Made by a program: the position numbers and the translations under genes. From NCBI RefSeq assembly GCF_004362825.1, contig NZ_SNXZ01000008.1, positions 1 through 64,000 of the forward strand: DNA of 64,000 bases, given 5' to 3'. Of the stretch, positions 1 to 64,000 are shown piece after piece; the first letter of the stretch is position 1, and each line of letters starts with the position of its first letter. Under the pieces are notes generated by a model that worked only from the letters and a program-made list of their open reading frames with translations, ran no database searches and had not been told where the DNA came from. Source of the DNA: Labedaea rhizosphaerae (GTDB taxonomy: Bacteria; Actinomycetota; Actinomycetes; Mycobacteriales; Pseudonocardiaceae).

Positions 1-71
1 TCACAACCGGCACCCTCTACGACGAGGCGACCGCCTGGTCGCATCACGCCGAGAACGTTGCGGCTTGACAT
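1..71 (-). CDS. Start of a gene running off the left edge (unknown)
   Basis: Leftward open frame beginning with ATG at 71-69, preceded by a good ribosome binding site (AGGAGCTGAA). It reads MSSRNVLGVMRPGGRLVVEG and continues past the window edge. It starts 20 nt after the stop of the YbaB-like gene at 92-442 and is most simply the third gene of that operon. Only 23 codons are visible, so no family can be named. The ribosome binding site and spacing are the evidence; a chance frame is possible. Confidence 0.4.
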   Translation of the reverse strand, partial: MSSRNVLGVMRPGGRLVVEGAGC

Positions 72-91
72 TTCAGCTCCTGGGATGTCTC

Positions 92-442
92 TCAGTACTC
101 GCGGGTGCGGCGCCGCGAAGCGCTGAGCACCCGTAGTTCCGTGCGGGTCGCCGTGCTCGCCTCGCGTGCCTGCTCACGGCCGCGCAGCGCCTCCTGCTCG
201 GCGGCGCTGATCGCGGCGAGCAGCTGCCGGCCCAACGCGTTCGCCGTGGTGTAGCGCAGGTTCACCTGGTCGAGGTCGATCGCCGCCAACTGGCCGGTGC
301 CGCGCATCCGCACGGTGCCGAGACCGCCCTCGATGGGCTGGCGGATCTCCCGGGCGAGCGCGGCCTCCCCAGCCGCGACATGCCTGCGGTAGCTCTCCTC
401 CAGCTCGCGGGCGAAGTTCTCCAACTCCGTCATCCGGCTCAT
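92..442 (-). CDS. YbaB/EbfC-like small protein, second copy
   Basis: A 116-aa protein. The N-terminal 35 residues form a charged amphipathic helix (TELENFARELEESYRRHVAA). Residues about 42-85 show the YbaB/EbfC pattern: a short beta hairpin (GTVRMRGTGQLAAIDLD) followed by a helix rich in Ala and Glu (ALGRQLLAAISAAEQEAL). The family are small dimeric nucleoid-associated proteins; in actinomycetes paralogues often sit beside type VII secretion or WXG-type genes. The Arg-rich tail could contact nucleic acid (inference). The start ATG at 442 overlaps the TGA of the upstream gene, so the two are probably translationally coupled. Confidence 0.65.
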   Translation of the reverse strand: MSRMTELENFARELEESYRRHVAAGEAALAREIRQPIEGGLGTVRMRGTGQLAAIDLDQVNLRYTTANALGRQLLAAISAAEQEALRGREQAREASTATRTELRVLSASRRRTREY

Positions 443-714
443 GCGAACACCTCGGCAACCCGGGGCTCGGCGGCCGCGGTCGCGGCGGCGCGGGCGGCGG
501 CGATCGCGGCGACGGTGTCCGGGCCGACGCGCTCAGGATGCGCACCCCTCAGCGCACCCTCGGCGACGGTGATCCGCAGCAGCACGCCGGTTCCGTCCAC
601 TTCGGCGCGCACGTGGCCACCGTCCGAAGTGGCGGTGAACCGCTGCCCGGCGAGCTCCGCCGTCAGCGCCGCGAAGGCCGCGACCTGGGTGTCCTCTGTC
701 TCATCCGCTGGCAC
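439..714 (-). CDS. YbaB/EbfC-like small protein, first gene of the operon
   Basis: A 91-aa protein, VPADETEDTQ to RVAEVFA. A GTG start at 714 is chosen because GAGAGGAGG lies just upstream. Residues 33-55 read as two beta strands (GHVRAEVDGTGVLLRITV) and 65-88 as an Ala-rich helix, the YbaB core fold. It lacks the long N-terminal helix of classical YbaB (about 105 aa), so it is a short variant. It is head of a leftward operon (next gene overlaps by 4 nt) and diverges from the SARP regulator across 90 bp, which makes regulation by that protein likely but unproven. Confidence 0.65.
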   Translation of the reverse strand: MPADETEDTQVAAFAALTAELAGQRFTATSDGGHVRAEVDGTGVLLRITVAEGALRGAHPERVGPDTVAAIAAARAAATAAAEPRVAEVFA

Positions 715-804
715 GGGCTGCCTCCTCTCGTGTGGTCGGTGGCTAGTCTCGGCGGCAGGGCTTCCGGCCCGCTTCCGTCCGGCTTCCGATCGATGCGAGG
801 TGAC

Positions 805-3800
805 ATGGCGCCGCGCTTCCGGGTGCTCGGACCGGTGGCCATCGATGGGCTCGACGGACTCGACGGGGTTCCTGGGCTGGGCGGTCCGAAGCAACGCGCG
901 GTGCTGGCCGCGTTGCTGCTGCGCGTGGGCCGGGTGGTGCCCGAGGAGCAGCTGTTCGAGCTGGTGTGGGGCGACGACCCGCCGCCGAGCATCCGCGGCC
1001 GGCTCCAGGTGCACGTCTCGGAACTGCGCAAGCTGCTCGGCCGGGACGTGATCGTCCGCTCCGGCACCGGCTACCGGATCGCCGTGCCACCCGACGACAT
1101 CGACCTCGGGCAGTTCGAGCATGCGTGCGCGCAGGCCGCGGACGCCGAACCCGCCGAGGCCGCGCGGCACCTGCGCCACGCGTTGAGCCTGTGGTCCGGG
1201 CCCGCGCTGGGCGGTACCACGGAAGCGTTGCAGGAGCGCGAAGGGCGGGCGCTGGAGGAGCGGCGGCTGGTCGCGGTGGAGGACCGCTACGACGCCGAGC
1301 TGGCGGCCGGGAACCACGGCGCGGTGCTCGGCGACCTGCGGGCCCTGGTGGCCGAGCACCCGTTCCGCGAACGCCTGCACGCCCAGCTGATGCTCGCCCT
1401 GCACCGGGCCGGGCAGACCTCGGACGCCTTGCGCGTCTACCGCGACATCCGCGCGCGGCTGCGCACGGAGCTGGGCATCGACCCCGGCGCCCAGCTCGCC
1501 GAGCTGCACCTGCGGATCCTCGCGGGGGAGAGCATCGCGGTCGAGCCCGTGGCCGGCGCGCCGATCCGCCCGGCGGAGCTGCCCCCGGACGTCGCCGGGT
1601 TCGCCGGCCGGCGGGCCGCGCTGGCGGCGTTGTCGCAGGTGCCGGTGCCCGGCGTTGTCGTGGTGAGCGGCACGGGCGGGGTCGGGAAGTCGGCGCTGGC
1701 CGTGCACTGGGCGCACGCCGCGCGGCACCGGTTCCCCGACGGCCAGCTGCACCTGGACCTGCATGGCTTCGACGGCGACCACGAGCCGCTGACCCCGGAC
1801 GCGGCGCTCGCGCACCTGCTGCGCACGCTCGGCCTCGCGCCGGACGCGGTGCCCGACACGCTCGCCGAGAAGGAGCGCCGCTACCGCTCGCTGCTCGCCG
1901 ACCGGACGATGTTGCTGGTGCTGGACGACGCACGCGACGCCGAGCAGGTCATGCCGTTGCTGCCGCCGTCCGGGCTCGCCGTGATCACCAGCCGCACCCG
2001 GCTGGGCGAGCTGGTCGCCGCGGTCGGGGCGCAGTCGCTTCCCCTGGACGTGCTGCCCGATGCCGAGGCGCACGCGCTGCTGACCGGAATGCTCGGTGCC
2101 GAACGGGTGGCGGCCGAGCCGGAGGCCGTTGCCGAGCTGATCCGGTTGTGCGGCGCGCTGCCGCTCGCGTTGCGCATCGCCGCGGTGAACGCGGTGGCCG
2201 AGGGCGTCGCCGAGGTGGTTGCCGCGCTGGCCGGCGACGACCGGCTGGCCGAGTTCGCCGTCGACGGCGGCGAGTCGAGCGCGGTGCGTGCGGCGTTCGC
2301 CTTGTCCTACCGGGCCTTGCGCCCGGAGGTGGCGCGCCTGTTCCGGGTGCTGGGGTTGTTGCCCGGTGGTGCGGTCACCCCGCACGCGGCGGCCGCGCTC
2401 GGCGATCTCCCGGTGCCCGAGGCATCTCGCGCGTTGCGCGCGCTCGTCGCGTCGCACCTGCTGGACCGCTCGGCGCCCAACCGCTACCGGATGCACGAGC
2501 TGGTCCGGTTGTTCGCCGCGGAACGGGTCGGTGCCGAGGAACGGGAAGCCGCGCTGGCCCGGCTGGTCGACCACTACGTGTCCACAATGGACAGGGTGGC
2601 GGAGCTGACGGGCGCCGCGCTCACCCGCATCGAGCGGGACTTCCCGGTGGCCGACGAATACCGCGTCGACCTCGCCGACGAGCGCGCGGCGGCCGCGTGG
2701 GCCGACGCCGAGTTGCCCGCGATGATCGCGTTGTGCCGTCAGGCCGTGGACAACGAACCGACGCCGGCGCTCTGGCACCTGGTCGACGTGGTGCGCAAGG
2801 CCGCCTCCGACCGGCACCGCGCGCTGTGGCGGCGAGCGGCGCCGGTCATGCTGGCCGCCGCCCGGCGGCACGAGCGCACGGATGTGGTCGCCGTGCTCGA
2901 GCTGACCCTCGGCGTCTCGGAGTTCCGCGGCGGCAACACCGAGCGCGGCATCCGGTTGCTCACCGACGCGACGGCGTCCGCCCGGCGGGCCGGGATGACC
3001 AGGGGTGAAGCCAACGCCGAGATGAACCTGGGTTCGGCGCTGCAGTGGGTCGGCCGGCTCGCCGAGGCGGTCGAGCACGCCGAGCGTGCGGAGGAGTTGA
3101 ACCGCAGGGGCGGCGCGCACGGCGGCACGTGCGCGGCGCTGACGTTGCTCGTCTCGGTGCACCGCGACCGGGGCGACCTGGCCGAGGCGCAGCTGTGCGG
3201 GGAGCGGGCCGTGGCCCTGGGCGCCGAGCACGATCTCGGGTTCTGGGAGGCGGCCGCATCGTCCGAACTCGGTGCCGTGGTGATGTTGCGCGGGCAGTTC
3301 GCGCGAGCGCGCGAGCTGTTCGGGTCGGCGCTGGCCACCATGCGGCGCATCGGGCACAACTACGGGCAGCTCGTGTCGTTGCGCGACCTCGTCGAGCTGG
3401 ACCTGAACGAGGGCGGGCCGGCCGACCTGCACGCCGACGCGTTGCACTGCCTGGATCTCGCCGAGCGCGACGGTGACCGGACGACGCTGGTGCTCGTGCT
3501 GTCGGTGCTCGGCCGGGTCGAGACGTCACTCGGCTTGACCAAGCAGGCCTTGGAAACCCTTGCCCGCGCTCAGGAATTGGCGGACGAGCTCGGGTTGCGG
3601 GGCAGTCAGGTCGAAGTGCGGGCGGCGGTGGCCCGGGCCTTGGCGCGGGCCGGTCGCGTGGAGGACGCGCTTGCGCAGGCCGAGGAGGCCGTGCGGTTGG
3701 CGCGCGGCAGCGGGTACCGGCTCGCCGAAGCCGACGCGCTGACGACGCTGGCCGAGGTGCGGGCGGCGGCGGGCGCGGCCGATCCCGGGCCGGCTCGGGA

Positions 3801-3891
3801 CGCGGCGCGGTTGTGGCGGGCGGCGGGGCACGTGCTGGGCGAACGCCGGGTCGAGCGGTTGCTGGATCAGCCGGTGCTGGATGGGGGCTGA
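805..3891 (+). CDS. SARP/AfsR-type regulator with BTAD, NB-ARC ATPase and TPR domains
   Basis: A 1028-aa transcription factor. N-terminal winged helix of the OmpR type (residues 1-90, FRVLGPVAID...GGPKQRAVLAALLLR), then a bacterial transcriptional activation domain (about 95-245), an NB-ARC ATPase with P-loop GTGGVGKSA near residue 289 and the GLPL-type motif GALPLALRIAA, and a long C-terminal TPR region (from about 640) with repeated A-x3-A helices. This is the AfsR/GimA architecture: the STAND ATPase/TPR half senses a signal and the SARP half activates promoters. ATG 805 is preferred (GAGG four bases upstream); an in-frame ATG at 793 is an alternative. It diverges from the YbaB-like operon, its most likely target. 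Confidence 0.93.
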   Translation: MAPRFRVLGPVAIDGLDGLDGVPGLGGPKQRAVLAALLLRVGRVVPEEQLFELVWGDDPPPSIRGRLQVHVSELRKLLGRDVIVRSGTGYRIAVPPDDIDLGQFEHACAQAADAEPAEAARHLRHALSLWSGPALGGTTEALQEREGRALEERRLVAVEDRYDAELAAGNHGAVLGDLRALVAEHPFRERLHAQLMLALHRAGQTSDALRVYRDIRARLRTELGIDPGAQLAELHLRILAGESIAVEPVAGAPIRPAELPPDVAGFAGRRAALAALSQVPVPGVVVVSGTGGVGKSALAVHWAHAARHRFPDGQLHLDLHGFDGDHEPLTPDAALAHLLRTLGLAPDAVPDTLAEKERRYRSLLADRTMLLVLDDARDAEQVMPLLPPSGLAVITSRTRLGELVAAVGAQSLPLDVLPDAEAHALLTGMLGAERVAAEPEAVAELIRLCGALPLALRIAAVNAVAEGVAEVVAALAGDDRLAEFAVDGGESSAVRAAFALSYRALRPEVARLFRVLGLLPGGAVTPHAAAALGDLPVPEASRALRALVASHLLDRSAPNRYRMHELVRLFAAERVGAEEREAALARLVDHYVSTMDRVAELTGAALTRIERDFPVADEYRVDLADERAAAAWADAELPAMIALCRQAVDNEPTPALWHLVDVVRKAASDRHRALWRRAAPVMLAAARRHERTDVVAVLELTLGVSEFRGGNTERGIRLLTDATASARRAGMTRGEANAEMNLGSALQWVGRLAEAVEHAERAEELNRRGGAHGGTCAALTLLVSVHRDRGDLAEAQLCGERAVALGAEHDLGFWEAAASSELGAVVMLRGQFARARELFGSALATMRRIGHNYGQLVSLRDLVELDLNEGGPADLHADALHCLDLAERDGDRTTLVLVLSVLGRVETSLGLTKQALETLARAQELADELGLRGSQVEVRAAVARALARAGRVEDALAQAEEAVRLARGSGYRLAEADALTTLAEVRAAAGAADPGPARDAARLWRAAGHVLGERRVERLLDQPVLDGG

Positions 3892-3927
3892 CGGACGTCG
3901 CGGTGCCGGCGGCGGTGCGTGGTGGAA

Positions 3928-5490
3928 TCAGCCGGTGCTCGGCAGGTAGCGCGGGGCGTGGCGAACGGGGTTCGCCTTCTCGAAAGCCGCGGCCAGTGAC
4001 AACATCCGCGCGTCCTGCCAGTGCCCGCCGAAGAAGGAGATGCCGATCGGCAGGTCACCGTCGTAGCCGGCGGGAACGCTGATGTCCGGGTAGCCGGCCA
4101 CGGCCGCGTTCATCGAGGAACCCAGTTCGAACGCGTCGCCGTTGGCGTAGTCGGTCAGCCAGGCGGCACTGTTCGTCGGCGACATGATGGCGTCCAGGTG
4201 GTTGCGGGCCAGGGTGTCGTCGATCGCGTGGCGGGCCAGGCTGGTCGCGGTGGCGCGCTGGCGCTGGTACGCCGGGTCGTCCGTGCTGGGCGCGGTCAGG
4301 GCCTGCTCGAACAGTTCCTGACCGAACTTGCTCAGCTCGACCGGGTCCTGCTCGTTGAACGCCACCAGGGCCGCGATCGTCTGCGGCGCCGCGGGGCGGT
4401 GCTTCAGGTAGGCGGGCAGGTCACGGGCGAACTCGCTCAGCAGGGCCGCGCCCTCGTTGGTGCCGATCTCGTCCTGGTCGGGCAGGTCGACCTCGATCAC
4501 CGTCGCGCCCTGGGCCCGCAGGACGTCGACCGCCTGCTGGCAGACGGCGTCGACTCCGCTGTCCACCCCGGCCTGGCGCCACACGCCGATCCGCGCGCCA
4601 TGCAACGCGTTCGGGCGCAACAGCTTGGCGTAGTCGGTCGGCTGGTGCTTCGGGTACGCCAGGGTCGCCGGGTCGCTCTTGTCGCGGCCCTGCAAGGCGC
4701 CGAGCGTGATGGCGACGTCGATGACGTGGCGGGCCATCGGGCCCGCGGTGTCCTGCTCGGCGGAGATCGGCACGACGCCCGTGCGGCTGACCAGGCCGAG
4801 GCTCGGCTTGAGCCCCGCGATTCCGTTGGCGCCGGAGGGGCAGACGATCGAACCGTCGGTCTCGGTGCCGATGGCCACCTGGGCGAGCGACGCGGCGACG
4901 CCGGCGCCCGAACCGGACGACGAGCCGCACGGGTTGCGGTCCAGCACGTACGGGTTGTTGGTCTGGCCGCCCACCCCGGACCAACCGGAGGTCGAGTGGG
5001 TTGATCGATAGTTGGCCCATTCGGACAGGTTCGTCTTGCCGAGGATCACGGCACCGGCGTCGCGCAGGTTGCGCACGAGGGTGGCGTCCTCGGCCGGCGG
5101 CTCGTCGAGCAACGCGCGGGAACCGGCGGTGGTGATCAGGTGCTTGGTGTCGATGTTGTCCTTCAGCAGCACCGGGATGCCGTCGAGCGGACCGCGGGTG
5201 TGGCCGCTGCGGTGGCGCCGGTCGCTCGCGGCCGCCTGGGCCAGCGCCGTGGGGTCGACCGCGATCACCGCGTGGAGCTTCGGGTCGATCTTCTGGATGC
5301 GCTGCAGGTAGGCATCGGTGAGCTCGACCGCGGAGAGCCTGCCGTGCTTCATCAGGCCTTGGAGCTGCGGGATCGTCGCCGCGTCGAGGTCGAGGGCGGG
5401 CTGGTGGTGACCAGTCGCCACCGCGGGTACCGGTGCCGCCACTGCGACACCGAGCAGGGACAATGCCGCGACCAACCGGGAAATGCGCAC
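3928..5490 (-). CDS. Exported amidase-signature hydrolase
   Basis: A 520-aa amidase-signature enzyme. It begins with a signal peptide (MRISRLVAALSLLGVAVAAP, cleavage near ATG at about 26-27), so it acts outside the membrane. The Ser-cisSer-Lys triad is visible: Lys110 in LLKDNIDT, the cis-Ser in GSSSGSGAG at 190-192, and the nucleophile Ser214 in GTETDGSI. The length is normal for the family, which hydrolyses amides; the substrate cannot be read from sequence. It is transcribed toward the SARP gene and diverges from the metallo-hydrolase gene at 5562. Confidence 0.92.
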   Translation of the reverse strand: MRISRLVAALSLLGVAVAAPVPAVATGHHQPALDLDAATIPQLQGLMKHGRLSAVELTDAYLQRIQKIDPKLHAVIAVDPTALAQAAASDRRHRSGHTRGPLDGIPVLLKDNIDTKHLITTAGSRALLDEPPAEDATLVRNLRDAGAVILGKTNLSEWANYRSTHSTSGWSGVGGQTNNPYVLDRNPCGSSSGSGAGVAASLAQVAIGTETDGSIVCPSGANGIAGLKPSLGLVSRTGVVPISAEQDTAGPMARHVIDVAITLGALQGRDKSDPATLAYPKHQPTDYAKLLRPNALHGARIGVWRQAGVDSGVDAVCQQAVDVLRAQGATVIEVDLPDQDEIGTNEGAALLSEFARDLPAYLKHRPAAPQTIAALVAFNEQDPVELSKFGQELFEQALTAPSTDDPAYQRQRATATSLARHAIDDTLARNHLDAIMSPTNSAAWLTDYANGDAFELGSSMNAAVAGYPDISVPAGYDGDLPIGISFFGGHWQDARMLSLAAAFEKANPVRHAPRYLPSTG

Positions 5491-5561
5491 AATGCAGCCA
5501 AGCGCGGCGGCGGCCTGCGGTCAACCGGTGCGCGCGGTGGGTACTTCGGAAGGCGGAACGC

Positions 5562-6485
5562 GTGACCGGACAGTTGGTGGAGCTCGCCGAGCGGGTGTGG
5601 GCCTGGGTGCAGCCGGACGGCACCTGGTGGGTGAACAACACCGGCGTCATCGGCGGTGGTGAACCCGCTGATGGCACGGTGCTGGTCGACACCTGCGCCA
5701 CCGAGCAGCGCACCCGCAACCTCCTCGACGCGGTGGCGGCAGCGACCGGCGGCACCCCCGTGCGCTGCGCGGTGAACACGCACGCGCACGGCGACCACAC
5801 CTACGGCAACAGCCTGCTGGCCCCCGAGACCGCGATCATCGGCCACGAGCGGACCCGCGACGCCCTGGCCAGCGACCCGATCATCGACGGCTGCCCGCCG
5901 TTCTGGGCGCCGCTGCCGGACTGGGGCGGGGTCACCCGGCGCCTGCCGTCGGTCACCGTCGCGTCGGAGCTGACCGTGTACACCGGCGACCGGCGGGTCG
6001 AGGTGCGCCACCCAGGCCACCCGGCCCACACGCCGGGCGACCTCATCGCGTGGCTGCCGGACGAGCGCGTGCTCTTCGCGGGTGACCTGGTCTTCCACGG
6101 CTTGACGCCGCTGGTGCTCATGGGCTCGATCGAGGGCGCCATGCGGGCGCTCGACTGGCTCGCCGCGTTCGAGCCCGCCGTGCTCGTGCCCGGCCACGGC
6201 CCGGTGCTGCCCGCGGCCGAGCTGCCCGAGGTGTTCGCCAAGATCGAGCGCTACCTGCGGCTGGTCGGCGACGCGGCCCGCGCGGGCAAGGCCGCGGGCA
6301 TCGGCCCGCTGGAGGCGGCGCGCGCGACGGACCTCGGCGAGTTCGCCGAGTGGCCGGACGGCGAGCGCCTGGTCGCCAACCTGCACCGCGCGTACGCCGA
6401 CCTCGACGGCGGCGAGCCCGACCTGGTCGCCGCCCTCACCGACGCGATGACCTACAACGAGGGCCCGATGCACACGGCGGTCTGA
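5562..6485 (+). CDS. Metallo-beta-lactamase-fold hydrolase
   Basis: A 307-aa MBL-fold protein. The zinc motif HAHGDH is at residues 74-79, followed by GHPAHTPGD (third ligand His), FAGDLVF (bridging Asp) and VPGHG (last His). This is a complete set of metal ligands, so it should be an active hydrolase; SoxH/quorum-quencher-like family members are the nearest type, substrate unknown. GTG 5562 is chosen as start because GGAAGGCGG lies upstream; the frame is open further upstream but that part antisenses the amidase promoter region. Confidence 0.88.
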   Translation: MTGQLVELAERVWAWVQPDGTWWVNNTGVIGGGEPADGTVLVDTCATEQRTRNLLDAVAAATGGTPVRCAVNTHAHGDHTYGNSLLAPETAIIGHERTRDALASDPIIDGCPPFWAPLPDWGGVTRRLPSVTVASELTVYTGDRRVEVRHPGHPAHTPGDLIAWLPDERVLFAGDLVFHGLTPLVLMGSIEGAMRALDWLAAFEPAVLVPGHGPVLPAAELPEVFAKIERYLRLVGDAARAGKAAGIGPLEAARATDLGEFAEWPDGERLVANLHRAYADLDGGEPDLVAALTDAMTYNEGPMHTAV

Positions 6486-6540
6486 GGCGGGCCGTGAAAT
6501 CCGTTGTCCGGTTGCCGCGGCGGCGTGCTAGACAGCCGCG

Positions 6541-7302
6541 GTGGAAGAGATCTTGGAGTTCGGCGAGCTGCTGCGGCTGATCGACGACCGGTCGACGGCC
6601 TTCCGGGCAGCGGTAGCCGCCGCGCCCAGCCTCGACGTGCAGGTCCCGACCTGCCCCGAATGGACGTTGTTCGAGCTGGCACAGCACATCGGGGAGGGGC
6701 GCCGCCAGTGGGCCGCCACCGTCGCCGCGGGGCCGGCCGCCGCTCCCGCGCCCAAGCCCGCCTCGGGCGCGCCGCGGGAGCGTGCGGCACTGCTGGCCTG
6801 GCTGGCCGAGTCGACGCAAGAGTTGCTGGACGCGCTGCGCGAAGCCGGCCCGGACCGCGGTTGCTGGACGTGGTGGGGCACGTCGCAGTCGCCGCAGACC
6901 TGCGGCGCCGTCGCCCGCCACCAGCTCCAGCAGTTCGTGGTGCACACCTACGACGCCCAGATCGCGCTGGGTGACCCGCGGCCGCTGCCGGACGAGGCGG
7001 CCCTCGACGGTGTCGACGAGTTCCTGTTCACGTGTTGCGCGACGACCGCCCCCTGGCCGCACGCGCCCGCCACTGTCGACTACCACGCCACCGAGGGCCG
7101 CTCCTGGCGACTGTGGCTCTCCGCGGACGGCGCGCGGGCCGCCCGCGTCCGCACGCCGGGCGCCGCTGCCGACGCCTCCCTCACCGCCACTGCCGGTGAG
7201 CTGGTGCTCTTTCTGTACGGTCGGATCCCGGCGGACTCGATGAAGGCCGAGGGTGACCGGAGGCTGTTCGACCTGCTCGCGGCCTGGGACCCGGACGAGT
7301 AA
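6541..7302 (+). CDS. Mycothiol-dependent maleylpyruvate isomerase-family (DinB fold) protein
   Basis: A 253-aa protein with the actinobacterial TIGR03083-type pattern: a first helix FGELLRLIDDRSTAFRAAV, then VPTCPEWTLFELAQHIGE, whose His is a metal ligand, and a later HxxxQ-type segment (VARHQLQQFVVHTYD) with the other two ligands. Such four-helix DinB-fold proteins are metal- and often mycothiol-dependent transferases or isomerases; the specific substrate is unknown. It starts with GTG, lies 55 bp after the MBL-fold gene and 32 bp before the methyltransferase, so the three may be co-transcribed. Confidence 0.82.
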   Translation: MEEILEFGELLRLIDDRSTAFRAAVAAAPSLDVQVPTCPEWTLFELAQHIGEGRRQWAATVAAGPAAAPAPKPASGAPRERAALLAWLAESTQELLDALREAGPDRGCWTWWGTSQSPQTCGAVARHQLQQFVVHTYDAQIALGDPRPLPDEAALDGVDEFLFTCCATTAPWPHAPATVDYHATEGRSWRLWLSADGARAARVRTPGAAADASLTATAGELVLFLYGRIPADSMKAEGDRRLFDLLAAWDPDE

Positions 7303-7334
7303 ATCCGGTTGCCCCGCCTGGCACAGTCGTCGTC

Positions 7335-8072
7335 GTGCCTGAACAAGACGAGGTTGATGCTGTCGACGGCTACGACGACCCGGCGCTCGCCGGGCTCTAC
7401 GACGAGATCAACGGCTGGGCCGCGGACAACGAGTTCTACGTCGAGCTGATGCTGGCCGCGGCGTCGGTGCTCGACGTCGGCTGCGGCACGGGCGTGATGC
7501 TGCACGCCGCCCGCGACCGTGGTCACCCGGGCCGCCTCTGCGGGATCGACCCGGCCGGGGCCATGCTCGACATCGCCCGCAAGCGCGCGGACATCGAGTG
7601 GGTGCACGGCGACATGGGCACCGCGCGCTGGCACGACGAGTTCGAGCTCGCCACCATGACCGGCCACGCCTTCCAGGAACTGGTCACCGACGAGCAGATC
7701 CGCACCACGCTGGCCAACGTGCGCGCGGCTGTGACCGGCCGGTTCGTCTTCGAGACGCGCAATCCGGCCGCCCGCGCGTGGGAGCAGTGGAACCCCTCGA
7801 ACGCCATGACGGTCGGGACCGCGACGATCAGCCACCGCGTGCTCGACGTCAGCGACGGACTGGTCACCTTCACCGAGACCACCGAGGACCCGGCGTGGTC
7901 GCGGCCCAAGGTGGCCAAGGGCGTCCTGCGCTTCCTCGACCGCGACGAGCTGAACGACTTCCTCACCGAGGCGGGATTCACAATCGAGGCCCAATATGGC
8001 GACTGGGCACGGGGTCCGGTCACGCCCGCGGCCCGCGAGCTGATCACCGTCGCTCGTTCCACAATGGACTGA
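7335..8072 (+). CDS. Class I SAM-dependent methyltransferase
   Basis: A 245-aa Rossmann-fold methyltransferase. Motif I is SVLDVGCGTGVML (residues 44-56), motif II acidic residue in LCGIDPAGAMLD, then EWVHGDMGTARWHDEFELATMTGHAFQ for motifs III-IV. The C-terminal beta-rich part (FTETTEDP...VLRFLDRDELNDFLTEAGF) is typical of small-molecule or ubiE-like methyltransferases. Substrate unknown. The start is GTG 7335. It precedes glgX by 60 bp but has no obvious role in glycogen metabolism. Confidence 0.87.
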   Translation: MPEQDEVDAVDGYDDPALAGLYDEINGWAADNEFYVELMLAAASVLDVGCGTGVMLHAARDRGHPGRLCGIDPAGAMLDIARKRADIEWVHGDMGTARWHDEFELATMTGHAFQELVTDEQIRTTLANVRAAVTGRFVFETRNPAARAWEQWNPSNAMTVGTATISHRVLDVSDGLVTFTETTEDPAWSRPKVAKGVLRFLDRDELNDFLTEAGFTIEAQYGDWARGPVTPAARELITVARSTMD

Positions 8073-8132
8073 ACAGCTGGCGGGCGGGGTGGCCAGTACG
8101 CTTGTCGAGCGTTCACACCCCCGAGGAGACCC

Positions 8133-10274
8133 GTGCGCCCCTGGCCTGGAAACCCCTACCCGCTCGGTGCCACCTATGACGGCATGGGCACCAACTTCGC
8201 GCTGTTCTCCGAGGCGGCGGAGCGGGTCGAACTGTGCCTGTTCGACGCCAGCGGCGCGGAGGAGCGCGTCCGGCTCGACGAAGTGGACGGGTTCGTCCAC
8301 CACGGTTACCTGCTCGGCGTCGGCCCCGGTCAGCGCTACGGCTACCGCGTGCACGGGACGTACGACCCGGCGAGCGGGCGCCGCTGCAACCCGAACAAGC
8401 TGCTGATCGACCCGTACGCCAAGGCCGTGTCGCACACCACGGACTGGTCGGAGTCGATGTTCGGCTACCGGTTCGACGCGCCCGACCAGCGCAACGACGA
8501 CGACTCGGCCGGTTACGTGCCGTACTCCCTGGTGGTGAGCCCCTACTTCGACTGGGGCAACGACCGCGCGCCCAAGACGCCGTACCACGAGACGGTCATC
8601 TACGAGGCGCACGTCAAGGGCATGACGCAGAACCACCCGTTCATCCCCGACGAGCTGCGCGGCACCTACGCGGGCCTCGCGCACCCGGTGATCATCGAGC
8701 ACCTGACCAAGCTCGGCGTGACCGCGATCGAACTGCTGCCGGTGCACCAGTTCCTGTCCGACCACGGTCTCACCGAGCACGGCCTGACCAACTACTGGGG
8801 CTACAACACCATCGGCTTCTTCGCCCCGCACGACGCCTACGCGGCGACCTCGGAGCCTGGTGGCCAGGTGCAGGAGTTCCGCGGCATGGTCCGGGCGCTG
8901 CACGAGGCGGGCATCGAGGTCATCCTCGACGTCGTCTACAACCACACGGCGGAGGGCAACCACCTCGGCCCGACGATCTCCATGCGCGGCATCGACAACG
9001 AGGCGTACTACCGGCTCGTCGACGACCAGCCGCGGTACTACATGGACTACACGGGCACGGGGAACTCGCTCAACGTGCGCCACCCCCACACCCTGCAGCT
9101 GATCATGGACTCGCTGCGGTACTGGGTCACCGAGATGCACGTCGACGGGTTCCGCTTCGACCTCGCCTCCGCGCTGGCCCGCGAGTTCTACGACGTCGAC
9201 CGGCTGTCCACGTTCTTCGACATGGTGCAGCAGGACCCGATCGTCAGCCAGGTCAAGCTGATCGCCGAGCCGTGGGACGTCGGGCCCGGTGGCTACCAGG
9301 TCGGCAACTTCCCGCCGTTGTGGACCGAGTGGAACGGCAAGTACCGCGACACCGTGCGCGACTTCTGGCGCGGCGAGCCGGCGACGCTCGGCGAGTTCGC
9401 CTCCCGGATCACCGGCTCGTCCGACCTCTACCAGGACGACGGGCGCCGGCCGTACGCGTCGATCAACTTCATCACCGCGCACGACGGGTTCACGCTCAAC
9501 GACCTGGTGTCCTACAACGAGAAGCACAACGAGGCCAACGGCGAGGGCGGCCGCGACGGCGCCGACGACAACCGGTCGTGGAACTGCGGCGTCGAAGGGC
9601 CGACCGACGACCCGGCGACGCTGCGGTTGCGTGCCCGCCAGCGGCGCAACCTGCTGGCCACGATGCTGCTGTCCCAGGGCGTGCCGATGATCCTGCACGG
9701 TGACGAGCTCGGTCGCACCCAGCAGGGCAACAACAACGTCTACTGCCAGGACAACGAGCTCTCCTGGATGGACTGGAAGCTCGCCTCGGCCAACCACGAC
9801 CTGGTGGAGTTCACCGCGGCGCTGACCGCGTTCCGCAAGGCGCATCCGGTGTTCCGGCGCAGGCGGTTCTTCCAGGGCAAGCCGATCCGCCGCGGCGACG
9901 GACTGCAGGACATCGGGTGGTTCACCCCGTCCGGCGAGGAGATGAAGGAGCAGAACTGGGACGACGCCTTCGGCCGTTCGATCCTGGTGTTCCTCAACGG
10001 CGAGGGCATCGCCGACCGCGACCAGCGCGGTGAGCGGGTGGTCGACGACTCGTTCCTGCTCGCGTTCAACGCCCACCACGAGGAAATGCCGATGACGCTG
10101 CCCGGCCCGGACTACGGGAAGCGGTGGCAGGTGGTGATCGACACGGCCAGCGGCGTGGTCACCGAGCCCGGCGCCGAGGACGCCACCACGGTGTCCGCGG
10201 GGTGGTCGCTGACCCTGGTGCCGCGTTCGTTCGTGGTGCTGCAGCGCCTGGTCGAGGAGGACGTCCAGCGGTGA
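8133..10274 (+). CDS. glgX: Glycogen debranching enzyme GlgX
   Basis: A 713-aa GH13 isoamylase-type enzyme that hydrolyses alpha-1,6 branches of glycogen or limit dextrin in the cytosol. It has an N-terminal CBM48-like beta domain (residues 5-110, WPGNPYPLGATYDGMGTNFALF), then the barrel with VVYNHTAEG, nucleophile Asp343 in GFRFDLAS, acid/base Glu379 in AEPWDVG and transition-state Asp451 in TAHDGF. Length is standard. GTG 8133 follows the RBS GAGGAGAC. It opens a three-gene block: its stop overlaps the treY start (GTGA), so debranched linear chains would be passed to TreY. Confidence 0.96.
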   Translation: MRPWPGNPYPLGATYDGMGTNFALFSEAAERVELCLFDASGAEERVRLDEVDGFVHHGYLLGVGPGQRYGYRVHGTYDPASGRRCNPNKLLIDPYAKAVSHTTDWSESMFGYRFDAPDQRNDDDSAGYVPYSLVVSPYFDWGNDRAPKTPYHETVIYEAHVKGMTQNHPFIPDELRGTYAGLAHPVIIEHLTKLGVTAIELLPVHQFLSDHGLTEHGLTNYWGYNTIGFFAPHDAYAATSEPGGQVQEFRGMVRALHEAGIEVILDVVYNHTAEGNHLGPTISMRGIDNEAYYRLVDDQPRYYMDYTGTGNSLNVRHPHTLQLIMDSLRYWVTEMHVDGFRFDLASALAREFYDVDRLSTFFDMVQQDPIVSQVKLIAEPWDVGPGGYQVGNFPPLWTEWNGKYRDTVRDFWRGEPATLGEFASRITGSSDLYQDDGRRPYASINFITAHDGFTLNDLVSYNEKHNEANGEGGRDGADDNRSWNCGVEGPTDDPATLRLRARQRRNLLATMLLSQGVPMILHGDELGRTQQGNNNVYCQDNELSWMDWKLASANHDLVEFTAALTAFRKAHPVFRRRRFFQGKPIRRGDGLQDIGWFTPSGEEMKEQNWDDAFGRSILVFLNGEGIADRDQRGERVVDDSFLLAFNAHHEEMPMTLPGPDYGKRWQVVIDTASGVVTEPGAEDATTVSAGWSLTLVPRSFVVLQRLVEEDVQR

Positions 10275-12538
10275 TCCCGGCTTCGACATACCGGGTGCAA
10301 CTGCGCCCGGAGTTCACATTCGCCGACGCCGCGGCCATCGCGGACTACCTGCGTGAGCTGGGCGTCGGCGCGCTCTACGCTTCGCCGGTGCTGGACGCGC
10401 TGGCCGGTTCGGTCCACGGCTACGACGTGGTCGACCCGACCAAAGCGCGCCCGGAACTGGGCGGGGAGGCCGGACGGGCCGAGCTCGCCCAGCGGTTGCG
10501 GGAAGCCGGCCTCGGCCTCGTGGTCGACATCGTGCCCAACCACATGCTCGTGGCCGAGCCCAAGGCGAACGCCTGGTGGTGGGACGTGCTCAAGCACGGC
10601 CGCGAGTCGGCCTACGCCGGGTACTTCGACATCGACTGGAGCCGGGACCGGATCACCGTGCCGGTGCTCGCCGACGACAGCGCGCTCTCGGAGCTGACCG
10701 TCGAAGGCGACGAGCTCGTCTACTACGACCACCGCTACCCGATCGCCCCCGGCACCGGCGACGGCACGCCGCAGGAGGTGCACGCCCGCCAGCACTACGA
10801 GCTGATGGCGTGGCGGCGGGAGGCGGCGGAGCTGAACTACCGGCGGTTCTTCGACGTCACGGCCCTGGCCGGGGTGCGCGTGGAGGACCCGACCGTGTTC
10901 GCCGCGACCCACGGCGAGGTGCTGCGCTGGATCGGCGACGGCGACGTGACCGGGCTGCGCGTGGACCACCCCGACGGGCTCGCCGATCCGGGCGACTACG
11001 TGCGCCGGCTGCGCGAGAGCGCGCCGAACGCGTGGCTGGTGATCGAGAAGATCCTGCACCCGGGCGAGCGGCTGCCGCAGAGCTGGCCGGTCGACGGCAC
11101 CACCGGCTACGACGCGTTGTGGGCGATCGCCGGGGTGTTCGTCGACCCGGACGGCGAGGCCGGCTTCACCCGTCTCGCCGACGAGTTGGGCGTGCCGACC
11201 GACTTCGACGACGTCGAGGAGACGGCCCGGCGGATGGTCACCGACAAGATCCTGGTGGCCGAGGTCCGCCGGATCGCCGCGCTGCTCGAAGGCGTCGACG
11301 TGGACCTGGCCCGCGCTGCCGTGGCCGAGACCATGATCGCGTTCCCGGTGTACCGGTCGTACCTGCCGGAGGGCGGCGACCACTGGGCGGCGGCGATCGA
11401 GAAGGCCATGGCTCGGCGGCCCGACCTGATGCTCGCGTTGATCGAGCTGGACCAGCAGGTCCGCGCGGGTGGCGAGCTCGCGACCCGCATCCAGCAGACC
11501 TCCGGCATGGTCGTGGCCAAGGGCACCGAGGACACGACGTTCTACCGCTACACGCGCTTCGCGGCGCTCAACGAGGTCGGCGGCACGCCCGATCGGTTCG
11601 GCCTGGACGTCGCCGAGTTCCACCGACTGGCCGCCGAGCGAGCGGCCGGGCAGCCCGCGTCGATGACCACGCTGACCACCCACGACACCAAGCGTTCCGA
11701 GGACACCCGCGCCCGGATGGCGGCGCTCTCGGAGCTGCCCGGCGAGTTCGCCGCGGCGGTGCGCCGCTGGTCGGCCAGGCACGGCATCGACGAGCCCACG
11801 CTGAACCTGCTCGCCTGGCAGACGCTCGTCGGCGCGTGGCCGATCGGGCCGCAGCGGCTGCGCGACTACCTGGACAAGGCGTCCAAGGAAGCCAAGCTGC
11901 GCACCACGTGGACCGACCACGACGAGCAGTTCGAGGCGGCGGTCGCCGCGTGGCCCGCGGAAGTGTTGGGGGACAACGCACTCGCCGCGGACGTCGAGGC
12001 GTTCGTCGCCCGCGTCCGCGACGCCGGGTGGTCGAACTCGCTCGGGCAGAAGCTCGTGCAGCTGACCGCACCCGGCGTGCCGGACGTCTACCAGGGCACC
12101 GAGCTGTGGGACTTCTCCCTCGTCGACCCGGACAACCGGCGCCTGGTCGACTACGCGGAGCGGCGCGCCACCCTCGACCGGATCCGCGCGGGCGAACTGC
12201 CGCCGGTCGACGAGACCGGCGCGGCGAAGCTGCTCGTCGTGCACCGCGCGCTGACGCTGCGCCGCGACCGGCCGGAGCTCTTCACCGGCTACCGCCCGCT
12301 GCACGCCGAGGGCCCGGCCGCCGAGCACGTGCTGGCCTTCGAGCGCGGCGGCGGGTTGATCACCGTGGCGACCCGGCTGCCGGTCAAGCTGGCCCGCAGC
12401 GGCTGGCGGGACACCGTTCTGCCGTTGCCGCCCGGCAAGTGGACCGACGTCCTCACCGGCCGCCCGGTCGGGTCGACCGCCCTGGCCGACCTGCTCGAGG
12501 TTTACCCGGTGGCGTTGCTGGTCAAGGGAGCTTCGTGA
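10271..12538 (+). CDS. treY: Maltooligosyl trehalose synthase TreY
   Basis: A 755-aa GH13 enzyme that isomerises the reducing-end glucose of maltodextrin from alpha-1,4 to alpha,alpha-1,1, giving maltooligosyl trehalose. Family hallmarks: the start STYRVQLRPEFTFADAA, VDIVPNHM followed by WWWDVLKHGRESAYAGYFDIDW, nucleophile Asp232 in GLRVDHPDGLADP, acid/base Glu259 in VIEKIL, and TTHDTKRSED. The long insert before the last barrel strands is usual for TreY. GTG 10271 overlaps the glgX stop; the gene ends with a GTGA overlap into treZ. Confidence 0.95.
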   Translation: MIPASTYRVQLRPEFTFADAAAIADYLRELGVGALYASPVLDALAGSVHGYDVVDPTKARPELGGEAGRAELAQRLREAGLGLVVDIVPNHMLVAEPKANAWWWDVLKHGRESAYAGYFDIDWSRDRITVPVLADDSALSELTVEGDELVYYDHRYPIAPGTGDGTPQEVHARQHYELMAWRREAAELNYRRFFDVTALAGVRVEDPTVFAATHGEVLRWIGDGDVTGLRVDHPDGLADPGDYVRRLRESAPNAWLVIEKILHPGERLPQSWPVDGTTGYDALWAIAGVFVDPDGEAGFTRLADELGVPTDFDDVEETARRMVTDKILVAEVRRIAALLEGVDVDLARAAVAETMIAFPVYRSYLPEGGDHWAAAIEKAMARRPDLMLALIELDQQVRAGGELATRIQQTSGMVVAKGTEDTTFYRYTRFAALNEVGGTPDRFGLDVAEFHRLAAERAAGQPASMTTLTTHDTKRSEDTRARMAALSELPGEFAAAVRRWSARHGIDEPTLNLLAWQTLVGAWPIGPQRLRDYLDKASKEAKLRTTWTDHDEQFEAAVAAWPAEVLGDNALAADVEAFVARVRDAGWSNSLGQKLVQLTAPGVPDVYQGTELWDFSLVDPDNRRLVDYAERRATLDRIRAGELPPVDETGAAKLLVVHRALTLRRDRPELFTGYRPLHAEGPAAEHVLAFERGGGLITVATRLPVKLARSGWRDTVLPLPPGKWTDVLTGRPVGSTALADLLEVYPVALLVKGAS

Positions 12539-14238
12539 CGTTCAAGGTGTGGGCACCCGCCGCGAGCCGGATGCGGGTGCGGGTGGACGGCGTCGACCAC
12601 GAGATGACGCTGGGGGACGGCGGTTGGTGGCGCAGCGACGCGGTCGGTGTTGACTACGCGTTCCTGATCGACGACAGCGACGAGGCGCTGCCCGACCCGC
12701 GGTCGCGGTGGCAGCCCGACGGCGTGCACAAGGCCTCGCGGGTCTACGACCACGACGCGTTCGCGTGGACCGACCAGGGCTGGAGCGGGCGTCCGCTGCA
12801 GGGTGCGGTGTTCTACGAGCTGCATGTCGGCACGTTCACCGCCCAGGGCACGTTCGATGCGGCACTCGAGCGCCTCGACCACCTTGTCGACCTCGGTGTG
12901 ACGCACGTGGAACTGTTGCCCGTCAACGCTTTCGACGGCGTCGAGGGCTGGGGCTACGACGGTGTCCTGTGGGGTGCTGTGCACGAGCCGTACGGCGGCC
13001 CGGACGGGTTGAAGCGGTTCGTCGACGCGTGCCACGGCCGCGGTCTCGCGGTCGCGCTCGACGTCGTCTACAACCACCTCGGTCCGTCGGGCGCCTACCT
13101 CGACAAGTTCGGCCCGTACTTCGCGGGCAGCAACGACTGGGGCCCGGGCCTGAACCTCGACGGCGAGGGTTCGGACGAGGTCCGCCGCTACGTCATCGAC
13201 AACGCGCTGGACTGGTTCCGCCACTTCCATGTGGACGCGTTGCGCCTCGACGCCGTGCACGCGCTGCGTGACCACCGCGCCATCCACGTGCTGGAGCAGC
13301 TCGCGACCGAAGTGGACGCTTTGTCGCTGGGCCGTCCGCTCACGCTGGTCGCCGAATCCGATCTGAACGACCCCAAGCTGGTGACCTCACGCGAGCGCGG
13401 CGGCTACGGCCTGGCCGGTCAGTGGTCCGACGACCTGCACCACGCGTTGCACGTCGCGCTGACCGGCGAGACCACCGGCTACTACACCGACTTCGGCGCC
13501 CCTGGCGCCCTGGCGAAGACCCTGCGCGAGGTGTTCTTCCACGCGGGCACGTGGTCGTCGTTCCGTGAGCGCACCCACGGCCGCCCGGTCGACACGCGCA
13601 CGCTGCCCGGTCACCGGTTCCTGGCCTACCTGCAGAACCACGACCAGATCGGCAACCGCGCCACCGGTGATCGGTTGTCGGCGACCGTGTCCACCCGCAG
13701 GCTCGGCGTCGGCGCCGCCATCGTGTTCTGCTCGCCGTACACGCCGATGATCTTCATGGGGGAGGAGTGGGCGGCCGGCACGCCGTGGCAGTTCTTCGCG
13801 TCCTTCCCCGACCCGCAGCTGGCCGAGGCCGTGCGCACCGGCCGGCGCCGCGAGTTCGCCCGGCACGGCTGGGGCGAGGCCGACGTGCCCGACCCGATGG
13901 ACCACGCCACGGTCGAGCGCTCCCGCCTCGACTGGTCCGAAGTGGACACCCCGGGCCACGCCGAGATGCTGGAGCTCTACCGGACGTTGATCCGGCTGCG
14001 CCGCGAGCACCCCGAGCTAGCGGACCCGCGCCTGGACCTATTTGCGGTCGACGAGGTCGACGGCGCACTGGTGCTGTACCGCGGAAACCTGCGCCTGGCT
14101 GCCAACCTGGGTACTACCGAGGCAGTGCTCGACTTGCCCGGGGAGACTTTGCTGTCCTGGGGCGAGACGCATGCCGATGGCGGGCGTCTGCGGCTGGGAC
14201 CGGACTCGTTCGCGTTGATCGCCATCCCGGCAACCTGA
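12535..14238 (+). CDS. treZ: Malto-oligosyltrehalose trehalohydrolase TreZ
   Basis: A 567-aa GH13 enzyme that releases free trehalose from the product of TreY. It shows an N-terminal CBM48-like domain (FKVWAPAASRMRVRVDG), then YELHVGTFTAQGTFDAA, VVYNHLGPSG, nucleophile Asp239 in ALRLDAVHAL, Glu274 in LVAESDLNDP, and the NHDQIGNRA segment. GTG 12535 overlaps the treY stop by 4 nt, so glgX-treY-treZ is one translationally coupled unit for turning glycogen into trehalose. Its 3' end faces the oppositely oriented Imm1 gene. Confidence 0.95.
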   Translation: MTFKVWAPAASRMRVRVDGVDHEMTLGDGGWWRSDAVGVDYAFLIDDSDEALPDPRSRWQPDGVHKASRVYDHDAFAWTDQGWSGRPLQGAVFYELHVGTFTAQGTFDAALERLDHLVDLGVTHVELLPVNAFDGVEGWGYDGVLWGAVHEPYGGPDGLKRFVDACHGRGLAVALDVVYNHLGPSGAYLDKFGPYFAGSNDWGPGLNLDGEGSDEVRRYVIDNALDWFRHFHVDALRLDAVHALRDHRAIHVLEQLATEVDALSLGRPLTLVAESDLNDPKLVTSRERGGYGLAGQWSDDLHHALHVALTGETTGYYTDFGAPGALAKTLREVFFHAGTWSSFRERTHGRPVDTRTLPGHRFLAYLQNHDQIGNRATGDRLSATVSTRRLGVGAAIVFCSPYTPMIFMGEEWAAGTPWQFFASFPDPQLAEAVRTGRRREFARHGWGEADVPDPMDHATVERSRLDWSEVDTPGHAEMLELYRTLIRLRREHPELADPRLDLFAVDEVDGALVLYRGNLRLAANLGTTEAVLDLPGETLLSWGETHADGGRLRLGPDSFALIAIPAT

Positions 14239-14289
14239 GGGGATCCCGCGCAGGTTCGTCAGCGGACAGTCCCCCGATGACCCTGGCGG

Positions 14290-14808
14290 TCAGAACCAGT
14301 CGATACCGTCCGCGCGGACCCATCGCACCGCGTCGGGTGGAACCTGCTCGCCGAATCCCCAGTCCACGACGGCCTGGCGCAGCTCGGCAATGGTGATGAA
14401 CGATTCCGGTGGGAACAGTGTCTCGTGCTCATTCCACGAGTCGTGAGCGAGCACGACATCGGGACGAGCGGAGTCGCCGTCGGTTTGCCATCGCAGCACG
14501 TCACCATCGGCAACGACCAAGATCACAGCCGCTGCCACACCGTGTTCCACGTCGAACTGGAAGCGCAGGTTCGACAGTTGATCTTCTGGGCGACGCGGCA
14601 CCACGTTCGGATGCAGGTACAAGCGCGATGTCGCGGGCTTGTGGGGCGAGACGAAGAGGAAGTCCAGGAACCTGTCCAGTTCGTCGACGTTGAAGAAGGT
14701 CGCGTTGTAGTTCGCGCCACCCGCTGCGAACGAGCCCGTCACCACCCAACCAGGCCGATCAACGCCCAGTTCGGTCCAGGTCAGCCGCTGCTCCACACTC
14801 TCACCCAT
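14290..14808 (-). CDS. Imm1-family immunity-like protein (orphan)
   Basis: A 172-aa protein. The first third (TWTELGVDRPGWVVTG...VDELDRFLDFLF) and the end (LFPPESFITIAELRQAVVDW ... PDAVRW) match the Imm1 pattern, in which FPPxS...ITIAELRQA..W lies near the C-terminus. Imm1 proteins neutralise polymorphic toxins, commonly deaminase-type ones delivered by secretion systems. No toxin gene is adjacent: the next 200 bp upstream hold only a short, unrecognised frame (stop at 14801) that overlaps this start. It is convergent with treZ. Base composition falls here relative to the glycogen genes. Family assignment is by eye. Confidence 0.6.
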   Translation of the reverse strand: MGESVEQRLTWTELGVDRPGWVVTGSFAAGGANYNATFFNVDELDRFLDFLFVSPHKPATSRLYLHPNVVPRRPEDQLSNLRFQFDVEHGVAAAVILVVADGDVLRWQTDGDSARPDVVLAHDSWNEHETLFPPESFITIAELRQAVVDWGFGEQVPPDAVRWVRADGIDWF

Positions 14809-15019
14809 TCACTACCTTAACGATCCTTGATCGTCTCCCACCGGCCTCGCGCCTAGTTCGCATCTTGCGCCGCCTCCTCGCGAACAGGGCGTCCCGGCGG
14901 TTCCAGGTGGCCTCGTAGTAGTCGCCATCAACACGCCCGCCACGACCTCTGTTGACGGCCTTGCCGTCTTCCGTCACGATGAACGAGCAATTTTCTCCTG
15001 CTTCGAGCAAAGGACGGCC

Positions 15020-15259
15020 ATGCGAGCGGAGTTTCTTGGCAAGGACCCCGAATCCAGCGAGGGCGAGTCGCCTACGCTGTTCGCCACCGACCGGACCGAC
15101 CGGGTGACCTACATCGCCCAGGGTTGGAAGGTGACCGACCCCCAGGCGCTGGCCGACGTGGGGCCGGTGCCGGATCACGAGACCTTGATCGAGATCCCCG
15201 AGGACGTGCTGAAGTTCTATGCTCGTCGCTACATGCAGGAGAAGGGGGCGGACAACTGA
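15020..15259 (+). CDS. Small acidic protein of the DUF6879/XRE cassette
   Basis: A 79-aa protein (MRAEFLGKDPESSEGESPTLFATDRTD...). It has no membrane segment or cysteine. Its end (DHETLIEIPEDVLKFYARRYMQEKGADN) looks like a short helix-forming tail. Comparable short proteins, rich in the pattern SPTLY/FATDR...YIVQGW, are commonly found just before DUF6879 and XRE-DUF5753 genes in actinomycetes. Function unknown. ATG 15020 is preceded by AAAGGACGG. Its TGA overlaps the likely CTG start of the next gene. Confidence 0.75.
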   Translation: MRAEFLGKDPESSEGESPTLFATDRTDRVTYIAQGWKVTDPQALADVGPVPDHETLIEIPEDVLKFYARRYMQEKGADN

Positions 15260-15792
15260 GCTTCATCGAGCCAGGCCCGGATTTCGCCCGGCTTTTCGAG
15301 ACCTTCGAGCACACGGCGTACCGACTGGAGACACGCGACCGCTACAACGTCGCCCGCGAAGCCGAGCCATTGCGCATGTTCCTCGCTGGAGAGCGGGACG
15401 CCTCGTATCACGAAGGCTGGTTGAGCATGGTCCGGCAAGCCGCCGATGAGGGCCGCCGGTTCTCCCGTGTGCGGGTGGTGAGTCTGCCGCCCACCGATTA
15501 CACCCGCTTTGGCATGTGGCTCTCGGGTTACACGTGCCAGGCGGGTGACGACATCCGCTACCTCGCCCGTGAGCAGGCGGCCGGCCTGCCGGACTACGAC
15601 TACTGGCTATTCGATTCCCATAGGCTGCTCAAGATGAACTTCAACGACGATGACCAGTTCATCAGGGGAGAGTTCATCGAGGATCCAGCCGAGATTGTCC
15701 AGCACAACTACTGGCGTGATGTCGCACAGCACCGCGCCGTTGAACGAGATGAGTTCGTCGCCAAGCATGAGCAACGGGACGACCGGCATTGA
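15256..15792 (+). CDS. DUF6879 family protein
   Basis: A 178-aa protein, FIEPGPDFARLFETFEHTAYRL onward. Features of the DUF6879 family are visible: the early RLETRDRY segment, WLSMVRQAADEGRRFSRVRVVS, and the pair YWLFDS...FIRGEFIEDP followed by W. These proteins are regularly encoded next to XRE/DUF5753 regulators and may be partners of them (role unknown). No ATG, GTG or TTG is placed at the start; the frame fits a CTG codon at 15256 that overlaps the previous TGA (CTGA) behind a strong GAAGGGGGCGG ribosome site, so I use CTG. The 3' end overlaps the XRE start by 26 nt. Confidence 0.72.
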   Translation: MSFIEPGPDFARLFETFEHTAYRLETRDRYNVAREAEPLRMFLAGERDASYHEGWLSMVRQAADEGRRFSRVRVVSLPPTDYTRFGMWLSGYTCQAGDDIRYLAREQAAGLPDYDYWLFDSHRLLKMNFNDDDQFIRGEFIEDPAEIVQHNYWRDVAQHRAVERDEFVAKHEQRDDRH

Positions 15793-16636
15793 TGAAGCGC
15801 GCACTGCGCTAGGCAAACGACTCCGTGAGCTACGGGTAGCCGCCGAATTATCCGGTAAAGAGCTCGCGGAGTCGTTGTCATGGGTGGGCTCGAAAGTCTC
15901 CAAGATCGAGAACGGCAGGCAGACTCCGACCGACAACGACATCAAGGACTGGGCGAGAGCCACCAGGTCGGAAGACCAGACGGCCAGTCTCCTCACCGCG
16001 CTCCACAACCTTGAGCTTCAGCACGCTGAATGGCAACGGGTACTCAAGTCAGGGCTGAAGACGCACCAGCTCACGTTGTCGAAAACGGACGAACGGACGA
16101 AGTTTTACCGTGGCTTCGAGAGCACGATCATTCCCGGACTGACACAGACTCCCGAGTATGCACGTGCTCGCTTCGCTCAGGCCGTGATGGTGCACCGGAT
16201 ACCGAACGACATAAACGAGGCGGTGAAGGCGCGAATGCAGCGTCAGGAGATGCTGTATCGCCCGGACAAGCGCTTCCACTTCGTTATCACGGAAGCTGCG
16301 CTCCGCTATAGGTTGGCCGGGCGCGACATCATGATCGGCCAACTCGACCGCTTGATGGCCATGACCTCGATGCGCAACGTCAAGCTTGGAGTCATCGACT
16401 TCAAGACCCAGTATGTCACCGATCCTCGGCACGGCTTCTGGGTCTACGACGACCATCTCGTGCGGTTCGAGTCGTACTCGGCGGAGATCAACCTCCGTCA
16501 GCCCCAGGAGATCGAGTTGTACACCGGCATCTTCGAGCACCTGGCTGCCGTCGCCAGCTATGGCACCGAGGCTCGGGCGATCATCGGCCGCGTCATGCGC
16601 GAACTGGCTGACGAGGCTGACGATGCTGGCTCCTGA
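15767..16636 (+). CDS. XRE-family regulator with DUF5753 domain (Scr1-type)
   Basis: A 289-aa regulator. Residues 8-65 form an HTH_31/XRE domain (ARTALGKRLRELRVAAELSGKE... SKVSKIENGRQTPT). Residues about 90-280 form a DUF5753 ligand or partner domain (FRGFESTIIPGLTQTPEYARA, typical YRGFE...PGLLQT signature). This is the Scr1-type antitoxin-like regulator family of streptomycetes. The start ATG 15767 lies inside the DUF6879 gene; an upstream in-frame ATG at 15650 would only add sequence from the overlapping gene. Codon 28 is TTA, the rare leucine codon that makes genes bldA-dependent in related bacteria. Confidence 0.9.
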   Translation: MSNGTTGIDEARTALGKRLRELRVAAELSGKELAESLSWVGSKVSKIENGRQTPTDNDIKDWARATRSEDQTASLLTALHNLELQHAEWQRVLKSGLKTHQLTLSKTDERTKFYRGFESTIIPGLTQTPEYARARFAQAVMVHRIPNDINEAVKARMQRQEMLYRPDKRFHFVITEAALRYRLAGRDIMIGQLDRLMAMTSMRNVKLGVIDFKTQYVTDPRHGFWVYDDHLVRFESYSAEINLRQPQEIELYTGIFEHLAAVASYGTEARAIIGRVMRELADEADDAGS

Positions 16637-16757
16637 TTTCTGCAGGTCAAGCTCCGCAAGATGTTTCGAGAAAAGCCGAGCAAATTTCTAGCGGCACGGT
16701 ATTTGCTTGCTTACTCTCGGCAGCGTCCACCCCGCTGATCTCGGAGAAGAGCTGCCG

Positions 16758-17909
16758 ATGATGCCTGTCCCGCTGCTGAGCAAGGAGCAAATCGCTCGGC
16801 TTCCCGAACGTGCCCGCGAGGTCGTCGAGTACCGCAAGAGCGGCCTGAGCTTGAACCACATCCAGGGCTGCCCGATCGACTGCGCGTACTGCATCCGCCA
16901 CACCTACGGCCTGTGGGATCAACGGCGGCCGCGGGCGCTGATGACGGATGCCGACGCGGCGGCCGAGCTGGTCAACCACCGCTACTTCCAGCCGCACATC
17001 ACGCCAGTGCAACTGTTCAACCGAGCCACTGAGCCGTTCCTGCCGAAGGTCCGGCCTCATACCTTCGCCGTGCTCGAAGACCTGGATGCTCGCGGGCTGA
17101 CCAACCATGTCCTCGTCATCACACGCCACCAGCTCAAGCCATACGACATCGACCGGCTGAACCAGCTCCGACACCTCAAGGTGACCTTGCTGTTCACCTA
17201 TTCAGGTATCGACGACGAGCAGATCGAGCCGTACCCGTCTCACGTCGCGGCCGAGTCGCTGAAGCTCATGAGTGCGCCGGCACGACGCAGGTACCGCACG
17301 ATCTTGTACTGGCGTCCGCTTGTTCCTGGATTGAACGACACCGACGCGCACCTGGCCGTCGCCCGCTCACTGAGCAAGCATGCCGACGCCACGGTGTTCA
17401 CTGGCTTGTTCTACCGGGACGAGATCGCTGAGTACTACCGAGCCAACGGGCTGCCGGAGCCATACGACGACACCGCCCGGCGCAAGATCGTCCCCGAGAC
17501 GCTCGAAGAGCGCGTGCTTCAGACGTTCGCCGGCGCGACCAACCTGTTCCGCAAGACCTCCTGCGCTGTCTCCTACGTCCACGGGCTGCCGGATTACAAC
17601 GGGCATTACGGCATCCGCGAGCTCTGCGACATCTGCCCGCTCTCTCAGCTGAAGCTCTGCGCCGACGCTCACCGCGTGCCCTCCGCCGAAGACGTGCGTC
17701 AGGCAGCCAGCGTGTTGCCTGAAGCCGATGCACTCAAGGTCGTCCGCATATCGCAGAGAGCCGCCGTCGTGTGTGGACTGGAGACCGAACAGCCGCGCTA
17801 CTTCCTCCAGCACGCACTCGGGTTCCAGGTACACGACGTCGACCACCCGCACCATGCCAACCGGCATGGCCGGGCCGACATCGGATGGAAGGACACCACC
17901 GCGTCATGA
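16758..17909 (+). CDS. Radical SAM enzyme with a second cysteine cluster
   Basis: A 383-aa protein. The radical SAM cluster motif is C38-x3-C42-x2-C45 (GCPIDCAYCIRH) at the N-terminus, as in the spore photoproduct lyase-like branch. A second group, C269, C290, C293 and C301 (ELCDICPLSQLKLC), could hold an auxiliary Fe-S cluster. Start: ATG 16758, with GGAGAAG eight bases upstream (a frame upstream to 16707 lacks such a site). The 121 bp before it contain the inverted repeat AGCAAAT/ATTTGCT (16679-16707), a possible operator. The stop overlaps the exonuclease start (ATGA). Reaction unknown; a nucleic acid or nucleotide substrate is suggested by the neighbours. Confidence 0.88.
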   Translation: MMPVPLLSKEQIARLPERAREVVEYRKSGLSLNHIQGCPIDCAYCIRHTYGLWDQRRPRALMTDADAAAELVNHRYFQPHITPVQLFNRATEPFLPKVRPHTFAVLEDLDARGLTNHVLVITRHQLKPYDIDRLNQLRHLKVTLLFTYSGIDDEQIEPYPSHVAAESLKLMSAPARRRYRTILYWRPLVPGLNDTDAHLAVARSLSKHADATVFTGLFYRDEIAEYYRANGLPEPYDDTARRKIVPETLEERVLQTFAGATNLFRKTSCAVSYVHGLPDYNGHYGIRELCDICPLSQLKLCADAHRVPSAEDVRQAASVLPEADALKVVRISQRAAVVCGLETEQPRYFLQHALGFQVHDVDHPHHANRHGRADIGWKDTTAS

Positions 17910-18484
17910 CTGACTGGAAGAGCCTGAGCTACGTCGTGGTGGACGTCGAGGGCAACGGGCAGCAGCCGCCCGACCTGGTTGAGCTGGCCGCGGTACCGAT
18001 TGTCGAGGGCATCATCGGCGAGCCGAAGAGCTGGCTGGTACGGCCAGGCCAGCCGATCACTGACTTTGCCAAGAAGATCCACGGCATCTCCAACGAGCAG
18101 GTGGCTGACGCGCCCGTCGTCGGCGACGTCGAAGCTGACGTGCTGAAGGCGCTGGACGCCTCGGCGCTCGTCGCGCACAACGCGCACGTCGACGTCGGTG
18201 TGCTCCAGCGAACGCTCGGTGACTGGGAATGTCCCGAGGTGTTCGACACCCTCAAGCTCGCGAGGCGTCTCCTGCGTGGGCGCGAAACCTACCGGCTCGG
18301 AACTCTGGTCGAGGAGTTCGAGCTCGCCCACAACCTCGACGGACTTCCCCAACCGCATCGAGCGGCGTACGACGCCACGGTCACAGCCAGGCTCTTCGTT
18401 CATCTCGCAGGCCGGCGAAGCCTCGAAGAACTGAGGGATCAGCCACCCGGAGCTGGGCCTGATGACGCCCAAGTCCTCTTCTGA
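17906..18484 (+). CDS. DEDDh 3'-5' exonuclease (DnaQ-like)
   Basis: A 192-aa RNase T/DnaQ-fold exonuclease. All catalytic residues are present: Asp13 and Glu15 (VVDVEGNG), Asp96 (HNAHVDVGVL), His151 and Asp156 (PHRAAYDATVTA). The family removes nucleotides from DNA or RNA 3' ends using two metal ions. It is a stand-alone domain without a polymerase or GIY-YIG fusion. Start ATG 17906 overlaps the radical SAM stop by 4 nt and its 3' end overlaps the kinase start by 23 nt, so the three proteins are made together. Confidence 0.9.
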   Translation: MTDWKSLSYVVVDVEGNGQQPPDLVELAAVPIVEGIIGEPKSWLVRPGQPITDFAKKIHGISNEQVADAPVVGDVEADVLKALDASALVAHNAHVDVGVLQRTLGDWECPEVFDTLKLARRLLRGRETYRLGTLVEEFELAHNLDGLPQPHRAAYDATVTARLFVHLAGRRSLEELRDQPPGAGPDDAQVLF

Positions 18485-19109
18485 GTCGACACGGGGACTG
18501 TTCGTCAGCGTCGACGGCCCGGGCGGTGCGGGCAAGACCACCATCGTCCGACACCTGGCCCAGATGCTGGTGGCCGAGGGCCATCAGGTCCACGTCACCG
18601 CCGAACCTTCGAACAGCTTCATCGGGACGCTGGCCGTGGACTTGACGCCCACCGTCACGGGTCATGCGCTCGCCTGCTTGTACGCGGCCGACAGGTACCA
18701 CCATGTCGAGACGGAAGTGAAGCCGCTTCTCCGGACTGGACACCTGGTCATCTCCGACCGATACGTGGCGTCAGGCTTGGTCGTGCAGCGCTTCGACAAC
18801 GTTGATCCCGAGTTTCTGTGGCAGCTCAACAAGGAAGTCGAGCGGCCTGATCTCACCGTCATCCTCGACGCCGACCCGGACGTGATCGCCGAACGGCTGG
18901 AAGCGCGCGGCCCGCACAACCGCTTCCAGCGCACACCAGGCAGCAGCCACAAAGAAATCCAGTTCTACCGCCATGCCGCGGACAAGCTGCAACACACCGG
19001 TTTCCTCGTAGTCACTGTGGACTGCTCCAGCCGCCCACCAGAGCAGTCGGCCGAACTCATCCGCAGCGAACTCCCTGACAGATCGAACGAGTGTGGAGGA
19101 AACCCATGA
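18462..19109 (+). CDS. Thymidylate kinase-family P-loop kinase
   Basis: A 215-aa protein of the dTMP kinase family. The P-loop GPGGAGKTT is at residues 19-27, followed by EPSN (substrate-binding), the DRY motif in ISDRYVASGLVVQ, and a LID-like RGPHNRFQRTPGS. This is normal length. It is unlikely to be the housekeeping tmk because it sits inside an accessory operon with an exonuclease and a radical SAM enzyme; it might phosphorylate dTMP or a modified or released nucleotide (inference). Start ATG 18462 lies within the exonuclease gene; the end overlaps the next ATG (ATGA). Confidence 0.87.
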   Translation: MTPKSSSESTRGLFVSVDGPGGAGKTTIVRHLAQMLVAEGHQVHVTAEPSNSFIGTLAVDLTPTVTGHALACLYAADRYHHVETEVKPLLRTGHLVISDRYVASGLVVQRFDNVDPEFLWQLNKEVERPDLTVILDADPDVIAERLEARGPHNRFQRTPGSSHKEIQFYRHAADKLQHTGFLVVTVDCSSRPPEQSAELIRSELPDRSNECGGNP

Positions 19110-19384
19110 CCGAACAGGTGACCGGCCCGCGCTCCGGGCCATTGCCGGAGCTGTTGCGCATCCTGTGGTCGGCCCGGATCGACACCACGGCCAACCGGTG
19201 GCACCTGACCAGACGGGTCATCCCTGAGCTCAAGACGCTCGCCGACGCCGTCGCCGATGCGCGGCTGGGTGAGGCGGCCAAGCACGCGGAGGCGGCCATC
19301 GCGCACCTGGACATCATGGTCGAAGAACTCCGGACCGCGATCGACTTCATCCAGGCGCAGAACCCCGACCACCGAACGGGGTGA
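19106..19384 (+). CDS. Small helical protein ending the radical SAM operon
   Basis: A 92-aa protein, MTEQVTGPRSGPLPELLRIL. Residues 25-90 are almost wholly helical by composition (IPELKTLADAVADARLGEAAKHAEAAIAHLDIMVEELRTAIDFI), probably a helical hairpin or short coiled coil. No family recognised. Start ATG 19106 has an excellent GGAGGAAACCC site and overlaps the kinase stop by 4 nt, so it is the coupled fourth member of the operon and could be an adaptor or regulatory subunit. The following 210 bp up to glgE hold no gene and probably the glgE promoter. Confidence 0.75.
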   Translation: MTEQVTGPRSGPLPELLRILWSARIDTTANRWHLTRRVIPELKTLADAVADARLGEAAKHAEAAIAHLDIMVEELRTAIDFIQAQNPDHRTG

Positions 19385-19594
19385 CGCCGGACCGCGTTGC
19401 CACGGAAGTGTTGTTGTCGCGGGGTTCACCCGTGTCGAGTGGCGCTCGGCGTCGCCTGCCGCCAGAATCATGCGCGCTGGTTGCCGTTCAGGCGCGTTGA
19501 CCCATGCCCGGAGTTTCACCCCTCTGTGTCCCGGGTACGTAGTGCTTGATCGAATCAGCGTCGCCGCCTGCCTCGATCGAAGGGACCTGCCCGC

Positions 19595-21556
<1,962 letters not shown>

Positions 21557-21605
21557 TGTTAGGGCCGTTGATGTTGGGGAACCGGACCGGGCGAGGTGGT
21601 TGCTG

Positions 21606-23414
21606 ATGGAGGAGGGGACACGGCCCGACGCGGCACTCGGGCTGGACGGGGTGCCGCACACCGGGGAGTCGATCACCAACGAAGGCATGCTCGTCGAGCC
21701 GCAGTCCGAGGACTTCGAGCACGCCGAACAGGCGCCGAGCGATCCGCACTGGTTCAAGGGCGCGGTCTTCTACGAGGTGCTGGTCCGGGCCTTCACCGAC
21801 TCCAACGGCGACGGGACCGGCGACCTGCGTGGCCTGGCCAGCCGCCTGGACTACCTGCAATGGCTCGGCGTGGACTGCCTGTGGCTGCCGCCGTTCTACG
21901 CCTCCCCGCTGCGTGACGGCGGGTACGACATCTCCGACTTCCGGGCCGTGCTGCCGGAGTTCGGCAGCGTCGACGACTTCGTCCACCTGCTCGACGAGGC
22001 GCACAAGCGCAACATCCGGGTGATCACCGACCTGGTGCTCAACCACACCTCGGACGCGCACCCGTGGTTCCAGCAGTCCCGCACCGACCCCGAGGGCCCG
22101 TACGGCGACTACTACGTGTGGAGCGACGACGACTCGCGCTACGCCGACGCGCGGATCATCTTCGTCGACACCGAGTCCTCGAACTGGACCTATGACCCGG
22201 TGCGCGGCCAGTTCTACTGGCACCGGTTCTTCTCCCACCAGCCCGACCTGAACTACGAGAACCCGGAAGTCCAGGAAGCGATGCTGGACGTGCTGCGGTT
22301 CTGGCTGGACCTCGGCATCGACGGCTTCCGCCTCGACGCCGTGCCCTACCTCTTCGAGGAGGAGGGCACGAACTGCGAGAACCTGCCGCGCACGCACGAG
22401 TTCCTCAAGCGGTGCCGCAAGGTCGTCGACGACGAGTACCCCGGCCGGATCCTGCTCGCCGAGGCCAACCAGTGGCCCTCGGACGTCGTCGAGTACTTCG
22501 GCGACCCGGCCGCCGGCGGCGACGAATGCCACATGGCGTTCCACTTCCCGTTGATGCCGCGCATCTTCATGGCCGTGCGCCGCGAGTCGCGCTTCCCGAT
22601 CTCGGAGATCCTCGACCAGACGCCGAAGATCCCCGACAACGCGCAGTGGGGCATCTTCCTGCGCAACCACGACGAGCTGACGCTCGAGATGGTGACCGAC
22701 GAAGAACGCGACTACATGTACTCGGAGTACGCCAAGGACCCGCGGATGAAGGCCAACATCGGCATTCGCAGACGCCTGGCGCCGCTGCTGGACAACGACC
22801 GCAACCAGCAGGAGTTGTTCACGGCGATGTTGCTTTCGCTGCCCGGCTCGCCCGTTCTCTACTACGGTGACGAGATCGGCATGGGCGACAACATCTGGCT
22901 CGGCGACCGCGACGCGGTGCGGACCCCGATGCAGTGGACACCGGACCGCAACGCGGGTTTCTCCTCGTGCGACCCCGGTCGGATCTACCTGCCGGTGATC
23001 ATGGACCCGGTGTACGGCTACCAGGCGATCAACGTGGAGGCCCAGTCCAACAACGCGATGTCGTTGCTGAACTGGACCCGCCGGATGATCGAGGTGCGCA
23101 AGCAGCACCACGCGTTCGCCGAGGGTGAGTTCATCGACCTCGGCGGGTCCAACCCGAGCGTGCTGGCGTACAAGCGGCAGTGGCTGCGCCCGGACGGCCG
23201 CCAGGACGTGGTGCTCTGCGTGAACAACCTGTCCCGCTTCCCGCAGCCGGTGGAGCTGGACCTGGCCATGCACCGGGGCAGCACGCCCATCGAGCTGACC
23301 GGGGGTGTTCGGTTCCCCGAGATCGGGGAACTCTCGTACCTGCTGACCCTGCCCGGACACGGCTTCTACTGGTTCCAGCTGCTCGAGCCCGAGCAGCTGG
23401 GCGAATCGAGGTGA
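21606..23414 (+). CDS. treS: Trehalose synthase TreS
   Basis: A 602-aa GH13 enzyme interconverting trehalose and maltose. Visible: [48 protein letters not shown], nucleophile Asp244 in [10 protein letters not shown], Glu286 in LLAEANQWP, Asp356 in [11 protein letters not shown], and the [13 protein letters not shown] signature of TreS. No maltokinase domain is fused; that is the next gene, 6 bp away. The chosen start is ATG 21606 with GAGG nine bases upstream; an in-frame TTG lies at 21600. The 49 bp after glgE contain a short direct repeat (TGTTRGGG). Confidence 0.95.
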
Positions 23415-23420
23415 GCTGAG

Positions 23421-24844
23421 TTGACCGACCGGCCCGAACTGCTCGAGGAGCTGGCCGCCGCCTTACCGCGGTGGCTACCGTCGCAGCGGTGGTTCGCCGG
23501 CAAGGACAGGCCGGTCACCGCGGTGCGGCCGCTGGCGAGCACGGTCGTGCTCGACGGTGATCCGCTGCTGCTCCACGTCGTCGTGGAGGTGGTGCAGGAC
23601 GACCGCGTCGAGCCCTACCAGCTGCTGGTCGGCCACTGCTCACAACCACCGGACGTCAGCGCGGCCAGCTGGATCACCACCGATCCGGTCGGGCTGTACG
23701 AGGCGTCCGGCGACGCCGACCTGACCGCGGTCCTGCTCACCAAGATGATCGAGGGCGAGCAGGTCGGCACGCTGCGGTTCGCCCACGAGCCGGGTGTCGA
23801 ACTGGAGCCCGGCCTGCGCGCGCGCCCGATCACCTCCGAGCAGAGCAACACCTCGCTGGTGTACGGCAGCCGCTACATCCTCAAGCTCTTCCGCAAGCTC
23901 AGCACCGGCGAGAACAAGGACCTGGTGCTGCACCGGGCCCTGCGTGACGTCGGCAGCACGCACATTGCGCAGCCGCTCGGCTCGATCACCGGTGAGCTGG
24001 CCGGCGAACCGGTCACGGTCGGCATGCTGCAGCAGTTCCTGCCTGACGCCGTGGACGGCTGGGCCATGGCCACGACCAGCGTGCGCGACCTGATGGCCGC
24101 GCCGTCGACCCCGGAGGACCCCGGCGCGCAGCCCCACCCCGACGAGGTCGGCGGCGACTTCGCGGGCGAGGCCGAGCGGCTCGGCGCCTCGGTCGCCGAG
24201 GTGCACGCCGACCTGGCGCGGGCGCTGGGCAGCGAACCGGTGGACGCCGGGGAGCTCGACCGCACGGTGAAGGCGATGCTGGACCGGCTGGACGCGGTCG
24301 CCGCGCGGGTGCCCGACCTGATCCCGCACGTGCCGGCGCTGCGCTCGGCCTTCGAGCAGGTGCGCGGGCTGCGGGAGGAGACCGGGATCATCACGATGCA
24401 GTCCATCCACGGTGACCTGCACCTGGGCCAGGTGCTGCGCACCGTCGGCGGCTGGCTGCTGATCGACTTCGAGGGCGAGCCGGCGGCCAGTGTCGACGAA
24501 CGGCGTGCGTTGCGCTCGCCGTTGCGCGACGTAGCGGGCATGTTGCGGTCCTTCGACTACGCGGCGCACTCGCTGCTGGTCGGCCAGGACGCCGACGAGG
24601 CCCACGTCGAGCGCGCGCTGGAGTGGGCGACGCGCAACCGTGAGGCCTTCTGCGAGGGTTATGCCGCCGCGGTCGCGGGTGGGACCGCCGGCCTCGGCGA
24701 CCCGCGTGAGCAAAGCACGCTCCTGCGTGCGTTCGAACTCGACAAGGCGGTGTACGAGGTGTCCTACGAGCACGCCAACCGGCCGGACTGGCTGGGCGTG
24801 CCGTTGGCCTCGATCGCCCGGATCACCGACGGAGGCGACCGAAC

Positions 24845-24848
<4 letters not shown>
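23421..24848 (+). CDS. mak: Maltokinase (Pep2/Mak)
   Basis: A 475-aa maltokinase that phosphorylates maltose from TreS with ATP to maltose-1-phosphate for GlgE. The N-terminal lobe starts [18 protein letters not shown], typical for the family; the kinase core includes the Brenner-like catalytic loop [12 protein letters not shown], then [16 protein letters not shown] (metal-binding Asp). TTG 23421 is the start, with CGAGGTGAG upstream. Codon 15 is TTA (23463-23465), very rare in such a genome and a possible bldA control point on the GlgE route. The 3' end overlaps glgB (GTGA). Confidence 0.95.
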
Positions 24849-27035
<2,187 letters not shown>

Positions 27036-27052
<17 letters not shown>

Positions 27053-28535
27053 CCCTGGCCTTCGCCGCGTCCTGCGCCTCGACCTTGCGCCGGGCGTTCT
27101 CCCGCGTGCCCGTCATCATCATCAGGTGGGAGACGAGGGTGTCCCCGCTGAACTCCTGCGCGGGCTTGAGTTCCAGGTTGCCGAGCATCTCCTTGACGAA
27201 GATCGCGACCAGCTCGCCGACCGCGATCTCGGCCAGCTTCTGCGGGCCGAGGCTGGCGAGTTCGTTCTTCACGGTCTCCTTGATCTCCTCGAGGCTGTTG
27301 GTGTACCACTCCTGCCAGAGGGCGTTGGCCTTGTCGAGGGTCTTGGTCATGCGCGACTGCTCGTCGCCCTTCGGGGGAACCTCGTTGAGCTTGTCCTCCA
27401 GCAGCTTCAGCCGTTGGTTCTGGTAACCCTGGGCCGCCTTGACCAGGCCGAGCTTGAGGGCGGGCCAGACGAGGGCGGTGAGCTTGGTCGCCGCGCCCGC
27501 GCCGACCGAGTCGAGGGCGAACCCGGCGAGCATGTTGCCGCCGTCCACCACCGGGTCGAGCATGTCCAGGTTCATCTCCAGGTCGTCGACGTAGCGTTTG
27601 GCGAGGTCCCGGGCCACGGCGGCCTTGTCGCGGTTGAGGAACGCGACGACGTCGTCGAGGCCGTCCTTCTGCGCCAGCCGCTTCTTGGCCTGCCGGTGCA
27701 CACTGGCCGAGATCAAGGCCTTGCCGAGGAACGCGGTGCCGATGCTGATCACCGAATTGGTCACGTCGACGGCCTTGCCCGCGCCGCCGCTGCCGAAGCC
27801 GACGGTGTCGCCGACGACCCCGGTGGCGCGGTTGTACCCGGCTACGCCCTGGTTGATGGTCTTGATGCCGCTTTCCAGCATCTTGTGCGCGTCGTCCGGG
27901 TGGTTCTTCACGTACACCTTGATGGCCTCGAACGACAGGGCCTTCTTGCAGTCCGCCTCGACGGCGTCGAGGTCCGCGATCCGGTCCTCCATGGCCAGTT
28001 TCTGCTCGGCGATGAACCGCAGCAGGCCCTCCATGGACTTCGTCGAGATCTTGGTGGTGGCGGGCCTGCCGTTCTGTTCCTCGTTGACCAGCTTGCTCAA
28101 CTTGTAGTACGCGGGCGCGACGATGTTCTTGTGCGTCTTGAGCACCTTGTAGGTCCGGTACTGCGCGTCGTAGAGCGTGTTCTTCCCGGTCTGGGTGTGC
28201 AGCATGATCTCGAGCTTCAGGAACTCGCCGATCGACTTGAACAGCATGTCGCAGGTCTCGACCTCGATGCGGAACAGCTTGCGGTAGGCCTCCATCTCGA
28301 TGGCGATCTCGCCGAAGGTCCGGTAGTCGCTGTCCTTGACGTTCTTCACGGCCTTCTCGCCGGCCGCCTTGTAGGTCTTGTTCCGCGCTGTGGTCCGGAT
28401 CTTCACCGAAGACATGTTGCTCAGGGTCTTGATGACCGTCTTCGGGTAGTTCATGTCGATGTCGCCGACCGACTGCAAGTACTCGATCAGGACGCTCTTC
28501 TTCTCTTCCTTGGTCGCGGTCTTCGTGGCAGTCAC
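27036..28535 (-). CDS. Unrecognised Lys-rich helical protein, partner of the Trp-repeat protein
   Basis: A 499-aa protein with no family I recognise and no signal peptide. Residues 1-225 are charged and helical (many Lys, single Cys at 95 and 196). Two Gly/Ala-rich hydrophobic stretches, about 231-278 ([14 protein letters not shown]... [17 protein letters not shown]) and 329-366 ([20 protein letters not shown]), are flanked by basic helices, and the C-terminus is a long charged helix. This could be a membrane-inserting helical protein (inference). ATG 28535 is the start. It is second in a leftward operon, 22 bp after the 416-aa repeat protein, and converges with glgB. Confidence 0.85.
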
Positions 28536-28557
28536 GATGTCGTCCCGTCTTCCCGGC

Positions 28558-29808
28558 TCACTCGGCGCGGCTGAGGAGCGCTTGTTCGATGATCTCGGCG
28601 AGTTCTTCCTCGGTGAACTCGGCGGCGAGCTCCGACATCTCCGGGTTGTTCTCGAAGGCGTCGTTCAGCGAGCCGATCAGTGCGTCCGCGTCGGTGGGCA
28701 GCACGAGCAGCGGGATCAGGTCGTCGAGCCACGCCGTCAGCTCGTCCGGGCTCAGGTCCACCCATTCGGGACGGCGTTCGGTCATCTCGTCGATGAGCCA
28801 GTCGTGCCAGTCGCCCCGGATCTCGGTCATCTCGTCGAGTTGGCTGCCTTGGCTCTCGGTCACCCACGCGAGGCTGAAGACGTTGTCCGGATCGGACAGT
28901 GCGGCGGGCTTGTCCTCGGCGGGGATCTCCTCCGGCGACACCTCGATCTCGTCGAGCGGGTTGACGCTTTCGGCCACGTCGACTGCAGTGGTCCCCGTGT
29001 CGGCCACTGTGTCAGCCGCCGTGTCGGCCACCGGTGCCGGGCCGAGCGCGACCATGGCCTCGTCGAGCCACGGCGTGAGCTGGTCGGGTGTGGACGCGGT
29101 CCACTCCGGCCACCACTGGTTCAGTTGCTCCGGCAGCCATTCGCGCCAGTCGCCGCGGGTCGGGCGGTGCGCTTCCAGTTGCGCTCGCTGGGCCTCGGTG
29201 ACCCAGGCCAGGTCCCGCGGGTCGGCCCCGCCGTCGACGGGAACGGCGAGGCCGGGCAGCGCTTCGTCCAGCCACGGAACGAGCCGGTCGGTGGTGGCCT
29301 CGGTCCACTGTGGCCACCATGCGGTCAGCTGAGCGGGCAGCCACTCGCGCCAGTCGCCGTGGGTCGCCTGGAGCGCTTCCAGTTGTGCCTGCTGGGATTC
29401 GGTGACCCACCCGAGCGCGCTCGGGTCCTCAGTGGCCGGTGGGAGCAGGCTCGGCAGGTAGCTGTTCAACCAGCCGGCCAGCTCCGCCGGCGTGGACTGG
29501 TCCCATTCCGGCCACCACTCGTCCAGCTGCACCGGCAGCCAGTCCCGCCAATCGCCGCGGTCCCCGGTCAGCTGTCCCAGCCACGCCCGCTGCTCGGCGG
29601 TGACCCAGCCGAGCGCAAGCGCCTCGATCCGTGGCCGCAACCATTCGGTGCGTTCCTCGTCGGACGCCTGCGCCCAGCCGGGCCACCGGTGGTCCAGGTA
29701 GCGACCGAAGAACTCCGGCCACTGGTCTTCCCACGCGCTGGTCTGGCTGTTGCCCAGCACCTCCCGGTGCTCGTCCGCGACCCATCCGAAGTCTTCGATG
29801 TCGGCCAT
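28558..29808 (-). CDS. Protein of five tryptophan-rich repeats (unknown)
   Basis: A 416-aa protein built from five imperfect units of about 60-67 residues at roughly 7-62, 66-128, 131-196, 199-262 and 312-375. Unit pattern: GWVTExQxxQLEAL, then GDWREWLPxQLxxWWPxW, then a PWLDE-like helix. Units 2-4 are closest; unit 1 has lost GDW and unit 5 has RRPEW for WWPEW. An acidic linker (about 263-311) and an acidic tail (EFTEEELAEIIEQALL) follow. No signal peptide. I know no named family for it. ATG 29808 has a near-perfect AAGGAGGG site, so an in-frame extension to 29874 is dropped. Unit spacing suggests a binding scaffold. Confidence 0.85.
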   Translation of the reverse strand: MADIEDFGWVADEHREVLGNSQTSAWEDQWPEFFGRYLDHRWPGWAQASDEERTEWLRPRIEALALGWVTAEQRAWLGQLTGDRGDWRDWLPVQLDEWWPEWDQSTPAELAGWLNSYLPSLLPPATEDPSALGWVTESQQAQLEALQATHGDWREWLPAQLTAWWPQWTEATTDRLVPWLDEALPGLAVPVDGGADPRDLAWVTEAQRAQLEAHRPTRGDWREWLPEQLNQWWPEWTASTPDQLTPWLDEAMVALGPAPVADTAADTVADTGTTAVDVAESVNPLDEIEVSPEEIPAEDKPAALSDPDNVFSLAWVTESQGSQLDEMTEIRGDWHDWLIDEMTERRPEWVDLSPDELTAWLDDLIPLLVLPTDADALIGSLNDAFENNPEMSELAAEFTEEELAEIIEQALLSRAE

Positions 29809-29909
29809 CACGACCCTCCTTGCCCCCCGACGGGGATTCACCGCCGACCGTACGAATGCGACAGTCGGTGGCACAGAAGATCGAAGGCACGGTCGGTTGC
29901 TCGGTGGCT

Positions 29910-29923
29910 TGCCCTTCGGGGCA
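29910..29923. terminator. Short TTCG-loop hairpin after the SDR gene
   Basis: TGCCC-TTCG-GGGCA, a 5-bp stem with a stable TTCG tetraloop, 25 bp past the stop of the leftward SDR gene and about 100 bp upstream of the Trp-repeat gene. It may terminate the SDR transcript. No T-tract follows and the stem is short. Confidence 0.3.
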
Positions 29924-29947
29924 GGAAGCGGGCCGGCGCGCGGGGGA

Positions 29948-30841
29948 TCAGAGGGCGTAAGCCCCGGCGGCGATGTCCTCGAACAGCGTCGGACCGGTCG
30001 GCGTCCAGCCGAGCAGCTCCCGGGTCCGCTCGCTGGACGCGGGCAGGTCCATGCCGAAGAAGCGCCCGATCCAGCCGAAGTGCGCGTCGGCGTCCGCGCG
30101 GGCCACCGACACCGTCGGCACGCCCAGGTAGTCGCCGATCGCTGCCGCGATGTCGCGGGACGGGATGCCGCCCTCGGCGACGGCGTGCACGCGCGTGCTT
30201 GCCTGCGGATTCTCCAGCGCGAGCCGCACCAGGCGTGCGGCGTCGGTGCGGTGCACGGCCGCCCAGCGGGTCGCGCCGTCGTCGACGTAGCCGGCCGCGC
30301 CGCGCTCCTTGGCGACCTTGGTCAACGCCGAGGTGAAGCCGTGGTCGCCCATGCCGTGCACGGTCGGCGAGAAGCGCAGCGCCACCGGCTGTACCCCGCG
30401 CTCGGCGTAGGACAGGGCGAGGTTCTCGCTGCCGCCGCGCATCGAGTCGGCGCCGTGGAACGGGGACGGGTCGTCCTCGGTCAGCGGCTTGCCAGGGACA
30501 CCGGAGGCGAGACCGGACGCGATCAAGAACGGCCGGTCGCTGCCCGCCAGCGTGTCGAGCATGCGCTTGACGGCGGCGTGCTCGAGCCGTCCGGCCTCGG
30601 TGTAGTTCGCGAAGTCGTGGTTGAAGGCGAGGTGGATGACGGCGTCGGCGGCCTCGGCCGCGGTGGCCAGGCTGTCGAGGTCGTCGAGGCGGCCGCGGTG
30701 GGCGGTGGCGCCCTTCGCGTCGAGCGCGGCGGCCGACGCGTCGGACCGGGCGAGCCCGACGACCTTGTGGCCGTGTGCGAGCAACTCGTCGGTGACCGCC
30801 GAGCCGATCCAGCCGGACGCACCGGTGACGAAGACCTGCAT
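29948..30841 (-). CDS. Extended SDR family NAD(P)-dependent oxidoreductase/epimerase
   Basis: A 297-aa Rossmann protein. The nucleotide-binding motif GASGWIGS is at residues 7-14, followed by AADAVIHLAFNHDF, and IASGLASGVPGKPLTEDD. The classical YxxxK is replaced in the region MRGGSENLALSYAERG, as in the atypical SDRs related to NmrA-like or 3-beta-HSD-like proteins, so catalysis cannot be assumed. It diverges from a TetR gene across 85 bp with two inverted repeats; regulation by that TetR is likely. Confidence 0.85.
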   Translation of the reverse strand: MQVFVTGASGWIGSAVTDELLAHGHKVVGLARSDASAAALDAKGATAHRGRLDDLDSLATAAEAADAVIHLAFNHDFANYTEAGRLEHAAVKRMLDTLAGSDRPFLIASGLASGVPGKPLTEDDPSPFHGADSMRGGSENLALSYAERGVQPVALRFSPTVHGMGDHGFTSALTKVAKERGAAGYVDDGATRWAAVHRTDAARLVRLALENPQASTRVHAVAEGGIPSRDIAAAIGDYLGVPTVSVARADADAHFGWIGRFFGMDLPASSERTRELLGWTPTGPTLFEDIAAGAYAL

Positions 30842-30856
30842 GTTCTGCTTCTTCCG

Positions 30857-30917
30857 CTAGTGATGACAGTGACTGACATCGACACTAGCACGTGATGTCA
30901 GCCGCTGCCATCACTAG
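30857..30917. promoter_or_regulatory. Nested inverted repeats between SDR and TetR genes
   Basis: Outer arms CTAGTGATGACAG (30857-30869) and CTGCCATCACTAG (30905-30917) are inverted copies with one mismatch. Inner arms TGACATC (30874-30880) and GATGTCA (30894-30900) are a perfect inverted repeat. Both lie in the 85-bp divergent promoter region, as expected for an operator through which the TetR protein controls itself and the SDR gene. Confidence 0.55.
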
Positions 30918-30926
30918 ACTGGGCCC

Positions 30927-31484
30927 ATGGCTCGCTGGGAACCGGACGCGCAGGGGCGGATGATCCGCGCCGCCCTCGAGCTCTTCGACGAGCGTGGCTT
31001 CGACCAGACCACCGCGGGCGACATCGCCGAGAAGGCCGGCGTCACCGAGCGCACGTTCTTCCGCCACTTCGCCGACAAGCGCGAGGTCCTCTTCGACGGC
31101 GCCCACACGATGGAGCACACCGTCCACGACGTGACGGTGGCGGCCCCGGCGGAGCTCTCGCCGTTGGACGCGGCCCTCGCCGGCATCACCGCCGCCGGGG
31201 AGTTGCTGGCCGACCGTCACGAGTTCTCGATGCGCCGCTCCCGCATCGTCGCGGCGAACCCCAGCCTGCAGGAACGGGAACTGCTGAAGCTGGCGGCCAT
31301 GACGGAGTCGACGACCAAGGCCCTGCACGAACGCGGCGTCACCGAACCGGTGGCGAGCCTGGCCGCGCACAGCGCCGTGACGGTCTTCCACGTCGCCTTC
31401 GCGCGCTGGGTCGCCGAAGAGGAGCCGCCCGCGTTCGCCGACTGCGTCGCGGAGGCGGCCGCCGCACTGCGCGCCTTGCAGTAG
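30927..31484 (+). CDS. TetR-family transcriptional regulator
   Basis: A 185-aa regulator. The N-terminal helix-turn-helix is clear: RMIRAALELFDERGFDQTTAGDIAEKAGVTERTFFRHFADKREVLF (residues 10-55). The remainder is the helical ligand-binding domain, with an internal DRHEFSMRRSRIVAANPSLQERE segment common in actinobacterial TetR proteins. It diverges from the SDR gene, the likely target, over a region with matching inverted repeats. The inducer is unknown. Confidence 0.92.
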   Translation: MARWEPDAQGRMIRAALELFDERGFDQTTAGDIAEKAGVTERTFFRHFADKREVLFDGAHTMEHTVHDVTVAAPAELSPLDAALAGITAAGELLADRHEFSMRRSRIVAANPSLQERELLKLAAMTESTTKALHERGVTEPVASLAAHSAVTVFHVAFARWVAEEEPPAFADCVAEAAAALRALQ

Positions 31485-31495
31485 TTTCTTGGTGC

Positions 31496-32239
31496 ATGTC
31501 CGATGTGGAGATCACCACGCTCGCCGCGCGACCGGCGCTTGCTGAACAATTTAGTCGCCTCGACGGCATCTGGCCGGAATTCGTGACCCATGACCGGGTG
31601 GGCGACACGTTGTTCGGCATGGTGTCCGCGGAGTTCCCCGAACAGACAGTGGTCGCCACCGCGGGCGAGGACCTCGTGGCGGTCGGGCGCAGCGTGCCGT
31701 TCGTGTTCCCCGACGAGCACCGCACGGAACTACCCGACGGCGGCTGGGATGCAGTGCTCATGTGGGCGTTCGCCGACCGCAGGCGCGGACGGACGCCGAC
31801 GGTGAGCAGTGCGCTGGAGATCCTCATCCACCCGTCGCACGCGGGCACCGGCTTGTCCCACCTGATGTTGCGCGCGATGCGGGACGCGGTCGCCGCGCTC
31901 GGCCATGCCACGCTGTACGCGCCGGTGCGGCCCAACGGCAAGACCGACCTCGCCGAGCCGATGAGCGAGTACGCCTACCGCACCCGCGAAGACGGCCTGC
32001 CGGTTGATCCGTGGCTGCGCGTGCACGTGCGCGCAGGCGGCACGATCGAGCGGATCGCGCCGGCGTCGATGGTGGTCGCGGGCTCGCTGCGCCAGTGGCG
32101 CGAGTGGACCGGGCTGCCCTTCGACACCGACGGCGAAGTCGCGGTGCCGAAGGCTTTGGTGCCCGTACTGGTTTCCCAGGCGCACGACCGCGCGGTCTAC
32201 GTGGAGCCCAACGTGTGGGTCCGCCACGACCTCGCCTGA
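31496..32239 (+). CDS. GNAT-like acetyltransferase
   Basis: A 247-aa protein. The middle part has the acetyl-CoA binding arrangement of GNAT folds: ALEILIHPSHAGTGLSHLMLRAMRDAVAALGHATLYAPVRP, where the classical Q/RxxGxG/A is seen as HAGTGLS. It is longer than a minimal GNAT and related to actinobacterial N-acetyltransferases annotated only by fold. Substrate unknown. It starts 11 bp after the TetR stop and may be co-transcribed with it. A strong hairpin follows. Confidence 0.75.
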   Translation: MSDVEITTLAARPALAEQFSRLDGIWPEFVTHDRVGDTLFGMVSAEFPEQTVVATAGEDLVAVGRSVPFVFPDEHRTELPDGGWDAVLMWAFADRRRGRTPTVSSALEILIHPSHAGTGLSHLMLRAMRDAVAALGHATLYAPVRPNGKTDLAEPMSEYAYRTREDGLPVDPWLRVHVRAGGTIERIAPASMVVAGSLRQWREWTGLPFDTDGEVAVPKALVPVLVSQAHDRAVYVEPNVWVRHDLA

Positions 32240-32252
32240 CTTCGGCAAAGCA

Positions 32253-32292
32253 CGGCAAAGCCGCCGCACCAACGGGTACGGCGGCTTTGCCG
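32253..32292. terminator. Perfect 14-bp hairpin, bidirectional terminator
   Basis: CGGCAAAGCCGCCG (32253-32266) pairs perfectly with CGGCGGCTTTGCCG (32279-32292) around a 12-nt loop, 13 bp after the GNAT gene. No T-tract; typical of actinobacterial terminators. Between it and the MFS stop (32293-32404) there is only a further small palindrome, ATCGCCTT-C-AAGGCGAT at 32361-32377, which could end the leftward MFS transcript. Confidence 0.7.
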
Positions 32293-32404
32293 GAGAACAG
32301 GATCAGTTGGTGGGGTGGTAGCTGACGGTGTTGCATGGTCGCGCTCCGCGCTCCGGCATGATCGCCTTCAAGGCGATGCCGAACCCGGCCGCGGGGTGGT
32401 CGGC

Positions 32405-33763
32405 TCAGTCGCGGGTCGGGGCGTCCGGGTTCGGCACCGCCGCGATCATGGCGCGCTCGAACACGCCGGGTTCGCCGGTGGCGTCGGCCTCGACCTCGGC
32501 CACCTCGAGCGCGTCCAGGTCGGGCTCCCCATCATGGGCTTCCTCGTCGGCGGCCAGTTGCTCGTCAGCCTTGGCGAGCAGCTTGTGGCCCGTGGCCAGC
32601 ACGGCGATCGCCAGCAGTTCCGCGCCCGCGCCGAGGTAGAACGGCACGTGCACGTTGAGGTGCTCGGCGAGCAGGCCCGCCGCGTACGGGGCGAGGCCGC
32701 CGCCGATGAACCGGACGAAGCCGTACGCCGCCGAGGCCACCGGCCGGTCGACCGGTGCCACCAGCATGACCGCCTGCGTGGTCAGCGTGTTGTTGATGCC
32801 GATCAGCGCGCCCGCCAGGATCACCGCCACCACCAGGACCGCGACCGTGCTGGTGAACGTGGCGATCACGGCGAGGATCACCGCGAACAGGAACAGGTTG
32901 GCGTACAACGTCGGCGCCGTGCCGAACCGGGCCTGCAGGCGCGGCGCGAAGAACACCGAGAAGAGCGCGACCAGCACGCCCCAGCCGAAGAACACCGCGC
33001 CCAGCTGGTAGATCGACAGGTGCATCGGGAAGGGCACGTACCCGAGCATCGTGAAGAAACCCCAGTTGTAGAGCAGCGCCGTGATGCCCATAGTCAGCAA
33101 ACCGCGGTGGCGCAACGCCTTCAGCGGCGCTGACAGCGGTGCGGGCTTCGGTGGCTTCGGGGTCTTGGACACGAACAGCACGGTCGCGACGAGCGCGATC
33201 GCCATCAGCACCGAGACGCCGACGAACGGGCCGCGCCAGCTGATGTTGCCCAGCACCGCACCCAGGATCGGGCCGCACGCGATGCCCACGCCCAGCGCGG
33301 TCTCGTAGAGGACGATCGCCCCGGCGAACCCGCCGGACGCCGAGCCGACGATGACGGCGAGCGAGGTCGCGATGAACAAGGCGTTGCCCAGGCCCCAGCC
33401 CGCGCGGAAACCGACGATGCCGGCCACCGAGTCCGAGGCGCCCGCGAGCCCGGCGAACACGACGATCAGCACCAGCCCGGCGATCAGGGTGTTCTTCGCG
33501 CCGATGCGGCTGGACACCCAGCCCGTCACCAGCATGGCCACGGCCGTCACCACCAGGTAGCTGGTGAACAGCAGCGTGACCTGGCTGGGCGAGGCGTTCA
33601 GCTGGGTGGACAGCGCGGGCAGGATCGGGTCGACGAGACCGATGCCCATGAAGGAGATGACGCACGCGAACGCGACAGCCCACACCGCCTTGGGTTGCCG
33701 GAACGGGCTCGCGGCCGGCGGGTGGTGGTGAGCGTGATGATCTGCGGGTGCGGTCTCGGCCAT
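32405..33763 (-). CDS. MFS drug-efflux-type transporter
   Basis: A 452-aa major facilitator with a His-rich cytoplasmic N-terminus (DHHAHHHPPA), about 12 hydrophobic segments starting at AVWAVAFACVISFMGIGLVDPILPAL, the A-motif-like loop GWVSSRIGAKNT between TM2 and TM3, and an acidic cytoplasmic tail of about 60 residues. DPILPAL in TM1 and the TM5 motif region (ALGVGIACGPILGAVLG) are those of drug:proton antiporters. The upstream 100 bp have two strong palindromes but no adjacent regulator gene. Confidence 0.92.
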   Translation of the reverse strand: MAETAPADHHAHHHPPAASPFRQPKAVWAVAFACVISFMGIGLVDPILPALSTQLNASPSQVTLLFTSYLVVTAVAMLVTGWVSSRIGAKNTLIAGLVLIVVFAGLAGASDSVAGIVGFRAGWGLGNALFIATSLAVIVGSASGGFAGAIVLYETALGVGIACGPILGAVLGNISWRGPFVGVSVLMAIALVATVLFVSKTPKPPKPAPLSAPLKALRHRGLLTMGITALLYNWGFFTMLGYVPFPMHLSIYQLGAVFFGWGVLVALFSVFFAPRLQARFGTAPTLYANLFLFAVILAVIATFTSTVAVLVVAVILAGALIGINNTLTTQAVMLVAPVDRPVASAAYGFVRFIGGGLAPYAAGLLAEHLNVHVPFYLGAGAELLAIAVLATGHKLLAKADEQLAADEEAHDGEPDLDALEVAEVEADATGEPGVFERAMIAAVPNPDAPTRD

Positions 33764-33779
33764 GCGTGCTCCTGGTGCT

Positions 33780-33826
33780 CACCTAACAGGTGATCGGTAA
33801 GTTACCTAACGAATGTTAGGCAACTT
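33780..33826. promoter_or_regulatory. Two palindromic operators upstream of the MFS gene
   Basis: AAGTTACCTAAC (33799-33810) and GTTAGGCAACTT (33815-33826) are inverted arms around GAAT, with one mismatch in 12. CACCTAACAGGTG (33780-33792) is a second palindrome, with the shared core CCTAAC/AGGT. Both sit 15-65 bp upstream of the MFS start codon, the position expected for binding of a MarR- or TetR-type repressor. No such gene is adjacent. Confidence 0.55.
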
Positions 33827-33866
33827 GGCCGCGCGGCACCAGCGTGCACGTCGCAGATGTGACGAG

Positions 33867-34997
33867 TCAGACGCCGTCCGGTCGCAGCCGCACCGGCAGC
33901 GCGGTGAGGTGGCTTCCTTGGGTGCCACCGAAATCCCGCTGGCGCAGCTGCTCGAACGGGACGGCGAGCCGGGCGGCCGGGAAGTCGTGGGTGAGCACGT
34001 CGGCGACCGCGCGCAGCAGCAGCTGGGCCAGCTGGGCGCCCACGCAGAAGTGCGGTCCCGCGCCGAACACCAGGTCCGGGCCCTCGGGTCGGTCCGGGTC
34101 GAGCGTGATGCCCGCCAGGTCGACCAGCACCGGTGAGTGGGCGGCGAGGGTCTGCCCGGCCAGCTCGACCTCCTCGGTGGTGAACCGCCACAACGTGTAC
34201 GGCGCGGGCGGGTGCAGGCGCAGGTTCTGCTGCACGTAGGCGTCCAGCGCGCGGCGGTCGGGCAGGTCGGGGCGCTCGTGCAGCAGGTGGGCGACGAGGA
34301 ACCCGAGCGAGGAGTCCATCGTGATCTGACCGGCGAAGACGATCAGGAACACGCAGTAGCGCAGATCGTTCTCGCTGGTGCCGTCCGGCAGCCGGTCGCG
34401 CAACGCGGTCGCCAGGTTGTCGCCGCGCTCGGTCAGCGCGACGGTCGCCAACTCCATGAACGTGCCGAACGCGGGACCGGCGTCCGCGGTGAACATGGCG
34501 CGGCAGGCGGCGCTCGCGCGCTCGCCGTAGTCGCGGACGCCGAGCAGGTCGCAGATCGCGGTGACCGGGAAACGGGTGGCGAAATCGACGGCGAGATCGA
34601 CTTCTCCGTCGGCCACCTCGGTGAGCAGTTCCCGGGCGATCGCGGTCATCCGGTCGTAGTGCTCGCCCATGCCACGCGCGGAGAACAGCGGCGCGTGCGC
34701 GCGGCGCAGCCCGGCGTGGACCGGGCCGTCGGCCGTGGTCATCGACGTCTGCTCGGCGGCGGTGGGTTCGAGCCCGATCCGCGACCACGCCTCGGGTGCC
34801 AGCGCCGGATCCTTGGCCAACCGGGGGTCGGTGAGCACCTGGCGAGCCAGCGCGTCCTCGGTGACGAGCCAGGCGGACCCGCCCGCCGGGGCGTCGATCC
34901 GGACCAGCGGCCCGGCCGCCCGCAGCGCCGCGTGCGCCGGCCTGGCCTCGGTGACACCGCGCTCTGTGACCGCGAACGGATCCGGTAACGGGCTCAT
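33867..34997 (-). CDS. Cytochrome P450 lacking the ExxR glutamate
   Basis: A 376-aa P450, short but complete. The heme loop FGAGPHFCVGAQLA carries the thiolate Cys318; the I-helix has AGQIT at 222-226 (oxygen-activation Thr present). At the K-helix, where almost all P450s have ExxR, this protein has Gln257-Asn-Leu-Arg260 (QQNLRLHPP), so the Glu is missing while the Arg remains. Substrate and redox partners are unknown; no ferredoxin gene is adjacent. ATG 34997 fits the family start (MSPLPDPFAVT); the ribosome site is weak. Confidence 0.9.
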   Translation of the reverse strand: MSPLPDPFAVTERGVTEARPAHAALRAAGPLVRIDAPAGGSAWLVTEDALARQVLTDPRLAKDPALAPEAWSRIGLEPTAAEQTSMTTADGPVHAGLRRAHAPLFSARGMGEHYDRMTAIARELLTEVADGEVDLAVDFATRFPVTAICDLLGVRDYGERASAACRAMFTADAGPAFGTFMELATVALTERGDNLATALRDRLPDGTSENDLRYCVFLIVFAGQITMDSSLGFLVAHLLHERPDLPDRRALDAYVQQNLRLHPPAPYTLWRFTTEEVELAGQTLAAHSPVLVDLAGITLDPDRPEGPDLVFGAGPHFCVGAQLAQLLLRAVADVLTHDFPAARLAVPFEQLRQRDFGGTQGSHLTALPVRLRPDGV

Positions 34998-35008
34998 GGC
35001 GGGTGAGC

Positions 35009-35644
35009 TTAGTGATCTTCGAGCGGCCCGGTCGACCGCGCGAGGTGGGTGACCACGGGGTCGGCCGGGGGCAGTTCGCGGAACCCGAGCCGGTCGTAGA
35101 ACGCCCGCGCCGCGGTGTTCGCGGTGACCATGGTCAGGTGCACGCCCGCGACCCCGCGAGCGGCGAGCGTGCCGAGGAACCCGGCCATCAGCGCCCGGCC
35201 CAGCCCGCGCCGCTGGTGGCCCGGCAGCAGGTCGATGTGCAGGTGTGCGGGGTGCGCGGCGAAGGCCGGGTGCAGCATGTGCTCGGGCCGGTGCAGCAAC
35301 GCCAGCAGGCCGTCGGTCTCGGTCACCGGCGGGTCGGGCGGGGCGGGGAAGCGGTCGGCCACGGTCGGCAGGTACTCGGCGCGCAAGCGCCGGACGAACG
35401 CCTCGGTGTCGGCCGTGCCGACGACGTAACCGACGGCCTGCGCACCGTCGTCCGCCACGAAGGCCAGTTCCGGCTCGAGGTCGAGGTAGGGCGCCAGGAA
35501 GATCGTCGGCAGCAGGTCGTCGTCCGGGTGGCGGCCGCGGGCGTCGCCGCCGAGGTACCCCGTGCGCACGCACACGTCGAACAGCGCGGCGCGATCGGTC
35601 TTGCGGTCGGGCCGGATCACGGGCTGGGACTCGCTCACGACCAT
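35009..35644 (-). CDS. GNAT family N-acetyltransferase
   Basis: A 211-aa GNAT. The start resembles many family members (VIRPDRKTDRAALFDVC), the acetyl-CoA loop is LLPGHQRRGLGRALMAGFLGTL (motif QRRGLG), and VTANTAARAFYDRLGFREL is the C-terminal motif B. It resembles O-GlcNAcase-type GNAT proteins of actinomycetes (inference). It ends 11 bp before the P450 start, so the two form a leftward pair, and it diverges from the disrupted MFS gene. GTG six bases downstream is an alternative start. Confidence 0.87.
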   Translation of the reverse strand: MVVSESQPVIRPDRKTDRAALFDVCVRTGYLGGDARGRHPDDDLLPTIFLAPYLDLEPELAFVADDGAQAVGYVVGTADTEAFVRRLRAEYLPTVADRFPAPPDPPVTETDGLLALLHRPEHMLHPAFAAHPAHLHIDLLPGHQRRGLGRALMAGFLGTLAARGVAGVHLTMVTANTAARAFYDRLGFRELPPADPVVTHLARSTGPLEDH

Positions 35645-35722
35645 GTGTACAACACCACACCCCGGACCTCGGCCACGGGGTTCAGGATGGGGGCGTTGCC
35701 GGAAAATGGGGGAAGCCAAGCC

Positions 35723-35925
35723 ATGTGTGCCGCCTGCGGAGTGCCGGGTCACGTCCCCGCTGCCGTCCCCGATGTCGTCGTGGAGTCGCCCGCCGCGCCG
35801 GCGGCCACCGCCGATCCGCCGCGCAAGTTCGCCGCCCTGCGCAACAAGGACTGCCGCCCGTACCTGTTCGGCGCGGCCCTGGCCATGATGGCCGACAACA
35901 TCGAGCACGTCATCACCTACTGGAT
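35723..35925 (+). pseudogene. 5' part of an MFS transporter gene cut by the integrated element
   Basis: The frame starts at ATG 35723 and encodes a Pro/Ala-rich leader and FAALRNKDCRPYLFGAALAM, running into TM1 (MMADNIEHVITYW). After the codon for Trp the frame enters the element and stops at TAA 35930-35932. The continuation, LWQTFHSPALTGFQVISHWV, is found at 48291. Joining both parts at the shared GAT gives ...ITYW-M-LWQTF... in frame, as expected for a DUF894/enterobactin-exporter-like MFS protein. The gene is thus split by 12.4 kb and cannot give a full protein. Confidence 0.9.
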
Positions 35926-35950
35926 CCGGTAAGCTCCACTAGCGCATACC
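35923..35950. other. attL: left attachment junction
   Basis: The host MFS codons end in TACTGGAT and the element begins CCGGTAAGCTCC. GAT at 35923-35925 is shared with the right junction and marks the crossover. The element-side arm, 35928-35950, ends in CGCATACC and is an imperfect inverted copy of the arm at the other end. The integrase start is 15 bp further, the usual place of attP for serine integrases. Confidence 0.82.
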
Positions 35951-35964
35951 GGGAGGCTTGGCCC

Positions 35965-37335
35965 ATGCCGGAACTGAACCCCGCCGTCGTCTACTACCGG
36001 AAGTCCATCGGCGATGATCACGACGTCGAGAAGTACGTCGTCACAACGTACGCCGAGCGACATGGCTTCGACATCAAGCTTGAGTATGTGGACGATGATA
36101 TCTCGGGACAGAAGAAGGATCGCCCCGATTTCACCAAGCTTATGAATGCGATCATGAGCGACGAACTACGTGGGTTCACCGTGTTGGTCCGAGACCAGGA
36201 ACGTCTATCGCGTGGCTCGTTGGCCGATCTGGAAGAGTGGCACCTCCAAACCGATGCAGGTGGCGTCAAAACGATCTCGTGCGAAGATGGCCGCGAAATC
36301 AAAGACGATGAGATCACCGGTATCCGAGCCGTCATCGCACGCGGTGCCGCCAAGCGGACAGGCGCGCTGCTCAAGAATCGCAAGAGGGCAGATGCCGCAG
36401 CCGGAAAGCCGCCCACCTCTGGCCGATACCGGCCGTACGGATACACCAAGAACTGGGAATCGATCATTGAAGAGGAGGCAGACATCCTGCGAGAAGCGGC
36501 CCGCCGCCTACTTGCAGGCGAGACGCTGCACGCCATCGCAAAGGACTTCACAGGGCGCCGCGTCATGATGCACACCGGTAACTCACTGACGTTGGCCGCA
36601 TTGTCGAGGATGCTACGGAAGCCGGAAAGGGCAGGCCTGCGCGTCCTCGGCGACATCACCGCCAAGGGAACCTGGCCCGCCATATTCCCAGAAGACACGT
36701 TCAACAAGATTCAGAGGCTTCTAGACAAGAACGACGCTTGGTACCCAACGAACGACGGTCGCCGAGCGGCGCGCAAGCACCTGCTGACCACCATTCTCTA
36801 CTGCCAGTGCGGTCAGAAGATGGTAGTGGGTTCACAACTTAAGAAGCTCCGCAAACGGACCTACCGCTACTACACCTACAGGTGCGCCGGGCGCGCTCAC
36901 GGCGGATGCGGCAAGGTAGTAACAAGCATGGACGCGGTAAACGACTACGTTCTCGGCAAGGCATACCTCGCACTAAAAGAGTACGTTCCGCAGGTCACAG
37001 AAGCGCCAGCCTCAGACAAGACGGAAGAACTAATTGCGCAATGCGAGGCAAAGATTCTTGAGACGCGCCAGGCGTACAACGACAACCTGGTTCCTCTTGC
37101 GGACTGGATAGCAGTAAGCAACGCGCAGCGTGAGAAGATCAAGGAACTCCGCAAGGTACAAGCGTCGAAGGACGCTCCTCTGCCGCTCAGCGACGCGGAC
37201 GCTCTACTGGCCGATGAGACACCGATCGCCAAAAAGACTGCCACCATCAGGCGACTATGGCCAGTAATCGAGGTCCTTCCAGCAAAACGCAAAGGCGCCG
37301 TCTTCCATCCCGATCGCTTGAAGTTTCCCGAGTAG
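35965..37335 (+). CDS. int: Large serine integrase
   Basis: A 456-aa large serine recombinase. The N-terminal resolvase domain has the nucleophile Ser14 in VVYYRKS, then VDDDISGQKKDRPDF, and VLVRDQERLSRG with the conserved Arg residues. A recombinase domain follows (GRYRPYGY...EADILREAARRLLAGETLHAIA), then a zinc-ribbon (CQCGQKMV ... CAGRAHGGCGKVV) and a coiled coil (TEELIAQCEAKILETRQAYNDN). It directs recombination between attP and attB in the MFS gene. ATG 35965; the open frame upstream is in the disrupted MFS region. It is at the short end of the family. Confidence 0.95.
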   Translation: MPELNPAVVYYRKSIGDDHDVEKYVVTTYAERHGFDIKLEYVDDDISGQKKDRPDFTKLMNAIMSDELRGFTVLVRDQERLSRGSLADLEEWHLQTDAGGVKTISCEDGREIKDDEITGIRAVIARGAAKRTGALLKNRKRADAAAGKPPTSGRYRPYGYTKNWESIIEEEADILREAARRLLAGETLHAIAKDFTGRRVMMHTGNSLTLAALSRMLRKPERAGLRVLGDITAKGTWPAIFPEDTFNKIQRLLDKNDAWYPTNDGRRAARKHLLTTILYCQCGQKMVVGSQLKKLRKRTYRYYTYRCAGRAHGGCGKVVTSMDAVNDYVLGKAYLALKEYVPQVTEAPASDKTEELIAQCEAKILETRQAYNDNLVPLADWIAVSNAQREKIKELRKVQASKDAPLPLSDADALLADETPIAKKTATIRRLWPVIEVLPAKRKGAVFHPDRLKFPE

Positions 37336-37350
37336 GTACCCTTCCTAAAA

Positions 37351-37397
37351 AGATGCAGCAACCCACGCGCTGCCATTTCGCATGGGTTGCTGCATCT
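37351..37397. terminator. Perfect 15-bp hairpin between convergent genes
   Basis: AGATGCAGCAACCCA (37351-37365) pairs perfectly with TGGGTTGCTGCATCT (37383-37397) around a 17-nt loop. It lies just after int and covers the stop codon of the opposite gene. A run CTAAAA on the left gives a TTTTAG tract for leftward transcripts. It is most likely a bidirectional terminator. Confidence 0.8.
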
Positions 37398-38160
37398 AGT
37401 TCTGCCTGCGCAGTTCACCAGGAATATTCCTGGCCCAGCTAACGTTGTTGGCGTCGGTGAACGAAACAACGATCCTCGCATGGTCAACAATATGCCAGTA
37501 GTCAAGGTCGGGGGTTAGATCAGCAATCTGATTAGCCACTGATCCGTGCGTCGTGGTCGCTCTACCCTCCCGTACCTTCTCAACTGCGCGCATGAGACGC
37601 AGATGGAAAGCGAACTTCTCCAGCTCGAAGCTTACTGCGTTGTCGGTCGGACCAAAGATTGGCTTGCGATAACTGTACCAGCCAATATTGCGCTCTCCAT
37701 CGACCGGCGACGAGAAAAACTGGACGTTGATTTGGACGTCATACACGGGTAGCGATCCACGATTGGATACCTTTATCGAGTACCACCCGGCGTCGATTCC
37801 ATCGGTGGTTCTCGGGAAGAATTGGCGCATCTCGTTAAACTCCATTCGATCAGAGTCCGTCGTAAGATTCTTATCGACCCACACACCAACTTTCGACGCC
37901 AACTCTTGTTCTTCTCTTTTCCGAATTCTTGCGGTTTCGCCGTCCGACCTTCTCCAGCCTTCTACGGCGATCCAGATGGCAGTAATAGCCGCTGCAATTG
38001 ACCCGAGGCCGCCGACCCATTGCCCCCACGCGGACCACCAATCGGCGTCTTTTCCCAACGCTATGCCGAGGGCAACTAGGAGAAGTGCGCCCGTCGCGAG
38101 CAAGAACGATACAAACATACTGTGGTGACCGCTACGCATGTCTCGATTATCGCAATACAT
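37396..38160 (-). CDS. Two-TM membrane protein of the element (unknown)
   Basis: A 254-aa protein. Two hydrophobic segments lie near the N-terminus, about 14-35 (SMFVSFLLATGALLLVALGI) and 47-67 (WVGGLGSIAAAITAIWIAVEG), followed by a basic, charged helix and a soluble domain of about 180 residues (WYSIKVSNRGSLPVYDVQINV beta-rich part). Short helical-hairpin membrane proteins of this layout are common in mobile elements; no function is known to me. Low GC and Arg/Lys codon use differ from the host. Downstream in-frame ATGs (codons 8 and 15) are alternative starts. Confidence 0.75.
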   Translation of the reverse strand: MYCDNRDMRSGHHSMFVSFLLATGALLLVALGIALGKDADWWSAWGQWVGGLGSIAAAITAIWIAVEGWRRSDGETARIRKREEQELASKVGVWVDKNLTTDSDRMEFNEMRQFFPRTTDGIDAGWYSIKVSNRGSLPVYDVQINVQFFSSPVDGERNIGWYSYRKPIFGPTDNAVSFELEKFAFHLRLMRAVEKVREGRATTTHGSVANQIADLTPDLDYWHIVDHARIVVSFTDANNVSWARNIPGELRRQN

Positions 38161-38258
38161 TCCAGTTTCGGCTAGGTCTAGGAGGCCCGCCGTCCCGGTG
38201 GATCAGGTCCATGCCGCTGAGGGTCTCCGGTAATGGCTCCCCGGAGACCCCTCAACAA

Positions 38259-38429
38259 TCAACGCAGGATGGTTCTGATGTCGCGGGCTTGCTGTTCGGT
38301 GAACCGCTCCTTAGCGAGCGCCCTACGCATGTGGTCCTCCCACTGCCAGCCCGGCCAGGTCTTCCGGCGCTCTTGGCTCTCGCTTGGTGGCTGCGGCATG
38401 TCATCGGAGCAATGTGGATCAGCCGTCAT
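38259..38429 (-). CDS. 56-aa protein coupled to the FtsK-like translocase
   Basis: A short gene, ATG 38429 to a stop at 38259, product MTADPHCSDDMPQPPSESQE followed by a basic, Trp-rich half (WPGWQWEDHMRRALAKERFTEQQARDIRTILR) that looks like an amphipathic helix. Its start overlaps the translocase stop by 11 nt (GATGACGGCTGA), implying translational coupling. Function unknown; perhaps a small accessory transfer protein. The 98 bp between it and the two-TM gene hold nothing clear. Confidence 0.6.
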   Translation of the reverse strand: MTADPHCSDDMPQPPSESQERRKTWPGWQWEDHMRRALAKERFTEQQARDIRTILR

Positions 38430-40920
38430 CGGCGGCCCCCGGCATCTCCGTGCCGTCGTCGGGGAGGGACCCGCCGCCACCCCGGGACGAGCCACTGTTT
38501 CCGGGGTTGCGGCGGTTGTCGGGGTGGTGCGTCCCCGTGGTCCCCGTCGCGTGTTCCTGCTGGTCAGTCCAGGGACTTTGGTCCGGGGAGGGTGCGGGGA
38601 GAACTCCCCGCGTCCCCGGCTGGTCCCCGTCCGCGTCCCCGGCAGCATCGCTGCCGTCTGCCTCGTCTCGGTGGGCGTGTTGGGCGCGGCGAGCGAGTGC
38701 AGCCGCGACGTCTTCGGCGTAGATCGCCTTGACTCCGCCGTGAGCCTTGCGAGCGGTGATGCCGTGGTCTGCGAGTGCGGCTGTGAGGTCACGGAAGGTC
38801 CATCCTTCGTAGTGGTCTGGGTTGTGTGTGGACAGTCGCGTCAGAACCACCTGAGTCCGTACGCGGCGTTCGCCTTGCATCACCTCGGCGATGTCGGCGA
38901 GGTGATCCGGCGCGACCGGTTGCGCCGGCTCGATCGCGGCCCGCGCGCTGGACGCCACCGAGTGGCCCGCGTCCTCGATCAGCGCCATGGCGCGGGCGAT
39001 GACCGGTGACACGTCGTCAGTACCGTCCTCAAAGGGCACGTAGAACGTGCGCACCAACTCGAACGTCTCATCGGTGATGCCAACGGCTACGCAGGTTCCC
39101 CTGTCGGTGTTGATGCGTAGTTCGGTGGCGCGGATACCGGCCGCGTACTTGCCACTGCCCAGGAGGCCGTCATTGGCTACCTGGTCGGCGACGCTGAACG
39201 CGACCCCGCAGGACACGTTGCGGGTGATCTCCCTGGGGATGCTGTCCTTTGTGGGCGATTGGGTGGCCAGCAGCAAGACGATGCCGTACTTGCGGCCGCG
39301 CCGGATCAGCCGCACGGCCAGCTCGGCGGCTTTTTTGCCGAACCGGTGGTGTTGGAACAACTCGTGACACTCATCGATTGCACACACCAACGGATGCAGG
39401 CCCAACCCTGGCTTGTCGGCGAGCTTGCGGGACACCTTGGGCGGGCGGCCCGGCTGCTCACCCAGTACCCGGCCCCGCCGCTCCATCTCCTCCAAGAGAT
39501 CGGCCAGCGCTTGGGTTGCCGCTTCGGCTACGGCGTCGTCTGCGCCCATCCGGTAGCGGGCCAGCCGGGGTTGGAAAGGGTCGAAGTCGGGTGACTCGCC
39601 CATCACGAACGCCCACAACTCGACGGTCAGGTCGAGCGCCGCACCCAACATCAGCGTCCGCAGCGCGGAGGACTTCCCTTGCCCCGGGCGACCACCAACC
39701 AACCAGTTCACACCGATGAGTGGGGCGTTGATAACCAGGCCGCGTTGGGTGAGTCCGAACGGCACTCCCTCGAACACATCGGACTGTCCATCATGGAGTA
39801 GAGGCCAGTCGCCGGCCGAACCGCGGAGCACCCCCTTATCGGCCACCCACAGGTCTAGGACTCCGTCCTCTTCTCCCTTGGTGGGCCAGGTTTCCAGACT
39901 TGCGCGGCCCAAGTTCGCGGCCAGTTGCGATCGTCGCCCGGCCACCATGTCAGCGGTCACCCCGAGGGGTAGCCGGATCTGCGCCGCCGTGCCGTCCCCG
40001 TCCTTGCGTGCCGGAACGGTGTAGACCAGTTCGCCGCCATCTTTGAAGAACTTGTTCAGTGGCGTGATGCCCAGGTGCGCGAGCGCGCGGGAGATCATCC
40101 GTTCGTCCACCCACGACCCCGCGTCGTCACGATCCGGTCGCACCAGCCAGCCCACACCGGGGGTGCGGTCGCGGCCCTCGAACGCCGCCGCCACCAACCA
40201 GCCCGTGAGCATCGCCAGCAGCAGCCACGGACCCGCCACCGACACGAACGCCACCAGCGCGTCCAGCGTGTCGTACACGCCTGCCAGCCACGGCCACATC
40301 TGCGAGCGGTCCAGCACCGCAGCGGTCAGCCACAACACCACCGCCAGCACCAGGACGACCACCGCCGTGATGCCGCTGCGATGCAGCACGATCCCCAACC
40401 GCGCCCACCGGGCCCGAGCGTCGGCCCGGATCGCCTCTTGCGCTTCCCGCCGCGCCTCCCGGTCTCCTGCGATGCGCGCGGCCCGCGCGTCGGCCCGGAG
40501 ATCGCCGTAGGTGAACCACGTCCACGCCTTGCCCAACCATCGGCCGTGCCCGCGTAGCGTGAACCACGCCAGCCGCGCTAGATCGGCTGGCGCCTTGCGC
40601 ACCCGATACGCCACTACGGTGCGCGCCTGCTGACCGGCCGGAGACCGCCACACCCGCCGCACCGCCGACACCACACGTCGGGTGGCCCGGCCGGTCAGCC
40701 CCACCGCACCGTTCACGGCCCACCGCCCCAGCACCCGCAACGCCACCACGACCGCACGGACCGCAGCACGCGGCGACTCCACCCCATCCCCGTGAACGCC
40801 ACCGTTCACGGCCAGCCCCGGCCGGCCGCCGGACTGGTCGCCGGACTGGTCAGCCTCGACGAACTCCCCGTCATACACCTTGGGTTCCAGCGGCCCGCCA
40901 TGCTCCTTTCGCGCTGTCAT
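38419..40920 (-). CDS. FtsK/SpoIIIE-type DNA translocase for conjugation (TraB/TraSA-like)
   Basis: An 833-aa protein. Two membrane segments are at about 180-205 (SGITAVVVLVLAVVLWLTAAVL) and 222-245 (AFVSVAGPWLLLAMLTGWLVAAAF). The motor has Walker A GGRPGQGKSS at about 405-414 and Walker B in LVCAIDECHELF, and the LLLATQSPTKDSIPREI segment of FtsK proteins. The C-terminal 130 residues hold a possible winged helix (WTFRDLTAALADHGITARKAHGGVKAIYAEDVA, gamma-like DNA reader) and a low-complexity tail. In actinomycete elements one such hexameric pump moves double-stranded plasmid DNA into recipients. It overlaps the Spd-like gene by 4 nt. Confidence 0.92.
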   Translation of the reverse strand: MTARKEHGGPLEPKVYDGEFVEADQSGDQSGGRPGLAVNGGVHGDGVESPRAAVRAVVVALRVLGRWAVNGAVGLTGRATRRVVSAVRRVWRSPAGQQARTVVAYRVRKAPADLARLAWFTLRGHGRWLGKAWTWFTYGDLRADARAARIAGDREARREAQEAIRADARARWARLGIVLHRSGITAVVVLVLAVVLWLTAAVLDRSQMWPWLAGVYDTLDALVAFVSVAGPWLLLAMLTGWLVAAAFEGRDRTPGVGWLVRPDRDDAGSWVDERMISRALAHLGITPLNKFFKDGGELVYTVPARKDGDGTAAQIRLPLGVTADMVAGRRSQLAANLGRASLETWPTKGEEDGVLDLWVADKGVLRGSAGDWPLLHDGQSDVFEGVPFGLTQRGLVINAPLIGVNWLVGGRPGQGKSSALRTLMLGAALDLTVELWAFVMGESPDFDPFQPRLARYRMGADDAVAEAATQALADLLEEMERRGRVLGEQPGRPPKVSRKLADKPGLGLHPLVCAIDECHELFQHHRFGKKAAELAVRLIRRGRKYGIVLLLATQSPTKDSIPREITRNVSCGVAFSVADQVANDGLLGSGKYAAGIRATELRINTDRGTCVAVGITDETFELVRTFYVPFEDGTDDVSPVIARAMALIEDAGHSVASSARAAIEPAQPVAPDHLADIAEVMQGERRVRTQVVLTRLSTHNPDHYEGWTFRDLTAALADHGITARKAHGGVKAIYAEDVAAALARRAQHAHRDEADGSDAAGDADGDQPGTRGVLPAPSPDQSPWTDQQEHATGTTGTHHPDNRRNPGNSGSSRGGGGSLPDDGTEMPGAADDG

Positions 40921-41903
40921 TGCAGGTCACCGCCCCTCAAGCCGCGGTTCCCCTCGTCCACAGTGGAACCAGCGCCAGCAGTGCCCGCCGTGGTGCCCGT
41001 TGTGGTGGCATCCGGCGTGGTCGCCCACGCGGTCACCGCCCGCGCCAGCCGCGACGACAACCCCCGCGAACACCCCGTGGCCTGCCGCACCCACGCGGGC
41101 GTGACCTCCACCCCCGGCGACCACGCGGCCCGCGCGTCGGCCAGGTACTCAGCGAACGAGGTCCGCACCCGCTCCGGCGCATCCGGGTTCGCCTCGGCCG
41201 GTGCCGCCTCGGCCCGGTCGGCAGGCTGCGCGTCGGCCGGCTGCGCGTCGGCGTGCGGGTCCGTGTGAACGGCGGTGGCGTGGTCGTGAACGGTGCCGTT
41301 CACGACCGTCCGATCCCGCTGCGCCTCCTGGTGTGCGCGGGTCGCCGCGCGGGTGAGCTGGTCGCGGACTTCGGTGATCGCCTCCGCTGCCACGAACACC
41401 ACCAGCGGCGGGATCGAGTGCAACACGATCGCGGCCAGATCACCGCGTTCGTAGGAACCCCACGTGTTCATCAGATACGTAGCGGCCAACGTGAACCACT
41501 TCGCGCGCCGCACCCACCGCCCGGTCGGCACCTGGTAGCGAGCGGTGATCTGCTCAGCCCGCAACAGGGCCACCAAGACGACCGACACCGTGGGGTCGAG
41601 CACCCACGCCGCCAGCCACGACAGCGACCCCACCGCAGCGCTACCGGCCGCGAACTGCTGGACGTTGGTCATCGTGAACGCCAGCGCCAGCACGACCCCG
41701 GCCCAACACATCCGGTCCACCTGCGAACGGACCTGTTCCACCCGCAACGCGATCACGTCCGGGTCGGTCTGCCACCCGCGTAGCTCCGCCGCGTCGGCCG
41801 CCATCGCCGCCGGCCGTGCACCCCGGCTCACCCGCCCGCCGCGACGTTCACGGCGGCTATCGGTGCGGCGTTCCCGGCTCTGAGATGCCCGTAGAGCGTT
41901 CAT
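40917..41903 (-). CDS. Spd-like multi-TM transfer protein
   Basis: A 328-aa membrane protein. After a basic N-terminus there are about four hydrophobic segments between 65 and 175 (MCWAGVVLALAFTMTNVQQF, SLSWLAAWVLDPTVSVVLVALL, LAATYLMNTW, LAAIVLHSIPPLVVFVAAEA), the pattern of DUF2637/Spd proteins encoded beside TraB in mobile elements. The C-terminal half is soluble, Ala/Asp-rich, with a helix-turn-helix-like segment TPAWVRQATGCSRGLSSRLARAV. Spd proteins help plasmid spreading inside mycelium. ATGA overlaps join it to both neighbours. Confidence 0.75.
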   Translation of the reverse strand: MNALRASQSRERRTDSRRERRGGRVSRGARPAAMAADAAELRGWQTDPDVIALRVEQVRSQVDRMCWAGVVLALAFTMTNVQQFAAGSAAVGSLSWLAAWVLDPTVSVVLVALLRAEQITARYQVPTGRWVRRAKWFTLAATYLMNTWGSYERGDLAAIVLHSIPPLVVFVAAEAITEVRDQLTRAATRAHQEAQRDRTVVNGTVHDHATAVHTDPHADAQPADAQPADRAEAAPAEANPDAPERVRTSFAEYLADARAAWSPGVEVTPAWVRQATGCSRGLSSRLARAVTAWATTPDATTTGTTAGTAGAGSTVDEGNRGLRGGDLQ

Positions 41904-42292
41904 CGGGCACCACCCCGCCGCCTACCACCCGACCGGCCCCGCCCGTGCACGTCGCGCACGTCCAGCGTCGTGACCGTCAATGCGCGGGTGAGCACGAACG
42001 CGGCGAACAGGTCCGGCAGCGCCAGCACCGCCAGCAACACCCGCGTGTCACCGGGGTGGCTGATCACCACCCACTGCACGCCCACCAGCAGACCGGCCGT
42101 GAACACCACCCGACCCGCCAGCGACACCAACCGCGCCCCGGCCCGTGCCCTGTCGGCAGCAGCTCGGGCCCTACGCGCCGACCAGCGCCACACCATCAAC
42201 GCCAGCAACAGCACACCGATACCGGCCAGCAACGCCGTAGGCGTCACCGCCACCACCGGGGTCTGTTCGGACGCCGTAATCGTCGGCACCAT
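41900..42292 (-). CDS. Small Spd-like membrane protein
   Basis: A 130-aa protein starting MVPTITASEQTPVVAVTPTA, with three hydrophobic segments (LLAGIGVLLLALMVW, LAGRVVFTAGLLVGVQWVVI, VLLAVLALPDLFAAFVLTRAL) and a basic Arg/Gly-rich tail (HGRGRSGGRRRGGAR). The start ATG shares its G with the WhiB stop codon region (TGATG). Size and place between WhiB and the larger Spd gene suggest another spreading protein of the transfer operon; no specific function is known. Confidence 0.68.
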   Translation of the reverse strand: MVPTITASEQTPVVAVTPTALLAGIGVLLLALMVWRWSARRARAAADRARAGARLVSLAGRVVFTAGLLVGVQWVVISHPGDTRVLLAVLALPDLFAAFVLTRALTVTTLDVRDVHGRGRSGGRRRGGAR

Positions 42293-42639
42293 CACCGACC
42301 GCCCCCGTTCCCAGGGATGGCGCGGCGCGCCGCCCACACCGGGTACAGGGCGCGCCGGTCGGTTTCGTTCAGCGCACCCCACACACCCACCGTCACCGGG
42401 CCAGCGGTACGCAACTCCAATTCCAAACACTGCGTACGTACCGGACACCCTGCACAGACCCGCGCCGCCAACTCACGATCGGTGGTCGGGTCATTCAGCC
42501 ATTGCGGCGGTACGTTCTCGACGTAAAGGCGCATACACGACCCGTCCCGCACAACTACCGAACTCAGAACATCATTCGGTACATCGCGGAACCGGTCCAA
42601 CTCCGCCGCGACATCCTCTAGCGACTCGTAATCAGTCAT
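42292..42639 (-). CDS. WhiB-like Fe-S regulator of the element
   Basis: A 115-aa WhiB-like protein. The four cluster cysteines are C35, C62, C65 and C71 (GSC; VCAGCPVRTQC), followed by the beta-turn GVWGAL (85-90; usual G-[VI]-W-G-G, here Ala for the last Gly) and a basic C-terminus. WhiB proteins bind a [4Fe-4S] cluster and act with sigma factor region 4. It probably controls the transfer operon in which it lies, between the excisionase-like gene and the Spd genes, with 1-nt overlaps. Confidence 0.88.
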   Translation of the reverse strand: MTDYESLEDVAAELDRFRDVPNDVLSSVVVRDGSCMRLYVENVPPQWLNDPTTDRELAARVCAGCPVRTQCLELELRTAGPVTVGVWGALNETDRRALYPVWAARRAIPGNGGGR

Positions 42640-42899
42640 CAGGCGTCACCACCCTTGACCGACTTCACAAGGCGCCGGTTAATCACCGCAGCCGGAATCA
42701 TCGACCGCGACCGGCGCCGCACAACAGGGATCAAACCCACGCGAACATCGCGGGCAACCGCATCCACGGAAACGCCGAGAAGCCACGCGGCCTGCTTGAT
42801 TGTGTAAAAAGCCGGACCATTGGCCGGCGTCTGGTTAATCATGACTTGTTTAGTCCCAACTACTTGGTTCCGATCCGCCGGTCGGCGAACCGTCGCCAT
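42639..42899 (-). CDS. xis: Excisionase-like small helix-turn-helix protein
   Basis: An 86-aa protein. FYTIKQAAWLLGVSVDAVARDVRVGLIPVVRRRSRSMIP (about 31-69) is a MerR/excisionase-type winged helix (HTH_17 pattern). Such proteins next to serine or tyrosine integrases are recombination directionality factors; here it is distant from int, first gene of the leftward transfer operon. ATG 42899 or the internal ATG at codon 20 could start it. It could alternatively be a transcription factor for the operon. Confidence 0.65.
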   Translation of the reverse strand: MATVRRPADRNQVVGTKQVMINQTPANGPAFYTIKQAAWLLGVSVDAVARDVRVGLIPVVRRRSRSMIPAAVINRRLVKSVKGGDA

Positions 42900-42993
42900 C
42901 TAGTAAGGACGCAAAGCTGCGGGACACTAAATCAACATGGGAATGCCTTTGATTCTCGGCGCGAATATCCCCAGCTCAAGCCCACAAAAGAAC

Positions 42994-43026
42994 GGCGGCG
43001 ATATTCTCAGAAAGAATATCGCCGCC
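42994..43026 (-). terminator. Rho-independent terminator after the Nudix gene
   Basis: GGCGGCGATATTCT (42994-43007) pairs perfectly with AGAATATCGCCGCC (43013-43026) around a 5-nt loop. On the minus strand the stem is followed by GTTCTTTTG, a T-rich tract, so it ends transcripts from the leftward Nudix/XRE genes before the xis promoter. The rest of 42900-43126 holds no gene and must contain the promoter of the transfer operon. Confidence 0.8.
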
Positions 43027-43126
43027 TGGTTATTCAGATGGAGAATACTGGAACCGACTAGGACCTGTTGCCCGTCAAGTCGCTACACAACTTCCGCAGG
43101 TCAGAGCCATGATCGGGCCTCCTGGG

Positions 43127-43663
43127 CTAGCCATCGCACAGCCGCATGTGATGCAGGAGCAGCAGGGCGGCAACCGCGTTGGCGCTCCTGATCTCGCCCT
43201 TGTTCACGAGGTCAGGCACTCTCCGTAGACTGACCCATTCACGGCGGCCCGACTCGAAGTCATCTTCTGGGTGGCCGACGTACGTGGCGCCGTCAGCCCA
43301 ATACACATGGTGAAGCGCGTCCGAGAGCCCGTTAGACGGCTCAATCGTCATCAGAGGATGCAGGACGCCGGCCCGCCAACCTGTCTCCTCTAGGAACTCG
43401 CGCGCCGCCGCCTGTTCGACAGTCTCTGTGTTCTCCACGACGCCCGCTGGTAGCTCCCAGCCTGACGTGTTGGTAATGAACCTGTGCCGCCAGAGCAGAA
43501 GAACCTCATTCGCATCATTAACGGCGGCTGTCAGAGCAACTGCTCTCTGCCGAATGACGTAATGATCAAGGTGCCGACCGTTCGGCAACTCGACATCCGC
43601 CAGGTTCACCTTGAACCACTGGTTCTCGTAAACTGGCTTCTCTTCCAGATTCTTCCATTCCAC
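43127..43663 (-). CDS. Nudix hydrolase, possible Pif-like transfer immunity factor
   Basis: A 178-aa protein with a perfect Nudix box from Gly74 to Trp96 (G-x5-E80-x7-R88-E89-x2-E92-E93-x-G95). The N-terminus (MEWKNLEEKPVYENQWFKVN) is that of ADP-ribose pyrophosphatase-like members. The Streptomyces element pSAM2 encodes a Nudix protein, Pif, that blocks redundant transfer between carriers; the same place in an element with a TraB-type pump suggests that role here (inference). It lies 25 bp after the XRE/TPR gene in a leftward unit ending at a strong terminator. Confidence 0.88.
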   Translation of the reverse strand: MEWKNLEEKPVYENQWFKVNLADVELPNGRHLDHYVIRQRAVALTAAVNDANEVLLLWRHRFITNTSGWELPAGVVENTETVEQAAAREFLEETGWRAGVLHPLMTIEPSNGLSDALHHVYWADGATYVGHPEDDFESGRREWVSLRRVPDLVNKGEIRSANAVAALLLLHHMRLCDG

Positions 43664-43688
43664 GAATAAACCTTCCGTAACGGCCTGT

Positions 43689-45143
43689 CTACAAGATCAG
43701 CCTGACAGCGCTGTCTATCCTATCGAGCGCATCTCGGCTCACACTCGTAGGGCTGTTTGCAAGCTCGTTCCTCAACCGCACGAACCGGCTGTTGAGCCGA
43801 CGAGACTCCATGCCTTGCGCGCTATCCACCATCTCGCAAGCCAGCAGAGAAGCGCGCTCGATTTCACCCCGAGCGACCTCCAACGTCGCCAAGGATGCAA
43901 GCTTGTTCACCTTGCCCCGGGGATGCCCCTCGCTCGACAAAGAAAGCTCGGCATATCGCTGTGCTTCGTCCAAATCGCCCAGGTAACTCAACGCCTCGGA
44001 GAGTTGAGCCAATATATGCCCTTCCTGAACGTAGCTCGCCTCCGCAAGGCTCTGATCTTTGGACAGTTTATTAAATTCCGACTCTAGACCGACGACGATA
44101 AGCTTAGCGTCAGCCTTGTTACCGAGAGATGCAAGCGCTTTAGCCCTCATGACTTGAAGGTCAACGAGGAGTGCTGTAGGGGGCGCCTTAGAGCAAGCGT
44201 CCAAAGCAGCCTCAGCGAGCGTTTGGGCGGCCTTATAGTTTTCAAGGGCCAACGCCTGATTGACCATCAACGCTAGAACATATGCTTTGAATCCGTAGTC
44301 ATGAGACCTTTGCGCAACCATTAGGGCGCGCTTGAAGTGGCCCTCTGCGGCAGTCCAGTCTTCAGAGTCATAAGCGCATATGCCAGCTAGGGCAATCAGA
44401 CCCCCAACGGCACGTTGGGACCTGGCTTGGTCAGCCTCGGAACCTCCAAAGCTAGCCAGCAGCGGCAAAGCCTGCCTGGCCAAGAACTGCTCCACACGAG
44501 CACCCGCAACTAGGCCACCGGAGGATCGGTACATCCGCTCGAAATGAGAACGAGCATTGATTAGTTGCTGCGGGCTGGAGCTTGATTCGCCAAGCAATGA
44601 ATCCAGGCTTGGAGCTGCAAGCAAACCATTCCGGTTCGATCGCGAAGATATCCCCGCGGACAGAACAAGGTCAACCGCGGTTGGGACACTAATTCGTGCC
44701 CGTACTCTGCTTTCGCCCGGAAAGTCGAACCAAAGCATTTCGCGCGGGATATGCAGGATATCGGCATACCGCCGGCATGCCTCTATATTCTCTTCTGGAT
44801 TACCGTTCTCAAGCTTTGATATCTGGCCTTGATTCAGGCCCAGCCACCGGGCCAGCACATCTTGGCTCAGGGCTCTACCGCGAAGCTGTAGATGACGAGG
44901 ATGATTCCGGTAAACCTTGATTACCCGTCCAATGTGCTGGCTCTCGAACGCAGCGATGAACGCGTCGGTTCGCCAGAAGTCATCGCCCAGGTTCACCGGC
45001 GGGGTTGCCAACTGGTCTTGCTGGTCGTGATGGCAATGCCAACAGAGACGGCCTGTGTTATCGGCGGCAAGCAGTGAGGAGCACCCGGCGCAGCGACGCC
45101 CGTCCACCGCGCGCTCCTTGGCGCGGCCAGCTCGTCCGGCCAT
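43689..45143 (-). CDS. Zinc-ribbon XRE regulator with TPR domain
   Basis: A 484-aa regulator. A zinc ribbon (C18-x2-C21 ... C34-x2-C37) precedes an XRE helix-turn-helix (ALSQDVLARWLGLNQGQISKLENGN, residues 91-115). The rest is a TPR-like helical solenoid (GICAYDSEDWTAAEGHFKRALMVAQRSHDYGF, and later units), as in regulators that read peptides or other signals. ATG 45143 is chosen over an upstream ATG because of the AAGGGGG site. It is paired with the Nudix gene and diverges from the cargo genes; it likely decides between quiet and transferring states. Confidence 0.87.
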   Translation of the reverse strand: MAGRAGRAKERAVDGRRCAGCSSLLAADNTGRLCWHCHHDQQDQLATPPVNLGDDFWRTDAFIAAFESQHIGRVIKVYRNHPRHLQLRGRALSQDVLARWLGLNQGQISKLENGNPEENIEACRRYADILHIPREMLWFDFPGESRVRARISVPTAVDLVLSAGISSRSNRNGLLAAPSLDSLLGESSSSPQQLINARSHFERMYRSSGGLVAGARVEQFLARQALPLLASFGGSEADQARSQRAVGGLIALAGICAYDSEDWTAAEGHFKRALMVAQRSHDYGFKAYVLALMVNQALALENYKAAQTLAEAALDACSKAPPTALLVDLQVMRAKALASLGNKADAKLIVVGLESEFNKLSKDQSLAEASYVQEGHILAQLSEALSYLGDLDEAQRYAELSLSSEGHPRGKVNKLASLATLEVARGEIERASLLACEMVDSAQGMESRRLNSRFVRLRNELANSPTSVSRDALDRIDSAVRLIL

Positions 45144-45256
45144 CCCGTCCCCCTTGGCGTGCCCCTGCAAGCCTCTGACCAGCGTACACAGCGTGGCTGA
45201 CACCCGCCATCCGGTTGATCAGCGGGCGGAAGCTCCCAGCGGGCGGGTAGAGATAT

Positions 45257-45271
45257 TCACCGGATGAATGA
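45257..45271. promoter_or_regulatory. Palindrome in the divergent cargo/regulator region
   Basis: ATTCA-CCGGA-TGAAT is a perfect inverted repeat at 45257-45271. It lies in the 216-bp gap between the leftward XRE/TPR gene and the rightward Imm1 gene, as expected for an operator of the XRE protein. The same gap has a direct repeat GCGGGCGG (near 45218 and 45239). Confidence 0.4.
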
Positions 45272-45359
45272 CGGCATTCTCAGATTGATTGGCCTCCTTT
45301 GTATCGGCGCCCGTGAACTAGTCCGGTGATGTTTCCGAGAGCCCAAACCGGATGGCCAG

Positions 45360-45836
45360 ATGAACCCGCCTAACGCAAGCCGTGACGATCGCCTCATAGT
45401 CACGGCTGCCTTGACAACACGCGTGGTCCGCGTGGCTCGCGGACGTGACGCAGCTATCGAACTAGTCGATGAAATCCTCAGCATGGACCACCGGGACCGG
45501 GAAACGTCGCTCTCAATAGGTGACGTCGAGTTTTACCAATCAAAGACAGGTGGCCCTTTTCCGAACCACCAGTTTCGCCTAAGTGTCAGACCATCGTCTG
45601 CGGTCGGTGCATGCAACTACATCGACAACCTAGACCTGATAATGCCGGTGGCCTATTCATGGAATCCCGACAAATCGTGGCCCGACGTCGATCTCATCCT
45701 GAACGGCTCGACGGGGGCGGTGTTTCCTCCATGGTCAGTCATTTCGATTGACGATGTCTGTCGATCCCTATTGGAGTGGCTCGATACCCAAAAGCGCCCG
45801 ACATGCATCCAATGGCGCCCCTCGGAACTTTGGTGA
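45360..45836 (+). CDS. Imm1-family immunity-like protein (cargo)
   Basis: A 158-aa protein. The C-terminal half has the Imm1 signature: NYIDNLDLIMPVAYSW, then VFPPWSVISIDDVCRSLLEW and RPTCIQWRP, matching FPPgs.i.ideVr.aL.eFl.TG.RPtcvqW. Imm1 proteins protect against polymorphic toxins. No toxin is recognisable next to it or elsewhere in the element. It opens the rightward cargo block. ATG 45360 has only a weak ribosome site, so the start is uncertain. Confidence 0.72.
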   Translation: MNPPNASRDDRLIVTAALTTRVVRVARGRDAAIELVDEILSMDHRDRETSLSIGDVEFYQSKTGGPFPNHQFRLSVRPSSAVGACNYIDNLDLIMPVAYSWNPDKSWPDVDLILNGSTGAVFPPWSVISIDDVCRSLLEWLDTQKRPTCIQWRPSELW

Positions 45837-45856
45837 CGAGAGAGAGGACCGTCCCG

Positions 45857-46285
45857 ATGTCTTATGGTGATCCCCTGCCGTCTGACGAGTGGGCTTGCAA
45901 CCGTATTCACTGGCATGCGTTCAAGGGTCGACGGATCGGTCCCAGTGTGCTGGAATCCCACAAGGATTCACGAAGTGAGCGCGGTTGCCTGACCGAACTC
46001 AGCCCAGATTCAGTGATTAGGGATCCATGGGCCGTGGCGGAATGGCTGGACGCACAGGTTCATGCGCAACCCAACCGTCAGGCAATTTGGCTGAGCGGCG
46101 GCGATGGCTGGATTCATGTTTCCGAATCGGATCTGGCTGAGATACGCAGGCACAACGCGCGAGTTGCCGCTACCGGCATGTCTATTGAACTCACCTTGTG
46201 CTGCGCGGATAGATACATCGATCTACGCGCCGAGGCGGTTGACGCCATCGTGTGTTCGTTGCACGGACGACACGCAGCGGGATAG
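45857..46285 (+). CDS. Cargo protein, paralogue A of a tandem pair
   Basis: A 142-aa soluble protein, MSYGDPLPSDEWACNRIHWH. It shares an order of motifs with the 160-aa protein at 46488: IHWHAF versus VHWHAY; DPWAVAEWLDAQ versus SPREVEQWIDKQ; SGGDGWIHVSESDLAEIRRHNARVAATGMSI versus AGSEWVRVGDEADLAHLRRANYRIACRGDSI. Two diverged copies of a gene of unknown function, probably with an alpha/beta fold. The start follows GAGAGAGGACC. It lies 20 bp after the Imm1 gene, whose family often has such companions. Confidence 0.75.
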   Translation: MSYGDPLPSDEWACNRIHWHAFKGRRIGPSVLESHKDSRSERGCLTELSPDSVIRDPWAVAEWLDAQVHAQPNRQAIWLSGGDGWIHVSESDLAEIRRHNARVAATGMSIELTLCCADRYIDLRAEAVDAIVCSLHGRHAAG

Positions 46286-46299
46286 CCGGAGAGGGCGCC

Positions 46300-46488
46300 A
46301 TGCTAACCCTTGCGGACAAACACTGCGTACAAGTGACGATCGTATTCGTTGCATTTGGCGCAATAGTGGTGCTCTGCGTTCTGGCCGCCACCTTCCCCAA
46401 GCTACTCAAGCGCAGAAAGACGTTTCGGGAGACCATGACTAACGACCCGCTGTACCGGGAATTCAAGGAGAGCGGGGCAAAGGTTTGA
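46300..46488 (+). CDS. Single-TM small protein
   Basis: A 62-aa protein with one transmembrane helix (VQVTIVFVAFGAIVVLCVLAATF, residues about 9-31), then a basic stretch (PKLLKRRKTFRE) that would face the cytoplasm. The ribosome site CCGGAGAGG precedes ATG 46300. It sits between the two paralogous cargo genes and overlaps the second one at its TGA. Unknown function. Confidence 0.68.
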   Translation: MLTLADKHCVQVTIVFVAFGAIVVLCVLAATFPKLLKRRKTFRETMTNDPLYREFKESGAKV

Positions 46489-46967
46489 TGACCCGATTCC
46501 CGAACGAACGGATTACCGGTACCGAAACTTTAGGTCTAGCAATGACCTCTGAAGATAACCCGTTTGCCGACCTCGACTCTTGGCGCGAACTCGGTGTGCA
46601 CTGGCACGCATACATGACAACTCGACCGCGCGGAAAATCGCCACAACCAGGGCAAGGCGTAGGCGACCGCGACAAGCGTCTCGCACAAACGCCATTGGCT
46701 GTACTGCGCAGCCCGCGAGAAGTCGAGCAATGGATCGATAAGCAGACACGCGAGTACGTCGAGCCAGTAGAGGTCCGCGCGGGCAGCGAGTGGGTGCGTG
46801 TGGGCGATGAGGCTGACCTCGCGCATCTGCGACGGGCAAATTACCGCATCGCGTGCCGAGGCGACTCGATTTATACCGACATTTATTCCAGCTCGACACA
46901 CCATGACCTCTACGTTGAATCGGTGACCGATGACCAGTGCACCAACACTGCTTGCAAGAACGTCTGA
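46488..46967 (+). CDS. Cargo protein, paralogue B of a tandem pair
   Basis: A 159-aa protein related to the 142-aa product at 45857 (shared HWHA, EWL/QWI and RRxNxRxAxxGxSI motifs in the same order). A Gly/Pro/Lys-rich insert (RPRGKSPQPGQGVGDRDKR) follows the HWHA motif. ATG 46488 overlaps the TGA of the single-TM gene; TTG 46485 is an alternative start. Internal ATG at codon 19 (MTSEDNPFADLDSWRELG) would align best with the start of the paralogue and could be the real one. Confidence 0.7.
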   Translation: MTRFPNERITGTETLGLAMTSEDNPFADLDSWRELGVHWHAYMTTRPRGKSPQPGQGVGDRDKRLAQTPLAVLRSPREVEQWIDKQTREYVEPVEVRAGSEWVRVGDEADLAHLRRANYRIACRGDSIYTDIYSSSTHHDLYVESVTDDQCTNTACKNV

Positions 46968-47127
46968 AATCACATTCGGGCCAGACAGGGCAGCTCCATT
47001 CGACATCTCAGAAAGCGGAACTGCACCGCCGACATGCGGCAACTGTCCCTCAGGTGGAAACCATGCACCAATTCCGGTGCAAGGCAAGAATTACAACGAG
47101 TGCGCCAAATGCGGTCAGCGCTGCTGA
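46930..47127 (+). CDS. Putative small zinc-ribbon protein
   Basis: A 65-aa frame whose C-terminal half reads PTCGNCPSGGNHAPIPVQGK ... ECAKCGQRC, that is CxxC and CxxC pairs about 20 residues apart with a final Cys, the pattern of a treble-clef or ribbon zinc site. It overlaps the end of paralogue B by 38 nt. The N-terminal part looks unstructured, so a later start is possible. Another overlapping frame (46937-47143) lacks the cysteines. Confidence 0.45.
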   Translation: MTSAPTLLARTSEITFGPDRAAPFDISESGTAPPTCGNCPSGGNHAPIPVQGKNYNECAKCGQRC

Positions 47128-47161
47128 TGCCGAAACCCACTGAGCGAAGGTCCTAGCAGAG

Positions 47162-47413
47162 ATGCCGGAACAAGACCCCACTGAATTTCGACGGATTGAT
47201 TCGGAGCTGATGGAGGACGTATCGCTTGTCAACGGCTCGTTGGGAAGCTACGTCATTCGTCTGATCTCCGCGATCAGAGGAGAGCACCGCGCCGAAATGA
47301 AGCCAACAGACGAGCACGACTTGGGGTCACTACTCATAGAGCTTGGCGAGCGAATCAAAGAGCGAGCCAGTCGCCGATGGGAATCTCCGGCGACGGATAA
47401 GACCGTTGATTGA
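47162..47413 (+). CDS. Small helical hypothetical protein
   Basis: An 83-aa protein, MPEQDPTEFRRIDSELMEDV, highly charged and helical (SLLIELGERIKERASRR). No cysteine or membrane segment. A purine-rich GCAGAG precedes ATG 47162. It follows the putative zinc-ribbon gene in the cargo block; no family recognised. Confidence 0.55.
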   Translation: MPEQDPTEFRRIDSELMEDVSLVNGSLGSYVIRLISAIRGEHRAEMKPTDEHDLGSLLIELGERIKERASRRWESPATDKTVD

Positions 47414-47457
47414 CGTCCCAAACGAACCAGGACTGTCCGGTTTCATTAATAAGCTGA

Positions 47458-47560
47458 CTATGTGACACCGTTCTTCATGCGAGTGTGGCGCTCGCGTCAC
47501 ATAGCCGATCCCTGGCGGCGGCGGGCGGCTTTTGTTGCCTTTCGGACCCGCCGCTGCCAG
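47458..47560. other. Two strong adjacent hairpins in a non-coding stretch of the element
   Basis: Hairpin 1: CTATGTGAC (47458-47466) pairs with GTCACATAG (47496-47504); inside, GCGAG (47479-47483) pairs with CTCGC (47491-47495), leaving a 12-nt bulge on one side. Hairpin 2: CTGGCGGCGGCGGG (47512-47525) pairs with CCCGCCGCTGCCAG (47547-47560) with one G-T pair and a T-rich 21-nt loop. The region 47414-47584 has no gene. It could be the transfer locus (clt/oriT-like), a replication or packaging site, or a leader/attenuator for the 60-aa gene at 47585. Confidence 0.5.
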
Positions 47561-47584
47561 CGGGTCTCGACTGAGGATAACTAA

Positions 47585-47767
47585 ATGGCTTGGGGCAAGT
47601 CGAACAAGGCTAGGTCAGATGCCGAGCGCGACATGCGTAGAGAAGGGTTCATCAAGAAGAAGTGCCCTCCGCACGACACGGAGGAGATCTACTCCAACGT
47701 GTTGCCTGGATTTGTGAATGTGACTTGTAAAGATTGCGGCAAAGTGGTTGACCTAAGGCGCGCCTGA
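47585..47767 (+). CDS. 60-aa zinc-ribbon-like protein
   Basis: MAWGKSNKARSDAERDMRRE, then FIKKKCPPHDTEEIYSNV and NVTCKDCGKVVDLRRA: a CxxxH ... CxxC set that could bind one zinc. The N-terminal half is basic and helical, suggesting nucleic-acid binding. ATG 47585 follows CTGAGGATAAC. It is directly downstream of the two strong hairpins and may be controlled by them. Function unknown. Confidence 0.65.
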   Translation: MAWGKSNKARSDAERDMRREGFIKKKCPPHDTEEIYSNVLPGFVNVTCKDCGKVVDLRRA

Positions 47768-47823
47768 CCAAGTGCTTGAACTTCTAGAGTGTCCTTTACA
47801 GGACATGGCGCTACCGTTGCTTG

Positions 47824-48231
47824 GTGACAGACGATCGCTCTACAAGCCACACCTGGGCAAGCGGTAACGCACGCGCTGATGGCGCCTCACACGGCGGTTG
47901 GTGGTACGGGCCATACATACCCGACATCCCGCACGACGCAAGCGCACCGGAAATCAAATGGGGAGAGCACCCCGCAGGGCACTCACGGCCGGACGGATGG
48001 GCATCCGGCCGTTCGGCGTCCGGTGCCCCCGCATGGACCGTCACGATGCTTGAGGCAGGGCGTTTCTGCATCCTGGTACCGGACGCGTCAGTCGTCCTCT
48101 GTCGCCCTGGTGACTACCTGGTCATCCCTCCCGGCATGACGCACACGTGGCGGGCCCAGGACGACTCCACGGTTCTCACCGTCCGCTGGCCTGCCGACGA
48201 CGAGAGTCAGCCCATGTATCCAGCACTGTAG
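47824..48231 (+). CDS. Cupin-fold protein at the right end of the element
   Basis: A 135-aa protein. The C-terminal half is a cupin: TMLEAGRFCILVPDASVVLCRPGDYLVIPPGMTHTWRA, with the PGD and PPGxxHxW motifs of cupin_2; only some metal ligands are conserved, so it may bind a small molecule instead of a metal. The N-terminal 60 residues (HGGWWYGPYIPDIPHDA...) are specific. GTG 47824 is chosen, with TTG 47821 as alternative. It ends 33 bp before the attR arm. Confidence 0.78.
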   Translation: MTDDRSTSHTWASGNARADGASHGGWWYGPYIPDIPHDASAPEIKWGEHPAGHSRPDGWASGRSASGAPAWTVTMLEAGRFCILVPDASVVLCRPGDYLVIPPGMTHTWRAQDDSTVLTVRWPADDESQPMYPAL

Positions 48232-48263
48232 CCGCGCGGAGCGGGCGTTTGCGCAGGTCGATT

Positions 48264-48290
48264 GGTATGCGTTAGTCGTGCTAACATGAT
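48264..48290. other. attR: right attachment junction
   Basis: The element arm starts GGTATGCG (48264-48271) and runs to CTAAC (48281-48285). The shared GAT is 48288-48290, after which the MFS gene resumes with GTTGTGGCAG. GGTATGCG is the exact inverse of CGCATACC in the left arm (35943-35950), so the circular form would have an attP with inverted arms around ATGATCC. Confidence 0.82.
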
Positions 48291-49408
48291 GTTGTGGCAG
48301 ACGTTCCACTCGCCCGCGCTGACCGGCTTCCAGGTGATCAGCCACTGGGTGCCGTTCCTGTTGCTCTCGGTCTACTTCGGCGGGCTCGCCGACCGGCACG
48401 ACTGCCGCCGGGTCATCCAGGCCGCGCAAGGGCTGTTCATGCTCGTCTCGGTGTTGTGGGGCGTGCTGTTCCTGACCGATTCGCTGCAGGTCTGGTCGGC
48501 GTGCGTGCTGCTGGTGCTGCACGGCTGCGCGGGCGCGATCTGGAGCCCCGCGGAACAGTTGATGCTGCACGACTTCGTCGGGACCAAGGACCTGCCCAGC
48601 GCGGTCCGGCTGAACGCGACGTTCCGCAGCCTCGGCATCCTCTTCGGCCCGGTGGTCGGCTCGGCGTTGCTGCTCGGCCTCGGCCCGACCGGCGGGATCT
48701 TCGCCAACGTCGCGATCTACCTGCCGCTCACGCTCTTCTTGTTCCGCACCAAGTTCACCGGGCACACCCGCGACCACGGCCCGGCCGCGGGTCGGCCTGT
48801 CCGAGGCGATCCGGGTGCTGCGGGAGGTCGCCGCCAACCACACGCTGATGTGCATGATCATCCTGGCCGGGCTCGGCTCGTTCTTCGTCGGCGCGTCGAT
48901 GCAGGCGGTGATGCCGACCTTCGCCCAGGATCTCGGCGGGGACGACGCCGGCACCGCCTACGGCGTGCTGCTGTTCGCGGCGGGCGCGGGCGGTGTGCTG
49001 GGCGGTCTGCTGCTCGAGGCGACCGGCCGGATCAAGCCGAACGTGCCGGCCGCGGTGGTCAGCACGGCGATCTACGGCGCGAGCACGCTGGTCTTCGCCG
49101 TCGTCGGCAACTTCCCGCTCGCCGTGGTGATGCTGCTGATCGGCGGCGTCGCGAACCTGGCGTCGATGTCGATCAGCCAGACCGTCGTGCAGCTGCTCGC
49201 CCCGCCCGCCGAGCGCGGCCGGGTGATCGGCGTGTACGGCATGTCCGCCAACGGGTTGCGCGCGGGCAGCGGGTTCACCGTCGGCCTGCTCGGCGCGGCG
49301 GTCGGGCTGCACTGGTCGCTCGCCCTCAGTGCCGTGGCGCTCTGCGTCGGCACCGCGGCGGCCGCCGTCTACGCCTGGCGCGGCCGCGACCGGGCGCTCA
49401 CGACATGA
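48291..49408 (+). pseudogene. 3' part of the disrupted MFS transporter gene, with a frameshift
   Basis: Codes LWQTFHSPALTGFQVISHWV onward through TM helices (LLLSVYFGGLADRHDCRRVIQ has the MFS loop motif) to about 48790. The frame then shifts by one near 48780-48800: GPAA should be followed by RVGLSEAIRVLREVAANHTL, found in another frame that runs to TGA 49408 (...YAWRGRDRALTT). So besides separation from its start this half has lost one base, or the assembly has an error in a run of G and C. It is related to EntS-like MFS exporters. Confidence 0.88.
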
Positions 49409-49563
49409 TCATTCCGCCACGCAGGCGAATGACACCCGGACGAGTGATTATTGCGTCCATTTGACGCTGATGTCCGCCTGAACAACACGCACAGCTAGTA
49501 GCGGAGGGCGAGTTCGCCGGTCGGTTGTCCTTCGAAGAGGTAACCGTTGGCCTGTAACGCTTA

Positions 49564-49592
49564 CCGTCGCCACGCGGGTCCAAAGGCGACGG
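49564..49592 (+). terminator. Hairpin in the gap after the MFS remnant
   Basis: CCGTCGCC (49564-49571) and GGCGACGG (49585-49592) form a perfect 8-bp stem followed by TTTGGTT. It sits in the 287-bp non-coding stretch 49409-49695, which otherwise holds only AT-richer sequence likely to include the promoter of the secreted-protein/sortase operon. It could be the terminator of the MFS gene or part of the leader. Confidence 0.4.
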
Positions 49593-49695
49593 TTTGGTTA
49601 CGAACAGGTCACTTGATAGCTTCGCCGCCGCTCGCGATTCGCTTTGCCGACGCGAGCCGTTCGGTTCATTTCTCGGCATCGCGAAGGGAATGTTC

Positions 49696-50559
49696 ATGCG
49701 GTTCAACGCGCGTCTAGCCGGCCTCGCGGCCATGGCGACCGTCGTGGGTGGTGGCATCGCGGGGGTCATGGGGATCACCGCCCCGCCCGCCTCGGCGCAA
49801 GCGGCACCTGGCACCGGCCACGCGTACGGCGCGTACGCCGCCGTCACCCTGCTGCCCGGCGTGCTCACCCGCGACGGGCTCAACCTCGACACCGGCGTCC
49901 TGGCCCCGTCGAGCACGAGCGGCCCGGCCAGCGCTTCGGTCGTCGACGTGCCGCTGCGTGGCGTCGTCACGGCCCAGGCGATCACCAGCTCGACCAGCCG
50001 CACGGCGACCACGGTCACCGCGCGGGCCGCGATCGTGGACCTGCGGCTGCCGGTGCTGGCCGCCGCGCTCGGCGGCACCCCGAGCGTGCAGGTGCTGCGG
50101 GCCAAGTGCACCGGCACCGGCATGGGCACGGCCGGCTCGTCGGAGATCGCCGGGGTGAACCTCGGCCGGCTCGGCACCGTGCCGGTCACCGGCGCGCCCA
50201 ACCAGACCATCGACGTGCCGCAGGTCGCCCGGATCGTCCTCAACGAGCAGGTCAAGGACATCGACGGCAGCATCACGGTCACCGCGCTGCACGTCACCCT
50301 GCTCGGCGGCAGCGTCACCGGCAAGCTCGGCAGTGGCGACATCCGGCTCGCGTCGGCCACCTGCGGCATGGGACCCGGCACCACGACCCCGCCGACGACC
50401 CCGCCCACTGTGCCGTCCACGCCGACCGTCCCCACGCCCCCGCCGCACCAGCCGACCGTGACCCCGAACGCGCCGGCGGACCAGGGCGGCCACCAGGTGC
50501 GCGTGGTCCCGGCCGGCGCGCCGCAGACCGGTGACGGCAGCTTGGCGGGCCGGCGGTGA
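49696..50559 (+). CDS. Secreted choice-of-anchor-P-like protein, likely sortase partner
   Basis: A 287-aa exported protein. Signal peptide MRFNARLAGLAAMATVVGGG to about PASAQA (residue 36). Residues 45-220 are beta-rich (GHAYGAYAAVTLLPGVLTRDGLNLDT...), matching the choice-of-anchor P pattern, with two Cys (RAKCTG, SATCGM). A Pro/Thr linker follows, and the end is VVPAGAPQTGDGSLAGRR, an APQTG motif without a following TM helix. The class F sortase begins at its stop codon, so the two are coupled. ATG 49696 fits the site GAAGGGAA better than ATG 49690. Confidence 0.8.
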   Translation: MRFNARLAGLAAMATVVGGGIAGVMGITAPPASAQAAPGTGHAYGAYAAVTLLPGVLTRDGLNLDTGVLAPSSTSGPASASVVDVPLRGVVTAQAITSSTSRTATTVTARAAIVDLRLPVLAAALGGTPSVQVLRAKCTGTGMGTAGSSEIAGVNLGRLGTVPVTGAPNQTIDVPQVARIVLNEQVKDIDGSITVTALHVTLLGGSVTGKLGSGDIRLASATCGMGPGTTTPPTTPPTVPSTPTVPTPPPHQPTVTPNAPADQGGHQVRVVPAGAPQTGDGSLAGRR

Positions 50560-51173
50560 TGCCACGCCGCGCGCTCACCGCCGTGGTGGCCGTGCTGGCC
50601 ATCGTCATGGTGGTGGCGGCGGTGCTGGGGTTGGCCGGGTGCGGTGCGGCTCCGTCCGGTGACCAGTCCCCACCGCAAGCGCACCCGGCCGCCGTCACCC
50701 GGGGCCTTGCCCCCTCGGTGCCGGTCTCGGTGGACGTGCCGAGCATCGACGCGCACTCCAGCCTCGTGCCGCTCGGCGTGAACCCCGACCACACCATCGA
50801 GGTGCCGCCGGTCGCGCAGCCCCTGCAGGCCGGGTGGTACACCGAAGGCCCCACCCCGGGCGAGGTGGGACCCGCGGTGATCCTCGGGCACATCGACGGC
50901 CACCACCAGAAGGGGATCTTCTGGCGCCTGCACGAACTGCGGACCGGGGACAAGGTCTCCGTGCGCAGGCAGGACGGTGGCACGCTGACGTTCACCGTGT
51001 ACAAAGTGGACCAGGTGGCGAAGAGCGCGTTCCCGACCGAGGCCGTCTACGGCAACACCACGCGCCCGGAACTACGGCTCATCACATGCGGCGGCGCGTA
51101 CGACGCGCGGGCGCACAGCTACCTGGACAACATCCTGGTGTTCGCCGCGCTCGATCAGGCGGTCCACAAGTAG
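50559..51173 (+). CDS. Class F sortase
   Basis: A 204-aa sortase. One N-terminal membrane anchor (residues 6-27, LTAVVAVLAIVMVVAAVLGLAG; the Cys28 context LAGCG also resembles a lipobox). The catalytic residues are His111 (ILGHIDG), Cys177 (LITCGG) and Arg184 (YDARAHSYLDN). Fold motifs VDVPSIDAHSSLVPLG and GPAVILGHID are typical of actinobacterial class F. Start ATG 50559 overlaps the previous TGA; GTG 50556 is an alternative. It probably processes or attaches the protein encoded just before it. Confidence 0.92.
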   Translation: MPRRALTAVVAVLAIVMVVAAVLGLAGCGAAPSGDQSPPQAHPAAVTRGLAPSVPVSVDVPSIDAHSSLVPLGVNPDHTIEVPPVAQPLQAGWYTEGPTPGEVGPAVILGHIDGHHQKGIFWRLHELRTGDKVSVRRQDGGTLTFTVYKVDQVAKSAFPTEAVYGNTTRPELRLITCGGAYDARAHSYLDNILVFAALDQAVHK

Positions 51174-52099
51174 GTGACGGTGACGTAGCCGTTGTCGGCC
51201 ATGCCCAGGTCGTGGAACACCCCGTCGGCCAGGTCGATGCCGGCGGGGTTGGCCACGGACCGGCCGAACTCGTCGAGCCCGCCGTTGTAGCCCTGGTTGT
51301 AGGCGGCGTCGGCCTCGGGCAGCCCAACCGGCAGGTCACCGAACTCCGCGCGGGCGGCGTCCCAGTAGTTGTCCTTGGTGTTCCACGGGCCGATGTCCCA
51401 CACCGGCTCGGTCAGGCAGGTCGCGCCGTTGCACACCTGCACCTGGTACTCGGTGCCGCCGTTGGACGCGAGCGCCGTGCCCGACGGCAACGCGACGAAG
51501 TGGTCCTCGACGGTGATCACGTGACCGTTGGCGGTGGTGCCGCCGACCAGGCCCTCGCGGGTGGCGAACACGGAGAACGTCTCCGAACGCGGCTGGACCG
51601 CCTTCGGCGCCGGCGTGTTCGCCACCGGCGTCACTGTGACCCTGCGGACCGACGGGCTCGCGGAGGTGTTGGTGCGCAAGGTGATCCGCGCCTGGACGGT
51701 CCGGGTCGCGGTGCCGAGGACGGTGTTCGCCGACGCGGCACGCCACTCGGTCCACCCGCCGTTCGCGCGCTGCCCGCGGACCTCGACGGTGGCCGAGGTC
51801 CCGGCCGGGGTGACAGTGTCCGCGTCCACCCGGACGGCGCTGACCGGGGCCGGAAGCGTCCGTGGCACAAGGGTTTCCGTGCCGTAGCCGGCGGCGTTCG
51901 GGTTCAGCGCCGGACGCATCGCGGGGTTCGCGAGGGTGGCGACACCGGCCGTGGTGGCGACGTTGTTGGTGGACGCGACGTCGGCCGCGGTCCAGTGCGC
52001 GCTGATCGGCGCCGTCGCGGCCGTGCCGGGCAGGAACAAGCCGGCGGCCAGCGCGGTGCCCGCGCTGATCACGGCGAGGGTGGTCGTGCCGGTACGCAT
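51155..52099 (-). CDS. Secreted protein with possible double-psi beta-barrel C-terminus
   Basis: A 314-aa exported protein (signal peptide MRTGTTTLAVISAGTALAAG, cleavage near ATAAP). Residues 60-170 are a beta-sandwich-like domain (SAVRVDADTVTPAGTSATVEVRG... TEWRAA). The C-terminal part, TTANGHVITVEDHFVALPSG ... WDIGPWN ... GIDLADGVFHDLG ... NGYVTVTYLW, has the order TTANG / VALPS / D(I)GP / IDLA..A...LG / V.V.YLW seen in RlpA/expansin-like double-psi barrels. That fold suggests cell-wall or polysaccharide binding; hydrolysis is not established. Its 3' end overlaps the sortase gene by 19 nt, convergent. Confidence 0.72.
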   Translation of the reverse strand: MRTGTTTLAVISAGTALAAGLFLPGTAATAPISAHWTAADVASTNNVATTAGVATLANPAMRPALNPNAAGYGTETLVPRTLPAPVSAVRVDADTVTPAGTSATVEVRGQRANGGWTEWRAASANTVLGTATRTVQARITLRTNTSASPSVRRVTVTPVANTPAPKAVQPRSETFSVFATREGLVGGTTANGHVITVEDHFVALPSGTALASNGGTEYQVQVCNGATCLTEPVWDIGPWNTKDNYWDAARAEFGDLPVGLPEADAAYNQGYNGGLDEFGRSVANPAGIDLADGVFHDLGMADNGYVTVTYLWTA

Positions 52100-52187
52100 C
52101 GGAGCAGACCCTTCGTTCGGGGATCGGGAATGGTCTGGTAATCGATTGCCCGACTACGGACGCTAATGGAGAACAATTCACGCCGAC

Positions 52188-52205
52188 ACCCGTCGATCGA
52201 CGGGT
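52188..52205. promoter_or_regulatory. Perfect 18-bp palindrome in a divergent promoter region
   Basis: ACCCGTCGATCGACGGGT reads identically on both strands. It lies in the 227-bp gap between the leftward secreted-protein gene and the rightward YCII gene, 89 bp from the former start. A perfect palindrome of this length without a loop is best read as an operator for a dimeric regulator. A GGCC-rich hairpin with CACCCC/GGGGTG arms (52282-52310) follows just before the YCII gene. Confidence 0.55.
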
Positions 52206-52326
52206 CTGCGCACCGGTCGCGGAAGCGGGCGAAAGAATCCTCAGGACCTTTGTCGAAGGTGCTCGGCACCGCTCGACGCTGGGGGTGAGGGCGGCCGAAG
52301 TGGCCACCCCGAAACGAGGAGTGACC

Positions 52327-52698
52327 ATGCGATTCCTGATGATGCACCGGGTCAGCGAGAGCGACCCCTCGGCCTGGAACCCGACCCCGGAGTTCATGGA
52401 GACGATGGGCGCGATGATCGAGGACTGGACCAAGCGCGGCATCCTGATCACCGCGGAGGGCGTGCACCAGTCGGACAAGGGCGCGCTGGTGCGCAAGACG
52501 CGGGGCGTGGGCATCAAGACCACCGACGGCCCGTTCACCGAGGCCAAGGAGGTCATCGGCGGGTTCGCGCTGATCAACGCCGAGAACCGCGAGCAGGCCG
52601 TGCAGTACGCGACCGAGTACGCGGAGCTCTTCGACCAGATCGAGGTCGAGGTCCGGCAGGTCGTCGAGTTCGACGACCTGCCGGAGCTCAGCGGCTGA
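52327..52698 (+). CDS. YCII/DGPF-domain protein
   Basis: A 123-aa protein with the YCII fold: MRFLMMHRVSESDPSAWNPT, GILITAEGVHQSDKGALVRK, and the diagnostic DGPFTEAKEVIGGF with conserved Asp, Gly, Pro. Such proteins are small ferredoxin-like-fold enzymes or binding proteins; in actinobacteria they often accompany ECF sigma factors, but no sigma gene is next to it here. CGAGGAGTGACC is the ribosome site for ATG 52327. It ends 6 bp before the oppositely oriented operon. Confidence 0.92.
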   Translation: MRFLMMHRVSESDPSAWNPTPEFMETMGAMIEDWTKRGILITAEGVHQSDKGALVRKTRGVGIKTTDGPFTEAKEVIGGFALINAENREQAVQYATEYAELFDQIEVEVRQVVEFDDLPELSG

Positions 52699-52704
52699 AG
52701 CGGC

Positions 52705-53085
52705 TCACCAGCTGTCTTCGTTGAAGATGCGCGGCCCTTGCTCGTCCTCGGCGCGGTCCTCGGCCGCGGACGGGCGCCGGCCGCCTGGTGGAACTGATGC
52801 GGCGGACGGCGCGGGTGCCTGCTGGGGCGCCCGCGCCGTCGCCTCGTCGGCGTCCGGGTCCGGCCCGAAGGAGAACGTCTCCGCCGGGTAGGCCTCGCCA
52901 TTCTTCTTGAGTTCCTTGGTGAAGGTGGCCGCGGTGCGCGCGGTCGCCTTGGCCACCTCTTCCGAGTTGCGCTTGGCCTCGGCGCGCGCCCGGTCGAGGC
53001 GCGCCTGCGCCTCCGCGAGCCCAGTGGTGCACTCCTGAGCGATGGCCGAGAACTGGGCCCGTGCCTGCGTGAGGATCTCGTTCAT
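52705..53085 (-). CDS. Coiled-coil protein of the EspC/WXG-like operon
   Basis: A 126-aa protein. Residues 1-65 form one long helix or coiled coil (ILTQARAQFSAIAQECTTGLAEAQARLDRARAEAKRNSEEVAK), the rest is a Pro/Ala-rich acidic tail (APQQAPAPSAASVPPGG...) ending IFNEDSW. No family recognised; third gene of the secretion-type operon. ATG 53085 overlaps the stop of the 820-aa gene (ATGA). It may be a chaperone or a structural partner of the secreted proteins. Confidence 0.75.
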   Translation of the reverse strand: MNEILTQARAQFSAIAQECTTGLAEAQARLDRARAEAKRNSEEVAKATARTAATFTKELKKNGEAYPAETFSFGPDPDADEATARAPQQAPAPSAASVPPGGRRPSAAEDRAEDEQGPRIFNEDSW

Positions 53086-55544
53086 CCGATGGTCCCGACC
53101 GGCTCGTCCAGGTCGTCGTAGAGGTTGCCGGTGGTCTGCCACCGGCTCGCGCCACGCTCGGTGGCCTCGCCGCCGCGCGCACCCGCGCCGCCCATCGGCA
53201 TCATCGGCATGCCGCCGGAACCACCGGCCGGAGCGGATCCTTGCGCGGCCGCCACGGTGTGCGCGCCCGACTGGCCGCCGGTGTGGCTGCCGGAGCTCGC
53301 CATCCCGTCGCCGGACGTGTTGTGGTGGTGGACCTGGTGGCCGCCGCCATGCCCACCAGCGCTGTGGTGGCCGGTGCTCGCCGCGCCGTCGTGACCACCC
53401 CCGTGATTACCACCGTGATCGCCGCTGTGGTGGTGACCGCCGCCGTGGTGACCCTGGTGGCCGTTGTGCCCATTGTGTCCACCGTGTCCATTGTGGCTGG
53501 CGGTGCCCTGGTCGCCGGTGTGGCCGGACTGGCCGGTTTGGTCGTTCTGGTCGGACGCGTCGAAGTCGAGCTGGTAGTTCTGCGGGTGGCCGCTGCCGTC
53601 GTCGATGGTCAGGCCGACCGAGCCGTCACCCGGGTCGCCGTGCACGGTGACGGTGACCGAACCGTCGTGCACGGTGGCGTTGCCGCTGCTGTCGGCGGTG
53701 ACGTGCTGGACGCCGGACTGGTCCGCTCCTGTGGCCGGGTCCGCGGTGGCCGAGCCGGTCGGCAGCCCCGTGGTCGGGTCCACGGTGGAGGAACCGGTCG
53801 GCAGGCCGGTGGCCGGGTCGGTCCCGGTGGCGCCGCTGAAGTCCAGGTCGTAGGTCTTCGGGTGCCCGGTGCCGTCGTCGACGGTGAGCGTGGCGTGCCC
53901 GGTGGCGTCCGGTTCGGACACGGTGTAGGTGGCGTCGCCGTTCTTGATGGTCACCGTGCGCCCGGTCTGGCTGCCCGGAGTCCCTGGCGTGCCAGGAGTT
54001 CCCGGCGTGGTCGGGTCGGTCGGCGTGGTGGGCGTGGTCGGCACCGTGGGGTTGGTGCTCGGGTTGGTGTTGGACGGCGTCGTCGTGTCCGTCGGGTTGC
54101 TCGGCACGCCGGGCGTCGACGGTGTGGACGGTGTGGACGGTGTCGAGGGAATGGACGGCGTCGAGCTGGACGGAGTGGTCGGCACGGACGGGGTGGTCGG
54201 CACGGACGGGGTGGACGGCACCGAGGGCGTGCTCGGCGTCGTAGTGCCGCTCGGGGACGTGGTGCCGCTCGGAGACGTGGAACCGCTCGGGGTGGTGACC
54301 GTGCCGGTACCGGTCGGGGTCTGCGGGTTCGGCTTCGGCTTGGCCTTCTCCGTCGGCGCGATGCCGCTGTCGAGGTTGGTGAAGACCTTCGGGTCCAGCT
54401 TGTCCATGCCGCCGGTGAGGGTCTCCCAGCTCTTCTGCACCGCGGTCTTCGTCGTGGTGTTGACGCTGTCGAAGCTCTGCTTCTTACCGTCGAACTCGGT
54501 GACGAACGTGCCGTTGAGCCAGTTCGTGGCCGACTGCGCCATCAGGTCCTTGACCTGATCGCCGAAGAAGTGCCACGGGCCGCCGAAGAGGCCGCCGTCG
54601 TCGAAGACGTCCTTGTCGATGCCGCTGAACATCGACCAGCCGCCCTCGACCATGCCCTTGAGGTTCTCCCGGTCGGCTTGCTTGCGGGCGGCCTGGATGA
54701 CCCGGTCGATGTCCTGCGGGGTGAAGCCGTCGATCGTGTCGGCCCAGAGGTTCAGCACCCCGCGGGCCCGCTGCGCGACCGCGCTCTCGGCGCTGTCGAC
54801 CGCGGCCGTGATCAGGTGTTGCGTGGTCTGCGGGTAGTCGACGACCTTGCGCGCGTCCTCGTTGAACTTGCGGCAGTAGGCGTCGGCGGCATCGGCCGCG
54901 TCGCCCTTCCAGAACGAGCGCAGGCTGTCGGTGTCGCCGTTGAGGTCGAGCTCGATCTCGCCGAGGTCGGTGTGCACCGCGCCCAGGTCGGCGGCGTCGT
55001 GGCGCAGCTTCGCGAACGCGATGTCCTTCAGCTCGTCGTACGGGTTGCGGATGTCGGTGACCAGGTTGGGCGCGCAACCCTTCCAGTTCTGGTATTGGGG
55101 GATGAACCACTCGAAGAAGCGCATCCCGCGCGAACCCGGTTCGAGCAGGTCGTTGGAGGTGCTGACGCCCGAGCCGCCGTTGGCCACGGTCCGCGACTCC
55201 GCGTTGCCCAGGTCGGTCTGCGCGGTGCTCTGCTCGACGTCCTTGTCGGCGCGCCCGGTTTCCTGGTTGTAGGTCTCCTGCGCGGCCTTGCGGTCGTCGT
55301 CGGAGATGTAGCCGCGGTGCGTCTTGTCGCTGACGTAGTCCTTGACGCCGTACTTCTCCGCGTAGTCCGAGATCTCGTCGGCGTTCTTCCAGAAGTCGGA
55401 GTTGCGCTGACCGGCGAAGGGCGGCAGCGGCGAGGTGGCGTTGCCGTCGGCGTAGGCACGCAGGATGCGGGCCTTGTCGTCGTCGGAGACGTTGGGGTCG
55501 TCCAGGTACTTCTTGACGTCGCTCCACTTGGTCCAGTCGGTCAT
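53082..55544 (-). CDS. Large WXG-like secretion-associated protein with repeats and His-rich region
   Basis: An 820-aa protein. The N-terminal half (1-395) is helical with a WxG-type turn (RSFWKGDAADAADAYCRKFNE), as in type VII secretion substrates and PPE-like proteins. A Pro/Ser/Thr linker (about 400-520) follows, then two copies of a short beta unit (TLTVDDGTGHPKTYDLDF and GLTIDDGSGHPQNYQLDF), a Gly/His-rich stretch (HNGHGGHNGHNGHQGHHGGG), and a conserved-looking end, GGMPMMPMGG ... LYDDLDEPVGTIG, seen in many actinobacterial secretion-linked proteins. Start ATG 55544 overlaps the EspC-like stop. Confidence 0.8.
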   Translation of the reverse strand: MTDWTKWSDVKKYLDDPNVSDDDKARILRAYADGNATSPLPPFAGQRNSDFWKNADEISDYAEKYGVKDYVSDKTHRGYISDDDRKAAQETYNQETGRADKDVEQSTAQTDLGNAESRTVANGGSGVSTSNDLLEPGSRGMRFFEWFIPQYQNWKGCAPNLVTDIRNPYDELKDIAFAKLRHDAADLGAVHTDLGEIELDLNGDTDSLRSFWKGDAADAADAYCRKFNEDARKVVDYPQTTQHLITAAVDSAESAVAQRARGVLNLWADTIDGFTPQDIDRVIQAARKQADRENLKGMVEGGWSMFSGIDKDVFDDGGLFGGPWHFFGDQVKDLMAQSATNWLNGTFVTEFDGKKQSFDSVNTTTKTAVQKSWETLTGGMDKLDPKVFTNLDSGIAPTEKAKPKPNPQTPTGTGTVTTPSGSTSPSGTTSPSGTTTPSTPSVPSTPSVPTTPSVPTTPSSSTPSIPSTPSTPSTPSTPGVPSNPTDTTTPSNTNPSTNPTVPTTPTTPTDPTTPGTPGTPGTPGSQTGRTVTIKNGDATYTVSEPDATGHATLTVDDGTGHPKTYDLDFSGATGTDPATGLPTGSSTVDPTTGLPTGSATADPATGADQSGVQHVTADSSGNATVHDGSVTVTVHGDPGDGSVGLTIDDGSGHPQNYQLDFDASDQNDQTGQSGHTGDQGTASHNGHGGHNGHNGHQGHHGGGHHHSGDHGGNHGGGHDGAASTGHHSAGGHGGGHQVHHHNTSGDGMASSGSHTGGQSGAHTVAAAQGSAPAGGSGGMPMMPMGGAGARGGEATERGASRWQTTGNLYDDLDEPVGTIG

Positions 55545-55849
55545 GACTGCCCCCGCATCCCGCTGGTGTTGCCCTCTTCGGTCTGTTCGTAGTCCTGGTA
55601 GGCGTCGTGCAGGCGGTCGCCGAGCGTGCTCGTGGCGGTCGAGTAGCTCCGGATGGGAGCGACGAGCTTGTCGTGGCGCGCGGTGGTGTAGGCCGAGCCC
55701 TTGTCCTGGAACACGCGCCCGAAGTCGGCCGCCGTGACCTGGCCGTGGTCGACCTTGTCGGCCTGGTCGTTGATCGGCGTGACCTGGCTCTTGATCTTGG
55801 TGGTCACGGCGGACATTTCCCCGGTCCGCGTGCCGTATCCGTCGGGCAC
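55541..55849 (-). CDS. EspC-like type VII secretion-associated protein
   Basis: A 102-aa helical protein, GTG start at 55849 behind GAGGGGAGATGCC. The core (MSAVTTKIKSQVTPINDQAD... VTAADFGRVFQDKGSAYTTA... RLHDAYQDYEQTEE) has the length and heptad spacing of EspC/DUF2580 and WXG100-type proteins, which pair with larger substrates of ESX systems. It heads the leftward three-gene operon with ATGA overlaps, divergent from the SARP gene across 167 bp. No ESX ATPase or membrane component is in the window. Confidence 0.75.
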   Translation of the reverse strand: MPDGYGTRTGEMSAVTTKIKSQVTPINDQADKVDHGQVTAADFGRVFQDKGSAYTTARHDKLVAPIRSYSTATSTLGDRLHDAYQDYEQTEEGNTSGMRGQS

Positions 55850-56016
55850 GGCATCTCCCCTCGTTCTCTGCGTCGACCCCCAGCAATGCCGCTTCTGACG
55901 TGACCGTCTCCCGGGCCGTTCCTGAATCCTGTTCAGACGGACAAGGAATTCACGCAAGGAAATCTCCCAGGGCACGGGCGGGCAAGGACTGCGCTGGTGG
56001 GCGTAGGTTCGAGACC

Positions 56017-58704
56017 GTGGAGTTCCGCATTCTCGGACCCCTCGAGGTGTGGTCCGGCCGCGAGCGGGTGGCTTTGGGCGGCCCGCAGAACGAGCGGCTG
56101 CTGGCCGCGCTGCTGCTCGGCGGCGGCCGGGTGGTCCCGCTGGCCGCCCTGGTCGACGCGCTGTGGGACGAGGACCCGCCACCGACCGCGAAGCACCAGG
56201 TGCACAAGGTGATCGCCAAGCTGCGGCAGCTGCTGCCCGGGATCATCCATACCGACGGGCCCGGGTACCGGGTGCGTGCGGATGCGGTGGACCTCGAGCG
56301 CTTCGAACGCCTGGCCGCCACCGGCACCATCGCCGGGTTGACCGAGGCGCTCAGCCTCTGGCGTGGCCCCGCGCTCGCCGGTGTGGACGGCGCCGCCTTG
56401 CGCACGGCCGCGGCGGCGTTGGACGAGCGGCGGCTCGCGGTGACCGAGGAGCTGACCGACCTGCGCCTGGCCGCGGGGGAGTCGGCGGCGCTGGTCGTCG
56501 AGCTGCCCCGCCTGATCGAGGCGAACCCCTACCGCGAACGGCTGCGTGCGCAGCTGATGATCGCGTTGTACCGCGGCGCGCGCCAAGCCGACGCGCTCGC
56601 CGTCTACCAGCAGACGCGGGCCTTGTTCGACGAGGAACTCGGTGTCGAACCCGGGGCCGAGCTCGCCGAACTGCACCAGCGGGTGCTGCGTGCCGACCCG
56701 GCGCTGGACCTGCCCGCCCGCGACACCGGGCGCAGCACGCTGCCGTACGACCTGCCGGACTTCGCCGGCCGCCGGACCGAGCTCGCCGCGGTGCTCGCGG
56801 CCACCGAGGCGGCGCCGATCGTCGCCATCGACGGCATGGCCGGGGTGGGCAAGACGGCGCTGGCCGTGCACGTGGCCCACCGGGTCGCCGCCCGGTTCCC
56901 GCACGGCCGGCTGCTGCTCGACCTGCGTGGGCACACGCCGGGCGCGGTGCCGGTCGACCCGGAGGTGGCGCTCGCTCAGCTGCTGGGCATGCTCGGCGTG
57001 GCCGAGCAGTCCATCCCCGAGGGGCTCGAGCAGCGCGCGGCGCGGTGGCGCGCCGAACTGGCCGATCGCAAGGTGTTGCTCGTGCTGGACAACGCGGCGA
57101 GCGCGGCCCAGGTGCGCCCGCTGCTGCCGAGTGGCCCGGGTTGCCTCGTGGTGATCACCAGCAGGCGGCGTCTGGGCGTGCTGGACGGCGCCGAGGTCCA
57201 CTCGCTCGAACCCATGCCGGACGACGACGCCGCCGTGCTGTTCGCCAACGTGGTCGGGGTGCGGCGCGCGGCGGCCGAACCGGACGCGGCCGCCGAGGTG
57301 GTCGGGTTGTGCGGGCGCCTGCCGCTGGCCCTGCGCATCGCCGCGACCCGGCTGGCCGCGCGTCCCGTGTGGACGGTCGCGGACCTGGCCCGGCGGCTGC
57401 GGGACGCGAGCGGCCGGCTGGCCCAGCTGACCGTCGCCGACCGGGGCGTCGGTGCCGCGTTCGCCCTGTCCCACCAGCAACTCGATCCCGACGAACAGCG
57501 CGTGCTCGCGTTGCTGGGCCGGCACCCGGGCTCGGAGTTCGAGAAGTTGTCGGTGGCCGCGCTCGCCGGCGTGTCGCCGTCGCGTGCCGAGGAGCTGCTG
57601 GAAAGCCTGCTGGACGCCCACCTGCTCAGCCAGCGCACGGCCGACCGCTACACGTGCCACGACCTGGTGCGGGAGTTCGCCTTGGAACTGCCCGCCGACG
57701 AAGCCGAACCGATGGCCCGGTTGCGGGACTTCTACCTCGCGGCGACCACCGCGGCCGCCGACCGGATCAGCCCCGAGGGCCGCCGCTTCGACCCGGTGAT
57801 CGCGTTGCCGCCCGCCGAGTTGCCTCGTGTCGACGGGCTCGACCAGGCGCTGGCGTGGCTCGCCGCCGAGCACGACGCGCTGATGGCGATCGCGGGCGGC
57901 CCGCACGGCTGGCAGCTGACGTTGGTGCTGCGTGCCTACTTCGAGCACCGTGGCCACTTCGGACAGTGGCGCGCCACGCACGAACGAGCCCTGCGCGAGA
58001 CGACGGACAACCTGCGGGCAACCGCGTTGCTGGAGTTCAACCTCGCCGCGGTCGCCATGTGGACCGAGCGCCCCGACGACGGGATGACCCACCTGCGCCG
58101 CGCGATGGCGGCCGTCGACGCCGGCGACCCGGTCGACCAGCAGCTGCGCGCGACCATCCTGACGAACCAGGGAATGCTTGCCCACCAACAGTTCCGGGAC
58201 GTCGAGGCGACCGGCTACCTGCGCGCGGCCCTGGCCATCGAGCACGACGACGTGCGGGTCCGGGCGTTGACGGTGAACAACCTGGCGCTGACCGAAGGCC
58301 GGCTGGGCGCGGCCGACAAGGCGATGCGACACCACCGCGAGGCGTTGGCGCTGGCCCGTGCGGCGCGGCTGCCCACGGCTGAACGCGGTGTCCTGCTCAG
58401 CATGGGCGAGACCGCCCTGCGCCTGGGCCTGCCCGCCGAAGAAGCGTTCCGCGAAGCCCTCGACCTGGCTCGCGCCGGCCGCTTCCGCATCCAAGAGGCC
58501 CTGGCCCTCGACGGCCTGGCCCACGCGACGGGCGACCAAGGGCACTGGCGGGCGGCGCTCGCGATCCTCACCGACCTCGGCGTGCCGCGGGCCGGCGTGG
58601 TCGCCCGGCACCTGGCGAACCCGGGCCTGCCGTGCTGCGAACTGTGCGGAGAACCGGACCGTGCGGCACACCCCCAGCCGCACCGCACGGCCCACCTCCC
58701 CTGA
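56017..58704 (+). CDS. Second SARP/AfsR-type regulator with BTAD, NB-ARC and TPR domains
   Basis: An 895-aa protein with the same order of domains as the one at 805: winged helix (VEFRILGPLEVWSGRERVALGGPQNERLLAALLLGGGRVV), BTAD (about 90-235), NB-ARC with P-loop GMAGVGKTA at about 273-281 and GRLPLALRIAA, then TPR-like helices to the end. A C-terminal cysteine cluster (LPCCELCGE) is peculiar to this copy. GTG 56017 starts the family pattern; an upstream in-frame ATG at 55900 would add an unlikely 39 residues. It diverges from the EspC-like operon, its probable target. Confidence 0.92.
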   Translation: MEFRILGPLEVWSGRERVALGGPQNERLLAALLLGGGRVVPLAALVDALWDEDPPPTAKHQVHKVIAKLRQLLPGIIHTDGPGYRVRADAVDLERFERLAATGTIAGLTEALSLWRGPALAGVDGAALRTAAAALDERRLAVTEELTDLRLAAGESAALVVELPRLIEANPYRERLRAQLMIALYRGARQADALAVYQQTRALFDEELGVEPGAELAELHQRVLRADPALDLPARDTGRSTLPYDLPDFAGRRTELAAVLAATEAAPIVAIDGMAGVGKTALAVHVAHRVAARFPHGRLLLDLRGHTPGAVPVDPEVALAQLLGMLGVAEQSIPEGLEQRAARWRAELADRKVLLVLDNAASAAQVRPLLPSGPGCLVVITSRRRLGVLDGAEVHSLEPMPDDDAAVLFANVVGVRRAAAEPDAAAEVVGLCGRLPLALRIAATRLAARPVWTVADLARRLRDASGRLAQLTVADRGVGAAFALSHQQLDPDEQRVLALLGRHPGSEFEKLSVAALAGVSPSRAEELLESLLDAHLLSQRTADRYTCHDLVREFALELPADEAEPMARLRDFYLAATTAAADRISPEGRRFDPVIALPPAELPRVDGLDQALAWLAAEHDALMAIAGGPHGWQLTLVLRAYFEHRGHFGQWRATHERALRETTDNLRATALLEFNLAAVAMWTERPDDGMTHLRRAMAAVDAGDPVDQQLRATILTNQGMLAHQQFRDVEATGYLRAALAIEHDDVRVRALTVNNLALTEGRLGAADKAMRHHREALALARAARLPTAERGVLLSMGETALRLGLPAEEAFREALDLARAGRFRIQEALALDGLAHATGDQGHWRAALAILTDLGVPRAGVVARHLANPGLPCCELCGEPDRAAHPQPHRTAHLP

Positions 58705-58725
58705 CCCCACCCGGAGAGAGGGTGG

Positions 58726-58760
58726 GCCGTGCGGCGGGTCCTCCCAGGCCGCCGCACGGC
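58726..58760. terminator. Perfect 12-bp hairpin between convergent genes
   Basis: GCCGTGCGGCGG (58726-58737) pairs with CCGCCGCACGGC (58749-58760) around an 11-nt loop, in the 63-bp gap between the SARP gene and the opposite secreted-protein gene. A very GC-rich stem without T-tract, as usual in actinomycetes; it can serve both genes. Confidence 0.75.
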
Positions 58761-58767
58761 GAGCCCG

Positions 58768-59262
58768 TCAGTTGGGCAGGCGGTGGACGGTGTCCATGCC
58801 GACCGTCCACTTGCCGTGCTCGTTCACCATCGTCATGGCGACGGCGAAGTGGACGTCGGTGCCCGCGCTCGCGTTGACGCTGTGCGCGTCGACGACCGCG
58901 ACCCCGCCCTCGCAGCCGGCGAACACGGTCTCGGACAGGATCGTGGTCTTCCAGACCCAGCCCGGCACCGTGAAGTCCTTGCGGGCGTTGGCCATGATCG
59001 CGTCCCGGCCGTAGGTGACGTTGCCGTCGTAGAAGAAGAGCATCTTCGGGTTCAGCACGGCCTCGTACCGCTGCGGGTCGCGGGCGTTGTAGGCGGCGTT
59101 GTCCTCCAGCACCGCCGCGTGCATCCCCGCCGCGCACCTGTCGTGGTGGCTCGACGCCGACGCCGACGCCGACGCGACGGTCGGCACGGCGACCGCGGCG
59201 ATGCCCGCGGCGCTCATGGCCACGGCTGCCACGCCGGCGGCGACAGCATGCTTCTTGCGCAT
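58768..59262 (-). CDS. Secreted NTF2/SnoaL-like protein
   Basis: A 164-aa exported protein. Signal peptide MRKKHAVAAGVAAVAMSAAG to about VASA (residue 32). The mature part is an NTF2-fold domain: AAVLEDNAAYNARDPQRYEAVLNPKMLFFYDGNVTYGRDAIMAN, followed by the beta sheet VDAHSVNASAGTDVHFAVAMTMVNEHGKWTVGMDTVH. Two Cys (DRC, AGC) could form a disulfide outside the cell. The family includes ketosteroid isomerase-like enzymes and binding proteins; activity cannot be predicted. It diverges from the oxidoreductase/ECF41 pair. Confidence 0.85.
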   Translation of the reverse strand: MRKKHAVAAGVAAVAMSAAGIAAVAVPTVASASASASSHHDRCAAGMHAAVLEDNAAYNARDPQRYEAVLNPKMLFFYDGNVTYGRDAIMANARKDFTVPGWVWKTTILSETVFAGCEGGVAVVDAHSVNASAGTDVHFAVAMTMVNEHGKWTVGMDTVHRLPN

Positions 59263-59343
59263 GATCCCTCCTCAGGGGGTTGTCCTGCGCAGCAGCGTCG
59301 GCCGTGCCGCTCCTCAGCCGCTCCCCAACGCGGGGAGCGGCTG

Positions 59344-59388
59344 TGACGTCCGTCACGTCAGATCACGTTCGCCGCCCGCTGTCTCGTC
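59344..59388 (+). promoter_or_regulatory. Palindrome and possible ECF41-type promoter before the oxidoreductase gene
   Basis: TGACGT (59344-59349) and ACGTCA (59355-59360) form an inverted repeat; GATCACG (59361-59367) and CGTC (59385-59388) are spaced 17 bp, roughly like the TGTCACA/CGTC promoters known for ECF41 sigma factors. The -35 match is weak, so this is only a candidate for autoregulation of the oxidoreductase-sigma pair. Confidence 0.25.
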
Positions 59389-59420
59389 CGGTGGTTGTGA
59401 TCGAACGAAAGGACGAGGCA

Positions 59421-60575
59421 ATGCACAAGATCGTGATCCTCGGGGCCGGCTACGCGGGCTTGATGGCGCTGACCAGCGTGGTCGGCCGGACGAAGAAGCG
59501 CGACGACGTCCACGTGACCCTGGTCAACCCGAGCGAGCGGTTCACCGAGCGGCTGCGCCTGCACCAGGTCGCCGCGGGCCGCCCGGTCGCCGACTTCCGG
59601 CTCCCCGACATGCTGGAGGGCACCGGCGTCGAGCTGGTGCGGGGCTGGGTCACCGGCATCGACGCCACCGCCCGCACCGTGCGCGTCGACGACGAGCACG
59701 TGCTCACCTACGACACGCTGGTCTACGCACTCGGGTCGGTGGCCGACACGGCCGTCCCCGGGGCCGACGAGCACGCCTACACCCTGGACAACGCGCAGAA
59801 CGCTGCCCTGCTCGCGCAGCGCCTGACCGACCCGGACACGAAGACCGTCGCGGTGTGCGGCAGCGGGCTGACCGGCGTCGAGGTGGCGGCGGAGATCGCC
59901 GAGGCGCACCCGGGACTGACCGTCGAGCTGCTCGGCCGGGGCGAACCTGGGGCCGACTTCGGGCCCAAGGCCAAGGCCCACCTGGATGCCACGCTCGACC
60001 GGCTCGGCGTCCGGGTGCGCGCCGGCGTCGAGATCACGAAGGTGCTGCCCGACTCCGTGGCGCTGGCGGGCGGCGGGTCCGTCCCGGCCGACGTTGTGGT
60101 CTGGACCAGCGGCGTCCACGTCTCACCGTTGCCCGCCGCGGCGGGGCTGGAAGTGGACGAGCGCGGCCGCGTGATCACCGACGCCGCGCTGCGGTCGGTG
60201 TCGCACCCGGAGATCTACGTGGTCGGCGACGCGGCCGCGGTCCGGCAGACCTGGGGCGAGCTGCACGGCACGTGCCAGAGCGGCATGCCGACCGGCGCGC
60301 ACGCGGGCATGTCGATCGCGCGCCAGCTGGATGGCAAGGAGCCCAAGCCATTCCGGTTCGGCTACATCCACATCCCGGTGAGCCTCGGCCGTGGCGACGC
60401 GGTCGTCCAGTTCACCAAGCCGGACGGCACGCCGCGGCGCTGGTCGCTGCGCGGCAAGCGCGCGGTCTGGTACAAGGAGACGGTGAGTTCCGCGCCCTGG
60501 CCGACCTGCGGCCGCATGATGCGCCACCCGGCCACCGCGTCGGTGTGGCCGCACGGCGGGCGGCGCAACCGGTGA
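59421..60575 (+). CDS. FAD-dependent NADH dehydrogenase-like oxidoreductase
   Basis: A 384-aa two-dinucleotide-binding flavoprotein. FAD motif ILGAGYAGL at 5-13, the NAD(P)H motif VAVCGSGLTGVEVAAEIA at about 150-167, and the FAD ribityl contact VVGDAAAV near residue 270. It resembles Ndh-2/pyridine-nucleotide-disulfide oxidoreductases. It is coupled (GTGA) to an ECF41-type sigma factor; in that family an adjacent oxidoreductase, decarboxylase or epimerase (COE) gene is usually the main target. ATG 59421 follows AAGGACGAGGC. Confidence 0.9.
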   Translation: MHKIVILGAGYAGLMALTSVVGRTKKRDDVHVTLVNPSERFTERLRLHQVAAGRPVADFRLPDMLEGTGVELVRGWVTGIDATARTVRVDDEHVLTYDTLVYALGSVADTAVPGADEHAYTLDNAQNAALLAQRLTDPDTKTVAVCGSGLTGVEVAAEIAEAHPGLTVELLGRGEPGADFGPKAKAHLDATLDRLGVRVRAGVEITKVLPDSVALAGGGSVPADVVVWTSGVHVSPLPAAAGLEVDERGRVITDAALRSVSHPEIYVVGDAAAVRQTWGELHGTCQSGMPTGAHAGMSIARQLDGKEPKPFRFGYIHIPVSLGRGDAVVQFTKPDGTPRRWSLRGKRAVWYKETVSSAPWPTCGRMMRHPATASVWPHGGRRNR

Positions 60576-61465
60576 CCGAGCTCGACCCGGTCTTCGCCGA
60601 CCACCGCAACCTGTTGTTCTCGGTGGCCTACCGGATCCTCGGGTCCGCCGCCGACGCCGAGGACGCCGTGCAGGAGACGTGGGTGAAGTGGTCGGCGGCC
60701 GACCGGTCGGAGGTCGCCGACCCCAAGGCATACCTGGTGCGCATCGTGTCCAATGTGGCCATGGACCGGCTGCGGTCCGCGCAGGTCCGGCGCGAGACCT
60801 ATGTCGGACCATGGCTGCCCGAGCCGATCCTGACCACGGCCGACACGGACAGTGCCCCCGCCGACGACGTCTCCCTGGCCCTGTTGGTGGTGCTGGAGAC
60901 GTTGAGCCCGCTCGAACGCGCGGTGTTCGTGCTGAAGGAAGCGTTTGCCTTCACCTACGGCGAGATCGCCGACGCGGTCGGGCGCACGGAGGATGCCGTG
61001 CGCCAGGCCGCGCACCGCGCCCGCGAGCACGTCTCCGCGCGGCGGCCGCGGTTCCTGGCCGACCGGCGCAGGCAACGCGAGGTCACCGAGCGGTTCTTCG
61101 CGGCCACCTCCGGCGGCGACATCAACACGTTGATGCAGCTGCTCGCCCCGGACGTGACACTGTGGACGGACGGCGGCGGCAAGGTCCGCCAGGCCCACCG
61201 CCCGATCTTCGGCGCGGAGCGGGTCGCCAAGTGGTTCGCCGGCGTCGGGACCCGGGCCTACGAAGGTGTCCTGCCCTCGGAGATGACCGCCGAGGTGGTG
61301 GAGCTCAACGGGGTTCCCGGCGTCGTGTTCCGCGGCGCGGGCCGGACGATCGCGACCCTGTCGTTCGACCTCGACGAGGACGGCCGCATCATCGGCATCC
61401 ACAACGTCGCCAACCCGGACAAACTGGCCGCGGTCGCCGCCGGGATCGTGCACCCCCTGCACTGA
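60572..61465 (+). CDS. ECF41-type sigma factor (SigJ-like)
   Basis: A 297-aa ECF sigma factor. Region 2 (FADHRNLLFSVAYRILGSAADAEDAVQETWVKW) and region 4 (LSPLERAVFVLKEAFAFTYGEIADAVGRTEDAVRQAAHRAREH) are joined by a linker with the ECF41 motif WLPEP. The long C-terminal extension is an NTF2/SnoaL-like domain carrying the two other ECF41 motifs, DGGGK (in LWTDGGGKVRQA) and NPDKL (in VANPDKLAAV). In this group the extension tunes activity instead of an anti-sigma factor. GTG 60572 overlaps the oxidoreductase stop. Confidence 0.94.
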   Translation: MTELDPVFADHRNLLFSVAYRILGSAADAEDAVQETWVKWSAADRSEVADPKAYLVRIVSNVAMDRLRSAQVRRETYVGPWLPEPILTTADTDSAPADDVSLALLVVLETLSPLERAVFVLKEAFAFTYGEIADAVGRTEDAVRQAAHRAREHVSARRPRFLADRRRQREVTERFFAATSGGDINTLMQLLAPDVTLWTDGGGKVRQAHRPIFGAERVAKWFAGVGTRAYEGVLPSEMTAEVVELNGVPGVVFRGAGRTIATLSFDLDEDGRIIGIHNVANPDKLAAVAAGIVHPLH

Positions 61466-61517
61466 CCCGACGACCGGCCGTGTCGGACGGGACCGCGGAT
61501 GGGCCATGGTGGGAGTC

Positions 61518-62492
61518 ATGGCGAAGACACGAGTCGTCCTGGTCGCTGCCGCCGCGCTCGCCCTGGGCTTCGGGGTGCCCGCCATGGCGGCCCCGCACGA
61601 CAGCGCGGCCTGGCCCGGCGGTGCCGACGTGCACAACGCCGACAAGAAGGACGCCTTCGGCAAGAACCTCAGCGGCCTGACCTACGAGAACGACGGTGTC
61701 GTGTGGGCCGTGCAGAACAGCCCCGGCACGCTCTACCGCCTCACGCCCGACGGCGACGACTGGACGCCGGACGCCGGCCGGGCGTTGCACTACCCGGACG
61801 GCAGCGGCGACCCCGACGGGGAAGGCGTCGTCGCCACGCCGGACGGCCTCTTCGTGTCCACCGAGCGGGACAACGCCGACGGCGACCACAGCAAGCAGCA
61901 GATCCTGCGGTTCGACCCGTCGTCCCCTGCCGGTGACGTGTCCGCGACCGGCGCGTGGGACCTCACCGCCGACCTGCCCACCTCGGACCCGAACGAGGGC
62001 ATCGAGGCCATTTCCTGGGTGCCGGACAGCTACCTCACCGCGCACGGCCTGCGCGACGAGCACACCGGTGCCGCATACGACCCGGCCGCGTATCCCGGCC
62101 ACGGCACGGGTTTGTACGTCGTCGGCCTCGAATCCACCGGCGGCGTCTACGTCTACGCCCTCGACCTGGGCGGTGCCGGTGCCACACGGATCACGTCCGC
62201 AGACACCGGCCTCCCCGCCGTGATGGACCTCGAGTTCGAGCCGTCGACCGGTCACCTGTGGGCGGTCTGCGACGACACGTGCGACGGCCACAGCGTGACC
62301 CTCGACATCGACGGCAGCGGTGCGTTCGCCGTCGCCGCCGAGTACGACCGGCCCGACGACATGGACAACCTCAACAACGAGGGCTTCGCCATCGCGCCCG
62401 CGTGCGGCGCCGACGGCAAACAGGTCCTGTGGTCCGACGACGACAACGACGACGGACACGCACTGCGAGCCGGCACGCTGCCCTGCACGTAA
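61518..62492 (+). CDS. Secreted beta-propeller-like protein
   Basis: A 324-aa exported protein. Signal peptide MAKTRVVLVAAAALALGFGV to PAMAA (residue 28). The mature part repeats a blade-like pattern: LSGLTYENDGVVWAVQNSPGTLYRL, DGEGVVATPDGLFVSTER, NEGIEAISWVPDSYL, GLYVVGLESTGGVYVYAL, VMDLEFEPSTGHLWAVCDD. This resembles SdiA-regulated and esterase-like/phytase-like propellers, which bind metal or phosphate esters; activity is uncertain. ATG 61518 has GGGAG just upstream. It lies 52 bp after the sigma gene and may be in its regulon. Confidence 0.75.
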   Translation: MAKTRVVLVAAAALALGFGVPAMAAPHDSAAWPGGADVHNADKKDAFGKNLSGLTYENDGVVWAVQNSPGTLYRLTPDGDDWTPDAGRALHYPDGSGDPDGEGVVATPDGLFVSTERDNADGDHSKQQILRFDPSSPAGDVSATGAWDLTADLPTSDPNEGIEAISWVPDSYLTAHGLRDEHTGAAYDPAAYPGHGTGLYVVGLESTGGVYVYALDLGGAGATRITSADTGLPAVMDLEFEPSTGHLWAVCDDTCDGHSVTLDIDGSGAFAVAAEYDRPDDMDNLNNEGFAIAPACGADGKQVLWSDDDNDDGHALRAGTLPCT

Positions 62493-62543
62493 CCCTGAAT
62501 GTCCCATTCGGGACGCCCACTGCCCCGAATGGGACATTCAGGG
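62493..62543. terminator. Perfect 20-bp hairpin between convergent genes
   Basis: CCCTGAATGTCCCATTCGGG (62493-62512) pairs without mismatch with its inverse at 62524-62543 around an 11-nt loop. It begins at the stop of the propeller gene and ends 6 bp before the stop of nrdB, so it terminates both. Its length and perfect arms are unusual for a terminator and suggest a mobile or dispersed intergenic repeat. Confidence 0.75.
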
Positions 62544-62549
62544 CAGTGG

Positions 62550-63563
62550 TCAGAAGTCCTCGTCGAACGCCACCGTCCCGGTCACCGCGACCTGGTACGC
62601 CGAGACTCGCCGTTCGAAGAAGTTCGACAGCTCCTGCACGTCCTGCAGTTCCATGAACGCGAACGGGTTGGCGGTGCCGTACTCGGGGGACAGCCCGAGC
62701 ACGGCGAGCCGTCGGTCGGCGACGTGCTCCAGGTACGCCCGCATGTCGGCGACGGTCATCCCGGCCACCCCGCCACCCAGCAGGTCCTCGGCGAAGCGGG
62801 CCTCGGCGTCGACGGCCTCGCGCAGCATCCGGCGGACCTGGTCGTGCAGCTCGTCGTCGAACAGGTCCGGCTCCTCGGCCCGCACGGTGTCGACGACGTC
62901 GAACGCGAACGCCATGTGCATGGACTCGTCGCGGAACACCCAGTTCGTGCCGGAGGCCAGGCCGTTGAGCAAGCCGCGCGAGCGCAGGAAGTACACGTAG
63001 GCGAAGGCGCCGTAGAAGAACAGGCCCTCGATGCACGCGGCGAAGCAGATCAGGTTGAGCAGGAACGCTTTCCGGTCCGCCTTGGTGTCCAAACGCGACA
63101 GACTCTCGATGGAGTCGATCCACCGGTAGCAGAACTCGGCCTTGTCCCGGATGGACGGGATGTTCTCCACCGCCGCGAACGCGGCCACGCGCTCGTTCTC
63201 GTCGGGCAGGTAGGTGTCGAGCAGCGTCAGGTAGAACTGGACGTGCACGGCCTCCTCGAACAGTTGCCGCGACAGGTAGAGCCGGGCCTCGGGTGCGTTC
63301 ACGTGCTCGTAGAGGTTGAGCACCAGGTTGTTCGCGACGATCGTGTCGCCGGTGGCGAAGAACGCGACCAGCCGGTTGACCAGGTGCCGTTCGGCGGGCG
63401 TCAGCTTGGCCAGGTCGGCGAGGTCGGTGTGCAGGTCGACCTCCTCGACGGTCCAGGTGTTCTTGATGGCGTCGCGGAAGCGGTCGTAGAAGTGCGGGTA
63501 GCGCATCGGCCGCAGGGTGAGGCTCATGCCTGGGTCGAGCAGATTGGGGGTGGTCACTGGCAT
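62550..63563 (-). CDS. nrdB: Class I ribonucleotide reductase beta subunit
   Basis: A 337-aa R2 protein. Metal and radical residues are visible: Asp73 (ATGDTIV), Glu104 and His107 with the radical Tyr111 (EEAVHVQFY), Glu in CIEGLFFYG, and Glu/His in RDESMHMAF. It carries the di-metal centre that starts reduction of ribonucleotides to deoxyribonucleotides by the alpha subunit. The C-terminal residues (VAVTGTVAFDEDF) are the usual acidic tail for alpha-subunit docking. Start ATG 63563 overlaps the nrdA stop by 10 nt. No NrdR-type box can be placed, since the promoter is outside the window. Confidence 0.95.
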   Translation of the reverse strand: MPVTTPNLLDPGMSLTLRPMRYPHFYDRFRDAIKNTWTVEEVDLHTDLADLAKLTPAERHLVNRLVAFFATGDTIVANNLVLNLYEHVNAPEARLYLSRQLFEEAVHVQFYLTLLDTYLPDENERVAAFAAVENIPSIRDKAEFCYRWIDSIESLSRLDTKADRKAFLLNLICFAACIEGLFFYGAFAYVYFLRSRGLLNGLASGTNWVFRDESMHMAFAFDVVDTVRAEEPDLFDDELHDQVRRMLREAVDAEARFAEDLLGGGVAGMTVADMRAYLEHVADRRLAVLGLSPEYGTANPFAFMELQDVQELSNFFERRVSAYQVAVTGTVAFDEDF

Positions 63564-64000
63564 GCCTCGCAGTTCTCGGGGTTCTCCAGGTCGCAGACCG
63601 GTCCACTGCGGACGGTCGGGACGGTCGGGATGGTCGCCTGCTGGATCCGGGTCGCCGGGCGCGATCGCAGGTAGTACGTGGTCTTCAGGCCGGACTGCCA
63701 GGCGTAGCGGTACATCGACGACAGCTTGCCGATGGTGGGTGCCGCCACGAACAGGTTCAGCGACTGGCTCTGGTCGATGTAGGGCCCACGGGCGGCGGCC
63801 AGGTCGATCAGTGCCCGCTGCGGTAGTTCCCACGCCGTGCGGAACAGCCGCCTGGTTTCCTCGGGCAGACCGGGAATCCCTTGCACGGAGCCGTCGTCGC
63901 GCTTGAGCTGCGCCCGGACCTCCGGGGTCCAGCGGCCGAGCCGCTTGAGCTCCGCGACCAGGTACGGGTTCACTTGCAGGAACTCGCCGGAGAGCGTCTC
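63554..64000 (-). CDS. nrdA: Class I ribonucleotide reductase alpha subunit, C-terminal part
   Basis: The last 148 residues of the catalytic subunit; the rest lies beyond the right edge. The segment NPYLVAELKRLGRWTPEVRA... YIDQSQSLNLFVAAPTIGKLSSMYRYAWQSGLKTTYYLRSRPA is the conserved end of R1 proteins, with the substrate-site Pro/Tyr residues (MYRYAW, KTTYYLRS). The tail CDLENPENCEACQ holds the C-terminal cysteine pair that is re-reduced by thioredoxin or glutaredoxin-like proteins. It is translated just before nrdB with overlapping ends. Confidence 0.95.
   Translation of the reverse strand, partial: ETLSGEFLQVNPYLVAELKRLGRWTPEVRAQLKRDDGSVQGIPGLPEETRRLFRTAWELPQRALIDLAAARGPYIDQSQSLNLFVAAPTIGKLSSMYRYAWQSGLKTTYYLRSRPATRIQQATIPTVPTVRSGPVCDLENPENCEACQ

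Follow-up and report, generated by a model that had tools for sequence, protein, structure and literature searches.

How a transporter gene of the MFS family came to lie in two pieces 12.4 kb apart, and what the DNA between them is, are the questions raised by this locus, which was studied within a window of 64,000 nucleotides (the whole stretch of DNA that was analysed). Very probably, the intervening DNA is an AICE-like element whose serine integrase recombined a 52-bp attP with an attB in the MFS gene, with the exchange at the dinucleotide AT. The sequence evidence for this reading consists of both junctions, the uninterrupted site in orthologues, an attP whose dyad is centred on the junction, the domains and motifs of the integrase and a gene set shared with related elements. 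The features concerned are collected in Table 1.

Table 1. Features of the integrated element and of the interrupted MFS gene (positions in the window).
Feature	Position	Strand	Remarks
MFS 5' part (...EHVITYW and first bases of next codon)	35723..35925	+	Collinear with intact orthologues
attL: chromosomal half-site, GAT, element left half-site (CCGGTAAGCTCCACTAGCGCATACC)	35899..35951
Crossover dinucleotide AT, left copy, within GAT	35924..35925		Dyad centre
Integrated element, 12,365 bp	35926..48290
Large serine integrase, 456 aa	35965..37335	+	PF00239, PF07508, PF13408; YxRKS and RDQxRLxR motifs
Predicted 254-aa protein, N-terminal hydrophobic stretch	37396..38160	-	Weak PHROG match of unknown function
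FtsK/SpoIIIE-type DNA translocase (TraB-like), 833 aa	38419..40920	-	61-69% identical in four related elements
Spd-like membrane protein, 328 aa	40917..41903	-	Putative name, no Pfam match; conserved in related elements
Membrane protein, 182 aa (Spd-like)	41900..42448	-	Conserved in related elements
WhiB-family regulator	42292..42639	-	PF02467
Small HTH protein, excisionase-like; candidate directionality factor	42639..42899	-	phrog_66
NUDIX hydrolase; candidate Pif-type conjugal immunity factor	43127..43663	-	76% identical in L046
NsdA-family HTH-TPR regulator	43689..45203	-	NF053720 above cut-off
Imm1-family protein	45360..45836	+	PF14430
Uncharacterised ORF, 160 aa	46485..46967	+	No Pfam match
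Cupin-like protein	47821..48231	+	Weak match; 39% identical in L042
attR: element right half-site (GGTATGCGTTAGTCGTGCTAACAT), GAT, chromosomal half-site	48264..48315
Crossover dinucleotide AT, right copy, within GAT	48289..48290
MFS 3' part	48291..49408	+	Frameshift near 48775-48800

The split transporter gene and its empty site

The MFS gene, which starts with an ATG at 35723, is interrupted by an element of 12,365 bp (35926-48290). Its left fragment reads ...EHVITYW and, past the junction, ends with IR and a stop codon; here, the 5' part of the gene runs up to ...CACCTACTGGAT (35925) and is followed by CCGGTAAGCTCC. At the right junction, the element ends with GTGCTAACATGAT (48290), then GTTGTGGCAGACG follows, and the right MFS fragment begins LWQTFHSPALTG at 48292. 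The trinucleotide GAT is common to both junctions (35923-35925 and 48288-48290), with a repeat unit of 12,365 bp, and the two fragments joined at this GAT read ITYW-M-LWQTF, in frame. The shared trinucleotide and the in-frame fusion bear out the initial annotation, which had placed the element within the MFS gene and defined both of its junctions. The proposal that attB lies in a protein-coding gene and not in a tRNA gene also holds, as the MFS gene is split and no tRNA gene was found in the window; Rfam likewise gave no match there. Within the host assembly, neither an empty attB nor a joined attP was detected. The assembly contains no second close MFS copy either, so the two fragments do not derive from different genes. 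At attR (48285-48295), the element half-site gives ATGATG in frame with LWQTF, from which a truncated MFS protein could in principle be translated.

Orthologues were sought in whole genomes with the 161-aa right fragment as the query. Five close orthologues from outside the host genus (82-87% identity in this search) pass straight across the site, reading ITYWVLWEKF or ITYWVLWERF (with LTYWV in the case of L005), and ITYWVLWQTF is also read across the predicted junction in intact orthologues. In a larger set of 113 loci from many actinobacterial genera, some of which represent the same genome reached twice, (I/L/V)TYW-x-LW is uninterrupted in 112, and none of the 113 presents an insertion at the site. 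The uninterrupted MFS protein that the initial annotation had suggested looking for in related genomes is therefore found, running through the predicted junction in all but one of these loci. The remaining one (L138) carries a small frameshift a few codons from the site; its short match had been considered as a possible insertion, which was rejected on reading. The LWQTF version of the host occurs in 13 orthologue loci (as LWQTFH in 11 and as LWQTFQ in 2). No second copy of the element at the MFS site was found among the samples searched. Since the genome sample contains no other member of the host genus, and no element-free strain of this genus or species, the precise sequence of the host's ancestral attB is a reconstruction. 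A short match in genome G409 also resembled a possible insertion in the MFS gene.

Symmetry of attP and the crossover dinucleotide

When the element ends are joined, they give GGTATGCGTTAGTCGTGCTAACATGATCCGGTAAGCTCCACTAGCGCATACC, a 52-bp imperfect inverted repeat in which 20 of the 26 arm positions are paired and whose dyad centre falls exactly between the A and the T of GAT. The dyad score is 19/25 at this centre, compared with 5 and 4 at the centres one base to either side and 3-8 at neighbouring centres. Centring on GA rather than on AT was rejected on this basis (5 versus 19). When 200,000 random joins were made at a shared trinucleotide, 5 reached 19/25, and a value of 20/26 occurs at only one of the ~64,000 positions of the window. 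Since cleavage by serine integrases takes place around the dinucleotide at the centre of such a repeat (PMC3642061, PMC5937489), the position of the attP dyad identifies AT as the crossover, and presumably as the point of cleavage. The junction had previously been assigned to the shared GAT as a whole; the GAT is indeed present at both ends, but the assignment is refined in that the crossover corresponds to AT, the G being an extra matching base. Nor does the junction lie elsewhere, a prospect that the initial annotation had raised against itself, given the strong attP dyad centred in the shared GAT. The symmetry of attB is weak (11/26, a level met by ~11% of window positions) and is not counted as evidence. 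The locus thus presents the ~50-bp imperfect-repeat attP adjoining int, with a central dinucleotide common to attB, that goes with a large serine integrase, and the junction of the circular form is predicted to read GCTAACATGATCCGGTAAGC.

In the proposed mechanism, the large serine integrase would have recombined the 52-bp attP, which lies close upstream of int, with attB within the MFS gene. Strand exchange at the AT in the shared GAT would have taken place with no base lost or gained, and the transporter, cut after its ITYW motif, would have been inactivated. The dyad-centre method could be checked on a related element in locus L044 (genome G581), whose integrase is ~37% identical and which was mapped in the same manner. 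This yielded a 13,848-bp unit with a shared TG, an attP symmetry of 19/28 centred on TG, and a fused attB that reads TGDFIADGIVSHNC-FARNTHTYLDLDS (protein SHNC-FARNTHTYL), a clean empty site in an intein-containing radical SAM gene of the Rv2578c family. The method therefore yields a sensible dinucleotide and empty site when applied to an independent element.

At the crossover codon, 105 of the 113 orthologue loci have GTG and three have CAG, while ATG, ATC, GTC and TTC occur once each; the one other locus is frameshifted. Either the attB of the host carried the rare ATG allele (Met versus the usual Val, GTG), or both junctions have undergone conversion of a core mismatch. The prevalence of GTG speaks for this second alternative, according to which the element inserted at an ordinary Val codon and the AT at either end derives from the attP core, which replaced the mismatched bases after the exchange. 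It is nevertheless unlikely, because matching core dinucleotides have been reported as essential for serine integrases (PMC5937489, PMC4111918) and because the ATG allele is present in one orthologue (L129), so that an ATG-bearing host is possible. Under the preferred reading, exchange at an AT already present in attB, the rare ATG codon would restrict the range of suitable hosts if AT is required.

Since AT is self-complementary, insertion should be blind to orientation, a prediction made from the one copy known. A tentative extension of this is that the integrase naturally uses a self-complementary AT, so that attP and attB could be joined either way and the element could insert both ways round, unlike characterised serine integrases, in which an asymmetric core fixes polarity. 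No report of a natural palindromic core was found in the literature searched, the coverage of which was partial. If AT is confirmed as the core, the element would offer a naturally occurring case in which to ask whether the central dinucleotide alone sets orientation.

Gene content, class of the element and state of the locus

The integrase gene starts 40 bp from the left junction, and its product is presumably the protein that made the insertion. PF00239 and PF07508 score above cut-off, and PF13408 (zinc-ribbon) reaches 24.8 bits, just under its cut-off of 25.3. The catalytic motifs are intact, with Y10, R12, K13, S14, R76, R80 and R83 invariant among seven integrases. Relatives above 43% identity were absent from the order, family and class samples searched; the class-wide search gave nothing below an E-value of 1e-50 except the window itself, and single-protein scans of genome contigs and viral contigs yielded no close relative. 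Among the matches listed from phage and plasmid records, identity was ~35% or less, and the alignment scan of viral contigs returned one distant match (L158, 34% identity). This new integrase with resolved att sites, whose protein-gene target is conserved across many actinobacteria, could serve as an integration-site resource. The host genome also encodes three further distant serine recombinases (G000:C2:1251302-1252567, G000:C4:353480-354337 and G000:C1:1928395-1928736).

From the perspective of its class, the element presents two features of AICEs, a site-specific integrase with defined att sites and a TraB translocase of the FtsK/SpoIIIE type (PF01580 at 2.8e-10), which probably transfers double-stranded DNA. 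The small HTH protein is a candidate excision factor, and the NUDIX protein may provide conjugal immunity. Among the ORFs scanned, no Pfam or NCBIfam match to a replication initiator (RepSA, RepAM or Prim-Pol) was found, a divergent Rep being possible, and for this reason the element is called AICE-like rather than an AICE. The Imm1-family gene also occurs in sister elements (47-50% identity in L044, L045 and L046), and no partner toxin was recognised for it.

The element could instead be a prophage or a prophage remnant, given that its integrase matches a phage integrase family (phrog_95) and that WhiB and Xis-like genes occur in actinophages too. This is improbable, however, because no virion structural or packaging gene (capsid, portal, terminase or tail) was recognised in the 12.4 kb, the matches to phrog_15528 and phrog_2666 correspond to the NUDIX and FtsK domains, and the FtsK/TraB-like translocase, the Spd-like genes and the NUDIX gene are common to the sister elements.

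Finally, the right MFS fragment lacks a continuous reading frame: it starts in the frame of 48292 and, after a shift near 48775-48800, continues in that of 48815-49408. This frameshift, near 48790, is either a second lesion, independent of the insertion, or a mistake of the assembly within a GC-rich run; as a lesion, it could reflect decay after inactivation or be older. Such a frameshift might be expected in a poorly assembled region, but that the locus is an assembly chimera, or holds two unrelated gene fragments rather than one split gene, is highly improbable, because the two fragments jointly cover a single orthologue protein without gap or overlap, the assembly lacks another close MFS copy that could supply one of them, and joining the element ends gives an attP whose dyad centre falls on the junction.

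Sister elements and known systems

The AICE-like element belongs to a group in which FtsK, Spd-like, WhiB and Xis-like genes are conserved. The translocase is 61-69% identical in four sister elements, and most of the module is found again across these elements and L044. Their targets differ. In L033, the sister integrase adjoins a 5'-truncated pirin gene (L033:4404-5006), whereas the L044 element immediately follows the C-terminal end of the intein (SHNC) in its radical SAM gene (L044:1044-2288, L044:15984-16877), with left junctions in L042 and L048 that match the one in L044; in L045, the element or its integrase lies in or adjoins a CMD/AhpD-family gene. Among these relatives, both junctions were resolved only in L044, and the dyad scan did not resolve the element ends of L045 and L046. 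Protein-coding genes thus look like the rule as targets in this group, in which one conserved transfer module is directed by different integrases to different protein-coding genes.

Serine integrases commonly have their attB within a protein-coding gene (PMC5937489, PMC3218068). Among AICEs, 19 of 144 use serine recombinases, some of them in protein-coding genes (Ghinet et al. 2011, PMC3218068), and NUDIX genes such as pif are common (PMC3218068). The serine-recombinase AICEs resemble the present element in being small actinobacterial elements with an integrase, an FtsK/TraB-like translocase and a Pif-like NUDIX protein (PMC3218068), although here no replication initiator was recognised and the target is an MFS gene. 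The phiC31 and phiBT1 integrases also inactivate a protein-coding gene (the pirin homologue SCO3798 and SCO4848, respectively) by recombining at a core of 2 bp within an imperfect inverted repeat (PMC5937489). The pirin-type target of phiC31 (PMC5937489) recalls that of the L033 sister element. The present element differs from both in its MFS target, and its core appears to be the self-complementary AT, compared with GT for phiBT1. The phiJoe/SCO2603 elements (PMC5311408) are likewise serine-integrase elements in a protein gene, in their case a radical SAM gene, with an attP adjoining int and a crossover central in an imperfect inverted repeat, but their core is GG, their radical SAM gene is not the one used by the L044 relative, and the integrase is different. 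Similarly, Bxb1 has an attP of ~50 bp with partial symmetry, a central dinucleotide crossover and a protein-gene target (groEL1) (PMC3642061), but its central dinucleotide is asymmetric and fixes orientation (PMC3642061). Insertion of serine-integrase elements in protein genes is therefore known, and the MFS target and the apparently symmetric two-base crossover are the new details.
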